DNA from: Robiginitomaculum sp.
GTDB lineage: Bacteria > Pseudomonadota > Alphaproteobacteria > Caulobacterales > Maricaulaceae
Length of the DNA: 54,409 nt
Direction: 5' to 3'
Assembly (NCBI GenBank): GCA_016765135.1
Contig: JAESQN010000032.1
Coordinates: 1-54,409 of the forward strand
A program made the position numbers and the translations under genes. This document shows positions 1 to 54,409 of this stretch, piece after piece. The notes below the pieces were generated by a model. That model ran no database searches. It saw only the letters and a program-made list of their open reading frames with translations, and had not been told where the DNA came from. Every line of letters begins with the position of its first letter. Positions within the stretch are counted from its first letter, which is position 1.

Positions 1-2
1 AT

Positions 3-95
3 GAACCTACCGCCGAAGAGATAGCGGCTAAACTTGATCTGCCCAGTGCTGATGTCCTTGAAATCCCGACTGGATACCCGCCTGCGCGGGTATGA
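3..95 (+). pseudogene. Truncated sigma-70 (RpoD-like) region 3 fragment
   Basis: The frame starting at base 3, open to the left window edge, reads EPTAEEIAAKLDLPSADVL. This matches the pattern of the sigma-70 region 3 helix (typically EPTPEEIA.K...P...V). After about codon 19 the match stops and the frame runs through a REP-like hairpin to a TGA at 93. A true RpoD would continue with regions 3.2 and 4. This is therefore either a truncated duplicate or a gene cut by the repeat. The call rests on one short motif; another helix-turn-helix protein is possible. Confidence 0.35.
69..95. repeat. REP-like hairpin, CTGGATNCCCGC type
   Basis: ATACCCGC (74-81), a 4-base loop and GCGGGTAT (86-93) form a perfect 8 bp stem, preceded by GACTGG and followed by GA. 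The same pattern, with ATTCCCGC/GCGGGAAT, recurs at 52263-52290. Both lie between genes, or between a gene and a relic, as expected for a dispersed REP-type sequence. Confidence 0.6.
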
Positions 96-258
96 GCGGA
101 ATATAAGGGTGCAATATGCGGCGCAAATTTCAAAAACTGCACACTGATGAGGTATTCAAATGCCCCAATTTCGTTCATGCGATACCCCTGCCTCCTACCA
201 TAAAGCGACTCGACTTAAGAGGGAAAATCAATAATACTGGAGTAGATATAAAAAGGCT

Positions 259-1296
259 ATGGAAATGGAAAGAGAACCACTGATCAAATTTTCATTTGAG
301 GGCAGTCTTGCTGACAGGAACTTAATGGATTTTTATGAAGCATCACGTTTTCATTATGGAGCAGCCCGCCTTTTATATACTGTCAATTATCTGTCTGAAC
401 ATGGAAAAATCCCTAAAAGAATTACGAAAAAAATTTACAATCAAGCATTTGTTATACACCCTCCAAAGAAAGGTAGTTGGGAACTATTTGTTTTAGGATA
501 TATCGGCTTAAAAGTATCGGACCAAGTAATAAAGAGGGGAACAGATTACATTTTAAACAACCTATTTCCCCTTAAAAAAAAACTGGATGAAACAGCTACT
601 TTAATAAAACGACAAGGTCATTTATCCGAAAATGCACAAAATTTAGTAAATAAAATCCAAGGTTCAAAAAAAGAAAACCAGCTCGAGATAAAGGATGAAG
701 CGGTCGCTTTCATTAATCAACAAATCATTGACACAAAACTTGAAGATGATTTTCGTGACTTGGTTATTGGATTGAACCAGGCTGCTAAACGTTTCAAATC
801 AGCAGGCATTTATGAAGCTGAGTGCTTACCCAAAAAATTGTCGTTGGAACAACAATATACCTTAATTGATAAAACGAGGGTTATGTTTAAAGAAATTGGG
901 TACCCTTTAAATAAATCTGCAGATTCCGTTAGTTTAATACATACTAATGACAATAAAGAAAAAGTGACTAATACTATATTTCTTAGCGATATTGACGCGT
1001 TATCTGAAAACGAAATGGAAGAAACAATAACTGTAATCACGGCTAGGATAAAAAGTTTTGATAAAGAAACAGGTTGGTTGAAAATCAGGGTAAAAGGTGA
1101 CACAGATGCAAAGGGTATGCTCTTAAAACGCTCTAACAGAAAAGGTAACATCGCAGAAGTACTTGAGGCGATGAAGAATGAAGTCGTGATTTTTTCTGTT
1201 TACCGTGTAATAACACCAGTTGGCTCTACGAAATACTATGTTTTCAATGAATACCTTGGTACACCAGAAACGAAAATTTTCCCTACTTCGCAATAG
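259..1296 (+). CDS. Orphan AT-rich protein of unknown function (345 aa)
   Basis: No function can be assigned. The protein appears to have an N-terminal alpha/beta part (about 1-130, with F.G.LADRNLMDFYEA and PPKKGSWEL motifs), a charged lysine-rich middle, and a C-terminal beta-strand-rich segment from about 235 (ITARIKSFDKETGWLKIRV). No signal peptide or membrane segment is seen. It loosely recalls two-domain DUF7946/DUF7947-type proteins of mobile regions; that is memory of a pattern and has not been checked. The gene is visibly AT-rich, with many AAA/ATT/TTA codons unlike all its neighbours, which suggests recent transfer. Start: ATG at 259 has AAGG only 2 bases upstream, so the in-frame ATG at 265 (spacing 8) may be the true start. 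It converges on the fba operon. Confidence 0.75.
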   Translation: MEMEREPLIKFSFEGSLADRNLMDFYEASRFHYGAARLLYTVNYLSEHGKIPKRITKKIYNQAFVIHPPKKGSWELFVLGYIGLKVSDQVIKRGTDYILNNLFPLKKKLDETATLIKRQGHLSENAQNLVNKIQGSKKENQLEIKDEAVAFINQQIIDTKLEDDFRDLVIGLNQAAKRFKSAGIYEAECLPKKLSLEQQYTLIDKTRVMFKEIGYPLNKSADSVSLIHTNDNKEKVTNTIFLSDIDALSENEMEETITVITARIKSFDKETGWLKIRVKGDTDAKGMLLKRSNRKGNIAEVLEAMKNEVVIFSVYRVITPVGSTKYYVFNEYLGTPETKIFPTSQ

Positions 1297-1321
1297 AATC
1301 GAATCCGGACGCAACTCGCAC

Positions 1322-2386
1322 TTAACCAATCATCGGATCCAAACTGCCGCTTGCGTATCTTTTGGCCATGTCTGGCATTGGGATTTCTTTGATTTTTGAG
1401 GCGTTTCCGGCGGTGCCGAAACGTTCATAGCGGTCTATGCACAGCTCTTTCATGGCCGTGATTGACGGGGCTAGAAATTTTCTGGGATCAAATTGTTTGG
1501 TGTCTTGGCACAGCACTTTGCGGATTTGTCCGGTGATAGCCAGGCGACAATCCGTGTCTATGTTGACTTTGCGCACACCAAATTTGATACCTTTGGTGAT
1601 CTCCTCAATGGGGACGCCGTAGGTTTGTGGTAGCCCGCCGCCGTATTCGTTGAAAATATCTTGCAATTCTTGGGGCACGGAAGATGAGCCGTGCATGACC
1701 AAATGGGTGTTTGGGATGCGCTTGTTAATGGCTTCTACCCTGTCCATGGCCAGAATATCGCCCGTGGGTTTTTTGGAAAACTTATAGGCTCCGTGGCTGG
1801 TACCCATGGCAATAGCAAGGGCGTCCACCTTGGTGGTTTTTACAAATTCCGCAGCTTCGTCCGGGTCGGTGAGCAACATGTCTTTGGAAAGCGCACCCTC
1901 AAAACCGTGCCCGTCTTCCGCCTCGCCCATACCGGTTTCCAGCGAACCGAGACAGCCCAATTCGCCCTCTACGGATGCGCCGACATCATGGGCCACATCA
2001 GTGACATATTTGGTGATGTTTTCGTTATATTCATAGCTCGCGGGGGTTTTGGCATCAGCTTCCAGAGAGCCGTCCATCATCACCGAGGTAAACCCGGCCT
2101 GGAGAGCGGAAAAACATGTGGCGCCGCTATTGCCGTGATCCTGGTGCAGGCAGATCGGGATATTAGGATACATTTCTTCCGCCGCTTCGACCATTTTAAC
2201 CAGCATAATATCGCCCGCATAGGCCCGTGCGCCCCGCGAGGCTTGCAGGATAACCGGGCTATCGGTTTTTTTGGCCGCTTCCATAATGGCCAAGACCTGC
2301 TCCATATTATTGATGTTAAATGCCGGAACGCCGTAGCTATATTCCGCCGCATGGTCGAGTAGTTGTCTAAGGGTAATCCGCGCCAT
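1322..2386 (-). CDS. fba: Class II fructose-bisphosphate aldolase (CbbA type)
   Basis: This cytoplasmic zinc aldolase interconverts fructose 1,6-bisphosphate with DHAP plus glyceraldehyde 3-phosphate. At 354 aa it is full length. The N-terminus ([21 protein letters not shown]) and the metal-site motif HQDHGNS (81-87) are class II hallmarks. VEGELGCLG and a later HGSSSVP carry further phosphate and metal ligands. It is the last gene of the fbp-tkt-fba operon: its ATG directly follows the tkt TAA, and an AGGAGG Shine-Dalgarno lies inside the final tkt codons, which implies translational coupling. The same trio occurs in Calvin-cycle cbb operons, but no RuBisCO or phosphoribulokinase gene is present here, so gluconeogenesis and the non-oxidative pentose phosphate pathway are the safer roles. 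Confidence 0.95.
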
Positions 2387-4384
2387 TTACGCCTCCTTCA
2401 TAGCTAAAATTTGTCTGGCCTTAGCACAGATTGCTTTTGTAGTAATACCAAAATGTTCAAATAATTCAGGCGCAGGTGCCGAAGCCCCAAACCCGTTCAT
2501 GCCAACGAAATGATCAGAACTTCCGGTGTATTTCGACCAGCCTTGCTCTATGGCCGCTTCAATAGCCAGACGCGGGGCGGCACCCAAAACACCGTCTCGG
2601 TACTCAGGCGTCTGCTCGTCGAACATTTCCCAGCACGGAACAGAAACCACGGCGGCATTGATGCCGTCCGCCGCCAGTGCTTCGGCTGCTTCTACGGCTA
2701 AATGTACTTCCGAACCTGTAGCTAGCAAGGTAATATCGCGTACGGATTTGGTTTCGCGCAACACATAGCCACCTTTGCCAACCAAGTTTTCGTCATTACG
2801 CTCTGTGCGCAGTGTTGGCAAACCTTGCCGGGTCAGTGATAGAGATGTCGGTGTGTTGGTAGCTGCCATAGCACATTCCCAGGCCTCCGCCGTTTCTACC
2901 GCATCGCACGGACGGATGACATAATGATTTGGCAAAGCCCGTAATGTTGCCAACGTCTCGACCGGTTGGTGGGTCGGGCCGTCTTCGCCCAGACCGATAC
3001 TGTCATGGGTCAGCACATAAATCACCCTAAGCCCCATCAAGGACGACAGTCGCATGGCCCCGAGCATATACCCGGCGAACACCATGAATGTACCGCCGTA
3101 AGGCACGAAACCACCGTGCAGGGCCAACCCGTTCATAATCGCCGCCATGGCATGTTCGCGCACGCCGTAATAGATATAACGCCCTGAGAAATCCCCGGCT
3201 GATACTATGCCCATACCGTCGGTAAGTGTGTTGTTGGATCCAGTTAAGTCGGCAGAACCACCAACCGTGTTTGGGCAAAGCGTGTTGACAACCTCCAAAG
3301 CATTTTGCGAGGATTTTCGGGTTGCCAATTTTGGCGCGGCTTTGTTGAGGTCTGCTTTGAACGCGTTGATGCGGGTGCGGAAAGCTTCGTCTACGCCCGC
3401 ACATTCACCAGCCTCAAATTCCTCCGCACGCCCCGATTGTTTCAACCGTTCTTCCCAATCCAGGCGGTCTGCTAATCCGCGCCCACCCGCTTCGCGCCAC
3501 GCGGACAATATATGCTCCGGTATTTCAAAGGCAGGGGCCGACCATCCGAGGGCTTCTCGCGTGGCCGCGATTTCTTCTGCACCCAAAGGTGCGCCGTGGA
3601 CTTTGTTGGTGCCCGATTTGTTGGGTGCGCCTTTACCAATGACGGTTTTAAGGGCAATGAATGAGGGTTTATCGCTGGCTTTGGCGGCAATATAGGCGGC
3701 GTCGATAGCCTGCGCATCATGCCCGTCCACTGCCTGTACATGCCAGCCGGACGCCTTGAAACGGGCTAATTGGTCGGTGGATGTGGATAAATCCGTAGCC
3801 CCGTCAATGGTGATAGCATTATCGTCCCACAACAAGATCAAACGGCCAAGCTTCATATTGCCAGCAAAGTCTATGGCCTCGTGGCTAAGGCCTTCCATCA
3901 AACAACCATCGCCCGCCATCACCCAGGTATAATGCGCGGCCAAATCGTCGCCGTAACGAGCATTTTGCATACGCTCGGCCAGTGCCATACCGACCGCCGT
4001 GGCAATGCCTTGACCCAGCGGCCCGGTCGTGGTCTCGACGCCCTGCACATGCCCATATTCCGGATGCCCGGCGGTTATGGCGCCAAATTGGCGGAAGTTT
4101 TTGATCTGCTCTATGGTCATGTCTTCGTAACCGACCAAATAATGTAGGGCGTATTGCAGCATGGACGCATGTCCGGCCGATAACACGAAACGGTCGCGGT
4201 CGGCCCAGTCCGGTGCGCCCGGATCGATTTTCAAATGCTTGGTAAACAGCACGGTCGCCGCATCGGCCAGGCCCATAGGCGCGCCGGGATGCCCGGAATT
4301 TGCGGCCTGGATTGCGTCCATTGCCAAAAACCGTATGGCATTAGCCATTTCCGCGTGATTTGGGTTGTCATGTGTAGTGCTCAT
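2387..4384 (-). CDS. tkt: Transketolase
   Basis: This thiamine-diphosphate enzyme transfers two-carbon ketol units between sugar phosphates in the pentose phosphate pathway. Its 665 aa is the usual family length. Visible motifs are the SGHPGAPMG substrate loop (30-38), the TPP/Mg motif GDGCLMEG (158-165) with the metal Asn at 189, and a pyrimidine-domain stretch YYGVREHAMAAIMNG that carries the catalytic Glu. It is the middle gene of the operon: its ATG lies 2 bases after the fbp stop, with AGGA overlapping the end of fbp. Nothing looks broken, so it should be a normal housekeeping enzyme co-expressed with FBPase and aldolase. Confidence 0.96.
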   Translation of the reverse strand: MSTTHDNPNHAEMANAIRFLAMDAIQAANSGHPGAPMGLADAATVLFTKHLKIDPGAPDWADRDRFVLSAGHASMLQYALHYLVGYEDMTIEQIKNFRQFGAITAGHPEYGHVQGVETTTGPLGQGIATAVGMALAERMQNARYGDDLAAHYTWVMAGDGCLMEGLSHEAIDFAGNMKLGRLILLWDDNAITIDGATDLSTSTDQLARFKASGWHVQAVDGHDAQAIDAAYIAAKASDKPSFIALKTVIGKGAPNKSGTNKVHGAPLGAEEIAATREALGWSAPAFEIPEHILSAWREAGGRGLADRLDWEERLKQSGRAEEFEAGECAGVDEAFRTRINAFKADLNKAAPKLATRKSSQNALEVVNTLCPNTVGGSADLTGSNNTLTDGMGIVSAGDFSGRYIYYGVREHAMAAIMNGLALHGGFVPYGGTFMVFAGYMLGAMRLSSLMGLRVIYVLTHDSIGLGEDGPTHQPVETLATLRALPNHYVIRPCDAVETAEAWECAMAATNTPTSLSLTRQGLPTLRTERNDENLVGKGGYVLRETKSVRDITLLATGSEVHLAVEAAEALAADGINAAVVSVPCWEMFDEQTPEYRDGVLGAAPRLAIEAAIEQGWSKYTGSSDHFVGMNGFGASAPAPELFEHFGITTKAICAKARQILAMKEA

Positions 4385-4386
4385 AA

Positions 4387-5367
4387 TTAGTCCTGTTTTT
4401 TGTGGTAATCTGTGAGTGTTTGTACTGGTTCGTTTGAGCCAAACACCAAGGGTACGCGCTGATGTAAAGTTTCGAGTTTTATATCGAGAATACGCCGTCC
4501 ACCGTCCGTCGCCATGCCGCCCGCTTGTTCAATAACGAATGCGACCGGAGCTGCCTCATAGAGCAAACGCAAACGCCCGTCTTTATAGCCCGCCCGGTCA
4601 TCACCCGGATACATGAACATGCCGCCGCGTGATAATATCCTGCCCGCATCCGCCACCAGAGAGCCAACCCAGCGCATATTGTATTTTGCGCCCAAAGGCC
4701 CGCTAGCACCGAGCAAGCAGTCTTCTATATAATTTCGCACCGGCGCATCCCAGTGGTGATGGTTGGAGGCATTGATTGCGTATTCCGTTGACGCGGGTTC
4801 TATTTTCATATTGGTAATCGCCAATGTGAAAACGCCTGTGTCCGGGTCAAGTACATAGGTATCCGTACCTGCACCTGCGGTAATAACCAGGGTAGTTTGC
4901 GGGCCGTAAACAAAAAACCCGGCGCAGATTTGTTCGGAGCCGGGGCGAAAGAAACTGGAGACAGCATCGCCTTTGGCAATAAAGATAGAAAAGATCGTAC
5001 CAATGGAAACATTGGTATCAATATTGGATGAGCCGTCGAGGGGGTCGGACGCCACCGCCAGTAGTTTGCTCTTGTCCATCGTGACAATACTGTCTTGCTC
5101 CTCGGAAGCATAATAAGCCACCGGAGCCGCCTCCAAAGCCGCTGTTATAATTTCGTCGCTACGTACATCCAGAGCTTTTTGCGCATCTCCGTCTGTGTTG
5201 GCCGCGCCCGTTTCTGCGCCCAAGCCGTGTTCCAAGGGGCCACGGGCACAAATCCGCGAAATTTGCTTGCAAGCTATGGCCAAAGCTTCCACGGTTTCGC
5301 ACACGGCGGCGTGCACCGCAGTGTCCTTTATGTTCTTCGCAAAGGCAGAAGAAAATTTGATTGCCAT
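4387..5367 (-). CDS. fbp: Class I fructose-1,6-bisphosphatase
   Basis: This enzyme hydrolyses fructose 1,6-bisphosphate to fructose 6-phosphate, the committed gluconeogenic step. The 326 aa protein has the class I (inositol-phosphatase fold) metal motif SDPLDGSSNID (107-117), the upstream ASEE metal ligands (87-90) and the late MYPGDDRAGYKDGRLRLLYE substrate segment. It is the first gene of the fbp-tkt-fba operon and is divergent from ppk2 across about 250 bp, which should hold both promoters. Coupling FBPase with transketolase and aldolase points to flux from triose phosphates to pentoses. A Calvin-cycle role is only suggested by the gene order. Confidence 0.95.
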   Translation of the reverse strand: MAIKFSSAFAKNIKDTAVHAAVCETVEALAIACKQISRICARGPLEHGLGAETGAANTDGDAQKALDVRSDEIITAALEAAPVAYYASEEQDSIVTMDKSKLLAVASDPLDGSSNIDTNVSIGTIFSIFIAKGDAVSSFFRPGSEQICAGFFVYGPQTTLVITAGAGTDTYVLDPDTGVFTLAITNMKIEPASTEYAINASNHHHWDAPVRNYIEDCLLGASGPLGAKYNMRWVGSLVADAGRILSRGGMFMYPGDDRAGYKDGRLRLLYEAAPVAFVIEQAGGMATDGGRRILDIKLETLHQRVPLVFGSNEPVQTLTDYHKKQD

Positions 5368-5481
5368 ATACGTCTACCTTTAGGATCAAAATTTGGGTTG
5401 ATTCGCGGACGACTATAACACCGTCTGGCAAATAGTAACCACTACCATTCTTCGTAAACTGCTATATATAGTTATTCCGTT

Positions 5482-5519
5482 TGTTTTACATTGACCAGAC
5501 TGTTTTACATTGAATTATG
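5482..5519 (+). promoter_or_regulatory. Candidate ppk2 promoter with tandem 13 bp repeat
   Basis: The 13-mer TGTTTTACATTGA occurs at 5482-5494 and again at 5501-5513, about two helical turns (19 bp) apart. TTGACC (5491-5496), a 17 bp spacer and ATTATG (5514-5519) make a plausible sigma-70 -35/-10 pair reading toward ppk2. The repeat spacing would suit a dimeric regulator bound on one face. This is inference from sequence only. Confidence 0.35.
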
Positions 5520-5617
5520 CGGACAAAAACTATAGACTGTGATGTTAGTGATATTGTGCGGCTTCATTGATCCGTCAATCAAAACAGCTAAGGGAAAGCC
5601 AAAGGAAAGGATGCGAC

Positions 5618-6550
5618 ATGGACAAAACATTTGAAAAAACCCAACGGTCTGAAACGCCTATCATCCTCAACCCGCTCACGAAAGACGGGGCCGTCAAATC
5701 ACCCAGCACCGCTATTCGAGAGGCTTATGAGTACGGCGAATATCCGTATGCGGAGCGGGTCAAAACCAAAGAATATGAAAAGCGTAAACGCGAATTACAA
5801 ATCGAACTGCTCAAGGTACAAAAATGGGTGGAAGATACTGGTCAGAAAATCATCTTGTTGTTTGAAGGCCGCGACGCCGCCGGGAAGGGCGGGACGATCA
5901 AACGCTTTATGGAGCATCTCAACCCACGTAAAGCCCGCGTTGTCGCCCTGAACAAACCCACAGACATTGAACGTAATCAATGGTATTTCCAACGCTATGT
6001 CAATAATTTACCCACGGCGGGGGAAATGGTGTTTTTTGACAGATCATGGTATAACCGGGCCGGGGTTGAGCGCGTGATGGGGTTTTGTGAGCCCAGTGAA
6101 TATCTGGAATTTATGCGCCAAACCCCGGAGTTTGAGCGCATGTTGGTGCGTTCGGGTGTGCACATCTTCAAATTTTGGTTCTCAGTAACCCAAAACGAGC
6201 AGCTGAGGCGGTTTAAATCCCGCGAGCAGGATCCGCTCAAACAATGGAAGTTGTCTCCCATTGATAAGGCCTCACTAGATAAATGGGATGATTATACCGA
6301 AGCCAAAGAAGCCATGTTTTTCTATACTGACACGGCGGATGCACCGTGGACAATCGTCAAGTCCAACGACAAAAAACGCGCCCGGCTGGAGACCATGCAA
6401 TATGTGTTGGATCAGCTTCCGTATCCGGACAAAAACGATAATGTTGTCAAAGGCGCTGACCCGCTGATCGTCAAAGGCACAAAACATATCATCAACCGGG
6501 CTGATCATATCCTGGACGCAAGTATGCACCCGGATATGCGCAAAAGTTAG
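5618..6550 (+). CDS. ppk2: Polyphosphate kinase 2 (PPK2 family)
   Basis: This enzyme transfers phosphate between inorganic polyphosphate and nucleoside di- or monophosphates in the cytoplasm. Walker A FEGRDAAGKGG lies at 82-92, followed by a lid-region segment (HLNPRKARVVALNKPT) and Walker B FFDRSWYNRAGVERV, all diagnostic of PPK2. The ORF is open 17 codons further upstream, but the ATG at 5618 has a strong AAGGAAAGGA Shine-Dalgarno, giving 310 aa, typical for a single-domain PPK2. The protein ends before a strong bidirectional terminator. Subclass (ADP- or AMP-preferring) cannot be decided by eye. It stands alone, divergent from the fbp operon. Confidence 0.94.
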   Translation: MDKTFEKTQRSETPIILNPLTKDGAVKSPSTAIREAYEYGEYPYAERVKTKEYEKRKRELQIELLKVQKWVEDTGQKIILLFEGRDAAGKGGTIKRFMEHLNPRKARVVALNKPTDIERNQWYFQRYVNNLPTAGEMVFFDRSWYNRAGVERVMGFCEPSEYLEFMRQTPEFERMLVRSGVHIFKFWFSVTQNEQLRRFKSREQDPLKQWKLSPIDKASLDKWDDYTEAKEAMFFYTDTADAPWTIVKSNDKKRARLETMQYVLDQLPYPDKNDNVVKGADPLIVKGTKHIINRADHILDASMHPDMRKS

Positions 6551-6640
6551 CCGGGTAACCCAAACAAATCCCTAAACCCCCAAGCCGGGCATGAGGAATG
6601 ATTTCGATTGCGCTTTTTTACATTGCCTAATTAACCCAAT

Positions 6641-6666
6641 AAAAAACCCGCCATAAGGCGGGTTTT
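6641..6666. terminator. Bidirectional rho-independent terminator
   Basis: AAAAAACCCGCC, a 4-base loop and GGCGGGTTTT form a GC-rich stem flanked by A and T runs on either side. It lies between the converging ppk2 and DUF805 genes and can terminate both. Confidence 0.85.
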
Positions 6667-6687
6667 CAGATTAAAATAGCACTGGCC

Positions 6688-7155
6688 TTATTCCTCGCCC
6701 ACGTCTTTGGGAATAGTTTTATCGCCAATATATAATATGATCAGGCTAACGATAGCCCCGACAATCATCGACGGAATTTGTATGGATCGAGCGATAGCTT
6801 CTGTCTTGGCGGTCATCTCGTCCTTGCCCATACCCTCACTGGCGGCTTCCATACTAAGTTTCATTATTTCACCGCCGCCAACTATTAGAAATGCAATAAT
6901 AGCCAAAACAACATATATCAGTAAATACACCAAAAACATCCAGCCGCTTTTGCCGCCATCACGCAAACGTTTAATCCAGATTACTGCCCAAGGATAAAGG
7001 AGAAGAAATTGTAAATACCCAAGTGGGTCTGACATCTGAGGCATAAGATATGCCACCACGCCCAAGAGCGCAGCAATTGCAACTAAAATAAAACCCGCCC
7101 GCATAAATTCGGCCGACCCAATACTTCCATTTGGTGAAAATAGTAAACTTCCCAT
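6688..7155 (-). CDS. DUF805 family inner-membrane protein
   Basis: This is a small membrane protein of unknown function. It opens with LLFSPNGSIGSAEFMRAG, the DUF805 signature for the segment before the first helix, and carries the conserved loop KRLRDGGKSGW. Four hydrophobic segments are visible, with a polar, Met/Glu-rich loop (about 100-125) before the last. The chosen ATG at 7155 has AGGGAGA 6-8 bases upstream; the longer frame from 7212 adds an implausible N-terminus. It is followed tail-to-tail by the terminator shared with ppk2. A paralogue lies just upstream on the same strand. Confidence 0.85.
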   Translation of the reverse strand: MGSLLFSPNGSIGSAEFMRAGFILVAIAALLGVVAYLMPQMSDPLGYLQFLLLYPWAVIWIKRLRDGGKSGWMFLVYLLIYVVLAIIAFLIVGGGEIMKLSMEAASEGMGKDEMTAKTEAIARSIQIPSMIVGAIVSLIILYIGDKTIPKDVGEE

Positions 7156-7258
7156 AGTGTTCTCCCTGTTATGTTTATACCATATAAGACGATAAAATAA
7201 TTGATTCTGCAAGACAAAAACCAGAAATTATTGCCCAAACTTTCTTGAGCTGTTGGCC

Positions 7259-7759
7259 TTAGCCGTAGCGGTTTTTATCGGCTTGCCCTGGTGCCAGCGC
7301 CAACCATAGAGTGAATAATGCTGGCAATCCGGCCATGATCCAGTTGGCTGTTGGCAAGCCTTTGGCTAGTTTGTCCTGATAGGTTTGCAAAACTTTTTGC
7401 ATAGCCTCTTCATTGCCCGCATATTCAGGGTTGGCCATAACGGTATCGAAATACTCAATGCCGCCAAAGTTTAAAATCAACACAAGAAACACAATAGCCA
7501 TCAAGGCAAACAGGCCAATCAATGGCCAGAACGAGCGCCCCAGGTCATGCAGACGTTTGCCGTACACGGCCATGATGATATGTAAATTGAGGAAAAACAG
7601 GCCAAATTGCAAAAAGAACTTAGGCAGGCCATTGTCCATATAAACAAACAAATATTTTTGTGCCATCACAAACACTATGAACACGGCAACCGCAATGATA
7701 AATGGGCGGCGAGGTATCCGACCGCTTGGAGATAAAAACAATTTGGCCATACTATTCAT
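7259..7759 (-). CDS. DUF805 family inner-membrane protein (paralogue)
   Basis: This second DUF805 protein has 166 aa from the ATG at 7759, which follows GGAAAG with 8-base spacing. LFLSPSGRIPRRPF and KRLHDLGRSFW are the family motifs, and four hydrophobic segments are present. Its middle loop carries a YFDTVMANPEYAGNEEAMQKV stretch that differs from the neighbour, so the pair has diverged in the extramembrane loop while keeping the membrane core. Function is unknown. The roughly 100 bp gap to the downstream copy makes co-transcription likely. The gene is divergent from the GH5 lipoprotein gene. Confidence 0.85.
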   Translation of the reverse strand: MNSMAKLFLSPSGRIPRRPFIIAVAVFIVFVMAQKYLFVYMDNGLPKFFLQFGLFFLNLHIIMAVYGKRLHDLGRSFWPLIGLFALMAIVFLVLILNFGGIEYFDTVMANPEYAGNEEAMQKVLQTYQDKLAKGLPTANWIMAGLPALFTLWLALAPGQADKNRYG

Positions 7760-7896
7760 AATATTTGCTTTCCAAAACCGGGCTAGTGCGAAGCCTGCCA
7801 TCGTGGTTTAAAAAACTCGGACAAGTTTGGCAAGCCTTAACCCTGTATTCAAACACATGTGCTACCAAAGTGACAAGTTTTGAATGTGGAACCGCT

Positions 7897-9120
7897 ATGA
7901 ATAAATTTTTTGTACTTACCAGCCTTCTAAGTTGCGCATTCATACTGTCCGCTTGCGAAAAACCTGAAGCCGCATTGACGGATGATGAAGTTAGCCCCGC
8001 CCAAGACCAAAGCGCACCACAAAATACAGGCACACCCATCCAAATTCATACGGGTAGGGCAGAGCAAACAACTGTAAAGACCCCACCTCCGCACCAGGCA
8101 AAATCTGAATCCAAACCCGAAATAACAATTGCACAAGCCGTGCCACCTGCAACAGAACCCGCCCACACCACACCGTTTCCCATAAAAACTACGCCGTTTA
8201 AAGTGCGCCGCTGTATCAATATGGGCAATGCTTTAGAGGCTCCCAATGAAGGGGATTGGGGTTATTCTATTCGTGCGCAGGATTTGCAGGCCGTGGCCCA
8301 AGCCGGGTTTGACACGATACGTTTGCCTGTCCGGTGGGACACACATACGGGGCACCGCCCGCCTTATACCATTGATCCAGCTTTCATGGCCCGGGTTAAA
8401 ACCGTGGTGGCGCAGGCTCAATCATTTGGTCTTGGTGTGATCATTGACGTGCATCATTACGAAAACCTGATGAGCCGCACCAACCGCGAGCAACCCCGGT
8501 TTTTGGCCATTTGGGATCAGATCGCCCGCACATTTTCAAATGCCCCGGACAATGTATATTTTGAAGTGCTCAATGAGCCAACCCGCGCAATATCCCACGC
8601 CCGCTTGAACGCGCTTTATAGCGAGGCCATACCTGTCATCCGCGCCAGTAACCCTCGGCGTAAAATAATACTTGGCGGTAATTCATGGAATTCTATCGAG
8701 ACTCTAACCAAAGTCCGCTGGCCCTTATATTTAGGCAAAAGGGACGCTAATTTGGTCGCCACATTCCATGATTACAGCCCCCACAAATTTACCCACCAAG
8801 GTGCCGAATGGGTGGATCCAAAAATGCCATTGGGTCGCCGCTGGGGTACACAAGCAGATGTGGCCGATTTAAAACTGATCTATAAGCTGGCCAGTGATTT
8901 TAAAACCAAAACCGGGCTTCCCGTATTTGTTGGCGAGTTTGGTGTTATTGATAAAGTGCCGGGCCTCGAGCGCATGGCTTGGACAAAAACTAGACGTAAG
9001 GCAATGGAAGCGAACGGTATGTCCTGGTGTGTGTGGGATTTTTCCGGGGCTTTTAAAATCTACGACACAAATACCAATAGCTGGTATCCGGGCGCCAAAG
9101 ACGCTTTGTTTGGGCGTTGA
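7897..9120 (+). CDS. GH5-family glycoside hydrolase (endoglucanase-like) lipoprotein
   Basis: This is a predicted exported beta-glycanase. It starts with a lipoprotein signal, MNKFFVLTSLLSCAFILSAC, with lipobox LSAC (Cys20). A Pro/Thr/Gln-rich linker of about 80 residues follows, then a GH5 (beta/alpha)8 domain from about 103: IRLPVRW (141-147), DVHHYEN, the acid/base Glu in VLNEP (E227) and the nucleophile in VGEFG (E347), ending with WCVWDF. The domain is complete. The start at 7897 is chosen because it is the only one giving a signal peptide; 44 extra codons are open upstream. The exact substrate (beta-1,4-glucan, mannan or other) cannot be told. It is monocistronic, and no carbohydrate transport genes lie nearby. 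Confidence 0.92.
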   Translation: MNKFFVLTSLLSCAFILSACEKPEAALTDDEVSPAQDQSAPQNTGTPIQIHTGRAEQTTVKTPPPHQAKSESKPEITIAQAVPPATEPAHTTPFPIKTTPFKVRRCINMGNALEAPNEGDWGYSIRAQDLQAVAQAGFDTIRLPVRWDTHTGHRPPYTIDPAFMARVKTVVAQAQSFGLGVIIDVHHYENLMSRTNREQPRFLAIWDQIARTFSNAPDNVYFEVLNEPTRAISHARLNALYSEAIPVIRASNPRRKIILGGNSWNSIETLTKVRWPLYLGKRDANLVATFHDYSPHKFTHQGAEWVDPKMPLGRRWGTQADVADLKLIYKLASDFKTKTGLPVFVGEFGVIDKVPGLERMAWTKTRRKAMEANGMSWCVWDFSGAFKIYDTNTNSWYPGAKDALFGR

Positions 9121-9178
9121 AACCGGATAAGTTTTCTTAACGGTTTATTCCCATGCCAAACCAGTTTATTGCTCATGT

Positions 9179-10960
9179 ATGAACGCACCGTCCCCCCTTA
9201 CCGCAACTGCGCCCGCCCGACTGAACTGGTCAGATAACGGCGAACCTGTGGCGCAGGATTTTGACGACATTTATTTTTCGGTGGACGGCGGACTTGCAGA
9301 AACGAAAGCCGTGTTTTTGGACGGGTGCGGCTTGCCAGAAGCCTGGCAAGACCATGATGTATTCACGATTGGTGAACTTGGGTTTGGCTCAGGCCTAAAT
9401 TTCCTGGCCGCGTGGGATTTGTGGCAGAGCACGAAAAAACTGGGCCAGAGACTACATTTTATCTCGGTGGAAGCCTATCCGCTCACCAAAGAACAATTGG
9501 TCCGCGCCCTTGAAAACTTCCCGAACCTCAAACCCTTGGCGGACAGACTTGTTGCTGGGTGGCCCGGCCCTGTTAAAGGCACACACAGGCTTCATTTCGG
9601 GGATGTCACATTGACCCTGTACCACAGCCATATAGAGCGAGCTTTGTCCGCTCTGGACGGGCGCGTCAATGCCTGGTTCCTCGACGGGTTTTCCCCGGCC
9701 AAAAACCCGGATATGTGGACGGACGAAGTGTTTGCGCACCTAGCCAAACTCTCCGCTCCAAATGCGAGGCTGGCAACATTCACAGTGGCTGGTCATGTAA
9801 GGCGCGGGCTTGAAGTTGTCGGGTTTAGCATTTCGAAAAAACCGGGCTTTGGTCGCAAACGTGAGCGGTTGGAAGCCAGGCTCAAAGAGGGGCAGGGGGC
9901 ATACGCCCAACCCATTGACACACCCGTCATCATTGGCGGCGGCATTGCGGGGGCGGCCATCGCCCACGGATTTATCCGGCGCGGCATTACACCAATTCTT
10001 ATTGAGCCCCACCCGGATCTCGACACCGCCGCCAGCGGCAATCCAGCCGGGTTGATGATGCCCAAACTTGACCTGCAAGACAGACCGGAATCTCGGTTTT
10101 ACAATGCCGCTTTTCTCTATGCCAAATCTCTGTACCACACGCACGGTACGGTGCTGGATACGGGTATATTGCACCTGGCTAGTTCTGAAAAAGAGCAAGA
10201 AAGATTTGCAAAAATTTACGCCAACCACGCCCTGCCAGAACATGAAATGAACTGGGTCGAAGCCCACGACGTTTCTAAATATTTGGGTGTTAAAAAAACG
10301 CCGGATTATGGTGGTTTATATTTTCCGGGCGCATTGGTGCTATCTCCGAAATTAAGCGCGCAAGCTTTGTCTGCGTCCGCGACAAAAATAACGGCCCGCG
10401 TTGGTGCAATATCCAAAATGGGTGATGTCTGGCATGTCACGGATGCGGACGGAAAACCCCTTGCGCAAACCACGGCTTTATTCGTGTGTAATGGTGCAAA
10501 CATCCTTGATCTATGGCCTGCTGATGTGCGCTTTACCCGTGGGCAAATTTGCTGGAACGAGACTGTGGCTCCACCAAAAAATGCGCATATTTTGGGCAAT
10601 TATGCGCTGCCTTTTAAAGGCGGGGTTTTGTTGGGCGCAACCCATAACCATGTTGGCCCTGGTGAGGACAACGAAACCCGCAAGCAAGATAGTGCTGACA
10701 TTATCAAACATTACGGCGACACCATCCAAGCAAGCCTTGATAACAGCGACTGGTCAGCCCGGGCCTCCGTGCGGGTCACAACCCGCAACACGCTACCCAT
10801 AGCCGAGCAAACAGACGCGGGCTTATATGTCCTGAGCGGTCTGGGGTCGCGGGGGCTGATGCTGGCACCTTTATTGGGTGAAGCTTTGGTGTGCAAAGCT
10901 CTGGGCGAGCCTTCGCCTTTGGGTAAAAGGACGCAAAAACGGTTCGCGCCATCAAAATAA
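9179..10960 (+). CDS. mnmC: Bifunctional tRNA mnm5s2U34 biosynthesis protein MnmC
   Basis: This enzyme completes the wobble-uridine modification of tRNA: the C-terminal FAD domain oxidatively removes the carboxymethyl group from cmnm5U34, and the N-terminal MnmD domain methylates the product with SAM. The SAM motif GELGFGSGLNF is at 65-75, with FLDGFSPAKNPDMW near 167-180. The FAD dinucleotide motif IIGGGIAGAA is at 251-260, followed by AASGNPAGLMMPK and a C-terminal SGLGSRGLMLAPLLGE. At 593 aa it is slightly shorter than the E. coli protein, but both domains look intact. No strong Shine-Dalgarno is seen before the ATG. It appears to be transcribed alone or with the downstream SDR gene. Confidence 0.93.
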   Translation: MNAPSPLTATAPARLNWSDNGEPVAQDFDDIYFSVDGGLAETKAVFLDGCGLPEAWQDHDVFTIGELGFGSGLNFLAAWDLWQSTKKLGQRLHFISVEAYPLTKEQLVRALENFPNLKPLADRLVAGWPGPVKGTHRLHFGDVTLTLYHSHIERALSALDGRVNAWFLDGFSPAKNPDMWTDEVFAHLAKLSAPNARLATFTVAGHVRRGLEVVGFSISKKPGFGRKRERLEARLKEGQGAYAQPIDTPVIIGGGIAGAAIAHGFIRRGITPILIEPHPDLDTAASGNPAGLMMPKLDLQDRPESRFYNAAFLYAKSLYHTHGTVLDTGILHLASSEKEQERFAKIYANHALPEHEMNWVEAHDVSKYLGVKKTPDYGGLYFPGALVLSPKLSAQALSASATKITARVGAISKMGDVWHVTDADGKPLAQTTALFVCNGANILDLWPADVRFTRGQICWNETVAPPKNAHILGNYALPFKGGVLLGATHNHVGPGEDNETRKQDSADIIKHYGDTIQASLDNSDWSARASVRVTTRNTLPIAEQTDAGLYVLSGLGSRGLMLAPLLGEALVCKALGEPSPLGKRTQKRFAPSK

Positions 10961-11039
10961 GACTTGAGGCTTTACCGCCACAAAGATAGGTTGCACAAGA
11001 GGCAGGCTACGCACACGCAAATTTCAAAACGAGGATATT

Positions 11040-11825
11040 ATGAAACTTTCCAGCGACATTTCGGCTATTATAACGGGCGGCGCATCCGGGCTAGGCGAAG
11101 GCACGGCGCGGGCCTTGGCCGCACGCGGTGTCAAAATTGGTATATTTGATATGAATGCCGAGCGCGGGGAAATGATTGCCAAGGAACTTGGCGGAGCGTT
11201 TGCCTTGGTTGATGTCTCCGACGAGGTCAGTGTTGATGCCGGGTTCGCCAAAATCCGCGCCGCCAATGGCCAGGAACGGGTCATGGTCAATTGCGCCGGT
11301 GTGGCGGGCGGCATGAAAACCGCTTCGCGTGACCGCAAGACCGGAGATATCCGGGCGCACTCCACCGAATTTTTTGCCAAAATCATCAATGTCAATTTGA
11401 TCGGAACATTTATGTGTGTGGCCAAATCCGCCGCCGGCATGATGAGCTTGGACGGCACAGAGCCGGACGGTGAGCGCGGCGTTATTATCAACACGGCATC
11501 GGTCGCGGCCCAGGACGGACAGATTGGGCAGGTGGCCTATGCAGCTTCCAAGGGCGGTATCTTGTCTATGGCGCTTCCCGTTGCCCGTGATCTGGCCCGT
11601 GAGGGTATTCGGTGCAACACCATATTGCCGGGCTTTTTCGAAACCCCTATTTATGAGCAAATGAAACCGGAAGTCAAAGAAGCCTTGCGCGCCTATGTGC
11701 AATTCCCGGCCAGATTTGGCACAACCAAAGAATATGCCAACCTGGTCACGACCCTGTGCGAACAGGTTTATATCAATGCAGAATTTATCCGCGCAGATGC
11801 CGGTGCCAGAATGCCCCCGCGTTAG
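11040..11825 (+). CDS. SDR-family oxidoreductase, 3-hydroxyacyl-CoA dehydrogenase-like
   Basis: This is a short-chain dehydrogenase with a full Rossmann set: cofactor motif TGGASGLGEG near 13-22, an acidic residue after strand 2 (FDM) favouring NAD(H), NCAG, the catalytic Ser in INTASVAAQDGQ, and YAASKGG carrying Tyr/Lys. Its organisation resembles type-2 3-hydroxyacyl-CoA dehydrogenases (HSD10-like), including the GERGVIINTASVAAQDGQ segment. A beta-oxidation role is inference. The gene has a good GAGGATATT ribosome site before the ATG. The last 23 bases of the gene, including the stop codon, are duplicated 97 bp downstream. Confidence 0.9.
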   Translation: MKLSSDISAIITGGASGLGEGTARALAARGVKIGIFDMNAERGEMIAKELGGAFALVDVSDEVSVDAGFAKIRAANGQERVMVNCAGVAGGMKTASRDRKTGDIRAHSTEFFAKIINVNLIGTFMCVAKSAAGMMSLDGTEPDGERGVIINTASVAAQDGQIGQVAYAASKGGILSMALPVARDLAREGIRCNTILPGFFETPIYEQMKPEVKEALRAYVQFPARFGTTKEYANLVTTLCEQVYINAEFIRADAGARMPPR

Positions 11826-11924
11826 GCCAAACAATACAAGATTAAATCAGCGCAATTAAAGCCAACCACATATATGTTTGGCACCTAATAGATAATAATG
11901 GGCCAGAATGCCCCCGCGTTAGGC
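11805..11924 (+). repeat. 23 bp direct repeat spanning the SDR stop codon
   Basis: The 23-mer beginning GCCAGAATGCCCCCGCG and ending TTAGGC occurs exactly at 11805-11827 (end of the SDR gene) and 11902-11924 (intergenic). The 74 bp between the copies is AT-rich. The second copy sits 17 bp before the 88 bp palindrome, which suggests a local duplication accompanying insertion or slippage. Confidence 0.75.
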
Positions 11925-11941
11925 TGAACCACTCAAAATTC

Positions 11942-12029
11942 GTAGGGTGGATTAGCGTTTCTTGCGCGTAATCCACCATTGGCACACACCGCTGGTGGAT
12001 TACGCGCAAAAGGCGCTAATCCACCCTAC
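11942..12029. repeat. 88 bp nested palindrome, copy 1
   Basis: GTAGGGTGGATTA at the left and TAATCCACCCTAC at the right form outer inverted repeats. Inside, TAATCCACCA and TGGTGGATTA form a second stem round the loop TTGGCACACACCGC. The whole unit can fold into one long hairpin. An equally long (88 bp) copy lies at 17031-17118 with its loop inverted, so this is a dispersed element. It lies between the converging SDR and DsbD-like genes and may also act as a terminator. Confidence 0.85.
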
Positions 12030-12052
12030 AGAGTCGCATAAATTTTTCCGGT

Positions 12053-14158
12053 TTACCTCCCGGCTTTGGCCAGTGCTTTTTTAAGAGTTTTATAGTCAAA
12101 GATTTGCGGTAAAATTTGCGGGTCAACTTTTTCCGTGCCCGGCGGATAGACCAGATACAGCGGTACACCAAAACGACCATGGCGGGCCAATTCGGCGGTA
12201 ATCGCGTCGTCGCGGCGTGTCCAGTCTGCGATCAGCATCACGGTGTTTGTGCGGGCGAATAATTTCTTAGTGGCCTGGCGTTGCAACACGGCTATGTCAT
12301 TGTACTTGCAGCTGACACACCAGGCAGCGGTGAAATCCACAAACACGATTTTACCTTCGGCCCGCAATTGAGCCACGCGCTGGGGTGACCAGGTCTGGGC
12401 TTCAGGTAGCTCTGCTAAGGCTTGCTCGTATTCGACGTTGCGTAAATCGTAAACAAGATAGCCAGTAGTCAATACACTTGCCGCCAGTAAAACTTTGGCA
12501 AATACGGCTTTGCGCTTCCATAACCATACGGCAAACCCGAAAGACAATAAAGCTCCCAGTATCCGTAAAATTCCGCCTGCACCCGTTTGTACGGCTAGCA
12601 CCCAAATCAACCAAACTGCCGCACCTAGCATGGGGAAGGCGAGAAATTGTTTGAAGACGTCCATCCACGGCCCCGGTTTTGGCAGACGTTTAAGCAGGCC
12701 CGGCGCATAGGACAAAGCCAAAAACGGCAGGGCAAAACCCGCACCCAATGCGGTAAAAATCAGCAATGTCGTGAGTGGTGGTTGGGTAAAGGCAAAACCG
12801 AGAGCCACGCCCATAAAAGGTGCCGTACAGGGTGTAGCAACAATAACCGCCAGGACGCCAGTAAAAAACGCCCCCTTATGGCCACCGCTGCCCGCCAGGT
12901 TCGACCCGGTGTTTTGTACATGCCCGCCAATGTTAAAAAAGCCGAACAAATTCATGGCGATGACAAAAAACAACAAAGCCAGCGCCCCGACCAAGACCGG
13001 GTTTTGCAACTGGAAACCCCAGCCAACACTGACCCCGCCAGCTTTGAGCGCCAAAATAACGGCGACCAATGCCAGGAATGACACCATAACGCCAAGGGCA
13101 TAAAGCCAACCATGAGCGCGAATAACATTGCGCTCATCATGGGCAGCGCGGGCAAAGCCGAGGGCTTTTAGGGACAGTACTGGAAACACGCACGGCATTA
13201 AATTCAAAATCATGCCGCCAATAAATGCACCTAGCAAAGCTGCCCACAAACCAACGGATGTGTGAATACCCGCGCCGCCGGAACCGGCTTTCACCTTACC
13301 TATATCAACTTTTGCGCCTGCCACTGCGTTCACTTCAATCCCGCGCCGCGTCCAGCCATTTTCAGTTTTTTCCTCAAATGCCAACACGCCGGGAATATCT
13401 TTTATCCCCGCTTCCAGGCCAAAGCTGGGTGTCAAATTTATGCGCACGCCGCGCTCGGCGTTGCTGATGTTTTGCGGTGCACTCGCGTCTATCAGGTCTT
13501 GTTCATAGGGAAAGAAATACACGTTTTTCAGCGCAGCAAAATCTAACTCTCCACCGCCAATATCAAGGCTAAGGACACCGCCGTTAAGACGTGCAGAAGC
13601 CTCCAGACCTTCGGGTTTTGGCGCACGTGTAATCGTGCGTTCAATATTGCCAGACCAGCGTTGGTCTTTTACGGGTTCACCGACTGTCAGGGTCAAATTT
13701 AGCTTGGCCATTTCAGGCAAACATATTTGGTAGCAAACCAAATATACGGCGTGAGCCTTGATAGTCAATTCTTCGCCGGGTTTCGCGTCCTTGGAAATAG
13801 TCATCGGCATGGACAAGAGAAGCCTGTCCTCAAAGGCATAGTTGATCAAAGGCCCGGTGGAGACGGTCTCGGGCAAAGGCCAAATGATCTCGCCAATGCT
13901 GATCGTATCCGGCACATCCCAGCGTAATGCCGCAGGTTCGCCCGGCCCGCCTGCATTGCGCCAATAGGTATGCCAATGGGGTTCAAGCCGCATGGACAGA
14001 GCTATATAAGTTTCTTGGCCTGGCTCCACCGTATCATAACTGGTTACAAGCTGGGCCACCACCCGTCCAGATTTAACGGGAACAGACTCCGCCGCCCGCG
14101 CAAATGGCGCCAACCAAAAAGCAATAAGGGCCAAACATATCAATAATAAATTTCGCAT
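12053..14158 (-). CDS. DsbD-like protein-disulfide reductase (cytoplasmic membrane)
   Basis: This protein passes electrons from cytoplasmic thioredoxin across the membrane to periplasmic proteins. A signal peptide (about 1-22, ending ARAAES) leads to a periplasmic DsbD-alpha-like domain containing paired cysteines in VYLVCYQICLPE. A hydrophobic core of about eight helices follows, with redox cysteines in LNLMPCVFPVLS and VATPCTAPFMG. The C-terminal thioredoxin-like domain has AAWCVSCK. All three redox modules are present, about 701 aa in total. ATG at 14158 is preferred over TTG at 14161 because GGAG then sits 6 bases upstream. ScsB-type relatives share this layout, so the exact client (cytochrome c maturation, DsbC or metal resistance) is open. 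Confidence 0.9.
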   Translation of the reverse strand: MRNLLLICLALIAFWLAPFARAAESVPVKSGRVVAQLVTSYDTVEPGQETYIALSMRLEPHWHTYWRNAGGPGEPAALRWDVPDTISIGEIIWPLPETVSTGPLINYAFEDRLLLSMPMTISKDAKPGEELTIKAHAVYLVCYQICLPEMAKLNLTLTVGEPVKDQRWSGNIERTITRAPKPEGLEASARLNGGVLSLDIGGGELDFAALKNVYFFPYEQDLIDASAPQNISNAERGVRINLTPSFGLEAGIKDIPGVLAFEEKTENGWTRRGIEVNAVAGAKVDIGKVKAGSGGAGIHTSVGLWAALLGAFIGGMILNLMPCVFPVLSLKALGFARAAHDERNVIRAHGWLYALGVMVSFLALVAVILALKAGGVSVGWGFQLQNPVLVGALALLFFVIAMNLFGFFNIGGHVQNTGSNLAGSGGHKGAFFTGVLAVIVATPCTAPFMGVALGFAFTQPPLTTLLIFTALGAGFALPFLALSYAPGLLKRLPKPGPWMDVFKQFLAFPMLGAAVWLIWVLAVQTGAGGILRILGALLSFGFAVWLWKRKAVFAKVLLAASVLTTGYLVYDLRNVEYEQALAELPEAQTWSPQRVAQLRAEGKIVFVDFTAAWCVSCKYNDIAVLQRQATKKLFARTNTVMLIADWTRRDDAITAELARHGRFGVPLYLVYPPGTEKVDPQILPQIFDYKTLKKALAKAGR

Positions 14159-14316
14159 CAAATGCTCCTACACGCCCAGCACAAAAATGCAAAGTCGGAA
14201 ACACATTTATCACGACAAAATGAAAGGGCCGTGTAGATAATAAATGCTTACGCTATCGGTTTCTCTTGATATAAATAATTCAAGAACTTCTCACAAATAG
14301 CTTTATATTATAACAG

Positions 14317-15108
14317 CTATAATTTGCTGACTTTACCAACCACGCCCAGCATCCGGGCAATATCTGCCGGGTTTGACAGGCTGTGGTCGCCGTTTTTTAT
14401 GAGGTTTAATTCTACATCCGGGCTGGTGAGTGCTTCCACCAGTTTCAGGGCGTGTTGCCACGGGACGCTGGTGTCTTTCATACCGTGAATAATGCGTATT
14501 GGGACTTGGATGTTTATAGGAGCGTCCAGAATTTGATTGTCGCGTCCGTCCAATATTAGCTCGCGGCTGATCTCGTAAGGTTCGTCGTAATCGGACGGCT
14601 CATAATATATGCCGTCGTCCATTATGGTCCCCCGAATTGCGTCGCTAAACCCGGCCCACATCAGTTTTTCGGTAAAATCCGGCGCGGGTGCCAGCAAGAC
14701 CAGGGCTTTGATGCGCTTGGGCCTGGCCAAAGCCGCCAACAAAGCCGTCCAACCGCCCATGCTGGAGCCGAGCAAAATCTGCGGCCCCGAAGTGATCTCG
14801 TCAATGATTTGCACCGTGTCTTGTGTCCAGCGCGATATAGTGCCGTGCCTGAACGCGCCGCTGGATACCCCGTGTCCAAAATAGTCAAACCGGGTAAATG
14901 CGCGGCCTTGTGCATTGGCCCACTCATGCAAGGCGGTGGCTTTGGAACCGTCCATATCGGATTTAAGCCCGCCGCACCATATCAGACCAGCATCAGTACC
15001 AGCCCCATTACCAGCCCCATTACCGGTACTTTGCTTGTAACCGATAGTATTGCTATCCCGCCCGCCATAAGCAGGGGCTTGTAAGAATTTAGCTGTACAA
15101 TTATTCAC
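14317..15108 (-). CDS. Alpha/beta hydrolase
   Basis: This is a serine hydrolase of unknown substrate. The nucleophile elbow is GSSMG (114-118, Ser116). The later IIHGMKDTSVPW and NGDHSLS segments supply the expected Asp and His. FDYFGHGVSSG is the conserved oxyanion-side segment. The arrangement recalls the ABHD10/thioesterase-like group common in alphaproteobacteria. An internal low-complexity stretch GNGAGNGAGTDAG (about 29-41), coded by short imperfect DNA repeats, replaces the usual short linker before the first strand. The predicted start is GTG at 15108 with GGGG upstream; no better ATG keeps the first strand. Its promoter region is shared with the divergent glycosyltransferase. Confidence 0.85.
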   Translation of the reverse strand: MNNCTAKFLQAPAYGGRDSNTIGYKQSTGNGAGNGAGTDAGLIWCGGLKSDMDGSKATALHEWANAQGRAFTRFDYFGHGVSSGAFRHGTISRWTQDTVQIIDEITSGPQILLGSSMGGWTALLAALARPKRIKALVLLAPAPDFTEKLMWAGFSDAIRGTIMDDGIYYEPSDYDEPYEISRELILDGRDNQILDAPINIQVPIRIIHGMKDTSVPWQHALKLVEALTSPDVELNLIKNGDHSLSNPADIARMLGVVGKVSKL

Positions 15109-15183
15109 GTAATATTTTCCCCATTTCGGTTTTGTTATGATATGTGGTTTTCAAAATCAGCACAATATAGACTATTATAACTT

Positions 15184-16323
15184 ATGAACATTCTTCAAGT
15201 CGTTCCAGAATTAAATGCAGGCGGGGTCGAACGTACCACCATCGAGATCGCCGATGCCCTCAGCGCCGCCGGGCATGTGCCCCATGTGGTCAGCCTGGGC
15301 GGGCGGATGGAAGACGAATTAAAAGCGGCGGGCGGTGTCTTGCACCGCTTGCGGGTCGGCAGTAAAAACCCCATGTCCCTGCGCCGCAATACCAAAGCAC
15401 TCATTGATATTATCAAAACCCATAAAATAGACATTGTCCATGTTCGCTCCCGCGCCCCGGCCTGGCCCGCCAAAGCGGCGGCGAAAGCTACGGGTACGCC
15501 GTTCATCACCACATATCACGGCATTTATAATGCCCGTTCCGGCCTGAAACGCCGCTATAATGCCGTCATGGCCAAGGGTGATGTGGTCATAGCCAATTCT
15601 AATTTCACCAAAGACCACATTATACGCGAGCATAATATTAACGGAGGAAAAATCGTGGCCATACCACGCGGCGTGGATATGGACATATTTGACCCGGCCC
15701 AGGTGACGGATGCGAATGTAACACAAATAAAGCTGGACTGGGGTGTCGGCAACAGCCCCATAATCCTGCTACCCGGACGCCTGACCCGCTGGAAAGGGCA
15801 GTTAGTGGCGGTTGAAGCTCTTAAACTTCTAGAAAACCACGGGATCAACGCCGTTTTGGTTTTGCTTGGTGATGCTCAGGGCCGCAATGATTATGTGGCG
15901 GATATCAAAACTAAAGCCGAAGCCCTTAACATAAGTGAGCGCGTCATCTTTGCCGGACATAGCCGCGCTATGCCCGCCGCTCTGATGGCGGCTGATGTAG
16001 TGATTTCGCCCTCGACAGACCCCGAAGCTTTTGGCCGGGTCATGGCGGAAGCGCAGGCCATGCAGCGCCTGGTCGTAGCCAGCGGTCACGGCGGCGCGCT
16101 CGAAACCATCGTGGACGGGGCGGGCGGCAATCTCGTCACACCGGGAGACGCACAGGCACTGGCTGACGGCATTGCCAATATCCTCAGCCTGTCAAAATCC
16201 GCATACACAAAACGGGCCAAAGCGGCCCGCATCCGCATTGGTTTGCAATATTCAGCCCAAGCCCTAAAAACCGCCACTTTAGAGGTGTATGAACATATTT
16301 TGCGCAAACAAGGTCGTAATTAA
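15184..16323 (+). CDS. Glycosyltransferase family 4 (GT-B)
   Basis: This cytoplasmic or membrane-peripheral sugar transferase should act in polysaccharide or lipopolysaccharide synthesis. The N-terminal domain begins with VVPELNAGGVERTTIEIADAL, typical of GT4, and the C-terminal nucleotide-sugar domain has LLPGRLTRWKGQ and the PSTDPEAFGRVMAEAQAM segment, where the Glu residues follow the E-x7-E pattern. At 379 aa it is full length. Donor and acceptor cannot be inferred. It lies alone between the alpha/beta hydrolase (divergent) and infC (96 bp downstream), without other surface-sugar genes; an FkbM methyltransferase lies at the far right of the window. Confidence 0.9.
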   Translation: MNILQVVPELNAGGVERTTIEIADALSAAGHVPHVVSLGGRMEDELKAAGGVLHRLRVGSKNPMSLRRNTKALIDIIKTHKIDIVHVRSRAPAWPAKAAAKATGTPFITTYHGIYNARSGLKRRYNAVMAKGDVVIANSNFTKDHIIREHNINGGKIVAIPRGVDMDIFDPAQVTDANVTQIKLDWGVGNSPIILLPGRLTRWKGQLVAVEALKLLENHGINAVLVLLGDAQGRNDYVADIKTKAEALNISERVIFAGHSRAMPAALMAADVVISPSTDPEAFGRVMAEAQAMQRLVVASGHGGALETIVDGAGGNLVTPGDAQALADGIANILSLSKSAYTKRAKAARIRIGLQYSAQALKTATLEVYEHILRKQGRN

Positions 16324-16446
16324 GTCATTAAGAGCCGTTAAATTGCCGCATAGCCTCAATCAGTTCTTGAAATAACCTGTCCAAGCCGTCATATTCCCGC
16401 CGTACCAAAACATTGGTGCATGATTGAAGCTATTCAGGAGATCAAC

Positions 16447-16983
16447 ATAGCCCGCAGACCACACGCCGCGCCGCCCAAAAAACGAGGCCCGCGCATTAAC
16501 GACGAAATTACGTCGCCCAAAATCCTCCTCATAACAGAAACTGGTGAAAAGAAAGGTGTTGTCTCCATAGACGAAGCCCTTACCTATGCCCGTTCCGTCA
16601 AACTTGATCTGGTCGAAGTGGCCCCAAGCCCCGATTTGCCCGTGTGCAAAATTCTGGACTACGGCAAAATGCGGTTTGAAGCGCAAAAGAAGAAATCCGC
16701 CAATAAAAAGCGGCAAAAAACCCAGCAGCTTAAAGAAATAAAAATGCGGCCCAATATCGACACACATGATTATTTGGTCAAAACCCGCAATATACAAAAA
16801 TTCATTGACCGTGGTGATAAAGTTAAAATCACTATCCGCTTCAGAGGCCGCGAAATGGCCCATATGGGCCTTGGCCGTGATTTGCTCACGCGTGTTAAAG
16901 GGGATTTTGAAGAAACCACCAAGGTGGAGTTCAAGCCAAAAACCGAAGGCCGCCTTATGACAATGGTAATAGCGCCGAAATAA
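16447..16983 (+). CDS. infC: Translation initiation factor IF-3, probable ATA start
   Basis: IF-3 binds the 30S subunit and enforces correct start-codon choice. The N-domain begins ARRPHAAPPKKRGPRINDEI and the C-domain carries KTRNIQKFIDRGDKVKI and FRGREMAHMGLG, all canonical. The only in-frame ATG is at 16420, but it lacks a Shine-Dalgarno. Instead AGGAG (16436-16440) stands 6 bases before an in-frame ATA at 16447, and starting there gives 178 aa with the N-terminus expected for alphaproteobacterial IF-3. Rare start codons are known for infC (AUU in E. coli) and underlie its autoregulation, so ATA is plausible. The usual downstream rpmI-rplT genes are absent here. The 16420 start would add nine residues. 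Confidence 0.93.
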   Translation: MARRPHAAPPKKRGPRINDEITSPKILLITETGEKKGVVSIDEALTYARSVKLDLVEVAPSPDLPVCKILDYGKMRFEAQKKKSANKKRQKTQQLKEIKMRPNIDTHDYLVKTRNIQKFIDRGDKVKITIRFRGREMAHMGLGRDLLTRVKGDFEETTKVEFKPKTEGRLMTMVIAPK

Positions 16984-17030
16984 GGCTTTAAGAGCGAGTA
17001 GTGCGTATCTCTCATATTGATATGTGCCTT

Positions 17031-17118
17031 GTAGGGTGGATTAACGTCTCTTGCGCGTAATCCACCATGCGGTGTGTGCCAATGGTGGATTACGGCTAAG
17101 AAACCTAATCCACCCTAC
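17031..17118. repeat. 88 bp nested palindrome, copy 2 (inverted relative to copy 1)
   Basis: This is the same 88 bp unit as at 11942-12029: outer GTAGGGTGGATTA/TAATCCACCCTAC and inner TAATCCACCA/TGGTGGATTA. The loop TGCGGTGTGTGCCAA is the reverse complement of the copy 1 loop, so this copy is inserted in the opposite orientation. It sits in the 275 bp gap between infC and the next gene. The rest of that gap shows nothing I can name. Confidence 0.85.
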
Positions 17119-17258
17119 AGATGTTAGCGTTTTTCTACCCAGTTTTTTCCCTTGAGCGGCGAAATTTTGCCGGGTTTATTGCGCTTATGCTGTCTGTACT
17201 TGCCTGGAATTTACTAGGCTATATGCTGGTGCCTTATTGAAGCTTTTGGGTTTGTCTT

Positions 17259-17783
17259 ATGTTCAAATTTATTTTTGCTATGTTAATCACTGCCGGATTG
17301 GCGGGGGGCGCAGTATATTACGGCACCAATATGACAGAATTTCGTAACAACGAGATATCATTGCCACTGAAATGGGGCCAAAAAACCCAATCAAACACAT
17401 TCAAAATTTCGCCACAGCCAAAAGTAGCTTTAAACTCGAAAATAGATCTGGTGCGGGTTATGCCCACACTTATGGAGCAGGCGGATAAAATCTCGACCAT
17501 TGAGATCAGAGATCAGGCCTATCTCGATATTGTTAGCGCGTCTGTCAGTGACAAGCGGTTTAGTTTCGCCGATGCGGCCATGCAAAACATCATCCAACCG
17601 GAATTACGCGATACGGCCCGCAGCCGCATGGCCATTGCTTTGGCGATGGACGGGCGGGCTGATGATGCTTTCGAGTTGATTGACGCCGTAGAGGTTGACG
17701 CCCTGCGCGATGTCATGCGCTTACAAGTGCTGGAAGCCCTGATCGCGCCGCAAAACCTGCCTCCGGGATTGCTCCCACAATAA
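17259..17783 (+). CDS. Hypothetical membrane-anchored helical protein
   Basis: This 174 aa protein has an N-terminal hydrophobic helix (about 1-25, FKFIFAMLITAGLAGGAVYYG), which is a signal anchor or uncleaved signal. A polar linker follows, then a run of amphipathic helices from about 60 to 160 (TPR-like spacing, for example RSRMAIALAMDGRADDAFELID). It probably acts in the periplasm or at its membrane face. I do not recognise the family. No strong Shine-Dalgarno is visible before the ATG. It precedes lpdA by about 80 bp on the same strand and may share its transcript, but nothing ties it to 2-oxoacid dehydrogenase function. Confidence 0.75.
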   Translation: MFKFIFAMLITAGLAGGAVYYGTNMTEFRNNEISLPLKWGQKTQSNTFKISPQPKVALNSKIDLVRVMPTLMEQADKISTIEIRDQAYLDIVSASVSDKRFSFADAAMQNIIQPELRDTARSRMAIALAMDGRADDAFELIDAVEVDALRDVMRLQVLEALIAPQNLPPGLLPQ

Positions 17784-17864
17784 TTCGCATTATTACGCGT
17801 ATTTTTCGTTTATGTTTTAGATGAAACCGCCTATGCTGACGGCTCAATTTAACGTGAGTGTGTT

Positions 17865-19244
17865 ATGTCATCTAACTTTGATCTTATCATTATCGGTTCC
17901 GGGCCTGGGGGCTATGTGGCGGCCATTCGGGCAGCGCAATTAGGACTTAAAACGGCGGTTGTCGAGAAGTCCGAAATTGGCGGTGTGTGTCTCAATTGGG
18001 GTTGTATTCCGACCAAGGCTTTACTGCGCTCGGCGGAAGTTTACACCAACATGCAGCACGCGTCTGATTACGGCTTGTCCGCCGAAGCTGGATTTGATTT
18101 ACCCGCTATTGTAAAGCGTTCGCGCTCTATTGCGGGACAGTTATCGGGCGGTGTTAAGTTTCTGATGAAGAAAAACAAAATCACCATGATTGACGGTTTT
18201 GCCACATTAGAAAAAGGAACGCCCGCACCAAAAGTTGTGGTCGGCGATAAGACTTATACGGCCAAACATGTCATTTTGGCACCGGGTGCGCGGGCGCGCG
18301 TTATTCCCGCCGCCGGGCTGGAGCCTGACGGTAAGTTTATCTGGACGGCCAAGGAGGCCATGATCCCGGACGTCATGCCGAAGAAACTACTGGTGGTTGG
18401 GTCGGGCGCGATCGGTATGGAATTCGCCTCGTTTTATAACGCTTTTGGCGCAGATGTTACCGTGGTGGAAATGCTTGACCGGATCTTGCCGGCCGAAGAC
18501 GCAGAGATTTCCGCATTGGCGGAGAAAGCGTTTAAGAAAAAAGGCATGCGTATTTTGACGGGCGCGCAAGTATCTGGCGTCAAACCCGGCAAAGACAGTG
18601 TTAGCGCCGATATATCCGGCAAACCCGAAAGCTTTGACCGCATTATTTTGGCCATTGGTATTGTCGGCAATGTCGAGAATATGGGGCTTGAGGATTTGGG
18701 CGTCGAAATAGACCGCAGCCACATTGTTGTGGACGAATTTTCGCGCACCAAAATTCCGGGGCTTTATGCCATTGGTGATGTCACAACCCCGCCCTGGCTG
18801 GCCCACAAAGCCTCCCATGAAGGGATTATCTGCGTCGAGAAAATCGCGGGTGGAAACCCGCACCCGCTCAATGCCAACCGCATTCCCGGCTGCACCTATT
18901 GCCAGCCGCAAATCGCCAGCGTTGGCATGACCGAACAGGATGCCAAAGACGCCGGCCATGATGTGCGCGTCGGGCGGTTTTCGTTCATTGGTAACGGCAA
19001 AGCTATTGCTTTGGGTGAGCCGGAAGGCATGGTCAAAACCATATTTGATAAGGCTACAGGCGAACTGCTCGGCGCCCATATGATTGGCACCGAGGTTACG
19101 GAGCTTATCCAGGGCTATACAATCGCGCAAACTCTGGAAACCACCGAGACCGAGTTGATGGAAACGGTTTTCCCCCACCCAACCTTGTCAGAAATGATGC
19201 ACGAAAGCGTCCTGTCGGCCTACGGGCGGGCGATGCATATGTAG
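17865..19244 (+). CDS. lpdA: Dihydrolipoyl dehydrogenase (E3)
   Basis: This flavoprotein reoxidises dihydrolipoamide of 2-oxoacid dehydrogenase complexes with NAD. The FAD motif IIGSGPGGYVAAIRAAQLG is at 9-27. The redox-active disulfide is in GGVCLNWGCIPTK (C42, C47). The NAD motif VVGSGAIGMEFASFY is near 178-192, and the C-terminal interface HPTLSEMMHES supplies the catalytic His-Glu. At 459 aa it is complete. In alphaproteobacteria lpdA is commonly followed by lipA and a COQ10/RatA gene. Here those two lie 2.2 kb downstream, separated by an MDR gene and an oppositely oriented acyltransferase gene, and no E1/E2 genes precede it. Confidence 0.95.
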   Translation: MSSNFDLIIIGSGPGGYVAAIRAAQLGLKTAVVEKSEIGGVCLNWGCIPTKALLRSAEVYTNMQHASDYGLSAEAGFDLPAIVKRSRSIAGQLSGGVKFLMKKNKITMIDGFATLEKGTPAPKVVVGDKTYTAKHVILAPGARARVIPAAGLEPDGKFIWTAKEAMIPDVMPKKLLVVGSGAIGMEFASFYNAFGADVTVVEMLDRILPAEDAEISALAEKAFKKKGMRILTGAQVSGVKPGKDSVSADISGKPESFDRIILAIGIVGNVENMGLEDLGVEIDRSHIVVDEFSRTKIPGLYAIGDVTTPPWLAHKASHEGIICVEKIAGGNPHPLNANRIPGCTYCQPQIASVGMTEQDAKDAGHDVRVGRFSFIGNGKAIALGEPEGMVKTIFDKATGELLGAHMIGTEVTELIQGYTIAQTLETTETELMETVFPHPTLSEMMHESVLSAYGRAMHM

Positions 19245-19283
19245 GGTCTTATAAACCGTAATCAACCAATGGAGCGAGACGTT

Positions 19284-20252
19284 ATGACCGAGACAATGAG
19301 AGCGATGACAATCACTGGCGATGGTGCCCGGATGGTCGAGATACCTAGGCCGTTACCGGTCCGGGGCGAAGTGCGGGTTAAGGTGATTGCATCAGCGCTC
19401 AATCCGGCGGAAGTGAAGGTCATCAACAGAAGCTTCACCGGGCGATTTATCCATGCGCAAACCTCGCCGCTTGTACTCGGGTGGGATTTTGCGGGTACCG
19501 TAGATGCCCTTGGTGATGGGGTGACGGACCTAGGTGAAGGCGACGCCGTATGGGGCCATCTGGCGTATTTCCCTTTCCAAAAACAAGGCGCATTTGCCGA
19601 GTATATCACGGTGCCGCGTGAAGCCCTCGCGGCCAAGCCTGATGATGTTCCGTATCATCTGGCCGCCGCTGCAGCCACCGGCGCGATGACGGGCTTGCAG
19701 TCCTTACGCGACCTTGGCAAGCTTGGCGGCGGTGGCACGGTGCTGATCATTGGAGCGGGGGGCTGCGTTGGTTCGGTTGCGGTCGGTACCGCAAAACGTC
19801 TTGGCGCTCATGTCACCGGCGTGTGCAGCGCCAAAGACATCGAACGTGTCAAAGCTCTCGGAGCCGATGTGGTTGTCGACCGCAAGGCGTTTAATTGGCT
19901 TGATGCCACAGTAAGCTATGATGTGGTTTTCGATACGCCAGCCGTATATTCATATGGCCGCTGTGCGCATGTCTTGCGGGCTGGCGGTGCCTATGTCACC
20001 ACGCAACCAAGTTTAGCCTTGCTCACGGGCAAGGCGCGCACACTATTTAGCTCCAAGCTTTGCCACTTCGTCCTAGTTGCCTCCAAACGAGCGGACCTTG
20101 AGCTGGTTGGTAGTTGGCTGAGTAGTGGGCTCGAAGTGCTAATCGACTCGCGTTACAAAATCTCCAACTTGGATGGCGCCCTCAAACGCCAAGTGGATCG
20201 TGACCGGACTGGGCGGATCGTCATTGATGTAGCTAGGGGATGGCCACCGTAA
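19284..20252 (+). CDS. Zinc-independent MDR (quinone oxidoreductase-like) dehydrogenase
   Basis: This is a medium-chain reductase. The GroES-like N-domain (ALNPAEVKVINRSF..., GWDFAGTVDALGDGV) lacks the catalytic zinc cysteine/histidine set of alcohol dehydrogenases. The Rossmann part has a GAGGCVGSVAVGTAKRLGA NAD(P) motif and a later DVVFDTPAVYS segment. It is probably an NADPH-dependent enone/quinone or reticulon-4-interacting-protein-1-like reductase. ATG at 19284 has GGAG nine bases upstream and is preferred over 19269. The gene interrupts the usual lpdA-lipA neighbourhood. The substrate is unknown. Confidence 0.85.
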   Translation: MTETMRAMTITGDGARMVEIPRPLPVRGEVRVKVIASALNPAEVKVINRSFTGRFIHAQTSPLVLGWDFAGTVDALGDGVTDLGEGDAVWGHLAYFPFQKQGAFAEYITVPREALAAKPDDVPYHLAAAAATGAMTGLQSLRDLGKLGGGGTVLIIGAGGCVGSVAVGTAKRLGAHVTGVCSAKDIERVKALGADVVVDRKAFNWLDATVSYDVVFDTPAVYSYGRCAHVLRAGGAYVTTQPSLALLTGKARTLFSSKLCHFVLVASKRADLELVGSWLSSGLEVLIDSRYKISNLDGALKRQVDRDRTGRIVIDVARGWPP

Positions 20253-20281
20253 GCGCGGTGTTTTTTAACACCTAAGACATT

Positions 20282-21358
20282 CTAGATTACCACCAGTTCT
20301 GGTTTCTTGCGGCTTAATTTCCCTGCGAATTTCGTCTTGAGAGACAATGCAGGTTTTTCTACCCAGTGCCAGGAGGCGGTGGATATTATGAGTGCTATTG
20401 GCGTGCCTATGACGATCAACTGCCAGATTTTTATGTCCGGCATAAAGTGATATATGCCCTGGAGCGTGGCCCAGTGATAGATGTAAATCCCGTAGGAAAT
20501 ATCACTGTATTTTTTGAGAAAATTAAACCGGGGCATAATCACATAAGCGGCCCAAAACAACATATAGGCGGCGGTGATAATACCGACCACTTCAAACATG
20601 ACGGTGCCGCTAAACAGGCTGGTCAACAAAACTAAAGCCGGAATGAACGCGATATGGAATGTCAGCTTGTCCCGATAGGCATAAATCGCGGCCCCAAGCC
20701 CGTAGCACAGTCCAAAACGCAGTAAGGATTGTGCGGTGGCAGGTAATTGGTCGTAAAGCCCGGTTTTATAGGCCACAGGAACGGCAATAGCGAACAGTAT
20801 AAATTGCGCCAATATCATCCAGCGCTGCTTCATCAAGCCAAGTGAAAAGGTGATAAATGTGCCGATATAAGCCAGCACCTCATAACGCAAAGTCCAGAGT
20901 GTCCCTGAAGCAATTTGCTCGGCGTTATTTGGTAAAATCCCCGGCAAGGCCATATCAGTATCTATGAAACCTAGTACGATAAAGGGCTGTTTCCATAGAT
21001 CCTTGCTGGTGAGATATTCACCCCAAGGCAAAGCTGTGGTCATAAGGCCAAAGATAAACATGATCACCAAAACATGGGCGATCAGAGCAGGGAAGATACG
21101 TAGTGTGCGCGCCGAGGCGAAATTTGCCAGGTTTTTGCGGTATAGCATACTGCCCGTGACCAAAAAACCCGATGCGATAAAGAACAAATTCACGGCCATA
21201 TAGCTAAATGTATATGTATAAAAAATATGTGGTTCAGATGCATCGCCGCCGCCAACCACGACAAAGGCATGGCCAATAAGCACCATATAGGCGAAAATAA
21301 AGCGCAGGGGCGTGAAGAAATTATCGTGCCCGTCTCTGATTGTAACCGTTTTAAACAT
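20282..21358 (-). CDS. Acyltransferase 3 (OafA/YrhL-like) membrane protein
   Basis: This is an integral-membrane O-acyltransferase expected to decorate surface glycans. It begins with FFTPLRFIFAYMVLIGHAFVV, the conserved first helix with a catalytic-type His, then about ten hydrophobic helices. FFIASGFLVTGS and LRTLRIFPAL-type segments (here ARTLRIFPALIAHVL) are family hallmarks. IYIYHWATLQ carries the second conserved motif. The frame opens at 21379, but ATG at 21358 has GGTGGG upstream and aligns better. It is convergent with the MDR gene and divergent from lipA, with which it shares about 100 bp. The acylated substrate is unknown. Confidence 0.88.
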   Translation of the reverse strand: MFKTVTIRDGHDNFFTPLRFIFAYMVLIGHAFVVVGGGDASEPHIFYTYTFSYMAVNLFFIASGFLVTGSMLYRKNLANFASARTLRIFPALIAHVLVIMFIFGLMTTALPWGEYLTSKDLWKQPFIVLGFIDTDMALPGILPNNAEQIASGTLWTLRYEVLAYIGTFITFSLGLMKQRWMILAQFILFAIAVPVAYKTGLYDQLPATAQSLLRFGLCYGLGAAIYAYRDKLTFHIAFIPALVLLTSLFSGTVMFEVVGIITAAYMLFWAAYVIMPRFNFLKKYSDISYGIYIYHWATLQGIYHFMPDIKIWQLIVIGTPIALIISTASWHWVEKPALSLKTKFAGKLSRKKPELVVI

Positions 21359-21461
21359 AGTTATCCCACCATCATTCAAAACAACACTAACACAGAAGGA
21401 TTAAGCAAGTTTTACACCATAAGGACTTGTTTTAAGCGGACGAATACCCATAATCCACATT

Positions 21462-22436
21462 ATGGCTGTACTCATAGATAAAACCCAAAAACCCGCGCAA
21501 GCATTAAGGCACCCGGAAAAGGCAAACAAGCCTGATACGGAAGTGTTGCGCAAACCTGCGTGGATACGGGTCAAAGCACCTACATCCAAAGGTTTTGCCC
21601 GCACCAACAAAATCGTCCGCGACAAGGGCCTTGTGACCGTGTGCCAAGAGGCGGCTTGCCCGAATATTGGCGAGTGCTGGGAGAAAGCCCACGCGACCTT
21701 TATGATCTTGGGGGACACCTGCACCCGCGCCTGCGCGTTTTGTAATATCAAGACCGGATTGCCCGGCCCCGTCAACCACGCTGAAGCGGGCGAAGTCGCC
21801 AATGCCGTGGTGGAAATGGGTCTGAAACATGTGGTGATAACCTCGGTTGACCGCGACGATTTGGCGGACGGCGGCGCCGCGCATTTTGTTGATACCATCA
21901 AAGCTATACGCGAAAAATCCCCGGCCACGACCATTGAAATTCTGACACCGGATTTTTTGCGTAAATCCGGTGCTGCCGAAATCGTCATTGACGCCAAACC
22001 GGACGTATTCAATCATAATCTCGAAACCGTGCCTCGTTTGTATCTAAGCATCCGTCCCGGTGCGCGCTATTATCATTCCTTGCGCCTGCTGGAGCGGGTC
22101 AAGGAACGCGACCCCGACCAGTTCACCAAGTCGGGATTGATGGTTGGTCTGGGCGAAAGCAAACAAGAAATCATGCAAGTCATGGACGATATGCGTGTGG
22201 CGGGCGTTGAGTTTTTGACCATTGGCCAATATCTGCAACCCACCCGCAAACATGCTGCGGTTGAGCGTTTTGTAACCCCTGAAGAATTTAAAGCTTATGA
22301 GACCATTGCCCGCGCTAAAGGTTTCTTGATGGTCTCTGCCACACCTCTGACCCGTTCAAGTTATCATGCAGATGCGGATTTCGAGAAACTCCGTTCCGCC
22401 CGCCGAAAAAAGAATTTGGCCAAAAAGGGACACTAA
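21462..22436 (+). CDS. lipA: Lipoyl synthase (radical SAM)
   Basis: This enzyme inserts two sulfur atoms into octanoyl-protein to make the lipoyl cofactor of 2-oxoacid dehydrogenases and the glycine cleavage system. The auxiliary cluster cysteines are at C61, C66 and C72 ([12 protein letters not shown]), and the radical SAM CxxxCxxC is at C87, C91 and C94 (CTRACAFC). The C-terminus has the conserved RSSYHAD Ser ligand. At 324 aa it is complete. It is directly coupled to the following gene, whose GTG abuts its TAA. It supplies the cofactor whose reduced form LpdA reoxidises. Confidence 0.96.
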
Positions 22437-22925
22437 GTGCGCATCCACCAACAAAAACGATTATTCCACCGCCCTGAAGATTTGCTCGACATGGTGATAG
22501 ATGTGGAAAATTATCCAAAATTCATCAATTTCATATCGTCGGTACGGATATTGAAACGCGAAACACCGTCCCCGAACGTCGAGGCTCTGACGGTTGATGT
22601 GGCGGTGCAGTACAAATTCATTAGCGAAACTTTCCGTTCTCTGGCCACGGCAGATCGTGAAAATCTCCGCATTCAAATTATTAAAGCCGGACATGGTGGC
22701 GCGGTACGAAATCTTAACAATACTTGGATGTTTCACCCATTGTCCGATGGTTCCACCCAGTTGGATTTCTCTTTGGATGTGGCTCTGAAAGCCGCTCCGT
22801 TACAGTTTCTTATTCGCAGAAAAATAGACGGGGCCGCCACTTCAATCATGAACGCGTTTGAAAGAAGGGCCGGGCAAATTTGTGAACCCACAGGCGATAT
22901 GTCACAAGATCTGCGCGTGGTTTAG
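22437..22925 (+). CDS. COQ10/RatA-family START-domain protein
   Basis: This is a small polyketide-cyclase/START-like protein. LFHRPEDLLDMVIDVENYPKFINF at the N-terminus and a C-terminal helix (IMNAFERRAGQIC) are typical of COQ10, which binds ubiquinone, and of RatA, named as a ribosome-association toxin. Next to lipA in an aerobic alphaproteobacterium, a ubiquinone-chaperone role is the more likely one. The start is GTG immediately after the lipA stop (TAAGTG), which implies translational coupling. At 162 aa it is the normal length. It is the last gene before the repeat/IS region. Confidence 0.88.
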   Translation: MRIHQQKRLFHRPEDLLDMVIDVENYPKFINFISSVRILKRETPSPNVEALTVDVAVQYKFISETFRSLATADRENLRIQIIKAGHGGAVRNLNNTWMFHPLSDGSTQLDFSLDVALKAAPLQFLIRRKIDGAATSIMNAFERRAGQICEPTGDMSQDLRVV

Positions 22926-23042
22926 GAAGTGTTTTTCTGGTCAGTATAAATTCAGGCTAAAAATTTACTGGATGCAAATTTCGTGTATCCCCTCTACCTG
23001 CATTACCCCTCACCTGTACGAACGGGAACATAGGTAACAGTT

Positions 23043-24261
23043 CTAACTGGCAACATGGGTAACAGTCTTCGCACTTTGTTCTTTGTTTTGCAAGCCCCCG
23101 CCCCGGCGTCGGGGCGGGGGCTTGCAAAATTGGTTTTTTGTATTGATGGTTCCTAGCAGGACAGGGCCGAATCGTAATGTCCATATGCCGTGTTCTTGTT
23201 CATCAATACTGATGGGTTCCCCGGCCAAGGTCTGACTGATATAAAGCAACTGCCCGTTCCATTTGATCTCGCCATTGCACCGAACCCGGCGCACAATGAC
23301 ATCTTGCCCGTACTCAGGCGAACGTAGTCTGCCTGACCAGGTTCGCACACTGGCTTGATAGTGGCTGGCGGGGACATTCATGGCCAGTGCCTCATGGGGG
23401 CGTTGATGGTTATAAACTTTGGTAAAGTGTTGGAAGCGGCGGTTCTGGGCAGTACGGGATCGAGCCGCTGGTTGGATGGTATCTTGCTTGAGCGTTCGGT
23501 GCAAACGTTCCAGTCGCCCGTTCTGGGCAGGTGAGGCCGGGTCGATATGATCAGGCAGTACGCCGGCCTTGACCAGCCGTACCGCCAGAGGCGACAATCG
23601 CCCGGCAGCAACAGATGCAAAGGGCGGCCCATTATCAGACCGAATGGCCAAGGGTAAACCAAACTCATAGAAACAGGCGTTTAACACTGGCCAAACCGTC
23701 TCCACATCAGTGCGCATGACCGCCTGACACCGCAGGAGATATCGGCTGGCTCCGTCAATCAAGGTAAAAGGTTCACACTTCTTGCCGTCCCCGGTAACAC
23801 CAACCCTTGAAGTCCATACACCACAGGTCATTGGCCAGGGCACAATTGGCAAATGGCCCGTCAAGGCCCGGTACTCTGGCCCGTTTACGACGGCGATGAA
23901 CCAAACCTTCGCGGGCTAAAAGATCACCAATACTACTGACTGCCGGCCAGCTCTGTCCTCCGTCCAACATTAACAAACGGGCTCGTAATTTCTTTGGCCC
24001 CCAAGTTGGGTGCCTCTTTCGTAGCGCCAATATGCGCTCAATGACCAACTCTGACATCGCGTGCGGTGTGTGCAGTGGCGCACGGGAGCGTTCCGACAAA
24101 CCCTCCATACCGTGACGCGAAAAGCGGCGAAGCCACTTGTATCCGGTCTTGCGGGAAATGCCGTACTGTCGACAGAGTTCCGAAGTCGATAGCTCCTCAT
24201 CTTGTGCTTCAAATACAAACTTTGTTCGTTCTTCCATAATACAGGTCTCCGTCCAGGGCAT
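23043..24261 (-). pseudogene. IS481-family transposase, frameshifted
   Basis: The N-terminal part (from ATG 24261, MPWTETCIMEERTKFV) has a helix-turn-helix (STSELCRQYGISRKTGYKW) and reaches LWCMDFKGW, where the first catalytic Asp sits. The frame then shifts near 23793-23800; the continuation TGDGKKCEPFTLIDGASRYLL, with IRSDNGPPF (second Asp) and PASPAQNGRLERLHRTLK (Glu), is in another frame up to 23043. A 2-base loss after the TGG codon best restores the family spacing. IS481 transposases are normally one ORF and no slippery heptamer is visible, so this is decay and not programmed frameshifting. The last 30 codons read through the GC-rich palindrome and the left end repeats. Confidence 0.88.
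23086..23129. terminator. Perfect 20 bp GC-rich stem-loop inside the IS
   Basis: TTTTGCAAGCCCCCGCCCCG (23086-23105), loop GCGT, then its exact complement (23110-23129). It lies in the last codons of the transposase. With A/T flanks it looks like a rho-independent terminator working in either direction and could insulate the IS from its surroundings. Confidence 0.7.
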
Positions 24262-24539
24262 CACAAATCTCCTCTGCAAATACCGCTTGTTACCTGTTAC
24301 CTATGCTCCCGGTCTAATCTGTTACCCATGTTGCCAGTCTATACCCTCCTTGTTCCTCTCCCAAAAGGAGAGGAGACCACGTGCGTTTGCTTTGTGATCT
24401 GTATAAAGGCTTTAATGAATACTGAAACACCTGTAAGGAAACCTCTGAACCATAAGCAAATAAAATGCTCAAGACACCGTCTCCTCTCCTTTTGGGAGAG
24501 GAACAAGGTGAGGGGTAATGGGGGTGAGGGGGAAACCCT

Positions 24540-25958
24540 TTAACCCGCCGACCCGCCAACCGTCAGGTTTTCTATATAGAGTGTCGGTTGACCAACGCCT
24601 ACCGGGACGGTTTGTCCGGCTTTGCCGCACACGCCTATACCTGGGTCAAGCGCACTGTCATCACCAATATGTTTGATCTGGGTCAGGACGGTTGGGCCGT
24701 CGCCGATCAGGGTGGCGCCTTTGACGGGTTCTTCGATTTTACCGTTTCTGACCCTGTAAGCCTCGGTGCATTGGAAGACGAATTTTCCTGATGTAATGTC
24801 CACCTGGCCACCGCCAAAATTGGTGGCATATATTCCGTCTTTGAGATCCGCAATAATTTCGTCCTTTGGCATGGTGCCTGAGAGCATGAATGTGTTGGTC
24901 ATACGCGGCATGGGCGCGTGGGCGAAACTTTCGCGTCGGCCATTGCCTGTTGCGGCCACCCCTGTGAGCCGTGCGTTGAGCCTGTCCTGAAGATAGCCTT
25001 TCAAAATACCGTCCTCGATTAGAACATTGCGGGCCGACGGCGTGCCTTCGTCGTCCATGGTGATGGAGCCGCGCCGTCCAGGGAGAGTACCGTCGTCAAC
25101 CACAGTGACGCCCGGTGCGGCAATGCGCTCACCGATACGGCCCGAAAACGCAGATGTGCCCTTGCGGTTAAAATCACCTTCAAGCCCGTGGCCGATGGCT
25201 TCGTGCAACAGCACGCCGGGCCAGCCAGGGCCAAGCACAACATCCATAGGGCCAGCGGGGGCGGGCACGGCGCGTAAATTAACCAATGCACTGCGCAAGG
25301 CTTCATCTGCGAGAGCTTTCCAGCTTTCCGGCTTGATAAAATCGGCATAAGCTGCCCGACCGCCCGTGCCGGCATAGCCGTTTTCGCGCCGCCCGTCTTT
25401 CTCGACCGTCACCGAAACCGACAAGCGCACCAATGGCAGCACATCATCATAACGCTCACCGCCCGCCCGCAAAATAGTAATGGTGCGGGTGGAGGCGGCC
25501 ATGGTGGCGCTGACCTGCACGACTTTTTGGTCCTTGCCTCGCACATAGGCATCGATCTCGGCCAATAGTTCAACCTTGGGCGAAAACGCCGGGTCGTCAA
25601 TGGGGTCGATTTCAGGATATAGTTTATTGTTGGTGCGCCTTGGCCCAGGGGCTGTCAGCGGTGCGGCATGTCCACCTTTGGCCAAGGTCACAGCGCTTGC
25701 CGCCCGGCGTAATGCCCCCTCGGTCAGTTCTGTGCCTTGGGCAAACCCGGTGGTTTCTCCGGCAACACAGCGCAGGCCAAAACCCCTTGATGTATCAAAG
25801 CTGGCCATTTTAAGCCGCCCGTCATCAAAGCTGAGCGATTCGCTGGCCCCGCGTTCCAAATACAATTCCCCGTCGTCGGCACCCTTTAAGGTCTCGTCGA
25901 GGATGTTTTGCGCGCTGTCGCGCCCAAGCTCACAGTCTTCAAATACATAATTGCTCAT
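24540..25958 (-). CDS. tldD: Metalloprotease TldD
   Basis: TldD is the active zinc subunit of the TldD/TldE protease, which trims unfolded or modified peptides (microcin, CcdA) in the cytoplasm. The zinc motif HEAIGHGLEGD lies near 253-263, preceded by VVLGPGWPGVLLHEA. The C-terminal region has the conserved GGGQVDITSGKFVFQ segment. At 472 aa it is full length. In many alphaproteobacteria tldD sits divergently beside the cox operon, exactly as here. Its 3-prime end lies 20 bp from the MITE-like repeat, which does not disturb the reading frame. Confidence 0.94.
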   Translation of the reverse strand: MSNYVFEDCELGRDSAQNILDETLKGADDGELYLERGASESLSFDDGRLKMASFDTSRGFGLRCVAGETTGFAQGTELTEGALRRAASAVTLAKGGHAAPLTAPGPRRTNNKLYPEIDPIDDPAFSPKVELLAEIDAYVRGKDQKVVQVSATMAASTRTITILRAGGERYDDVLPLVRLSVSVTVEKDGRRENGYAGTGGRAAYADFIKPESWKALADEALRSALVNLRAVPAPAGPMDVVLGPGWPGVLLHEAIGHGLEGDFNRKGTSAFSGRIGERIAAPGVTVVDDGTLPGRRGSITMDDEGTPSARNVLIEDGILKGYLQDRLNARLTGVAATGNGRRESFAHAPMPRMTNTFMLSGTMPKDEIIADLKDGIYATNFGGGQVDITSGKFVFQCTEAYRVRNGKIEEPVKGATLIGDGPTVLTQIKHIGDDSALDPGIGVCGKAGQTVPVGVGQPTLYIENLTVGGSAG

Positions 25959-26187
25959 AAAATCAGGAAATCCATTAAAAATCTAACGCTGGTGATAAGT
26001 TAAGGGTGCTTTTCGGGAATTATGGCTTGTCTTGCAAGCCCTAACACCATATTCATTGCGACATTATAGCGCCAGACTGCGACAATTTGTCCACTACGAT
26101 ATAGATGTCATTGTACTTGAATTTGGTGCTTGAATTGGTTTAACTCCACACAGTGCGTTTATGCGCAGGGAGAACAGAGGAGGGGAT

Positions 26188-27138
26188 ATGCGTATTTCAC
26201 GATTAGCAGCGTCGGTTGGTGTCACATTTGCGGGCCTGATCACAACAGGTTTGGTCACAACAGGCTTGGCATTTGCGTCCAACAAAAATGGACCTACGGA
26301 CGGAGATCTGGGCTTTCAGCGCTCAGTGACACCCGTAATGGATGCTATCACCAGCCTTAACAATTATTGGCTGGTACCGATTATGGTGGCAATTGTTGTC
26401 CTTGTGACGGCTTTGATGGTGTATATTATGGTACGCTTTCGCGAGAAGGCTAACCCGGTGCCGTCAAAGACAACCCATCATGTCGGGTTAGAATTGGCGT
26501 GGACGCTTATTCCGGTTGTCATATTGGTGATTTTGGTGGTGCCCAGCATGAAGCTTTTGTATTTCCAGGATGTTATCCCAGAATCAGAGTTGGTCGTGAA
26601 AGTCACGGGGGATACTTGGAATTGGGAATACTCTTATCCGGACCATGAACACATCGATCCTTATGTTTCCAGTATTGTTGATATTGCCAATGCAGACAAA
26701 TTTGGTCTTTCCCACGCAGAAATCATTGCCAGAATCGACGCCCGCCCTGCGGGAGAGCCGCGCCTTGATGGTCGGCCTTATTTGCTGGCCACCGATGCGG
26801 CTTTGGTCGTGCCCGTGGACACGGTCGTCAAGGTTTTAGTGACGGCTAACAATAATATGCACGCATTTGCCGTGCCGCAATTTGGTATTAAAATTGACGC
26901 AATGCCGGGTCGGATCAACGAGACCTGGTTCAAAGTGCATGCGGGCGAAGAGGGGACGTATTACGGACAATGTTCCGAAATTTGCGGCATCAATCATGCC
27001 TTTATGCCCATAGAGGTTATGGTTGTCAGCAAGGCCGAGTTCAAACGCTGGGCGGCTAATGGCGGTAGTTTCACGACACAAATTTCACAAAATACGGGAA
27101 GCATTACTCAGGCTGTACCCGTCAATACAGTACAATAG
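26188..27138 (+). CDS. ctaC: Cytochrome c oxidase subunit II
   Basis: This CuA-bearing subunit of the aa3-type oxidase accepts electrons from cytochrome c on the periplasmic side. A signal peptide (about 1-30) and two membrane helices (about 58-84 and 100-122) precede the cupredoxin domain with GDTWNWEYSYPD and the CuA loop YGQCSEICGINHAFMP. The ATG at 26188 directly follows GAGGAGGGGAT, so it is preferred over 26161. A roughly 45-residue insertion between WNWEYSYPDHE and GRPYLLATD is alphaproteobacteria-like. It is the first gene of the cox operon, and its promoter should lie in the roughly 230 bp gap shared with tldD. Confidence 0.95.
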   Translation: MRISRLAASVGVTFAGLITTGLVTTGLAFASNKNGPTDGDLGFQRSVTPVMDAITSLNNYWLVPIMVAIVVLVTALMVYIMVRFREKANPVPSKTTHHVGLELAWTLIPVVILVILVVPSMKLLYFQDVIPESELVVKVTGDTWNWEYSYPDHEHIDPYVSSIVDIANADKFGLSHAEIIARIDARPAGEPRLDGRPYLLATDAALVVPVDTVVKVLVTANNNMHAFAVPQFGIKIDAMPGRINETWFKVHAGEEGTYYGQCSEICGINHAFMPIEVMVVSKAEFKRWAANGGSFTTQISQNTGSITQAVPVNTVQ

Positions 27139-27147
27139 GGGGTCATA

Positions 27148-28755
27148 ATGGCTACAACATACGCGAGTGCGGACACAGATGCACATGACGGCAAACCAAA
27201 ATTTTGGGTGCGTTGGTTTTTTTCGACCAACCACAAAGATATTGGTACGCTGTATCTGATACTTGGTCTGATCGGCGGTTTGGTCGGCGGGTTTTTATCC
27301 ATAATGATGCGGCTGGAGCTGTCAGAACCCGGCTTGCAGTTTTTTGGAAATCCCCATACCTATAATATGTTCATCACCATGCACGGCCTGTTGATGATCT
27401 TCTTTATGGTTATGCCCATTATTATTGGCGGTCTGGGTAACTGGTTTGTGCCTTTGATGATCGGTGCGCCGGATATGGCGTTTCCGCGTATGAATAATCT
27501 GTCGTTCTGGCTGTTGGCTGTTGCGCTGGTTTGTGGTGTGATTTCCATGTTTTTACCAGGCGGTGCGGGCGGCGCAGGCTTTGGCGGCTCGTGGGTTATG
27601 TATCCACCTTTATCGACCTCTGGACATCCCGGCCCAGCCTTTGATTTTCTGATCATCGGTATATTGGCCGCCGGGTTTTCTTCTATTTTCGGTGCTATCA
27701 ACTTTATTACTACGATTTTCAACATGCGCGCACCGGGCATGACCATGCATAAAATGCCGCTCTATGCCTGGAGTGTATTGGTGACAAGTTGGTTGTTATT
27801 ATTATCCCTGCCGGTTTTGGCGGCTGCTATGATTATGCTGTTTACTGACCGTACCGTTGGCACCGGTTTCTTTGATCCGGCCATGGGTGGTGATCCGCTG
27901 ATGTTCCAGCATTTATTCTGGTTCTTTGGGCACCCTGAAGTTTATGTTATGATCCTGCCTGCTTTTGGCATCATCTCCCATGTTATTGCCACCTTTAGCC
28001 GAAAGCCGGTTTTCGGGTATCTCGGCATGGCTTATGCGATGGTGGCCATTGGCGTTGTCGGGTTTGTTGTGTGGGCTCACCATATGTATACGGTTGGCAT
28101 GGATGTGGATGTAAAGGCCTATTTCCTGGCGGCAACATTTGTTATTGCAGTGCCGACGGGGGTTAAAGTCTTCTCATGGCTTGCCACGATGTGGGGTGGT
28201 TCTATACGGTATTCAATTCCCATGCAGTGGGCTTTGGCGACTATATTCCTGTTTGTTATTGGCGGGGTTACGGGCGTGTTTTTAGCAAGTGCCGGTCTTG
28301 ATACGGCCGCCCATGATACATATTTCGTTGTGGCGCATTTCCATTATGTTTTGTCTATGGGTGCGGTGTTCGCCATCTTCTCGGGCTTTACCTACTGGTT
28401 TGGTAAAATGAGCGGTTATCTTTATAATAAATGGCTGGCGGGCTTACAGTTCTGGCTGTTCTTTATTGGCGTTAATCTGGCATTTATGCCGCAACATTTC
28501 TTAGGCTGGCAGGGCATGCCGCGCCGGATTCCTGATTATTTTCAAGAGTATCAGCTCTTGAATCAAATCTCCTCCTATGGTTCCTATATGTCAGCGATTG
28601 GTGTTATTGTCTTTATTGTATGGGTGATTGAAGCCTTTATTGTCAAACGTAAGGCCGGTGATAATTATTGGGGCGAGGGTGCCGATACTTTGGAATGGAC
28701 TTTGTCCTCCCCACCGCCCTATCACCAATACTCCAAACTGCCGCAGATCAAGTAA
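27148..28755 (+). CDS. ctaD: Cytochrome c oxidase subunit I
   Basis: This is the catalytic haem a/a3-CuB subunit, which reduces oxygen to water and pumps protons. It has 535 aa and twelve hydrophobic helices. The [15 protein letters not shown] start, the [13 protein letters not shown] helix (His-Tyr CuB ligand pair), the HHMYTVGMD segment and HFHYVLSMG (haem ligands) are all intact. The D-channel-type region near [24 protein letters not shown] is present, so an A-type, proton-pumping enzyme is expected. It lies 9 bases after ctaC, and its stop codon abuts the ATG of ctaB. Confidence 0.97.
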
Positions 28756-29712
28756 ATGTCCGAAACCGTACAACATCATTCAGGTAGTCTTTCGGGGTTG
28801 GGAACAGCTAGTCCCGGTGATTACTATGCCTTGATGAAACCCAGGGTCATGTCTTTGGTGGTGTTTACGGCTATGGTTGGATTGCTCGCGGCTCCCCAAA
28901 CAATAAATCCGGTTTTGGCGATCACGTCGATTTTCTTCATTGCTGTTGGCGCAGGCGCCGCCGGGGCGCTAAACATGTGGTATGACCGCGATATAGACGC
29001 CGTCATGAGCCGCACGCGCAAACGGCCTTTGCCGGCAGGGAAAATGACCCCGTCCAGCGTGCTGGCGTTCGGTATTATCATGAGCTTTATCTCGGTGCTT
29101 GGTTTGGCGGCGGCGTCAAATTATTTGGCCGCCGGGCTTTTGGCGTTCACGATTTTTTACTATTTCGTCGTCTATTCAATATGGCTTAAGCGTAAAACCC
29201 CGCAAAATATTGTCATCGGCGGCGCGGCAGGCGCTTTCCCGCCTATGGTTGGCTGGGCTGCGGCAGGCGGAGGGATTACATCCGAATCGCTTTTGCTCTT
29301 TGCCATTATCTTGCTTTGGACACCGCCGCATTTTTGGGCATTGGCCCTCTACAAACAGGGTGATTATGCCAAAGCTGGCATTCCCATGATGCCCAATGTA
29401 AAAGGTGCCAAATCGACCCGCTTACAGATATTGGTCTATGCAGTGTTGCTCGTTGCCGCTAGCGCATTTATTGCCACGACCTCACTGAACTCCCCGCTCT
29501 ATATGGGCGTGGCCAGCCTACTTAATTTGGCATTTCTTGTTCTGGCCTTCAGAGTTTGGCGATCCAAAGCGGGCGACAAGGCGAGCGGTCTTGATGAAGC
29601 TTCTTTGTACAAAGTTCAGCTCGGTGAGAAAACGGCGCGTAATTTGTTTGCCTATTCGATTATTTATTTATTTGCCTTGTTCGGTGCCATTGCCGCCGGA
29701 CAAGTATTGTAG
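28756..29712 (+). CDS. ctaB: Protohaem IX farnesyltransferase (haem O synthase)
   Basis: This enzyme farnesylates haem b to haem O, the precursor of the haem A used by CtaD. It is a UbiA-family membrane prenyltransferase of 318 aa. The first Asp-rich motif is NMWYDRDIDAVMSRT, and the second corresponds to the WTPPHFWALALYKQGDYAKAGIPMMP segment that is diagnostic of haem O synthases. About nine membrane helices are visible. The ATG immediately follows the ctaD TAA, indicating tight coupling. No ctaA (haem A synthase) gene is seen in the window. Confidence 0.95.
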   Translation: MSETVQHHSGSLSGLGTASPGDYYALMKPRVMSLVVFTAMVGLLAAPQTINPVLAITSIFFIAVGAGAAGALNMWYDRDIDAVMSRTRKRPLPAGKMTPSSVLAFGIIMSFISVLGLAAASNYLAAGLLAFTIFYYFVVYSIWLKRKTPQNIVIGGAAGAFPPMVGWAAAGGGITSESLLLFAIILLWTPPHFWALALYKQGDYAKAGIPMMPNVKGAKSTRLQILVYAVLLVAASAFIATTSLNSPLYMGVASLLNLAFLVLAFRVWRSKAGDKASGLDEASLYKVQLGEKTARNLFAYSIIYLFALFGAIAAGQVL

Positions 29713-29721
29713 GAGATGCAT

Positions 29722-29883
29722 GTGAACAACCCACAAAGCCCGGAAATACTCGGCTATGCCGAGCCAAGCGCAGAAGAACTGGCGGCGCGCAAGAAACGTA
29801 ATTTTGCCATTGCCGCATGCCTGTTCGGCTTCGTGACATTGGTGTTTTTCACAATGTTGTACAAGCTGGGAGTGTTTGCCTGA
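29722..29883 (+). CDS. Small single-helix cox-operon protein (CoxF-like position)
   Basis: This short 53-codon gene fills the gap between ctaB and ctaG. The product begins MNNPQSPEILGYAEP, has a basic AARKKRN stretch, then one membrane helix (about 28-47, ending MLYKLGVFA). The same position in other alphaproteobacterial cox operons carries a small protein of this type thought to assist oxidase assembly. GTG at 29722 lies 6 bases after AGGAG, so it is preferred over ATG 29716, which abuts the Shine-Dalgarno. Its TGA is one base before the ctaG ATG. Assignment is by position and shape, not by a specific motif. Confidence 0.8.
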   Translation: MNNPQSPEILGYAEPSAEELAARKKRNFAIAACLFGFVTLVFFTMLYKLGVFA

Positions 29884-29884
29884 T

Positions 29885-30625
29885 ATGACAAGCACGCCCG
29901 AACATAAAGTGCCCGAAGGGTATAAACCATACGCCAACAGGAAGGTGATGTTGTCGCTCAGTGTCACGGCCTTGGCTATGCTTGGGCTCGGGTTTGCGTC
30001 CAAGCCTCTTTATGATGCGTTTTGCCGGGTGACGGGATTTGGTGGTACGACACGGGTGGCTGAAAATATCAGTACGGAAACTCTGGAACGTCAGATCAAA
30101 GTCCGCTTTGACGCCAATGTTGCAGGTGATTTTGGGTGGACGTTCAAGCCTGATGATGTGGCCATGACGGTCAAGCTTGGGCAAAATGCACTGGCCTATT
30201 ATACCGCCCGCAACGACACCGACACCGCAATTGTCGGCACCGCTAGCTATAATGTGACGCCGATCAAAGCTGCTCCTTATTTTTCCAAAATCGAATGTTT
30301 CTGCTTTACTGAACAAAGATTGGAGCCGGGCGAGCAAGTTTCCATGCCGGTGTTGTTTTTTGTTGACCCGGAAATGAATAATGACGGGCGGCTGGACGAG
30401 GTCAAAACCATCACTCTGTCCTATACATTTCACAGGGTTGAAAATCCGTCCGCAGACGCAAATACGACCATACAGCGCCAAGCGCAAAAGAAAAAGCTGG
30501 AGGCAATTGAGCTTAAAGCGAACACGCCACAAACAATTAAAACAAAGACGCCCATTACAGATGTAGTACCTGTGACAGATGCAACGGGGCGTAAAGACAA
30601 ACAAGACACTCAAGGGAGGGGCTAA
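29885..30625 (+). CDS. ctaG: Cytochrome c oxidase assembly protein CtaG (Cox11)
   Basis: This is the copper chaperone for the CuB site of subunit I, anchored in the membrane with its domain in the periplasm. One N-terminal membrane helix (about 22-40) is followed by PLYDAFCRVTGFGG and the copper-binding KIECFCFTEQ motif, both Cox11 hallmarks, then VFFVDPEM-like and ITLSYTFH strands. ATG at 29885 is used; the open frame begins at a TTG inside the previous gene. The protein carries an unusual extra tail of about 55 residues, rich in Gln, Lys and Thr, beyond the usual end of the domain. Its stop overlaps the ctaE start (TAATG). Confidence 0.94.
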   Translation: MTSTPEHKVPEGYKPYANRKVMLSLSVTALAMLGLGFASKPLYDAFCRVTGFGGTTRVAENISTETLERQIKVRFDANVAGDFGWTFKPDDVAMTVKLGQNALAYYTARNDTDTAIVGTASYNVTPIKAAPYFSKIECFCFTEQRLEPGEQVSMPVLFFVDPEMNNDGRLDEVKTITLSYTFHRVENPSADANTTIQRQAQKKKLEAIELKANTPQTIKTKTPITDVVPVTDATGRKDKQDTQGRG

Positions 30626-31584
30626 TGTCCGATCACGCAGTAGAACACGATTATCATCTGGTAAATCCAAGTCCGTGGCCGTTTTTATCCGGCGTAGCGA
30701 CATTGGTGTGGGGGCTGGGCATGGTGGTATTTTTCGCCGGCCTGCATCCGCGCTCAACTGAAAACCCCAACGGCATGATGGAGTTTTTGTTCTCACGCGG
30801 TATGGATATGTTTGGCCCCGATAAAGTTTCCAATGGTGGCTGGATATTCATAGTTCTGGGTCTGCTTATGGGGGCAGCGGTCATGACTGGCTGGTGGCTC
30901 GATATGATCAAAGAGGGCGAGGAGGGTGATCATACACCCGTCGTGCAAATTGGAATGCGCTACGGCATGATCATGTTTTTAATGCAAGAAGTGATGTTCT
31001 TCGTCGCCTGGTTCTGGATGTTTTTTGAATTTGTTTTATTCCACGAAGATAGAGCTGGATGGAATACTGATGTCCTGGAAAGCGCGGCCACTTATGCGCA
31101 GGGCTATGGTGTTAACGCTGGTGGTCATGCCATCACCACAATCAATCCATGGGATCTGCCCTTGATCAACACGCTTCTCTTGTTGCTCTCGGGGGTAACC
31201 CTGACCTGGGCTCATCATGCCTTGATCGAAAATAAGCAAAAAGCCGTCTATTGGGGGCTTGCGCTGACAATTGTATTGGGTTTGGTCTTTACCTATGTAC
31301 AAGGCGTTGAATATGTCGAGGCCTATGGTCACCGTATGACCGAGACCAATTGGCTTGACAGTAATATTTACGGCTCGACCTTCTTCCTGGCGACGGGCTT
31401 TCACGGCCTGCATGTCATAATCGGGACAATTTTCTTGTTTGTCATGTGGTTGCGCGCTGCCCGTGGAAACCTGAAATCTGACCAGCATTTCGGCTTTGAA
31501 GCTGCCGCCTGGTACTGGCATTTCGTTGATGTGATCTGGTTGTTCCTGTTCACATTTGTTTACGTGGTGTTTGCTCTGAACTAG
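30625..31584 (+). CDS. ctaE: Cytochrome c oxidase subunit III
   Basis: This membrane subunit stabilises the catalytic core. It has 319 aa and seven hydrophobic helices. The N-terminal HDYHLVNPSPWPFLSG, MRYGMIMFLMQEVMFFVAWFW and C-terminal FHGLHVIIGTIFL, FGFEAAAWYWHFVDVIWLFLF segments are canonical COX3. It is somewhat longer than the shortest homologues, with extra residues after helix 2 and before helix 4. ATG overlaps the ctaG stop by one base, so translation is coupled. In related operons a DUF983 gene follows; here only a short relic of one is seen. Confidence 0.95.
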   Translation: MSDHAVEHDYHLVNPSPWPFLSGVATLVWGLGMVVFFAGLHPRSTENPNGMMEFLFSRGMDMFGPDKVSNGGWIFIVLGLLMGAAVMTGWWLDMIKEGEEGDHTPVVQIGMRYGMIMFLMQEVMFFVAWFWMFFEFVLFHEDRAGWNTDVLESAATYAQGYGVNAGGHAITTINPWDLPLINTLLLLLSGVTLTWAHHALIENKQKAVYWGLALTIVLGLVFTYVQGVEYVEAYGHRMTETNWLDSNIYGSTFFLATGFHGLHVIIGTIFLFVMWLRAARGNLKSDQHFGFEAAAWYWHFVDVIWLFLFTFVYVVFALN

Positions 31585-31616
31585 CGCAAATTGCCGTGAA
31601 ATATATAAGCACACTC

Positions 31617-31667
31617 ATGGGCACTGGTCTTAAAGGCTGGTGCCCAAATGGGTTTGAGCGACTATGA
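31617..31667 (+). pseudogene. Possible DUF983 relic between ctaE and SURF1
   Basis: A 16-codon frame reads MGTGLKGWCPNGFERL then TGA. DUF983 proteins, which commonly lie between ctaE and SURF1 in alphaproteobacteria, begin with a G.RG.CP.CG..RLF zinc-ribbon-like segment. Here GLKGWCPNG keeps the spacing but lacks the second Cys, and the rest of the gene is gone. An alternative reading is a chance match; the same bases also form a hairpin, TGGGCAC/GTGCCCA. Confidence 0.4.
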
Positions 31668-31682
31668 AAGTCGAGGTTGATG

Positions 31683-32420
31683 ATGCGGATTAAATTTAGA
31701 CCCATGCCGGGATTGAGCATTGCGGTGCTTATCTGTTTTGCTATCTTAGGTACTTTGGGCACCTGGCAATACAAACGCCTAATGTGGAAAACCGGGCTTA
31801 TTACCGAGATAAACCAGGCAGCCAATGCCGCGCCGTTAACCGCTCTGTCGCAAGCCAATGATTTGCTAAAGTCCAGCGCAGCACTGGATTTTCGCCGTAT
31901 AGAATTGGACGGGATTTTCGTCCAACCGGAGATAAATAATGGTCAACCATTTCATTTGTCGCGCTCGGACGGCAAACGGTTTTTCTGGCGGCTTTATCAA
32001 CCCTATAAAGACGGTGATCAGACCGCCTATGTGGCTACCCATAAATTTGATGACGCCCAAAAAATATCGCCGCCAAACGTAGAGACCGGGCCGCAAAAAA
32101 TTGTTGGCTATGTCCGCATACCGAATATGGCGACCAGGTTTATGCCTAAAAATAATAGGGAGGCAAACCGCTGGTTTGTGTTTAATTCAAGTCCCGATTT
32201 CCTGGACTGGGCCGGGCCTACGCGAGAGATAGAAATCGCCTATTACATAGACCAGGTTTTTGACGTAAAAACGGCGGCTGAATTACCTGTAAAAATTCCA
32301 GAAATCCGGAACAATCATCTTGATTACATGCTGACCTGGTATAGTTTTATACTTATATTGCTGGTGATTTATCTGATCATTCATAAACGGGCAGGGCGGC
32401 TGTATATAGAGAAGCGATAA
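31683..32420 (+). CDS. SURF1-family cytochrome oxidase assembly protein
   Basis: SURF1 (Shy1) proteins help insert haem a into subunit I. Two membrane helices bracket a periplasmic domain: one near 10-28, with the family motif LGTWQYKRLMWKTGLI just after it, and one near 217-237. FRRIELDGIF and the N-terminal-proximal GTWQ pattern are the main hallmarks. It has 245 aa. GAGG lies 6 bases before ATG 31683 (3 before ATG 31680), so 31683 is preferred. Last gene of the cox operon; the next gene starts 1 base after its stop, so read-through is likely. Confidence 0.88.
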   Translation: MRIKFRPMPGLSIAVLICFAILGTLGTWQYKRLMWKTGLITEINQAANAAPLTALSQANDLLKSSAALDFRRIELDGIFVQPEINNGQPFHLSRSDGKRFFWRLYQPYKDGDQTAYVATHKFDDAQKISPPNVETGPQKIVGYVRIPNMATRFMPKNNREANRWFVFNSSPDFLDWAGPTREIEIAYYIDQVFDVKTAAELPVKIPEIRNNHLDYMLTWYSFILILLVIYLIIHKRAGRLYIEKR

Positions 32421-32421
32421 C

Positions 32422-33000
32422 ATGTCCAAGCGCGGCAAAATACCAAAACCATTGTTTGAACCTTGTGCAGGCGGCGGCGTTCATCTGCGGGTGCCAGCAT
32501 GGGCAGATTTTGAAAGCTGGGTGGACTTGCGCCGGGCCAACCGGGAACATCTACAGCCCTGGGAGCCGAGCTGGAAAGAAACACATCTGTCCCGCCAGTC
32601 CTACAAGACTCGGTTAAACCAGTTTAAAACCATGACTGCAAATGACCAAGCTTATCCATTCCATGTGTTTCGCAGCGGTGACAATAGCAGCTTAATCGGT
32701 GCGTGTAACCTGACATCTGTAAAACGTGGCTCGTTGCAGTCCGCACATATTGGCTATTGGATAGGCCAGGAATATGCCCGCCAGGGTTATGCCCGTGCAG
32801 CGTTGCGCACCGTCACCCGGTTTGCCTTTGAAGATATCGGCTTGCACAGGATCACTGCCGCCGTGCAAGAAAACAACCAGGCCTCAGTCAAATTACTGGA
32901 AAGCGCGGGGTTTGTTTTGGAGGGTAAGGCGAGGTCATATTTGAAAGTTGATGGTCGCTGGCAAGATCATTTGATGTATGGGCGATTGACAACGGATTAG
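32422..33000 (+). CDS. GNAT-family N-acetyltransferase (RimJ/RimL-like)
   Basis: This acetyl-CoA-dependent transferase resembles ribosomal-protein alanine acetyltransferases. VHLRVPAWADFESWVDLRRANREHLQPWEP is the RimJ-type N-terminal segment. IGYWIGQEYARQGYARAALRTVTRFAF supplies the acetyl-CoA binding loop, and ITAAVQENNQASVKLLESAGF the C-terminal signature. It has 192 aa. It begins 1 base after SURF1 and ends before a terminator hairpin, so it is probably the tail of the cox transcript. Substrate (S5, L12 or another N-terminus) is not known. Confidence 0.9.
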   Translation: MSKRGKIPKPLFEPCAGGGVHLRVPAWADFESWVDLRRANREHLQPWEPSWKETHLSRQSYKTRLNQFKTMTANDQAYPFHVFRSGDNSSLIGACNLTSVKRGSLQSAHIGYWIGQEYARQGYARAALRTVTRFAFEDIGLHRITAAVQENNQASVKLLESAGFVLEGKARSYLKVDGRWQDHLMYGRLTTD

Positions 33001-33104
33001 CTGCACGAGAAACTCCGTTTATTACAATTCATTCACATAGCTTGCGAAAGTGTGTGCCCACACCATATTTAGGGTGTAGCGACAGCTACCCTCCCCCTCA
33101 AACT

Positions 33105-33132
33105 GGCCACACTTTTAGTGTGGCCTTTTTTT
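33105..33132 (+). terminator. Rho-independent terminator
   Basis: GGCCACAC, loop TTTTA, GTGTGGCC, then seven T. This is a strong terminator for the rightward cox-GNAT transcription unit. It lies about 105 bp after the GNAT stop and 17 bp before the stop of the converging amidohydrolase gene. An additional imperfect hairpin (AGGGTGTAGC/GCTACCCT) precedes it at about 33071-33092. Confidence 0.88.
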
Positions 33133-33148
33133 GTTTGTCATTGGCGTG

Positions 33149-34129
33149 TTATTGCGCAGCGACCGCACCGGATGTGGTGAAATATTCGCCTATCTGCAAG
33201 ATAGCGGTTTGCATATTTTCCGCGAGATTGCCCCAGCCGTTATGACGTTCCAGGGTCAGCGGGTTTAAATATAAATCTTTATTGATCTCAATTTGTACGG
33301 CTTCGATATTCATATTAGGCCGCCCATAGTGCGCGGTGATATAGCCGCCCGCATAGGGATGATTTTGCGCAACCGAATACCCTAAGGCCGTGAAGACAGT
33401 TTGCAAAAATGCTATGGTCTCTGGGCGGCAGGCGTGTCCGTGACGATTACCCAATACGATATCGGCCCGTTTGGCGCCAGATAGGTCAGAGCCGGGCATA
33501 GAATGGCAGTCAAGTAATACCGCGTGCCCAAACCGGTTCTTGGTGGTGTGGAGCAATTCTTGTAAAACGTCGTGATAGGGGTGGTACAAAACCTTCAATC
33601 TGCGCCGGATCAAATCTGCGCTAATATTGTGGGGGTATATATCTGTGTGCGGCCCAAGGCGTGTGGGGACAACCCCAAAGCCGAGCCGGGCGCGCTGCGT
33701 AATCGTCGGGGCTTGGCCCGATATACCTTCAAGCAGTGCCTGTTCGTCAGATATTGCCTGCTCATCAGATATTGTATAGGCTGGCCATTCATTTGCAGTG
33801 CGGTTGACATCAACATATATACGCGGAAATTTTGCCGATAAAACGGGTATACCAAATTTGGCCAACGGGGTCAGCAATTGGTCAATATAACAATCTTCGC
33901 TTTGGCGGAGCTGGCGTAATGACAATAGGCTTTGGGCTTGAAAGGTTTTGGGATAGTGGCGACCAGAATGGGGCGAAGACAGAACGAGGGGTGCCTTCAA
34001 AGTACCAGGGCGCGAGACATGATAGGGTGTGCCAATTTCGCGCAATACCGCACGGTCTAATTTACATTGCAGCCGTTGTCGGACAGCCAGGTTTTTTCGG
34101 CTGTTTTCTCTATTACTTTGGGGCCACAT
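33149..34129 (-). CDS. N-formylglutamate amidohydrolase
   Basis: This metal-dependent amidase family hydrolyses N-formylglutamate to glutamate and formate in histidine degradation. LVLSSPHSGRHYP is the conserved first motif; VDVNRTANEWP, LLDCHSMPG and the IQIEINKDLYL-type end (VQIEINKDLYL) supply metal-site and substrate residues. ATG at 34129 (about 326 aa) has AGGA 7 bases upstream; the frame opens two codons earlier at GTG. No hut genes are nearby, so some other N-formyl or N-acyl amino acid may be the substrate. It is divergent from cpdR, an arrangement familiar from other alphaproteobacteria. Confidence 0.9.
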   Translation of the reverse strand: MWPQSNRENSRKNLAVRQRLQCKLDRAVLREIGTPYHVSRPGTLKAPLVLSSPHSGRHYPKTFQAQSLLSLRQLRQSEDCYIDQLLTPLAKFGIPVLSAKFPRIYVDVNRTANEWPAYTISDEQAISDEQALLEGISGQAPTITQRARLGFGVVPTRLGPHTDIYPHNISADLIRRRLKVLYHPYHDVLQELLHTTKNRFGHAVLLDCHSMPGSDLSGAKRADIVLGNRHGHACRPETIAFLQTVFTALGYSVAQNHPYAGGYITAHYGRPNMNIEAVQIEINKDLYLNPLTLERHNGWGNLAENMQTAILQIGEYFTTSGAVAAQ

Positions 34130-34292
34130 GCACACTTCCTTAACGGCGATGACCTATTCCCCCACTTGGCGGGAATCCTGCACATCTTGATTATTGTTCC
34201 GGTTTGTGTATCATATTAAACCAGAACGGTGATAAAAACAATAGAACGCCGTTTGGGGAAACCAACAGCGACAGCAAAATAAAAAGGGTGGT

Positions 34293-34655
34293 ATGGCAAC
34301 GATTTTATATGCAGAAGATGATGACGCAATGCGCAGGTTCTTCGAAAAAGCACTGGAAAAAGCCGGTCATCATGTCATTGCCTGCTCCGACGGGGAGCGG
34401 GCTTTGCGCGCACTGAAATTCGCTGACGGGGCCTTTGATCTGCTACTCACGGATATTATGATGCCGGGACTGGACGGGGTTGAGTTGGCCAAACATGCCG
34501 AAAAACTGTCACCTGGTATAAAGATTATGTTCATCACCGGTTTTGCCGCTGTGGCCAAAAATGATGCCGACACTTCCCCGGACGCTAAAGTTCTGTCCAA
34601 ACCCATACATTTGCGCCAATTGGTCGGCGAGGTTGAAAAGCTCATCGCGGCTTAG
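34293..34655 (+). CDS. cpdR: CpdR-like single-domain response regulator
   Basis: This is a receiver-only protein that, in Caulobacter, recruits cell-cycle regulators to ClpXP when unphosphorylated. The receiver fold is complete: acidic pocket EDD (8-10), phosphoacceptor Asp54 in LLLTDIMMPG, ITGFAAVAKN switch region and Lys103 in LSKPIH. The extended MFITGFAAVA and VLSKPIHLRQLVGEVEKL match CpdR closely. It ends in Ala-Ala, like the CpdR degron recognised by ClpXP. At 120 aa there is no output domain. A complete CckA-ChpT phosphorelay is expected elsewhere in the genome. It is followed 10 bases on by the DUF1643 gene. Confidence 0.92.
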   Translation: MATILYAEDDDAMRRFFEKALEKAGHHVIACSDGERALRALKFADGAFDLLLTDIMMPGLDGVELAKHAEKLSPGIKIMFITGFAAVAKNDADTSPDAKVLSKPIHLRQLVGEVEKLIAA

Positions 34656-34665
34656 GGTTAACTCT

Positions 34666-35169
34666 ATGGTTGATTTGCTCAACGAAAAACGCGACGCAGT
34701 ATTTTCTCCCTGCCGCAAATATCGCTACCGCCTGTCGCAGATTTGGGACGCGAACAAAGACCCGCTTTACTGGTTGATGCTCAACCCAAGCACGGCCGAC
34801 GAGGTTAAAAACGACCCAACTGTGGAACGCTGTGAAAGACGGGCCAGGATGTGGGGGTATGGCGGTTCTGTGGTGCTGAACATCTTTGCATACCGGGCCA
34901 CCGACCCCAAAGACATGCGCGCCCAAGCTGATCCGGTCGGGCCGGACAATGATGAGTGGATTAGAAAACTGGCGCATAAGAGCCAGGCACTGGACGTGGT
35001 CGGCGGTTGGGGTGAACACGGCGCTCATATGGCGCGAGGTCAAGCCGTTCTGGATATTTTTCGGGCAGAAAATGGCCGCATCAACGCCCTAAAGATCAAC
35101 GCATCCGGACACCCCGCTCATCCGCTTTATATTGCCTATGACAAGACCCCGTTTTTGATGGAAGGTTAA
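34666..35169 (+). CDS. DUF1643 domain protein
   Basis: Function is unknown. The 167 aa protein shows the DUF1643 pattern: FSPCRKYRYRLSQIWD, then LMLNPSTADEVKNDPTVERCERRARMWGYGG, VLNIFAYRATDPKDM and a closing HPAHPLYIAYD. ATG at 34666 begins 10 bases after cpdR; a longer frame into cpdR is an overlap artefact. The last 4 bases overlap the end of puuD on the other strand. DUF1643 genes are scattered in bacteria and phages, with no agreed role. The shared transcript with cpdR may be only convenience. Confidence 0.88.
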   Translation: MVDLLNEKRDAVFSPCRKYRYRLSQIWDANKDPLYWLMLNPSTADEVKNDPTVERCERRARMWGYGGSVVLNIFAYRATDPKDMRAQADPVGPDNDEWIRKLAHKSQALDVVGGWGEHGAHMARGQAVLDIFRAENGRINALKINASGHPAHPLYIAYDKTPFLMEG

Positions 35170-36344
35170 CCCTCCTCTATCCAGACCCTAAGCATTTCCC
35201 GTTCCGCGTCTGTCATACCGGTTTCGTTGCCGAGCGGCATATCTTTGCTGGTGACTGTGCGTTCAAGAATAAGGGCTTTATTTTGACGAATAAGTTCGTC
35301 TGTATCAAGGCGAAACCCGGCTTGGGGTTCGTCGAAACTTTCGTGGGTCGGGTTTGGGGCGTGACAGGCGGTGCAATGTTTGTTGATGATTTGGCGAGCC
35401 TCTTGGAAGCTGACCTCGCCGACATTTTGTGGTTCCGGTTTTTTAAGGGCTAAGGGGAAAGTTATAGCCGCGATTATAAATATCACGGCGGCGATTACAA
35501 AGGGGGCTTTGGGTTTATCCGTGTGGCGCAAATTGAAATAATGGCGCACGGCTATACCGGCGAGGGAGATCAAAGCGAGACTAAGCCAGCCCACACCAGA
35601 CCCATATGTTATGGGGTAGTGGCCGCTGGTCATGATGAATAGTACGGGCAATGTCATGTAATTATTGTGCATAGAGCGCAGCTTGGCGGCTTTGCCAAAC
35701 TCCGGGTTGACTGGGCGGCCAGCGATCAAATCGGCGACGACGATTTTTTGGTTGGGGATGATATTGAAAAACACATTCCCCGCCATGATGGTGCCAATCA
35801 TGGCCCCGATTTGCATATAGGCGGCGCGGTCTGAGAATATTTTGCCTGCGACAATGGCTGCAAGTGTGAACAAGACGAACAATAAAATAGCGAACAATCC
35901 GGGGCGTTTGCGCAAGGGTGATTTGCACATCAGATCATAGACGACCCATCCTCCCGCCAACATGGCTATGGATGCACTGATAGCTTGCCAGCTTTCCAGC
36001 GCCATTTTACTTTTGTCGATCAGATATAAATTGGCCCCGTAATAGTAAATCACGGCCATCAAGAGAAAGCCGCTGATCCAAGTGAAATAGGCTTCATATT
36101 TAAACCAGTGCAAATGGGTGGGCATGTTGGCGGGTGCGGACATATATTTTTTGTTGTGATAAAATCCGCCGCCGTGTACCGACCAAAGCTCGCCGTCTGC
36201 TTCACCCTTTTTGACCTTTTCAGGCCGCTCCAGATTGTTATCAAGCCAGACAAAATAAAAGCTGGCCCCGATCCAGGCAATGCCGGTGATCACATGCAGC
36301 CAGCGCAATATCAGGGAGATCCACGTGGTATAATCAATGGCCAT
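35166..36344 (-). CDS. puuD: Membrane urate oxidase/hydroxylase PuuD with C-terminal cytochrome c
   Basis: PuuD oxidises urate to 5-hydroxyisourate, passing electrons to the respiratory chain in place of the oxygen-using soluble uricase. About eight membrane helices start with LRWLHVITGIAWIGASFYFVWLDN; SVHGGGFYHNKKY and HWFKYEAYFTWISG are family segments. The C-terminal domain has the haem motif CTACH (324-328) and an axial Met in KDMPLGN (M369). It is the last gene of uraH-xdhA-xdhB-xdhC-puuD: its ATG abuts the xdhC stop. It supplies the substrate of UraH and so links purine breakdown to the cox operon products functionally. Confidence 0.93.
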   Translation of the reverse strand: MAIDYTTWISLILRWLHVITGIAWIGASFYFVWLDNNLERPEKVKKGEADGELWSVHGGGFYHNKKYMSAPANMPTHLHWFKYEAYFTWISGFLLMAVIYYYGANLYLIDKSKMALESWQAISASIAMLAGGWVVYDLMCKSPLRKRPGLFAILLFVLFTLAAIVAGKIFSDRAAYMQIGAMIGTIMAGNVFFNIIPNQKIVVADLIAGRPVNPEFGKAAKLRSMHNNYMTLPVLFIMTSGHYPITYGSGVGWLSLALISLAGIAVRHYFNLRHTDKPKAPFVIAAVIFIIAAITFPLALKKPEPQNVGEVSFQEARQIINKHCTACHAPNPTHESFDEPQAGFRLDTDELIRQNKALILERTVTSKDMPLGNETGMTDAEREMLRVWIEEG

Positions 36345-37121
36345 TTAATATCCTATAGTTTGTAACAATTGCGCGGCCACGGAGGCCGCAATAATTTCAG
36401 GTTCCTTGCCTTGTATCCCCTCAATGCCGATGGGGCAAGTCAGGCGGGAGATTTGCATTTGAGAAAACCCGTCTTTTTTAAGCCGCGACACAAACCGCGC
36501 CCGTTTGGTCTTGGAGCCGATGAGGCCCAGATAAGCAAAATCATTTCGTTTAAGGACGGCGCTGACCAATTGGTAATCAAGGCTGTGGTCATGGGTCATG
36601 ATCAGGAATAGTGCGTTTTTCGGGGCCGCCAATATTGCTTGCTGGGGGTCGGAAAACGCTTGAACTATGCCGCTCATCTTTTCACTGCGGTTGTCATACC
36701 AATGCAGGTCAAAGGGCAGGGGTGCCAAGGCACTCGCCAAAGCCGTCCCCACATGCCCGGCTCCGAACAAGACTAAAGGATATGTTTGCGGGCTATATGT
36801 TAGCGGCAAATCCTGCTTGTCCGCTATCCTTTGCAAGGAAAGCGTCACCCGCCCGCCGCAACATTGCTCCGCGTCCGGGCCGAGGATATAGTCGAGGGTT
36901 TGAATGCCGTGTCGGTTGTTTGTCAAGTAAGAGCGCGCCGCGTCAATGGTTTGCAGCTCCAGATTACCGCCGCCAATAGTGCCGTATTCTTTCTCTCGCG
37001 TCACCAGCATAATAGTGCCTACATCACGCGGCGTCGAACCTTCGGCCTCGGTGATGGTGATCAGGCAAAATACTTCGCCATTGGCTAGTAATTTATCCGT
37101 CCGGCTTTGCCAGTTAAACAT
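36345..37121 (-). CDS. xdhC: Xanthine dehydrogenase maturation factor XdhC
   Basis: XdhC binds molybdenum cofactor, protects it while a cysteine desulfurase adds the terminal sulfur, and delivers it to XdhB. The protein has the N-terminal CoxI/XdhC motif ITITEAEGSTPRDVGTIMLV and GTIGGGNLE, the conserved CCGG (EQCCGGRVTLSL) needed for Moco binding, and a Rossmann-like C-terminal domain (FGAGHVGTALASALAPL). At 258 aa it is typical. It overlaps the xdhB end by 8 bases and abuts puuD. No desulfurase is in the operon, but a class V PLP enzyme lies at the other end of the locus. Confidence 0.94.
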   Translation of the reverse strand: MFNWQSRTDKLLANGEVFCLITITEAEGSTPRDVGTIMLVTREKEYGTIGGGNLELQTIDAARSYLTNNRHGIQTLDYILGPDAEQCCGGRVTLSLQRIADKQDLPLTYSPQTYPLVLFGAGHVGTALASALAPLPFDLHWYDNRSEKMSGIVQAFSDPQQAILAAPKNALFLIMTHDHSLDYQLVSAVLKRNDFAYLGLIGSKTKRARFVSRLKKDGFSQMQISRLTCPIGIEGIQGKEPEIIAASVAAQLLQTIGY

Positions 37122-39399
37122 GGGATAATGATGTCACGGCCCGCAGGATTTCTTCGGGTGTACACGGTGTATTGAGGGCGGCGCGGGACTTGTAATCACT
37201 TGCCGCGCTGACCGCATCAGCCAAAGCGCAATAGACGGAGTTGGCCAACATAAAGGGCGGTTCACCAACCGCCTTGGAGCGGTAAATCGTCTCCTCGCGG
37301 TTGCGGCCCTTGTCCCATATTTCGATGTTCATGAGGCCGGGACGGTCACCAATGGTCGGAATTTTATAGGTGGAGGGTGCGTGTGTTTTGAGATGACCGT
37401 CTGCGCCGTACACTAGTTCTTCGCATGTCAGCCAGCCCATGCCTTGGATGAACCCGCCTTCGATTTGGCCCAGGTCTATGGCCGGGTTGAGGGATTTGCC
37501 GCAATCGTGCAAAATGTCTACGCGGACGGTTTTGTTTTCGCCAGTCAGAGTGTCGATAATGACTTCCGACACGGCGGCCCCGTAGGCGAAATAATAAAAC
37601 GGATTGCCCATCAGGGTCACAGGGTCATAGCGGATTTTGGGTGTTTTATAAAACCCGGTAGCGGATAATTGAATGCGGGCTTCATAGGCGGAGAGGGTCA
37701 AATCAGCGAAGGAAATGGATTGATCTGCACCATATATATGACCGCCTTCAAACCGGATTTCGGTTTCCGCACAGCCCCATTTTTTGGCGGCATGTTTGAT
37801 CAATCTCAGCTTAATTTTTCGTGCCGCATTCAGTGCCGCCATGCCGTTTAAATCCGTGCCTGATGATGCGGCGGTGGCGGATGTGTTGGGGACTTTGTCG
37901 GTGCGCGTCGCGCTGATTTTAATCTGCGCCAGCGGGATTTTAAACTCTTCCGCTACCACTTGCGCTACCTTAATAAACAGACCCTGACCCATTTCCGTAC
38001 CGCCGTGATTTAGATGCACGGAACCGTCGGCGTAAACATGAATGAGTGCACCGGCTTGGTTGAGATGGGTTTTGGTAAAACTGATGCCAAATTTCACGGG
38101 GGTAATGGCGATGCCTTTTTTCAGAACACTACTGGTTTTGTTAAAATTACGAATGTCGGCGCGGCGTTTGCGGTAATCACTGGTCTTCGCCAGTTCCTCC
38201 AATATTTCTTTTATGACCGCATCTTCGACTTTCTGACCGTAGGGTGTTTCATTGGTTTTACCTTCACCGTAAGCATTGAGCAGGCGTACATCCAGCGGGT
38301 CTTTGCCCAGGGTGAAAGCGATATCTTCGAGTATCTTCTCAATCCCGATCATGCCCTGCGGTCCGCCAAAGCCGCGAAAGGCGGTGTTGGAAACCGTATG
38401 GGTTTTATAGCGGTGGGAGGTTATTTTTGCGGCGGGTAACTCGTAAGCATTGTCCGTATGAAACATGGCCCGGTCATTGATCGGCCCGGATAAATCTTTC
38501 GAACGCCCACAGCGGGATTCCAGTCTTACGTCAAGCCCGGTGATGCGCCCGGCCTCGTCATAGCCGCATTCATAACCATAGATAAAATCATGGCGTTTGC
38601 CGGTCATTTTCATGTCGTCGTCCCGGTCGAGGCGGCACTTGACCGCCTGCCCGGTTTTCACCGCTGCCAGCGCAGACGCCGCTGCCATGATAGCAGGCTG
38701 GGTTTCCTTGCCGCCAAATGCCCCGCCCATGCGGCGCACTTCTACGGTGACATCTTTTTGCGTCCGGCCCAAAACATGGGTCACCAAATGCTGGATTTCT
38801 GTCGGGTTTTGGGTGGAGGAATACACATGCACATCCCCGTCTTCCAGCGGGAGTGACATGGCAATCATACCCTCAAGATAAAAATGATCCTGCCCGCCTA
38901 TGACCAGTTCGCCGCCCAGGCGGTGGGGTGCAGATTTTATAGCTTTGGGCGCGTCGCCTTTGGTCATGGTCTTGGCGGGTTCAATGGTTAGATCAGCCTC
39001 TCTGGCTTGTCTGATTGTGATAATAGGGGGCAGGGGGGCATAGTCAATGTTGGCCAATTGAGCCGCACGGGTGGCCAGTTCGCGTGTCGTTGCCACCACG
39101 GCGAAAATGGGCTGACCCGCATATTCGACCAGGTTTTCCGCGAACAAAGGATCGTCGCCGCCAAAGGGGCTGATGTCATTATGGCCGGGAATATCCTTGG
39201 CCGTCAGCACGCACTTCACACCTCGCGCATTCTCCACCGCCGTCAAATCCATAGATTTAATGTTGGCATGGGCATGGCTGCTCATGGCGATATACATGTG
39301 CAGGAGAGCTTTGGGTTCGGGAATGTCGTCCAAATATCGGGCCACGCCGCAAGCCTGTTTGAGAGCGCTATCATGCTGGACGGATTTATGCACGCTCAT
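37114..39399 (-). CDS. xdhB: Xanthine dehydrogenase, molybdopterin-binding subunit
   Basis: This catalytic large subunit hydroxylates hypoxanthine and xanthine to urate. About 761 aa from ATG 39399. Moco and substrate motifs are visible: RRMGGAFGGKE, AFRGFGGPQG (with the substrate-binding Arg/Phe region), NHGGTEMGQGL, and the catalytic Glu in AVGEPPFMLANSV. ATG at 39399 overlaps the xdhA TGA as ATGA, with GGAGG 7 bases upstream, so it is preferred to the GTG at 39417. Electrons pass to the Fe-S/FAD subunit XdhA. Confidence 0.96.
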   Translation of the reverse strand: MSVHKSVQHDSALKQACGVARYLDDIPEPKALLHMYIAMSSHAHANIKSMDLTAVENARGVKCVLTAKDIPGHNDISPFGGDDPLFAENLVEYAGQPIFAVVATTRELATRAAQLANIDYAPLPPIITIRQAREADLTIEPAKTMTKGDAPKAIKSAPHRLGGELVIGGQDHFYLEGMIAMSLPLEDGDVHVYSSTQNPTEIQHLVTHVLGRTQKDVTVEVRRMGGAFGGKETQPAIMAAASALAAVKTGQAVKCRLDRDDDMKMTGKRHDFIYGYECGYDEAGRITGLDVRLESRCGRSKDLSGPINDRAMFHTDNAYELPAAKITSHRYKTHTVSNTAFRGFGGPQGMIGIEKILEDIAFTLGKDPLDVRLLNAYGEGKTNETPYGQKVEDAVIKEILEELAKTSDYRKRRADIRNFNKTSSVLKKGIAITPVKFGISFTKTHLNQAGALIHVYADGSVHLNHGGTEMGQGLFIKVAQVVAEEFKIPLAQIKISATRTDKVPNTSATAASSGTDLNGMAALNAARKIKLRLIKHAAKKWGCAETEIRFEGGHIYGADQSISFADLTLSAYEARIQLSATGFYKTPKIRYDPVTLMGNPFYYFAYGAAVSEVIIDTLTGENKTVRVDILHDCGKSLNPAIDLGQIEGGFIQGMGWLTCEELVYGADGHLKTHAPSTYKIPTIGDRPGLMNIEIWDKGRNREETIYRSKAVGEPPFMLANSVYCALADAVSAASDYKSRAALNTPCTPEEILRAVTSLSHV

Positions 39400-40805
39400 G
39401 ACCCCGCCTCCAGCCACGTTTTTAAAATCAAATTTTGCGCCACTTGCATGCGGTAGCTTTTGCTGGCCCGCATATCGTCAATAGGAGTGAAATCATTTGC
39501 CAGCGCCGCCATAGCTTTGCGCACATTTTGTTCAGACCATGTTTGGTTTTCCAAAGTGGCTTCGGCGTTTGTAGCCCGCTTGGGTGTAGCCGCCATGCCG
39601 CCGTAAGCTATGCGAACATTGGTACAAATCTCGCCGCTCGCAAGATCAAAACTCATGGCCATGCAAAGCGCGGAAATATCGCTCTGGGGGCGTTTGGAAA
39701 TTTTATAGGCACAGTAATGCTGACCCGGGCCAATTTTCGGCACAATGATAGAGCGGATAAACTCGCCAGGACGTAAATCCTGCTTGCCGTAGTCTATGAA
39801 ATAATCTTCCAAAGGAATGACCCGTTCTGCCTTGCCGTTTTGCAAAACCAGGCTGGCCCCCGCCGCAATCAACAAAGGCGGCATATCGCCGATAGGTGAG
39901 CCATTGGCGATATTGCCACCGAGCGTGCCAAGATTGCGGATTTGCGCGCCGCCAATCCGGCGCATGACTGTGTCCATGTCCGGGTAAAAAACACCCAGCT
40001 TGGCTATCGCATCTGTATATTTTACGCCTGCGCCAATAATGATTTCGTCATTGGTTTCTACGGTAGTATTGAGCGCCGTGACATTTCCTAGATAGATTAT
40101 GGTGTCGAGAGTTTTGTGTTGTTTGGTCACCCACAAGCCAATGTCGGTACCGCCGACCAATAATGTGGCTTTAGGGTTTTCGCTCAACAGGTTCGCCAAT
40201 TGCGCCAAAGTTTTTGGTATAAAAAAGCGCTTCTTGGTGCCGTAAATATTAGCGTTTAATTCAACCAGCTCATCATGCTGCAAGGATGTTAACTGCGCGG
40301 TATTATTCGGTATCTCGGCTTTAACGTCCATAGCCATTGCCGCATCAATGATAGGGCCGTAACCCGTACAGCGGCACAAATTCCCCGCTAATGCCTCGTC
40401 AATATTGTCGCGGGTATATGGCATATCGTCCGCCTGCAATGCGACAAGCGACATGACAATCCCCGGCGTGCAAAACCCGCATTGGGAACCGTGTTTGTCC
40501 GCCACCAGTTTTTGAATGTCGTGGGGCGCGTCCGGTGTGCCGAGATATTCCACCGTACGCAGGGCTTTGCCGTCCAGTGCCCCGATAAACAAGATGCAGG
40601 TGTTGACGGAACGCCACCGGACTTTGCCGTCAACAAGCTCGCCCAGCACCACAGTACAAGCTCCGCAATCGCCCTCTGCGCAACCTTCCTTGGTGCCAGT
40701 TTTCATGCGCCGTTCGCGCAGATATTGCAACACGGTCATGGTCGGGTCGAGATGTCGTTCGGTGACGGTTTCGCCGTCCAGTATAAATTGAATGTAGTCG
40801 CGCAT
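39396..40805 (-). CDS. xdhA: Xanthine dehydrogenase, FeS/FAD subunit
   Basis: This small subunit carries two [2Fe-2S] clusters and FAD and passes electrons to NAD. Plant-type cluster cysteines are C42, C47, C50 and C70 (GCAEGDCGACTV), and the second cluster uses C109, C112, C144 and C146 (CGFC, CRC). The FAD domain from about 190 has LLVGGTDIGLWVTK and IRNLGTLGGNIANGSPIGD. At 469 aa it is complete. The start overlaps the uraH stop (TAATG) and the end overlaps xdhB (ATGA), so the operon is tightly coupled. Confidence 0.96.
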   Translation of the reverse strand: MRDYIQFILDGETVTERHLDPTMTVLQYLRERRMKTGTKEGCAEGDCGACTVVLGELVDGKVRWRSVNTCILFIGALDGKALRTVEYLGTPDAPHDIQKLVADKHGSQCGFCTPGIVMSLVALQADDMPYTRDNIDEALAGNLCRCTGYGPIIDAAMAMDVKAEIPNNTAQLTSLQHDELVELNANIYGTKKRFFIPKTLAQLANLLSENPKATLLVGGTDIGLWVTKQHKTLDTIIYLGNVTALNTTVETNDEIIIGAGVKYTDAIAKLGVFYPDMDTVMRRIGGAQIRNLGTLGGNIANGSPIGDMPPLLIAAGASLVLQNGKAERVIPLEDYFIDYGKQDLRPGEFIRSIIVPKIGPGQHYCAYKISKRPQSDISALCMAMSFDLASGEICTNVRIAYGGMAATPKRATNAEATLENQTWSEQNVRKAMAALANDFTPIDDMRASKSYRMQVAQNLILKTWLEAGS

Positions 40806-41140
40806 TAACTACCCCGGTAAGTGGAGTAACCGTAAGCCGACAATAACAGCGGCACGTGATAATGACGGGACGGGTCCGAGATGATAAACCGGATTGGGAT
40901 AATGTCGAGGAAGTCCGAGGCGGATTGGAGATAATCACCGGCGTGAAAATCCAGCCGGTAGGTGCCGGGTTTGAAAGCAGGGCTTTCCAAAAGCGGCGCA
41001 TCAATCCGGCCATCCTCATTGGTAGTGTGGCTGGAAATGAACACCGCCAAATCATTTTCAAAACGGTACAAATCTATTTTTAGCCCTGTCGCCGGAAGGC
41101 CGCTCATTGTGTCCAGCACATGTGTTGTCAGTTTTGTCAC
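40805..41140 (-). CDS. uraH: 5-hydroxyisourate hydrolase (transthyretin-like)
   Basis: This enzyme opens 5-hydroxyisourate to OHCU, the second uricolysis step. The 111 aa protein has the transthyretin-related fold markers: [12 protein letters not shown] at the start (His7), an internal Arg/His region [10 protein letters not shown], and the diagnostic C-terminal YRGS. The start is GTG at 41140 with GGGAGGA seven bases upstream. It is the first gene of the leftward purine operon and starts 97 bp from puuE on the opposite strand, so the intergenic region must hold its promoter. Confidence 0.94.
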
Positions 41141-41237
41141 GCTTGTCCTCCCATTGATTCATATGAATATGGGCTTGCTTCACAAAAATTTCAATAAAAT
41201 TGTGGACAGAGACGCGCCTGTCCAACAATATCATTTT
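41141..41237. promoter_or_regulatory. Divergent purine-locus control region with two dyads
   Basis: This 97 bp lies between uraH and puuE. ATTCAT-ATGAAT (41157-41168) is a perfect 12 bp palindrome. TTGTGGACAG (41200-41209) and CTGTCCAACAA (41218-41228), 8 bases apart, form a second imperfect dyad whose core GGACAG/CTGTCC is perfect. Both are plausible operators for a dimeric regulator controlling both directions; no regulator gene lies in the locus, so the binding protein is unknown. Confidence 0.5.
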
Positions 41238-42158
41238 ATGTCTTATCAACGTGATCTTTCCGGCTATGGCCCCAATCCCCCCCACCCGAAATGGCCAGAC
41301 CAGTTTTCTGGGAGTGCGCGCATCGCCGTGCAGTTTGTTCTTAATTTCGAAGAAGGTGGCGAAAATTGTGTTTTGCACGGTGATAGCGGGTCGGAATGCT
41401 TCCTGTCCGAAATCATCGGCGCTGCCCCCATAGCGGATGCCCGCCATATGAGCATGGAAAGCCTGTATGAATACGGCTCTCGCGCCGGGGTTTGGCGGCT
41501 CTTGCATTTGTTTGAGCGCGAAGAATTACCGCTAACCATTTTTGCCGTAGCTCACGCGCTAAAACGCTCGCCGCAAATGGTGGACGAATTTTTAAAACGT
41601 GGCCACGAAATTGCTTGCCACGGGCTTAAATGGATTGACTACCAGCATGTAGACAAGGACACTGAACGGGCACATATCGAGGAAAGTATCGAGATTTTCA
41701 AATCCCTCACCGGAGCCGCGCCTCAAGGTTGGTACACTGGCCGCACCAGCCCCAATACCCGCGATCTGGTGAGCGAATATGGTTTCTCATATGACGCAGA
41801 TGATTATTCCGACGACTTGCCATTTTGGTCACAGCAGACCAAAGGCCCGCATCTTATTATCCCTTATACACTGGACACCAATGATATGCGGTTCTGCGCG
41901 GCGCAGGGGTTTAATACTGGCGAGCAGTTTTATACCTATCTCAAAGACGCCTTTGATGTTTTGTACGCTGAGGGCAAAACGGCCCCGAAAATGTTGTCCA
42001 TTGGTCTGCATTGCCGTATCACCGGACGTCCGGGCCGCACGGCGGCTTTGGCGAAATTTCTGCGCTATATAAAATCCCATGACAAGGTTTGGGTAACACG
42101 CCGCATTGATATTGCCGAACATTGGCGCAAAGAGTTTCCACCCAAAGGAAATGAGTAA
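41238..42158 (+). CDS. puuE: Allantoinase PuuE (polysaccharide-deacetylase fold)
   Basis: PuuE hydrolyses allantoin to allantoate without the metal centre of classical allantoinase. The protein starts MSYQRDLSGYGPNPPHPKWP and continues IAVQFVLNFEEGGENCVLHGD, the conserved PuuE opening. Later segments GHEIACHGLKWIDYQ and GWYTGRTSPNTRDLV are NodB-fold motifs with the catalytic residues. The frame extends far upstream, but the ATG at 41238 alone gives the family N-terminus (306 aa), although no clear Shine-Dalgarno precedes it. It opens the rightward puuE-uraD-alc operon; its stop overlaps the uraD start. Confidence 0.93.
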   Translation: MSYQRDLSGYGPNPPHPKWPDQFSGSARIAVQFVLNFEEGGENCVLHGDSGSECFLSEIIGAAPIADARHMSMESLYEYGSRAGVWRLLHLFEREELPLTIFAVAHALKRSPQMVDEFLKRGHEIACHGLKWIDYQHVDKDTERAHIEESIEIFKSLTGAAPQGWYTGRTSPNTRDLVSEYGFSYDADDYSDDLPFWSQQTKGPHLIIPYTLDTNDMRFCAAQGFNTGEQFYTYLKDAFDVLYAEGKTAPKMLSIGLHCRITGRPGRTAALAKFLRYIKSHDKVWVTRRIDIAEHWRKEFPPKGNE

Positions 42159-42646
42159 TGACTGAAGAAGAATTCATGACCGCGTTCGGCGATGCTTATG
42201 AGCATTCTCCCTGGGCGGCAGAGCGGGTTTTTGGAGCGGATATAAATTCGTCGTGCCGTGTTATTTCCGCAATGCGCAAGATGGTGGACGCGGCTAGCAA
42301 TGAAGAGCAAGACGCCTTGATCAAGGCCCATCCAAACCTCGCGGGGAAATTGGCCCTGTCGGGCGGACTAACGGTAAGCTCGACCAAAGAACAGGCCGGG
42401 GCAGGGCTTGATCAATGCTCTCCGCGTGAACTTGCGAAATTTCAAAAATACAATACGGCCTATCAGGCCAAATTCGGGTTTCCATTCATTGTTGCGGTCA
42501 AGGGTTTAAGCCGCAAAGATATTTTGAAGGCTTTCAAAAAACGTTTGAAAAACACCGAAACACAGGAACGTAAAGCCGCACTGGAGCAAGTCCACAAGAT
42601 CGCGGCATTTCGTATTGAGGAATGGTTTAAGCATGACAAAACCTGA
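42158..42646 (+). CDS. uraD: OHCU decarboxylase
   Basis: This enzyme decarboxylates 2-oxo-4-hydroxy-4-carboxy-5-ureidoimidazoline stereospecifically to S-allantoin, third step of uricolysis. The 162 aa protein has LIKAHPNLAGKLAL, holding the catalytic His, a following EQAGAGLDQCSPRELAKFQKYN segment and FGFPFIVAVKGLSRKDIL, all diagnostic. It overlaps puuE by one base at the start (TAATG) and alc by 14 bases at the end. XdhC, PuuD and UraH are encoded on the opposite operon, so the enzymes of one linear pathway are split between two divergent transcripts. Confidence 0.95.
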   Translation: MTEEEFMTAFGDAYEHSPWAAERVFGADINSSCRVISAMRKMVDAASNEEQDALIKAHPNLAGKLALSGGLTVSSTKEQAGAGLDQCSPRELAKFQKYNTAYQAKFGFPFIVAVKGLSRKDILKAFKKRLKNTETQERKAALEQVHKIAAFRIEEWFKHDKT

Positions 42647-43640
42647 TTTCACCAAATTGACCAATCTAGCAGAGGCTCGTCTCGGAGCCGAAGTTGTCCA
42701 TGCTACGGACGATTTTTTTGCTGATAAAGCCCGGCTTATCAAGCCTGAAACCCCCGTCTTTATTGACGGGAAATATGACGATCACGGCAAATGGATGGAC
42801 GGCTGGGAGAGCCGCCGCAAGCGTATTCAAGGTCACGACTTTGCCGTGATACGGCTCGGGCGTAGCGGTATCATTAGCGGCTTTGAAGTGGACACGTCCC
42901 ATTTCACCGGAAATTTTCCGCCGTTTTGTTCACTTGAAGTCGCCAGGTCAGATGCGGAAATTCCGGGTGATGATGAATGGCATGAATTAGTGGGGAAATC
43001 CGCCTTACAGGGCAATAGCCAGCATTATTTCCCGGTCGACAACACCGAAATCTGGACACATGTGCGCTTGCATATTTACCCGGATGGCGGGGTGGCGCGT
43101 CTGCGGGTTTACGGACAAGTGTTTATGGATTGGGACGATTTTGACCGCACTCAAACCATTGATCTGGCCGCGCTGGAATATGGTGGGCGGGCCATTTATG
43201 CCAATGATACACATTTCGGCGTCCCGGGAAATTTGATTGCGCCGGGCAGGGGTATCAATATGGGGGACGGTTGGGAAACCTGCCGCCGTCTTGAGCGGGC
43301 CACTGACCCTGATTATTGGACGATGTCTCATGATTTCGCTATTTTGGCATTGGCCCATAGGGGCATGATCGAGCGCATCATTATAGATACGGCATATTTC
43401 AAAGGCAATTTCCCTGACCGGATTTCGGTGCAAGCGGCAAATCTAAGCGGGTTGTCGGACGAGAAAATCATTGCGCAATCCAAAGATTGGCCGGAGTTGC
43501 TGGGTGCGCAAAAACTAGGCGCAGATTGCGAGCATGAATTTACGATAGCTGACACAAACCCCATCACCCATATCCGCCTCAACATCTACCCGGACGGCGG
43601 CGTGTCGAGATTAAGGTTGTTTGGGAAAATAGCGGGTTAG
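42633..43640 (+). CDS. alc: Allantoicase
   Basis: Allantoicase hydrolyses allantoate to S-ureidoglycolate and urea. The protein is an internal duplication of two jelly-roll domains (about 20-165 and 190-335), visible as repeated SHFTGNFPP / AYFKGNFPD, and THVRLHIYPDGGVARLRVYG / THIRLNIYPDGGVSRLRLFG. It has 336 aa from ATG 42633, overlapping the end of uraD by 14 bases, with GAGG 13 bases upstream. The urea released could feed a urease elsewhere; none lies here. It converges on allA. Confidence 0.95.
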   Translation: MTKPDFTKLTNLAEARLGAEVVHATDDFFADKARLIKPETPVFIDGKYDDHGKWMDGWESRRKRIQGHDFAVIRLGRSGIISGFEVDTSHFTGNFPPFCSLEVARSDAEIPGDDEWHELVGKSALQGNSQHYFPVDNTEIWTHVRLHIYPDGGVARLRVYGQVFMDWDDFDRTQTIDLAALEYGGRAIYANDTHFGVPGNLIAPGRGINMGDGWETCRRLERATDPDYWTMSHDFAILALAHRGMIERIIIDTAYFKGNFPDRISVQAANLSGLSDEKIIAQSKDWPELLGAQKLGADCEHEFTIADTNPITHIRLNIYPDGGVSRLRLFGKIAG

Positions 43641-43657
43641 AAAAAACTAACACACTG

Positions 43658-44146
43658 TCATCCCTCAATAATCAATGGCTCCACCAACCTAGCCTCATCG
43701 CAATTATCTCCGTCGCCACCTCTATCTACAACCAGAAAATCGCTTACGGCATTAAGCGCCAGGCTATAATGATGCCAAGTGCCTGCATGGTAATTGACGC
43801 CTTGATTTGGGCTTGCCAAAAACGCCTGTATTTTACTCTCATCAAACTCACCTTTGGGTGCGACCACCACCAGATAAGGATTGCTCGACAAAGGCATGAA
43901 CATTTGTGACGACAGGGGGTGGCGTTCCATAATTTCTATTTTTATGGGCAGGGGAAGAGGGGTGGTGCGAAAAATATTGACTAAAGCCTTGCCGTTATTT
44001 TTTGTAACATCTATAGCGGCCAAATCGTGATAACGTTTGGTCTGGTCGTAATTTATAGGCTTGGCTTTGCCCCGAGTTTCGACCACATCTCCGAACTTGG
44101 AAAAATTGGTACTTGTGAGCGGTGCTGGTGTTAGTGTACGTATCAT
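43658..44146 (-). CDS. allA: Ureidoglycolate lyase
   Basis: This lyase splits ureidoglycolate to glyoxylate and urea, the last step of the pathway. The 162 aa cupin-like protein has PLTSTNFSKFGDVVETRG, a late YHAGTWHHYSLAL holding the active-site His residues, and VVDRGGDGDNCDE. The start is ATG at 44146; the open frame runs on but lacks homology. It is on the minus strand between the converging alc and a divergent PLP-enzyme gene that begins 37 bp away, so it is a separate transcript of the same locus. Confidence 0.92.
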   Translation of the reverse strand: MIRTLTPAPLTSTNFSKFGDVVETRGKAKPINYDQTKRYHDLAAIDVTKNNGKALVNIFRTTPLPLPIKIEIMERHPLSSQMFMPLSSNPYLVVVAPKGEFDESKIQAFLASPNQGVNYHAGTWHHYSLALNAVSDFLVVDRGGDGDNCDEARLVEPLIIEG

Positions 44147-44183
44147 AACATGACTATAGGTCTTGATCTTGCTGGAGGCAAAT

Positions 44184-45860
44184 ATGTTCGGCTTTAAAAC
44201 CCGTAAAAACAAGACCAAACCCGCAGGTGGTTTCTCGGCTGTTCGGGGTAATATTATTGGTAATGATGCCGTCATCAACGGCCCGTTTGGGCCGCGCCGG
44301 TTGATGTATGCGGATTATGTGGCCAGTGGTCGGTCTTACGGACCGATTGAGGATACCATCCGGGATCATGTCTTGCCGCTCTATGCCAACACCCATACGG
44401 AAAGCTCGACCACTGGTCGCCAAAGCACGGCTTACCGGGAACAAGCGCGGCACATTATTGCGGATGCGCTGAACGTGGGCGAGGATGATGCTATTGTGTT
44501 TTGCGGCGCGGGGTGCACGGGCGCTATTGATAAATTGATCGGGATTTTACGCCTGAAACTGCCCCACGGCATGTCGCGCTACGGTATTAAAACCGACATT
44601 GCCGCCAAGAACCGCCCGGTGGTTTTTATCGGCCCTTATGAACACCATTCAAATGATGTGCAGTGGCGCGAAACCATAGCCGATGTTGTCACCATAGAAG
44701 AAACGGACGATGGCTTGCTGGATCTGGACGATCTGGAGAAGCAGCTGAAAAAATACAAAAACCGGCCCCTGAAAATCGGCAGTTTTTCTGCCGCCAGTAA
44801 TGTTACCGGGATCATTACAGACGTTCAGCCTGTGGCGAAAATCCTGCACGCTCACGGGGCTATGGCCTGTTTTGATTTTGCCGCTTCCGCGCCTTACGAG
44901 CCTATTGATATGAACCCAAATACGAGTTCTGGAGACGGCACGCCGCTGGATGCTATTTTTATTTCCGTGCATAAATTTATCGGTGGCCCTGGCACGCCGG
45001 GGCTTTTGGTGGTCAAGAAAAAATGGGTGCAAAACAAAACTCCGGTTATTCCCGGCGGCGGCACGGTTTCTTATGTCAGCCCCTGCGCTCAGGCCTATTT
45101 GGTTGACATAGAGCACCGCGAAGAAGGCGGCACGCCGGACATTGTCGGGGCCATCCGCGCCGGCCTAGTGTTTGATCTGCGCGAGAAAGTCGGCGCACAA
45201 AAAATATCAGACCATGAGCATAAATTTGCCAAGACGGCTCTTGCGCGTTGGGGCAAGCACAAAAACATCCAAATACTTGGCTCCAATACGGCTAAGCGTT
45301 TGCCGATATTTTCGTTCCTCATTCGTAGCGGCGAAGATAAATATCTTCATTTTAATTTCGTCGTTGCGCTCTTAAACGATTTGTTTGGGATACAATCCAG
45401 AGGCGGCTGTTCTTGCGCCGGGCCTTATGGTCACAGATTGCTGGATATTGATCTAAAAACATCCGAAGAATATGAGGCGGTTATTGCCACGGGTGTGGAA
45501 ATTTTGAAACCGGGCTGGGTGCGGGTCGGGTTCAATTATTTTTACTCGGATGATGACGCGGAAATGCTGTTGTCCGCCGTGGAATGGATTGCTGATAACG
45601 GCAAGAAAATGCTACCCTATTACGGGTTTGACAGCACCACGGGCGTGTGGAGCCACTGGGAATCCGGCGCAATATCTCTCAGCAATTTAACCAGCCCCGA
45701 CCAAGCTATATCCGGGAAATCTGTGCCAGACAGCCTGGAAAAACTAATCCAGCTTGCCGACCAATATGCTAGTGTTAAACCGGAGAAGTGCATCCAACCC
45801 GGATGCTGTATTCTGGATACAACCCCCGAGCATTTGCGCTGGTTTAGCCTTCCGGATTAA
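44184..45860 (+). CDS. Class V PLP enzyme (SufS/NifS-like), candidate Moco sulfurase
   Basis: This is a fold-type I PLP enzyme resembling cysteine desulfurases. ADYVASGRSYGPIE (about 43-56) is the N-terminal signature; PYEHHSND (151-158) stacks on PLP; Asp231 and the Schiff-base Lys264 in FISVHKFIGGPGTPG are intact. The active-site cysteine loop is SRGGCSCAGPYG (C409, C411). At 558 aa it has a C-terminal extension of about 80 residues beyond the usual 400-410 aa core, ending in a Cys-containing segment IQPGCCILD. GGAGGC 5 bases before ATG 44184 sets the start. Placement beside xdhABC suggests sulfuration of Moco. That role, against ureidoglycine aminotransferase or other class V activity, is inference. 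Confidence 0.8.
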   Translation: MFGFKTRKNKTKPAGGFSAVRGNIIGNDAVINGPFGPRRLMYADYVASGRSYGPIEDTIRDHVLPLYANTHTESSTTGRQSTAYREQARHIIADALNVGEDDAIVFCGAGCTGAIDKLIGILRLKLPHGMSRYGIKTDIAAKNRPVVFIGPYEHHSNDVQWRETIADVVTIEETDDGLLDLDDLEKQLKKYKNRPLKIGSFSAASNVTGIITDVQPVAKILHAHGAMACFDFAASAPYEPIDMNPNTSSGDGTPLDAIFISVHKFIGGPGTPGLLVVKKKWVQNKTPVIPGGGTVSYVSPCAQAYLVDIEHREEGGTPDIVGAIRAGLVFDLREKVGAQKISDHEHKFAKTALARWGKHKNIQILGSNTAKRLPIFSFLIRSGEDKYLHFNFVVALLNDLFGIQSRGGCSCAGPYGHRLLDIDLKTSEEYEAVIATGVEILKPGWVRVGFNYFYSDDDAEMLLSAVEWIADNGKKMLPYYGFDSTTGVWSHWESGAISLSNLTSPDQAISGKSVPDSLEKLIQLADQYASVKPEKCIQPGCCILDTTPEHLRWFSLPD

Positions 45861-47718
45861 ACTGTAACTCGGCCAGTCTTGCGTAAAGACCGTCTCGTTT
45901 TATCAGCTCATTATGTGTGCCTTGGTCAACGATTTGTCCGTCTTCCAGAACGATGATCCGGTCGGCTTTTTTGACCGTGGCCAGGCGGTGGGCGATGACC
46001 AATGTGGTTCTGTCCTTGGACAAAGCGGCGAAAGCGTTTTGCACGGCCCGCTCGCTTTCTGCGTCGAGTGCCGAGGTGGCTTCGTCGAGGAGCAAGACGG
46101 GTGCGTCACGCAATATGGCGCGGGCGATGGCGATACGCTGTTGTTGCCCGCCTGATAAGGTCATGGCTTTTTCGCCCAAATCCGTTTGATAACCGTCCGG
46201 GAGTTTCATGATAAAGTCGTGAGCAAAGGCGGCTTTGGCGGCGGTAATAACGTCTTCGTCGCTCGCCCCGGCCCGACCGTACCGGATATTGTCCATAGCC
46301 GAGCCGGAGAATAATGGCGTGGCTTGTTGGACGAATGCGAATTGTTGGCGCAAGGTTTCGGGGGCTAAATCTGTGAGGGGAATTCCGTCAATTTTTATCT
46401 GGCCTGACTGGGGGTCATAAAACCTGAGCAGCAATTGAAACATGGTGGTCTTGCCGGCCCCGGACGGGCCAACGAATGCTACGGTTTCGCCGGGCATAAC
46501 CGACATATTTATAGTGTTCAAAGCCTTTTCGTCTTGGCGGGTCGGGTAGGAAAATGTCATATTTTCCACATCAATGCGCCCGTCGGCTTTGTTGAGTGCT
46601 ACGGGATTTTCGGGCGCGGTAATTGCCGGAACTTCACCCAATAACTCTATGATCCGCTCGCTGGCCCCGGCGGCGCGGAGCAAGTCGGCCCAGGTGGTAA
46701 TGACGAAGCCAAAATTCATCATCAGTATAAAGGCGAGAAAGGTAAATTGGCCAATATCCCCGTAGCTCATCTCCCCAGCAGCCGCAGAACTGGCCCCATA
46801 CCACAAGACGACAATCATGCCGGTTTGCCCAATACCAAAGGTGACAAAGTTCATTATGGAGCGCACACCCAGCCGGCTTTTATTGGACTTAAAAGTGTTC
46901 TGCGCGGCTTCGGAGAACCGCGCCCGCTCCGTGTCTTCCTGGGTGAAAGCCTGTACGGTCTGGATGGACGACAAAGCTTCCACCGCGCGTGAGGATGCGG
47001 TGGCCAGATTGTCTTGCCCTTCGCGGGAAAGCCTTTGGATGCGCCGACCAAATAAAATGACAGGAATGACAATCAACGGGCCAACGCCCAGCACCATAAG
47101 CGTCAATTTCCAGCTTACGAGCAACATGATCACCAGTGCGCCAATGCCCCCTACCAAGGAACGCAGCGCAATGCTCATGCTTGAGCCAACCACCGTTTCG
47201 ATCAACATGCTGTCGGTGGTTAATCTGGAAACAACTTCACCCGTTCGTATGCGCTCAAAAAATGCCGGACTTAGCCGCGTAATATGGCTATATAAAGTCG
47301 TGCGTAAATCGGTGACAACATGCTGGCCCAAGACGCTAATGGTGTAAAATCTTGCCGCGCCAAACACTGCACTCAAGAGGGTAATAGCAATAACTATTAA
47401 AAAATACACACCAGCATTGCTGGTGTCAGTGATGGGTAGCCGGGTGCAAATTTCCGCATTACTGGCAGCATTGTCAAAACCGCAATCGATCATGTATTTG
47501 AAAGCATAGGTCAGCAAAAGACTTGCAAAAGATGCGGCAAATAAGAAAAATACAAATAGGGACAGCAAGAGCGGGTACCGGGTGATAAACGGCCAGATTT
47601 TACGCAAGGGTTTAAGGCTGCGGGATTTCTTGCGGTGAGCTTTGTCGCGCTGCATGTTTTGCGCTAAATTAGCCCCGGCACTGCGGGCAATATCATTTGT
47701 GTTTGGCGTTGTTCTCAT
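45844..47718 (-). CDS. ABC half-transporter (exporter type, MsbA-like)
   Basis: One polypeptide fuses a six-helix membrane domain (about 45-350) to a nucleotide-binding domain: Walker A VGPSGAGKTT, Q-loop FVQQATPLF, signature LSGGQQQR, Walker B VLLLDEATSALD and H-loop IAHRLATV. It should work as a homodimer exporting lipids, peptides or drugs. An N-terminal basic stretch of about 45 residues lies before the first helix. The membrane-domain loop between helices 1 and 2 contains two cysteines. It is last in a ubiX-maoC-ABC minus-strand set and overlaps the class V enzyme gene tail-to-tail by 17 bases. The substrate is unknown. Confidence 0.92.
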   Translation of the reverse strand: MRTTPNTNDIARSAGANLAQNMQRDKAHRKKSRSLKPLRKIWPFITRYPLLLSLFVFFLFAASFASLLLTYAFKYMIDCGFDNAASNAEICTRLPITDTSNAGVYFLIVIAITLLSAVFGAARFYTISVLGQHVVTDLRTTLYSHITRLSPAFFERIRTGEVVSRLTTDSMLIETVVGSSMSIALRSLVGGIGALVIMLLVSWKLTLMVLGVGPLIVIPVILFGRRIQRLSREGQDNLATASSRAVEALSSIQTVQAFTQEDTERARFSEAAQNTFKSNKSRLGVRSIMNFVTFGIGQTGMIVVLWYGASSAAAGEMSYGDIGQFTFLAFILMMNFGFVITTWADLLRAAGASERIIELLGEVPAITAPENPVALNKADGRIDVENMTFSYPTRQDEKALNTINMSVMPGETVAFVGPSGAGKTTMFQLLLRFYDPQSGQIKIDGIPLTDLAPETLRQQFAFVQQATPLFSGSAMDNIRYGRAGASDEDVITAAKAAFAHDFIMKLPDGYQTDLGEKAMTLSGGQQQRIAIARAILRDAPVLLLDEATSALDAESERAVQNAFAALSKDRTTLVIAHRLATVKKADRIIVLEDGQIVDQGTHNELIKRDGLYARLAELQFNPEG

Positions 47719-47772
47719 GTGTTCTCTCTAAGGCTGGTGCGCACAAGTGCAAGCCTTAATCGCGCACGGCGT

Positions 47773-48243
47773 TTATTCAGATTTATCTGCCGGGCGTAAA
47801 GACCCGCGCATAAGCGCGGCGCGGTGGCAAATAACTACCAGTATATTATCCTGATTATAGGCACGGTGGATAAAGGTTATAATGCCTTGGCCGGGGCGGG
47901 ATTTACTGGCGCGTTTTGCGGACACTTCCGTGGTCACATGTATGGTGTCGCCGTGAAACACGGGATGGGGGAATTGGGTGTCGCTCATGCCGAGATTGCC
48001 AACCGTGGTGCCGAGCGTAGTATCAGCGACCGAAATACCGATTGCCAAACCAAGGGTGAATATAGAATTGACCAAGGGTTTGCCAAACTCTGTGTTTTTG
48101 GCAAATTCGTGATCAATGTGCAGGGGTTGCGGGTTGAGGGTCATGTTGGAGAACAGCATATTGTCGCTCTCGGTAATCGTGCGGCGCAGCTCATGCTCGA
48201 ACACATGCCCAACTTCAAACTCGTCAAAATATAATCCAGCCAT
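47773..48243 (-). CDS. MaoC-family (R)-hydratase-like protein
   Basis: This hot-dog-fold enoyl-CoA hydratase-like protein has 156 aa. FDEFEVGHVFEHELRRTITESDNMLFSNMTLNPQPLHIDHEFAK contains the MaoC catalytic Asp/His pattern (N..P.H.D). FHGDTIHVTTEVSAKRASKSRPGQGIITF is the later conserved part. Substrate is unknown; mesaconyl-CoA or short acyl-CoA hydratases share this form. ATG at 48243 follows AAAGGAT. It lies 18 bp downstream of ubiX and 54 bp upstream of the ABC gene, so co-transcription is likely without an obvious shared pathway. Confidence 0.9.
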   Translation of the reverse strand: MAGLYFDEFEVGHVFEHELRRTITESDNMLFSNMTLNPQPLHIDHEFAKNTEFGKPLVNSIFTLGLAIGISVADTTLGTTVGNLGMSDTQFPHPVFHGDTIHVTTEVSAKRASKSRPGQGIITFIHRAYNQDNILVVICHRAALMRGSLRPADKSE

Positions 48244-48261
48244 TGTTTATCCTTTAAATAC

Positions 48262-48834
48262 TTATCCCTTTAGTCCGGGCCACCTCAGAAGATGCTCTTG
48301 CACCTCAAACCCAAATCCGTCCAACACATTTGCGACCGTTTGGTCAACCATGCCTTCGATGGTTTTAGGCTTGGCATAAAACGCAGGCACGGGCGGGGCG
48401 ACGATAGCGCCGATCTCCGTAACCAAAGCCATATTGCGAATATGCCCCAAATGCAAAGGCGTTTCGCGCACCATCAAAACCAGCCGCCTGCGTTCCTTGA
48501 GACAGACATCAGCGGCGCGAGCAATCAGCGTACCGCATATACCGTTGGCAATAGACGCCATGGTTTTGACCGAACACGGTGCAATGATCATGCCGTCCAC
48601 GCGAAAAGAACCGCTAGCGATACACGCACCAATATCCCCGTCTTTATGGATATGGTCAGCCAAAGCTTCAACATCCGGTTTGTCCATGTCCAGCTCGTGG
48701 CGAATATTCATCCACCCGGCAGGTGAGACAACCAGATGCGTTTCGACATTGCCAATGGCCCGCAGCATCCTCAGCATACGCACGCCATATACCGCGCCAC
48801 TCGCCCCGCTAATGCCGATGATTATTTTTTTCAT
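48262..48834 (-). CDS. ubiX: UbiX-family flavin prenyltransferase
   Basis: UbiX joins dimethylallyl phosphate to FMN, making the prenyl-FMN cofactor of UbiD-type decarboxylases in ubiquinone synthesis. IIIGISGASGAVYGVRML is the N-terminal flavin-binding motif; GSFRVDGMIIAPCSVKTMASIANG and LVLMVRETPLHLGHIRNM are conserved UbiX segments. At 190 aa it is complete. The window holds no ubiD. With the COQ10-like protein and the quinone-linked oxidases here it fits a ubiquinone-based respiratory chain. Confidence 0.94.
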   Translation of the reverse strand: MKKIIIGISGASGAVYGVRMLRMLRAIGNVETHLVVSPAGWMNIRHELDMDKPDVEALADHIHKDGDIGACIASGSFRVDGMIIAPCSVKTMASIANGICGTLIARAADVCLKERRRLVLMVRETPLHLGHIRNMALVTEIGAIVAPPVPAFYAKPKTIEGMVDQTVANVLDGFGFEVQEHLLRWPGLKG

Positions 48835-49019
48835 AAGGGTATTTTAGCGTTGAATAGGTGAAATGGCTAGCCGCAAATTCGTTTGGTTGACTATAGTTTT
48901 GTTTAGCTATTGTGCGGGTGATACATCCCACCCCGTTGCCTCACACTTAAATGATTAAACTGGTTTATCGGTTTGTCATAAGGCGGTCATGTATTGCATG
49001 GCGGGCTTTTAGTCGTAGT

Positions 49020-49790
49020 TCAGGGTGGTTTTTCTGGTCTGGGATTATCCGGGCGGATGCCGTGTTTGTCAGGGTGCGCCTGGTTTGGCCCATCAAATTT
49101 CTTCAGTGGCGGGTCTTCACCATATTTTTGGGCCGGGTTTTCAATTTTTGGTTCCCGGACACTGACGCCTAGCTCTGAAGGAAAAAACCTTATTGGTTTT
49201 TGTGGGCGCGGCGTGCGTGCCGGGTGCGGTTTTTCCGAAAGCTCAAGGCTTGCCAGATGGTTCGCCGTGCGCGCCGCATGTCGTAAATTCCCGGTATCGC
49301 TAGAGAATGCCGGGCGTATATTGCGCGGCCACCGGGGTCTGAACGGCAGCAGTTTTTCAACCTCCGACAGCCTGACCAAAGCAAAGAGTTTATGTGTACG
49401 TGGCTTGTATGAGCGCGGCTTGTCCCTGCGTTTCGCATCAGGTTTTTCTTCCCGCCTATTTCCTACCGTCTTGGGCGCAGTATAAGCAGTCCGGAGCCGG
49501 GCGACCCAGCTTCTTATGGCCGCTTCGCCGATTACCGAGCGTACCCAGGCCGTGCGCTCAGGACATTGTTTCACCCAGGCTTTGATCTTGAGGTTCAAAT
49601 TGCTGCGAGTTTTTGTGCGCAATTCTTGGCTATGTTGCGCCAACATGTGGGCGTAAGATTTAACGTCCCTGGCGCCGCCAATCCCGAGTTCAAGCACCCG
49701 CACCAACACCAAAACAAACGCCCGCAAATCCGCCAAAGGCGTAACCCCGGCCGGGCAAAGTTTTTCAATAGCGATCAAATCAAGTTTCAT
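49020..49790 (-). CDS. Orphan Pro/Arg-rich protein of unknown function
   Basis: I do not recognise this 256 aa protein. The N-terminal third (MKLDLIAIEKLCPAGVTPLADLRAFVLVLVRVLEL to about 90) is helical and has a hydrophobic stretch near 24-37; the rest is basic and disordered, rich in Pro, Arg and Lys (for example EEKPDAKRRDKPRS, PARTPRPQKP, REPKIENP), ending DNPRPEKPP. ATG at 49790 is preferred; the longer frame to 49892 would read into the MITE arm. The N-terminal part might bind nucleic acid or act as a small helical domain. The frame is intact, so I keep it as a gene despite the odd composition. Confidence 0.6.
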   Translation of the reverse strand: MKLDLIAIEKLCPAGVTPLADLRAFVLVLVRVLELGIGGARDVKSYAHMLAQHSQELRTKTRSNLNLKIKAWVKQCPERTAWVRSVIGEAAIRSWVARLRTAYTAPKTVGNRREEKPDAKRRDKPRSYKPRTHKLFALVRLSEVEKLLPFRPRWPRNIRPAFSSDTGNLRHAARTANHLASLELSEKPHPARTPRPQKPIRFFPSELGVSVREPKIENPAQKYGEDPPLKKFDGPNQAHPDKHGIRPDNPRPEKPP

Positions 49791-49880
49791 AGACGCACTA
49801 TATACGCTCCCAAGAAACCGTGGATTAGATTTTGGGAATAATAAAATTAGGCGGGGAACACCGTGTTTCCCCGACAGCCC

Positions 49881-50072
49881 GTAACCCCTCACCTTGTTCC
49901 TCTCCCAAAAGGGGAGGAGACCACGCTCGCTTGTTTTGTGATTTGTATAAAGTTTTTAATGTGTACTGATACACCTGCAAGAAACAGTGGAAACCTTTAA
50001 ACTTTCAACACACAAAAATGGCAAAGACACCGTCTCCTCTCCTTTTGGGAGAGGAACAAGGTGAGGGGTTAC
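49881..50072 (+). repeat. MITE-like element, copy 2 (192 bp)
   Basis: The left arm GTAACCCCTCACCTTGTTCC... (49881-49921) equals the reverse complement of the right arm (50032-50072) over 41 bp with one mismatch. The core shows clear similarity to copy 1 (shared TTTGTGAT.TGTATAAAG and ACACCTG.AAG). Same orientation as copy 1. No coding capacity of its own, but the right arm encodes SPLLLGEEQGEG in the frame that continues into the DUF559 gene. Confidence 0.88.
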
Positions 50073-50104
50073 GCGGGTGTCGGGTTTGTGCTAAACTTAC
50101 CCCC

Positions 50105-50464
50105 ATGCACACCCGCAACACAACAAACATAGCCCGCAAGTTTCGGCGCAGGCAGAGCAATTCGGAAGCTATATTTTGGCGTGAAGTGAGAGGCCGTTTG
50201 CTGGCGGGTTACAAATTTCGCAGGCAGGCTCCTATCGAAAGCTATATTGTTGATTTTGTCTGTGAAAGCGCGAAACTTGTCATAGAGCTTGATGGGCATC
50301 AGCATGCCTATACTGAGGATAAAGACAGAACCCGCACGGCGGCGCTGGAGACATATGGCTACCGGGTGATCCGGTTTTGGAACCATGATGTTTATGATAA
50401 TCTGGATGGTGTCATAGCCGAGGTCTTGCGGGAATTGGAGTTGGCTAAAAACCGGGAGATATAG
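50105..50464 (+). CDS. DUF559/Vsr-like endonuclease-domain protein
   Basis: This 119 aa protein has the DUF559 pattern, a restriction-endonuclease-like fold related to the very-short-patch repair nuclease: RRRQSNSEAIFWREVRGRLLAGYKFRRQAPIESYIVDFVCESAKLVIELDGHQH, then RTAALETYGYRVIRFWNHDV. The Glu/Asp/Lys-type residues of the fold (SEAIFW, YIVDF, ELDG) look intact. The ATG at 50105 gives the family start; the frame is open back to 50018 through the arm of the MITE-like repeat, adding a repeat-derived SPLLLGEEQGEG peptide if used. The cellular job is unknown; DUF559 genes often sit beside such repeats, and no methylase is near. Confidence 0.85.
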   Translation: MHTRNTTNIARKFRRRQSNSEAIFWREVRGRLLAGYKFRRQAPIESYIVDFVCESAKLVIELDGHQHAYTEDKDRTRTAALETYGYRVIRFWNHDVYDNLDGVIAEVLRELELAKNREI

Positions 50465-50476
50465 GATTTATGCCAA

Positions 50477-51730
50477 TTATGATGGCAGGTTTTTTATTCT
50501 GTTTTGCAGGAATGTTTTTTCTTGTGGGGATTGGCTTAATGCGTGGGCCTGTTCATAGGCTGTTTTAGCTTGTTCATATTGCCCGTTACGTCTCAACATA
50601 TCTGCGCGTGCTGCGTGGTAGAGCTGGTAATTTGTCATGGTTTTACTTTGGGCTAGCGCTTCCAGCGAGGCCAATCCGGCTGCGGGGCTTTGTGCGAAAG
50701 ACAGGGCGATACTGGCATTGAGGAGGATGACAGGAGTGGGTTCATAGGCATAGAGCCGCTCATACAGGGCCGCAATTTCGGGCCAGTCCGTGTCTTGGAA
50801 TGTGGCCGCTTGACAATGTACGGCGCTGATGGCGGCCTGGATTTGGGTGGAGCCGGGCTTGCCTTTTGCCAAGGTTTTTAAGAGCAAGTTTTGCCCCTCG
50901 ATTATGCTAGCTTTGTCCCATAGTGTTCTGTCTTGGTCTTCCAATGAAATATGAATTTCGGGATTGGCGAGGCGCGCCGGGCGGCGGGCCTGGCTTAATA
51001 ACATCAAGGCCAATAGCCCGCCCGCTTCGGTGTCTCCGGGTAATAATTTGGCCAAAACCCGTCCTAAATGTATGGCCTGGGCACACAGGTCTGCGGCTTG
51101 TTTATCGGGTGCCAGGTTGGAATACCCCGCGTTGAAAATCAGATATATGACCGAAAGTACGGATTGGAAACGCTGGGGCCATACATCCGGTGCCGGAATT
51201 GTGAACGGGATACCGGCTTGTTTGATCTTGTTTTTGGCCCGCACGATACGTTGCGCCATTGTGTTTTTGGGCACCAGGTATGCGGCGGCAATTTGCGCAG
51301 TGCTTAACCCGCATACAGTCCTTAGCGTCAAGGCCGTGTGGGCGGGGGCAGGGACAGCCGGGTGGCAACAGGCAAAGATCAGGCCAAGGCGTTCGTCAGG
51401 TACGGAATGTTCGCTTTGTTCGTCGCTTTCATTGCTCATATTCGTCAGCACGGTATGGTGTGTTAAATCTCCGGCTTTGGCGTGTCTTGTGGCTCGGCGG
51501 CGGTAGCGGTCTACGGCTTTGCGTTTTGCGGTTTGGTACAACCAACCTTGTGGGTTGTGAGGTATGCCTTTTTTGGGCCAATGGATGAGCGCCGCCGTTA
51601 CCGCGTCTTGCAGCACATCTTCGGCCAAGCCAATATCGCAAAACCTGGTGCTCAGAGCCGCGATTAAGCGGCCCTGATGTGCGCGTAGTACACGTTCGAT
51701 TTTCGCGTTTACGTCAGCTCGGGACGGCAA
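50477..51730 (-). CDS. ECF42-type RNA polymerase sigma factor
   Basis: This extracytoplasmic-function sigma factor has region 2 (about 10-75: RVLRAHQGRLIAALS...LAEDVLQDAVTAALIHWPKKG, NPQGWLYQTAKRKAVDRYRR), region 4 (TLRTVCGLSTAQIAAAYLVPKNTMAQRIVRAKNKI, near 130-165) and a long C-terminal TPR-like extension of about 230 aa that marks the ECF42 group. It pairs with the DGPF/YCII gene directly upstream, the known ECF42 partner. The start is TTG at 51730, 2 bases after the YCII stop, so translation is coupled. No anti-sigma gene is seen, as expected for this group. Confidence 0.92.
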   Translation of the reverse strand: MPSRADVNAKIERVLRAHQGRLIAALSTRFCDIGLAEDVLQDAVTAALIHWPKKGIPHNPQGWLYQTAKRKAVDRYRRRATRHAKAGDLTHHTVLTNMSNESDEQSEHSVPDERLGLIFACCHPAVPAPAHTALTLRTVCGLSTAQIAAAYLVPKNTMAQRIVRAKNKIKQAGIPFTIPAPDVWPQRFQSVLSVIYLIFNAGYSNLAPDKQAADLCAQAIHLGRVLAKLLPGDTEAGGLLALMLLSQARRPARLANPEIHISLEDQDRTLWDKASIIEGQNLLLKTLAKGKPGSTQIQAAISAVHCQAATFQDTDWPEIAALYERLYAYEPTPVILLNASIALSFAQSPAAGLASLEALAQSKTMTNYQLYHAARADMLRRNGQYEQAKTAYEQAHALSQSPQEKTFLQNRIKNLPS

Positions 51731-51732
51731 GT

Positions 51733-52086
51733 TTATTGCTCGTAATCCATTACTGGTCTGATCTCGATAGAGCCGTAAGTCGCCGACGGAATTTTGGCGG
51801 CGTAGGCAATCGCCTGATCAAGATTATCACAATCGATCAAATAAAACCCGCCCATCATTTCCTTGGTTTCTGCAAATGGGCCGTCGCGGGTGATGGTTTT
51901 ACCGTCTCTAACCTTGACGGTGGATGCGGTATTGGCGTCTTGTAAACCCTCTCCGGCAATCATAGCCCCATCATTGGTCATTTCCTGGCTAACCTCCAAA
52001 TAACCTTGCATAAACGGCCCAAACTCAGGCGACCCCGGCAAAGGCGCTGCATCCTCCGCTCCGTAAACCAATAACATATATTTCAT
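51733..52086 (-). CDS. YCII-related DGPF protein
   Basis: This 117 aa ferredoxin-like-fold protein has KYMLLVYGAEDA at the start and TRDGPFAETKEMMGGFYLIDCDN, including the DGPF motif that names the partner family of ECF42 sigma factors. The role is unknown; it may sense a signal or act as a small enzyme. ATG at 52086 has AGGAC 8 bases upstream. Two bases separate it from the sigma gene, so the two form one operon. The upstream 236 bp gap holds REP-like hairpins. Confidence 0.92.
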   Translation of the reverse strand: MKYMLLVYGAEDAAPLPGSPEFGPFMQGYLEVSQEMTNDGAMIAGEGLQDANTASTVKVRDGKTITRDGPFAETKEMMGGFYLIDCDNLDQAIAYAAKIPSATYGSIEIRPVMDYEQ

Positions 52087-52322
52087 AATTTCGTCCTTTC
52101 TCTAAGTACTAATATAGAGGAGACGTATGAGAAAAGGCAAATCGACAATTTTTTTAAGTTTTTTGCGTTTAGTTGGTTTCAAACCCTTCCCATCCGTTCA
52201 TACCCAGCTTGACTGGGTATCCAGCGCATAAAGAGCGAGCAAGGCTCGCACATTATTGTAGGGACTGGATTCCCGCTTTCGCGGGAATGATCGGGTTATT
52301 CTGGTTGCATCTGCGACATGCT
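52087..52322. other. Intergenic region with three REP-like hairpins
   Basis: Three perfect stems follow each other: ATACCCAG/CTGGGTAT (52200-52220), GCGAGC/GCTCGC (52235-52249) and ATTCCCGC/GCGGGAAT (52269-52288). The last belongs to the same CTGGATNCCCGC type as the hairpin at 69-95. The rest is AT-rich and should hold the YCII-sigma promoter. No ORF, tRNA or other gene is visible. Confidence 0.7.
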
Positions 52323-53486
52323 CTAATCTACCAAATCATCCCAAAACCGCTTGGCTTTGTCCAGGAAACCTGACGAAGCCGGGGAACAGCTTTCGTCGCC
52401 GCCTTCTTTGCGGAACTCTTCGAGGAGTTCCCGCTGGCGGGCGTTGAGGCCGCTGGGAGTTTCTACTGTGAGCTCCACATACATATCGCCGCGCATGTTG
52501 GAGCGTAGTGCGCTCATGCCTTTGCCGCGCAGGCGCATACGGCGGCCGGATTGGGAGCCATGCGGGATTTTTACCTTGGTACGTCCGCCGTCAATGGTCG
52601 GGATTTCCACCTCACCGCCCAGGGCCGCACAGGTCATGGGCACATGGGTTTGGCAAAAGAGATTGGCGCCGTCGCGTTCGAACAAGTCATGAGGGGCGAC
52701 AGAGATGAAAATATAGAGATCGCCGCGTGTGCTACCCGGCCCGGCGGCTTTGGGGGCGGCGTCGCCTTGGCCGCTTAGGCGGATACGTGTACCGTCTTCG
52801 ACGCCTGCCGGAATGTTGACCTCAAGTGTAGTTTCGACGCGAACTTGCGCCGTGCCGTCACAGGTGCGGCACGGGTCGGAGACATATTCGCCTTGACCGC
52901 CGCATCTGGGGCAGGGGCGTTCCATAGTGAAAAAGCCTTGCTGGGTGCGGACTTTGCCCTGACCGGCACATGTGGAACAGGTCTCGACCTCGGCCCCCTC
53001 GGCCGCGCCCGTCCCGTCACAACCGTGACAGTCCTCGGAAATTGGCACTTTGATCTCAAGGTCTTTGCCCGCGAATGCTTCTTCCAGAGAGATTTCCATC
53101 TCGTAGCGCAGATCAGAACCGCGCACCTCACGGCGTCCCCCGCGACCACCACCGCCGAACACATCACCAAACCCGCCGCCGCCTTGCTGGCCGAATATTT
53201 GCGAGAATATGTCGGAAAAATCATGGAAGCCAGCCCCTTGACCGCCACCGCCACCTTGGCCAAAGGCACTATGGCCCATGCGGTCATAGGCGGCGCGTTT
53301 TTGGTCATCGGACAGGATGGAATAGGCTTCGTTGATCTCTTTGAACTGGGCCTCGGCGTTCGGGTTGTCCGGATTACGGTCAGGATGGAACTCCATCGCC
53401 AATTTGCGGTAAGCGGTTTTTAAGGTTTTACCATCGGCGGTTTTGACACAGCCCAGCACTTCATAATAGTCGCGTTTCGTTGCCAT
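52323..53486 (-). CDS. dnaJ: Chaperone DnaJ
   Basis: DnaJ stimulates DnaK and holds unfolded clients. J domain (1-75) with HPD at 34-36; Gly/Phe-rich stretch (about 75-120); zinc-finger repeats CHGCDGTG, CSTCAGQG, CPRCGGQG and CRTCDGTA, the last lacking the final Gly; and the C-terminal beta domains (GDLYIFISVAPHDLFERDGANLF, PTIDGGRTKVKIPHGSQSGRRMRLRGKGM). At 387 aa it is the usual type I length. GAGGGCCGG precedes ATG. dnaK is not adjacent; an FkbM methyltransferase gene lies 15 bp upstream on the same strand. Confidence 0.97.
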   Translation of the reverse strand: MATKRDYYEVLGCVKTADGKTLKTAYRKLAMEFHPDRNPDNPNAEAQFKEINEAYSILSDDQKRAAYDRMGHSAFGQGGGGGQGAGFHDFSDIFSQIFGQQGGGGFGDVFGGGGRGGRREVRGSDLRYEMEISLEEAFAGKDLEIKVPISEDCHGCDGTGAAEGAEVETCSTCAGQGKVRTQQGFFTMERPCPRCGGQGEYVSDPCRTCDGTAQVRVETTLEVNIPAGVEDGTRIRLSGQGDAAPKAAGPGSTRGDLYIFISVAPHDLFERDGANLFCQTHVPMTCAALGGEVEIPTIDGGRTKVKIPHGSQSGRRMRLRGKGMSALRSNMRGDMYVELTVETPSGLNARQRELLEEFRKEGGDESCSPASSGFLDKAKRFWDDLVD

Positions 53487-53501
53487 CCGGCCCTCGTGTA
53501 A

Positions 53502-54353
53502 TTAACTGTTTAGGGCCAGGAGAGAATTGATCCCGGCGCGTTTGGTGAGTGTGTAGCCGTGTGAGGCGCACATCTCAAGTAAAGATGTGGCTTCCAAAGG
53601 ACTGTGTGCCCGCCCGGTCTCAAGAATAAGCAGACGCGGCCATAGTGTCTTTGGCGCGGCTTTAAAAAACGCCCCTAAAGCCCGCTCGTCATGTCCTTCA
53701 ATATCCACTTTCATGGCATCTATATGGGGTAGGTTTTCGTCTTTGCAAACCCCGTACAGGGTTTTGATTTGTACTTTGGCATTTTCTTTTTTCTCAGGGC
53801 TTAGACGAGCTTCGCCGCGATTATTATCGCCACCGCTCATATAGCCCTCGCCGTCCGCATCGGATACGGCGTATGGTAGGACATTGATATCAGCATTGGA
53901 CGCCTTGATATTAAATTCAAACCTTGCCCGGTTTATCGGGTCTGGCTCAAAGGCCAAGATGCGTACGGGTTTGGTTTTCGTTTTGGCATGGGCGGCGAGG
54001 ATTAAACTGTACAGGCCAACATTTGCGCCTACATCTAAAAATACAAATGGTTTGGAGGAACTGTTATCAAGCGCGTTAGACAAGGTTTGCCGTTCCACTG
54101 CATCCCATATTTGGATACCAGCAAAGCCGCGTTTTTCGCAGCGGTTAGAACGCGGATAAAGCCTGGCGTTAACGCCCGGCATGACAGCGATATCAAACGG
54201 GTCTGGCAGGTTACGAAATGCCAGTTTGCGGATTGCGGAAATAGCGAGGCGCCCGAATTTGGTGTTGGGTATGGTATCAGCCTTGCGTCGCAAAGCCTCG
54301 CGGCGGGGGGGCAGGGTGTAATGGCCGAATGCTGGGGGGGGTGCGCCGATCAT
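53502..54353 (-). CDS. FkbM-family methyltransferase
   Basis: This SAM-dependent methyltransferase has 283 aa. VFLDVGANVGLYSLILAAHA is the SAM-binding motif I; ILAFEPDPINRARFEFNIKASN and DAMKVDIEGHDERALGAF are the FkbM motifs II and III. FkbM enzymes usually O-methylate sugars or polyketides, so a surface glycan is likely, together with the GT4 gene far to the left. GGAGGAAGAA precedes ATG 54353. It lies 15 bp upstream of dnaJ. The sequence right of it holds nothing recognisable. Confidence 0.88.
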   Translation of the reverse strand: MIGAPPPAFGHYTLPPRREALRRKADTIPNTKFGRLAISAIRKLAFRNLPDPFDIAVMPGVNARLYPRSNRCEKRGFAGIQIWDAVERQTLSNALDNSSSKPFVFLDVGANVGLYSLILAAHAKTKTKPVRILAFEPDPINRARFEFNIKASNADINVLPYAVSDADGEGYMSGGDNNRGEARLSPEKKENAKVQIKTLYGVCKDENLPHIDAMKVDIEGHDERALGAFFKAAPKTLWPRLLILETGRAHSPLEATSLLEMCASHGYTLTKRAGINSLLALNS

Positions 54354-54409
54354 TTCTTCCTCCGTTTTTTACGGGGGAAGTGCCGAAGCTCTTGCGTAGG
54401 CGATGGGGG

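Follow-up and report, generated by a model that had tools for sequence, protein, structure and literature searches.

Intrastrand-triplex repeats of the BoxC/PIT/TM class have been known since the 1990s and, by one count, occur in more than 260 genomes (PMC4666352). The accessible part of this 2015 study describes intergenic, dispersed motifs, often in inverted pairs, each with a C/T arm, a G/A arm, a mirror-related third strand and a TTA or CCG linker, all of which they have in common with the repeats described here. E. coli MG1655 carries 23 TM copies; a triplex was seen in vitro for the single strand only, and neither double-stranded TM DNA nor in vivo footprints revealed one (PMC4666352). 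The study reported no mobility genes in the vicinity of the motifs, and its accessible part describes neither a nuclease nor a link to DUF559 (PMC4666352).

REP/REPIN elements and RAYT (TnpA-REP) proteins together form 'REPtrons', in which, according to the accessible part of PMC3733652, palindromic dispersed repeats likewise occur in inverted pairs, a dedicated nuclease gene is flanked by repeats, and copies follow the gene. DUF559, however, is of the PD-(D/E)XK type (PF04480) and not an HUH Y1 enzyme. Further, the repeat arms in the window (the 54,409-nucleotide stretch of Robiginitomaculum sp. DNA analysed here), whose family is the one read for this feature, lack a GTAG foot and carry a mirror tail, and Y1_Tnp does not track the motifs. 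Since the enzyme differs and the window family has no GTAG foot, the DUF559 system is not a member of RAYT/REP but appears to work like it, and the comparison with RAYT drawn in the first-pass annotation is apt as an analogy.

Other described systems share single features with this locus. I-Bth0305I, an EDxHD Vsr-like homing endonuclease (PDB 3r3p), resembles DUF559 in fold and profile, but no intron was found here and DUF559 is associated with triplex repeats. VsrA of Caulobacter is itself a DUF559 protein, which causes DNA damage in cells without a cytosine methylase, is linked to the SOS response there and is proposed, in the accessible part of the report, to be a mismatch-repair nuclease (PMC12907096). 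Given this effect of VsrA, DUF559 may have more than one role. Classical MITEs mobilised by DDE transposases are also short, with inverted arms and no coding capacity; they differ in that here no target-site duplication was seen (at sites where no exact empty site was found), no DDE transposase is implicated, and the arm folds. The pairing of DUF559 with triplex repeats is rated new, because among the known systems found, none combines such an enzyme fold with repeats able to form a triplex; it was absent from the titles and abstract openings found, subscription papers lying outside the scope of the search.

The window element and its DUF559 gene

The first-pass annotation had reported a 192-bp element with inverted arms of about 41 bp, 32 bp upstream of a DUF559 start codon, and this is confirmed (Table 1). 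The arms span 49880-49921 and 50032-50073, are 42 nt long and 98% complementary, and are spaced 110 nt apart; the ATG of the gene lies 31-32 bp downstream of the element. The left-arm hairpin has one mismatch. The right arm fits the BoxC/PIT/TM motif at 8/8 positions when one A-to-T change is allowed, with a linker of 3 nt: the first 8 nt of the tail are the non-reversed complement of the 5' arm with one A replaced by T. The arms end in GGTGAGGGGTTACG. By sequence, the inverted arms are not just a MITE terminus but belong to the known intrastrand-triplex class. A flank scan for hairpins and repeats found the motif upstream of the window gene and not downstream. At a typical DUF559 gene the motif tails point towards the gene on both sides, whereas the tails of the window element point outward.

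Table 1. Coordinates of the element, its parts and the adjoining gene in the window
Feature	Position	Strand	Details
MITE/REPIN-like element, 192 bp	49881..50072	.	two inverted triplex-motif arms and a spacer of ~110 nt
Left arm	49881..49921	-	minus-strand reading of the right-arm motif; tail outward (CCCCTCACC at 49885)
Right-arm hairpin	50035..50055	+	TCCTCTCC - TTTTG - GGAGAGGA
Third-strand tail AGGTGAGGGG	50059..50068	+	preceded by linker ACA
DUF559 nuclease gene, 119 aa	50105..50464	+	alternative in-frame start at 50018, within the element
Second near-full-length element copy	24348..24516	+	BLAST

The 2.87-Mb genome, in 52 contigs, yielded 70 BLAST pieces of the element: 12 near-full-length copies, that of the window among them, and many single arms. 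A second family member had been placed at 23001-24520; this interval holds a full copy (Table 1) and, separately, an arm tail at 23006, and is not one element. The genome encodes four DUF559 genes, all of which (4/4) adjoin an inverted-repeat element, the arm sequences differing from gene to gene. Directly to the left of the window element lies a multi-copy stretch of about 880 bp (49002-49885, containing an ORF at 49020-49892 on the minus strand), further copies of which are present in several contigs of the genome at 71-90% identity.

The reading frame is indeed open through the right arm of the element, from the ATG at 50018 (SPLLLGEEQGEG). This alone is weak evidence, since in 37/76 alphaproteobacterial cases no stop interrupts the frame across the upstream hairpin. 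The downstream hairpin extends into the DUF559 ORF in 64/117 cases. The simplest reading of the leader peptide is as a by-product of the motif, which is poor in stop codons; both counts are as such a motif would predict.

The window protein matches PF04480 with an E value of 4.6e-41 (139.5 bits against a cut-off of 20.6), and the Pfam families it matches are DUF559, MTES_1575 and DUF2726 only, with no HUH Y1 transposase. DUF559 is still listed in Pfam as of unknown function. Ten residues (R14, E21, R40, Q41, D50, E61, D63, G64, H67, and R90) are invariant in 32 sequences, so that the acidic/His core is conserved. The structure of the DUF559 protein is predicted with a mean pLDDT of 88. Its best Foldseek match is 3hrl, a DUF559 structure of gonococcal origin that has no assigned function, followed by I-Bth0305I (E 1e-4, probability 1.00) and, lower, by E. 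coli Vsr (E 0.036). A profile search likewise returned 3hrl and then I-Bth0305I (E 1e-4), while the Vsr family model TIGR00632 scored 20.4 bits, below its cut-off of 97.85.

Triplex-class motifs beside DUF559 genes and across genomes

In the repeats flanking DUF559 genes, a C/T-rich arm is followed by a loop and the complementary G/A-rich arm; a tail comes after a short linker or a second hairpin. Read in parallel, this tail complements the 5' arm and so mirrors the G/A arm, frequently with T in place of one A. Arm/tail pairs include CCCTCTCCC/GGGTGAGGG (41 units) and CCCTCCCCC/GGGTGGGGG (13); further pairs are the asymmetric CCTTCCCCC/GGATGGGGG (9 units) and CCTTCTCCC/GGATGAGGG (7). Across 260 units the tail covaries with its own arm, with a similarity of 0.843 against 0.777 for shuffled arms (sd 0.004, 0/300) and 0.777 for a direct copy of the 3' arm, a control that keeps composition and kinship. 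For asymmetric arms (n = 186) the corresponding values are 0.855, 0.782, and 0.763. Homopurine mirror repeats of this kind are characteristic of intrastrand triplexes of the purine-motif type. Judged by their sequence, the repeats flanking DUF559 belong to the BoxC/PIT/TM intrastrand-triplex class. In many motifs (e.g. L039, L043, L061, and L073) a second hairpin stands in place of the short linker, an arrangement that would still permit the tail to fold back as a third strand.

The link between DUF559 and these repeats is shown by several independent counts. Of the 385 alphaproteobacterial genomes drawn, 125 contain PF04480. The alphaproteobacterial set of 113 DUF559 loci combines 80 hand-picked regions, 29 tool-made ones and the four of the window genome; it is non-random and favours strong PF04480 matches, and all 113 loci were kept. 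With a hairpin defined as a 7-bp stem, one side of which is purely C/T, a C/T-G/A hairpin was present within 160 bp upstream at 77/113 loci, between -75 and +120 of the stop codon at 77/113, and on either side at 98/113. Control rates at the same loci were 16/1973 for random windows, 10/376 for the starts of other ORFs and 14/376 for their ends (2.7-3.7%). Longer inverted repeats were found upstream of 34 and downstream of 28 of the 113 genes, against 98/1133 random windows.

The association extends to a wider set, the best 80 of at least 549 relatives found by genome scan, which covers Gamma-, Beta- and Deltaproteobacteria, Nitrospirota, Chloroflexota, Omnitrophota, Planctomycetota, relatives of Cyanobacteria, and others. 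A hairpin lay on either side at 50/55 non-alphaproteobacterial and 23/25 alphaproteobacterial loci of these best 80 (control, 22/1507 windows). Four of the 80 named loci duplicate loci of the whole-genome draw; they were retained in this hairpin count and in the tail-mirror statistics and left out of the stem-pair, open-frame and strict-motif tests. Vsr genes encode a related fold, but a hairpin adjoined none of 25 of them (three of 28 matches, weak or partial, were left out).

A strict motif, requiring stem, mirror tail and linker, was found beside 98/113 alphaproteobacterial loci (on both sides in 59) and beside 66/76 named loci from many phyla (both sides in 36). Single control windows of 235 bp contained it in 21/1875 (alphaproteobacterial) and 17/1419 (named) cases, or 1.1-1.2%; as both flank windows combined cover about 545 bp, roughly 3% is the appropriate chance expectation for 'either side'. 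In 119/137 upstream and 105/122 downstream cases, the motif nearest the gene had its tail pointing towards it. Adjacency of motif and DUF559 gene is far above chance.

Motif copies and DUF559 genes also co-occur genome-wide. Copies of one arm-type pattern were counted in the same 385 alphaproteobacterial genomes, in which a reversed control pattern was nearly absent (among the matches listed, two genomes with 7 in all). At least three copies were present in 70/92 genomes with a strong DUF559 match (E < 1e-20) and in 22/293 others (p 1.7e-37); where the DUF559 matches were weak only, the figure was 3/33. Within the 35 informative families, 42 such genomes were observed against 28.8 expected (sd 2.4), a value reached in 0/20,000 within-family permutations. 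After subtraction of four matches per gene, 51/92 DUF559 genomes keep copies elsewhere. As exceptions, the 22 genomes without strong DUF559 have three or more matches and 11/92 with DUF559 have none, which may reflect genome incompleteness or arms of another type. The correlation of arm number and location with DUF559, on which the first-pass idea depended, is clearly positive.

A joint model of 115 genomes (G000-G114, their identity inferred) took genome size, Vsr and Y1_Tnp as covariates. Motifs were borne by 23/30 genomes with DUF559 and 4/85 without (joint-model p 1.2e-11). Vsr taken alone was associated with motif-bearing genomes (11/22 vs 16/93, p 0.0036), but not clearly so in the joint model (p 0.061). 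Y1_Tnp showed no association among these 115 genomes (6/23 vs 21/92 without; joint p 0.54), leaving RAYT unsupported as the responsible enzyme.

In E. coli, a DUF559 protein is encoded by ycjD, which is flanked by sapF and fabI and occurs in 3365/5426 complete genomes. BoxC motifs follow ycjD, and the motifs beside the gene have the BoxC/PIT/TM form. Sixty records were taken at even steps, with ycjD presence judged from coverage of a ycjD-adjacent 101-bp query. Similar places number 10-23 (median 16) in the 37 records covering most of the query and 1-16 (median 3) in the remaining 23, among which HH97 has a partial ycjD. These numbers are consistent with the link but not independent, since ycjD presence follows lineage, and the relation in E. 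coli may reflect one or a few events. In other lineages the sapF-fabI region (L334-L337) holds MFS/outer-membrane efflux genes or an SMI1/KNR4 gene at the ycjD site. Two further E. coli sites vary between strains: the single nrdA-nrdB intergenic site (L342, L347-L349) has a BoxC motif in some strains and REP arrays in others, and tldD-aaeR (L341, L350, L351) has alleles with 6-12 bp deletions within the triplex motif.

Paired motifs, relocated units and orthologous sites

The two motifs beside one DUF559 gene are cognate. The stems on both sides were identical in 56% of 91 genes, compared with 6.4% between genes (0/2000 permutations), and within one genome the similarity of a gene's own stem pair was 0.92 against 0.79 for another gene's. 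Arm type tracks protein similarity weakly (Mantel r 0.15, 1/1000) and was rejected as a strict label of protein clade; L282 and L289, from one genome, are 74%-identical DUF559 genes with different arms.

In each of two genomes, a BLAST comparison of 228 DUF559 stretches, some of which are one locus taken twice, revealed gene and motifs duplicated together, as one unit, in unrelated surroundings. In one genome, L096 and L099 share 516 columns at 80% identity between unrelated flanks, the shared stretch starting with CTCCCCTCACCC and ending with GGGTGAGGG. In another, L078 and L082 share 681 columns, with hairpins at both bounds. The polarity of the L096 unit is that of the 192-bp window element, which would accordingly be a gene-less form of such a unit. 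Within the genus of the window, a window-type arm and DUF559 occur together at other sites (G390:C20 and G391:C29); at the orthologous site of the window in G390, no DUF559 piece was among the matches listed.

Presence and absence at orthologous sites is clear. At the L031 site the unit is present in two genomes (G000 and G387), five have 18-77 bp in its place, four have other DNA of 390-1091 bp, and three further genomes were not assessable. Two dispersed element copies are missing from G386 and G391, where 4-35 bp stand in place of 270-356 bp. Neither a target-site duplication nor an exact empty site was found at L031, at the two dispersed-element sites or at the E. coli sites; no exact junction is readable because the exchanged stretch is each time larger than the motif or element. 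The sister-genome comparison proposed in the first-pass annotation accordingly yielded presence and absence without an exact insertion point. Within the genus, the L031 site itself (L031:1311-1893), between acyl-CoA dehydrogenase and thiolase genes, is a hot spot of insertion: two genomes have the DUF559 unit there, four have inserts of other, unrelated kinds, and five have short gaps.

Explanations for the association

We propose that DUF559 is probably the dedicated enzyme partner of BoxC/PIT/TM repeats, mobilising or maintaining them, an interpretation that draws on the counts and comparisons above. One strand of the repeat could fold into a purine-motif triple helix, and the gene typically lies between two inverted copies. 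The repeat would fold once single-stranded, for example at replication, and DUF559, as a Vsr-like PD-(D/E)XK nuclease resembling I-Bth0305I, may then recognise the fold or its junction and cut there. Repair or copying could subsequently spread the gene and its motifs together, or else pairs of motifs that lack a gene, of which the 192-bp window element is an example; alternatively, it could keep existing repeat copies intact. Of the first-pass proposal that DUF559 mobilises or resolves the arms, the association with the arms has been borne out, while binding and cleavage of the motif by the protein, and its copying or transposition, are steps we infer.

A somewhat unlikely account is that DUF559 acts in maintenance or repair and not in mobility. 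It would resolve folded hairpin or triplex DNA at sites of replication or repair, allowing DUF559 genomes to tolerate repeats that spread by other means, and the motif beside the gene would be an autoregulatory target. The Vsr-like fold, the motif deletions in E. coli alleles and the tie of VsrA to DNA damage and the SOS response in Caulobacter without a cytosine methylase (accessible part of PMC12907096) are consistent with such a role. On its own, however, it leaves unexplained the matching of the inverted motifs that bracket the gene, the relocated units that end at motif edges, and the relocation of gene and arm in G390 and G391.

The recognised structure might also be a G-quadruplex or a plain hairpin on the G/A strand in place of a triplex, with the DUF559 link otherwise standing. 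Many motifs do contain four G-runs with short loops, but the tail mirrors its exact arm even in the asymmetric pair noted above, which a quadruplex would not require, and we consider this unlikely. It is quite unlikely that DUF559 homes to the repeats as a free-standing nuclease, its gene thereby ending up inside or between them, with another agent spreading the repeats. The similarity to I-Bth0305I, the position of the gene between motifs and the match of the L031 protein to the PADLOC 'homing endonuclease' model (E 0.00087) point in this direction, but motif numbers track DUF559 across genomes and within families, as a mere passenger would not need to, and no alternative agent was seen, Y1_Tnp being unassociated. 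That small dispensable genes simply collect intergenic repeats by chance or insertion tolerance, as the intergenic position of the motif and the co-occurrence of Vsr alone with motif-bearing genomes might suggest, is rejected on the Vsr genes and the other genes of the same loci and is extremely improbable.

Under the proposed partnership of DUF559 with BoxC/PIT/TM repeats, two unknowns, the function of DUF559 and the spread of BoxC/PIT/TM repeats, appear to explain each other. Whether this amounts to a new class of minimal mobile element we regard as evenly balanced: a Vsr-like nuclease of about 110 residues, distributed over many bacterial phyla and bracketed by triple-helix-forming DNA whose fold would itself be the recognised end, E. 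coli BoxC being its motif-only offspring. If true, an enzyme unrelated to RAYT would be added to the idea of a repeat plus its nuclease, and DNA triple helices would have a natural protein partner. E. coli K-12, which has both ycjD and BoxC, makes the idea directly testable.
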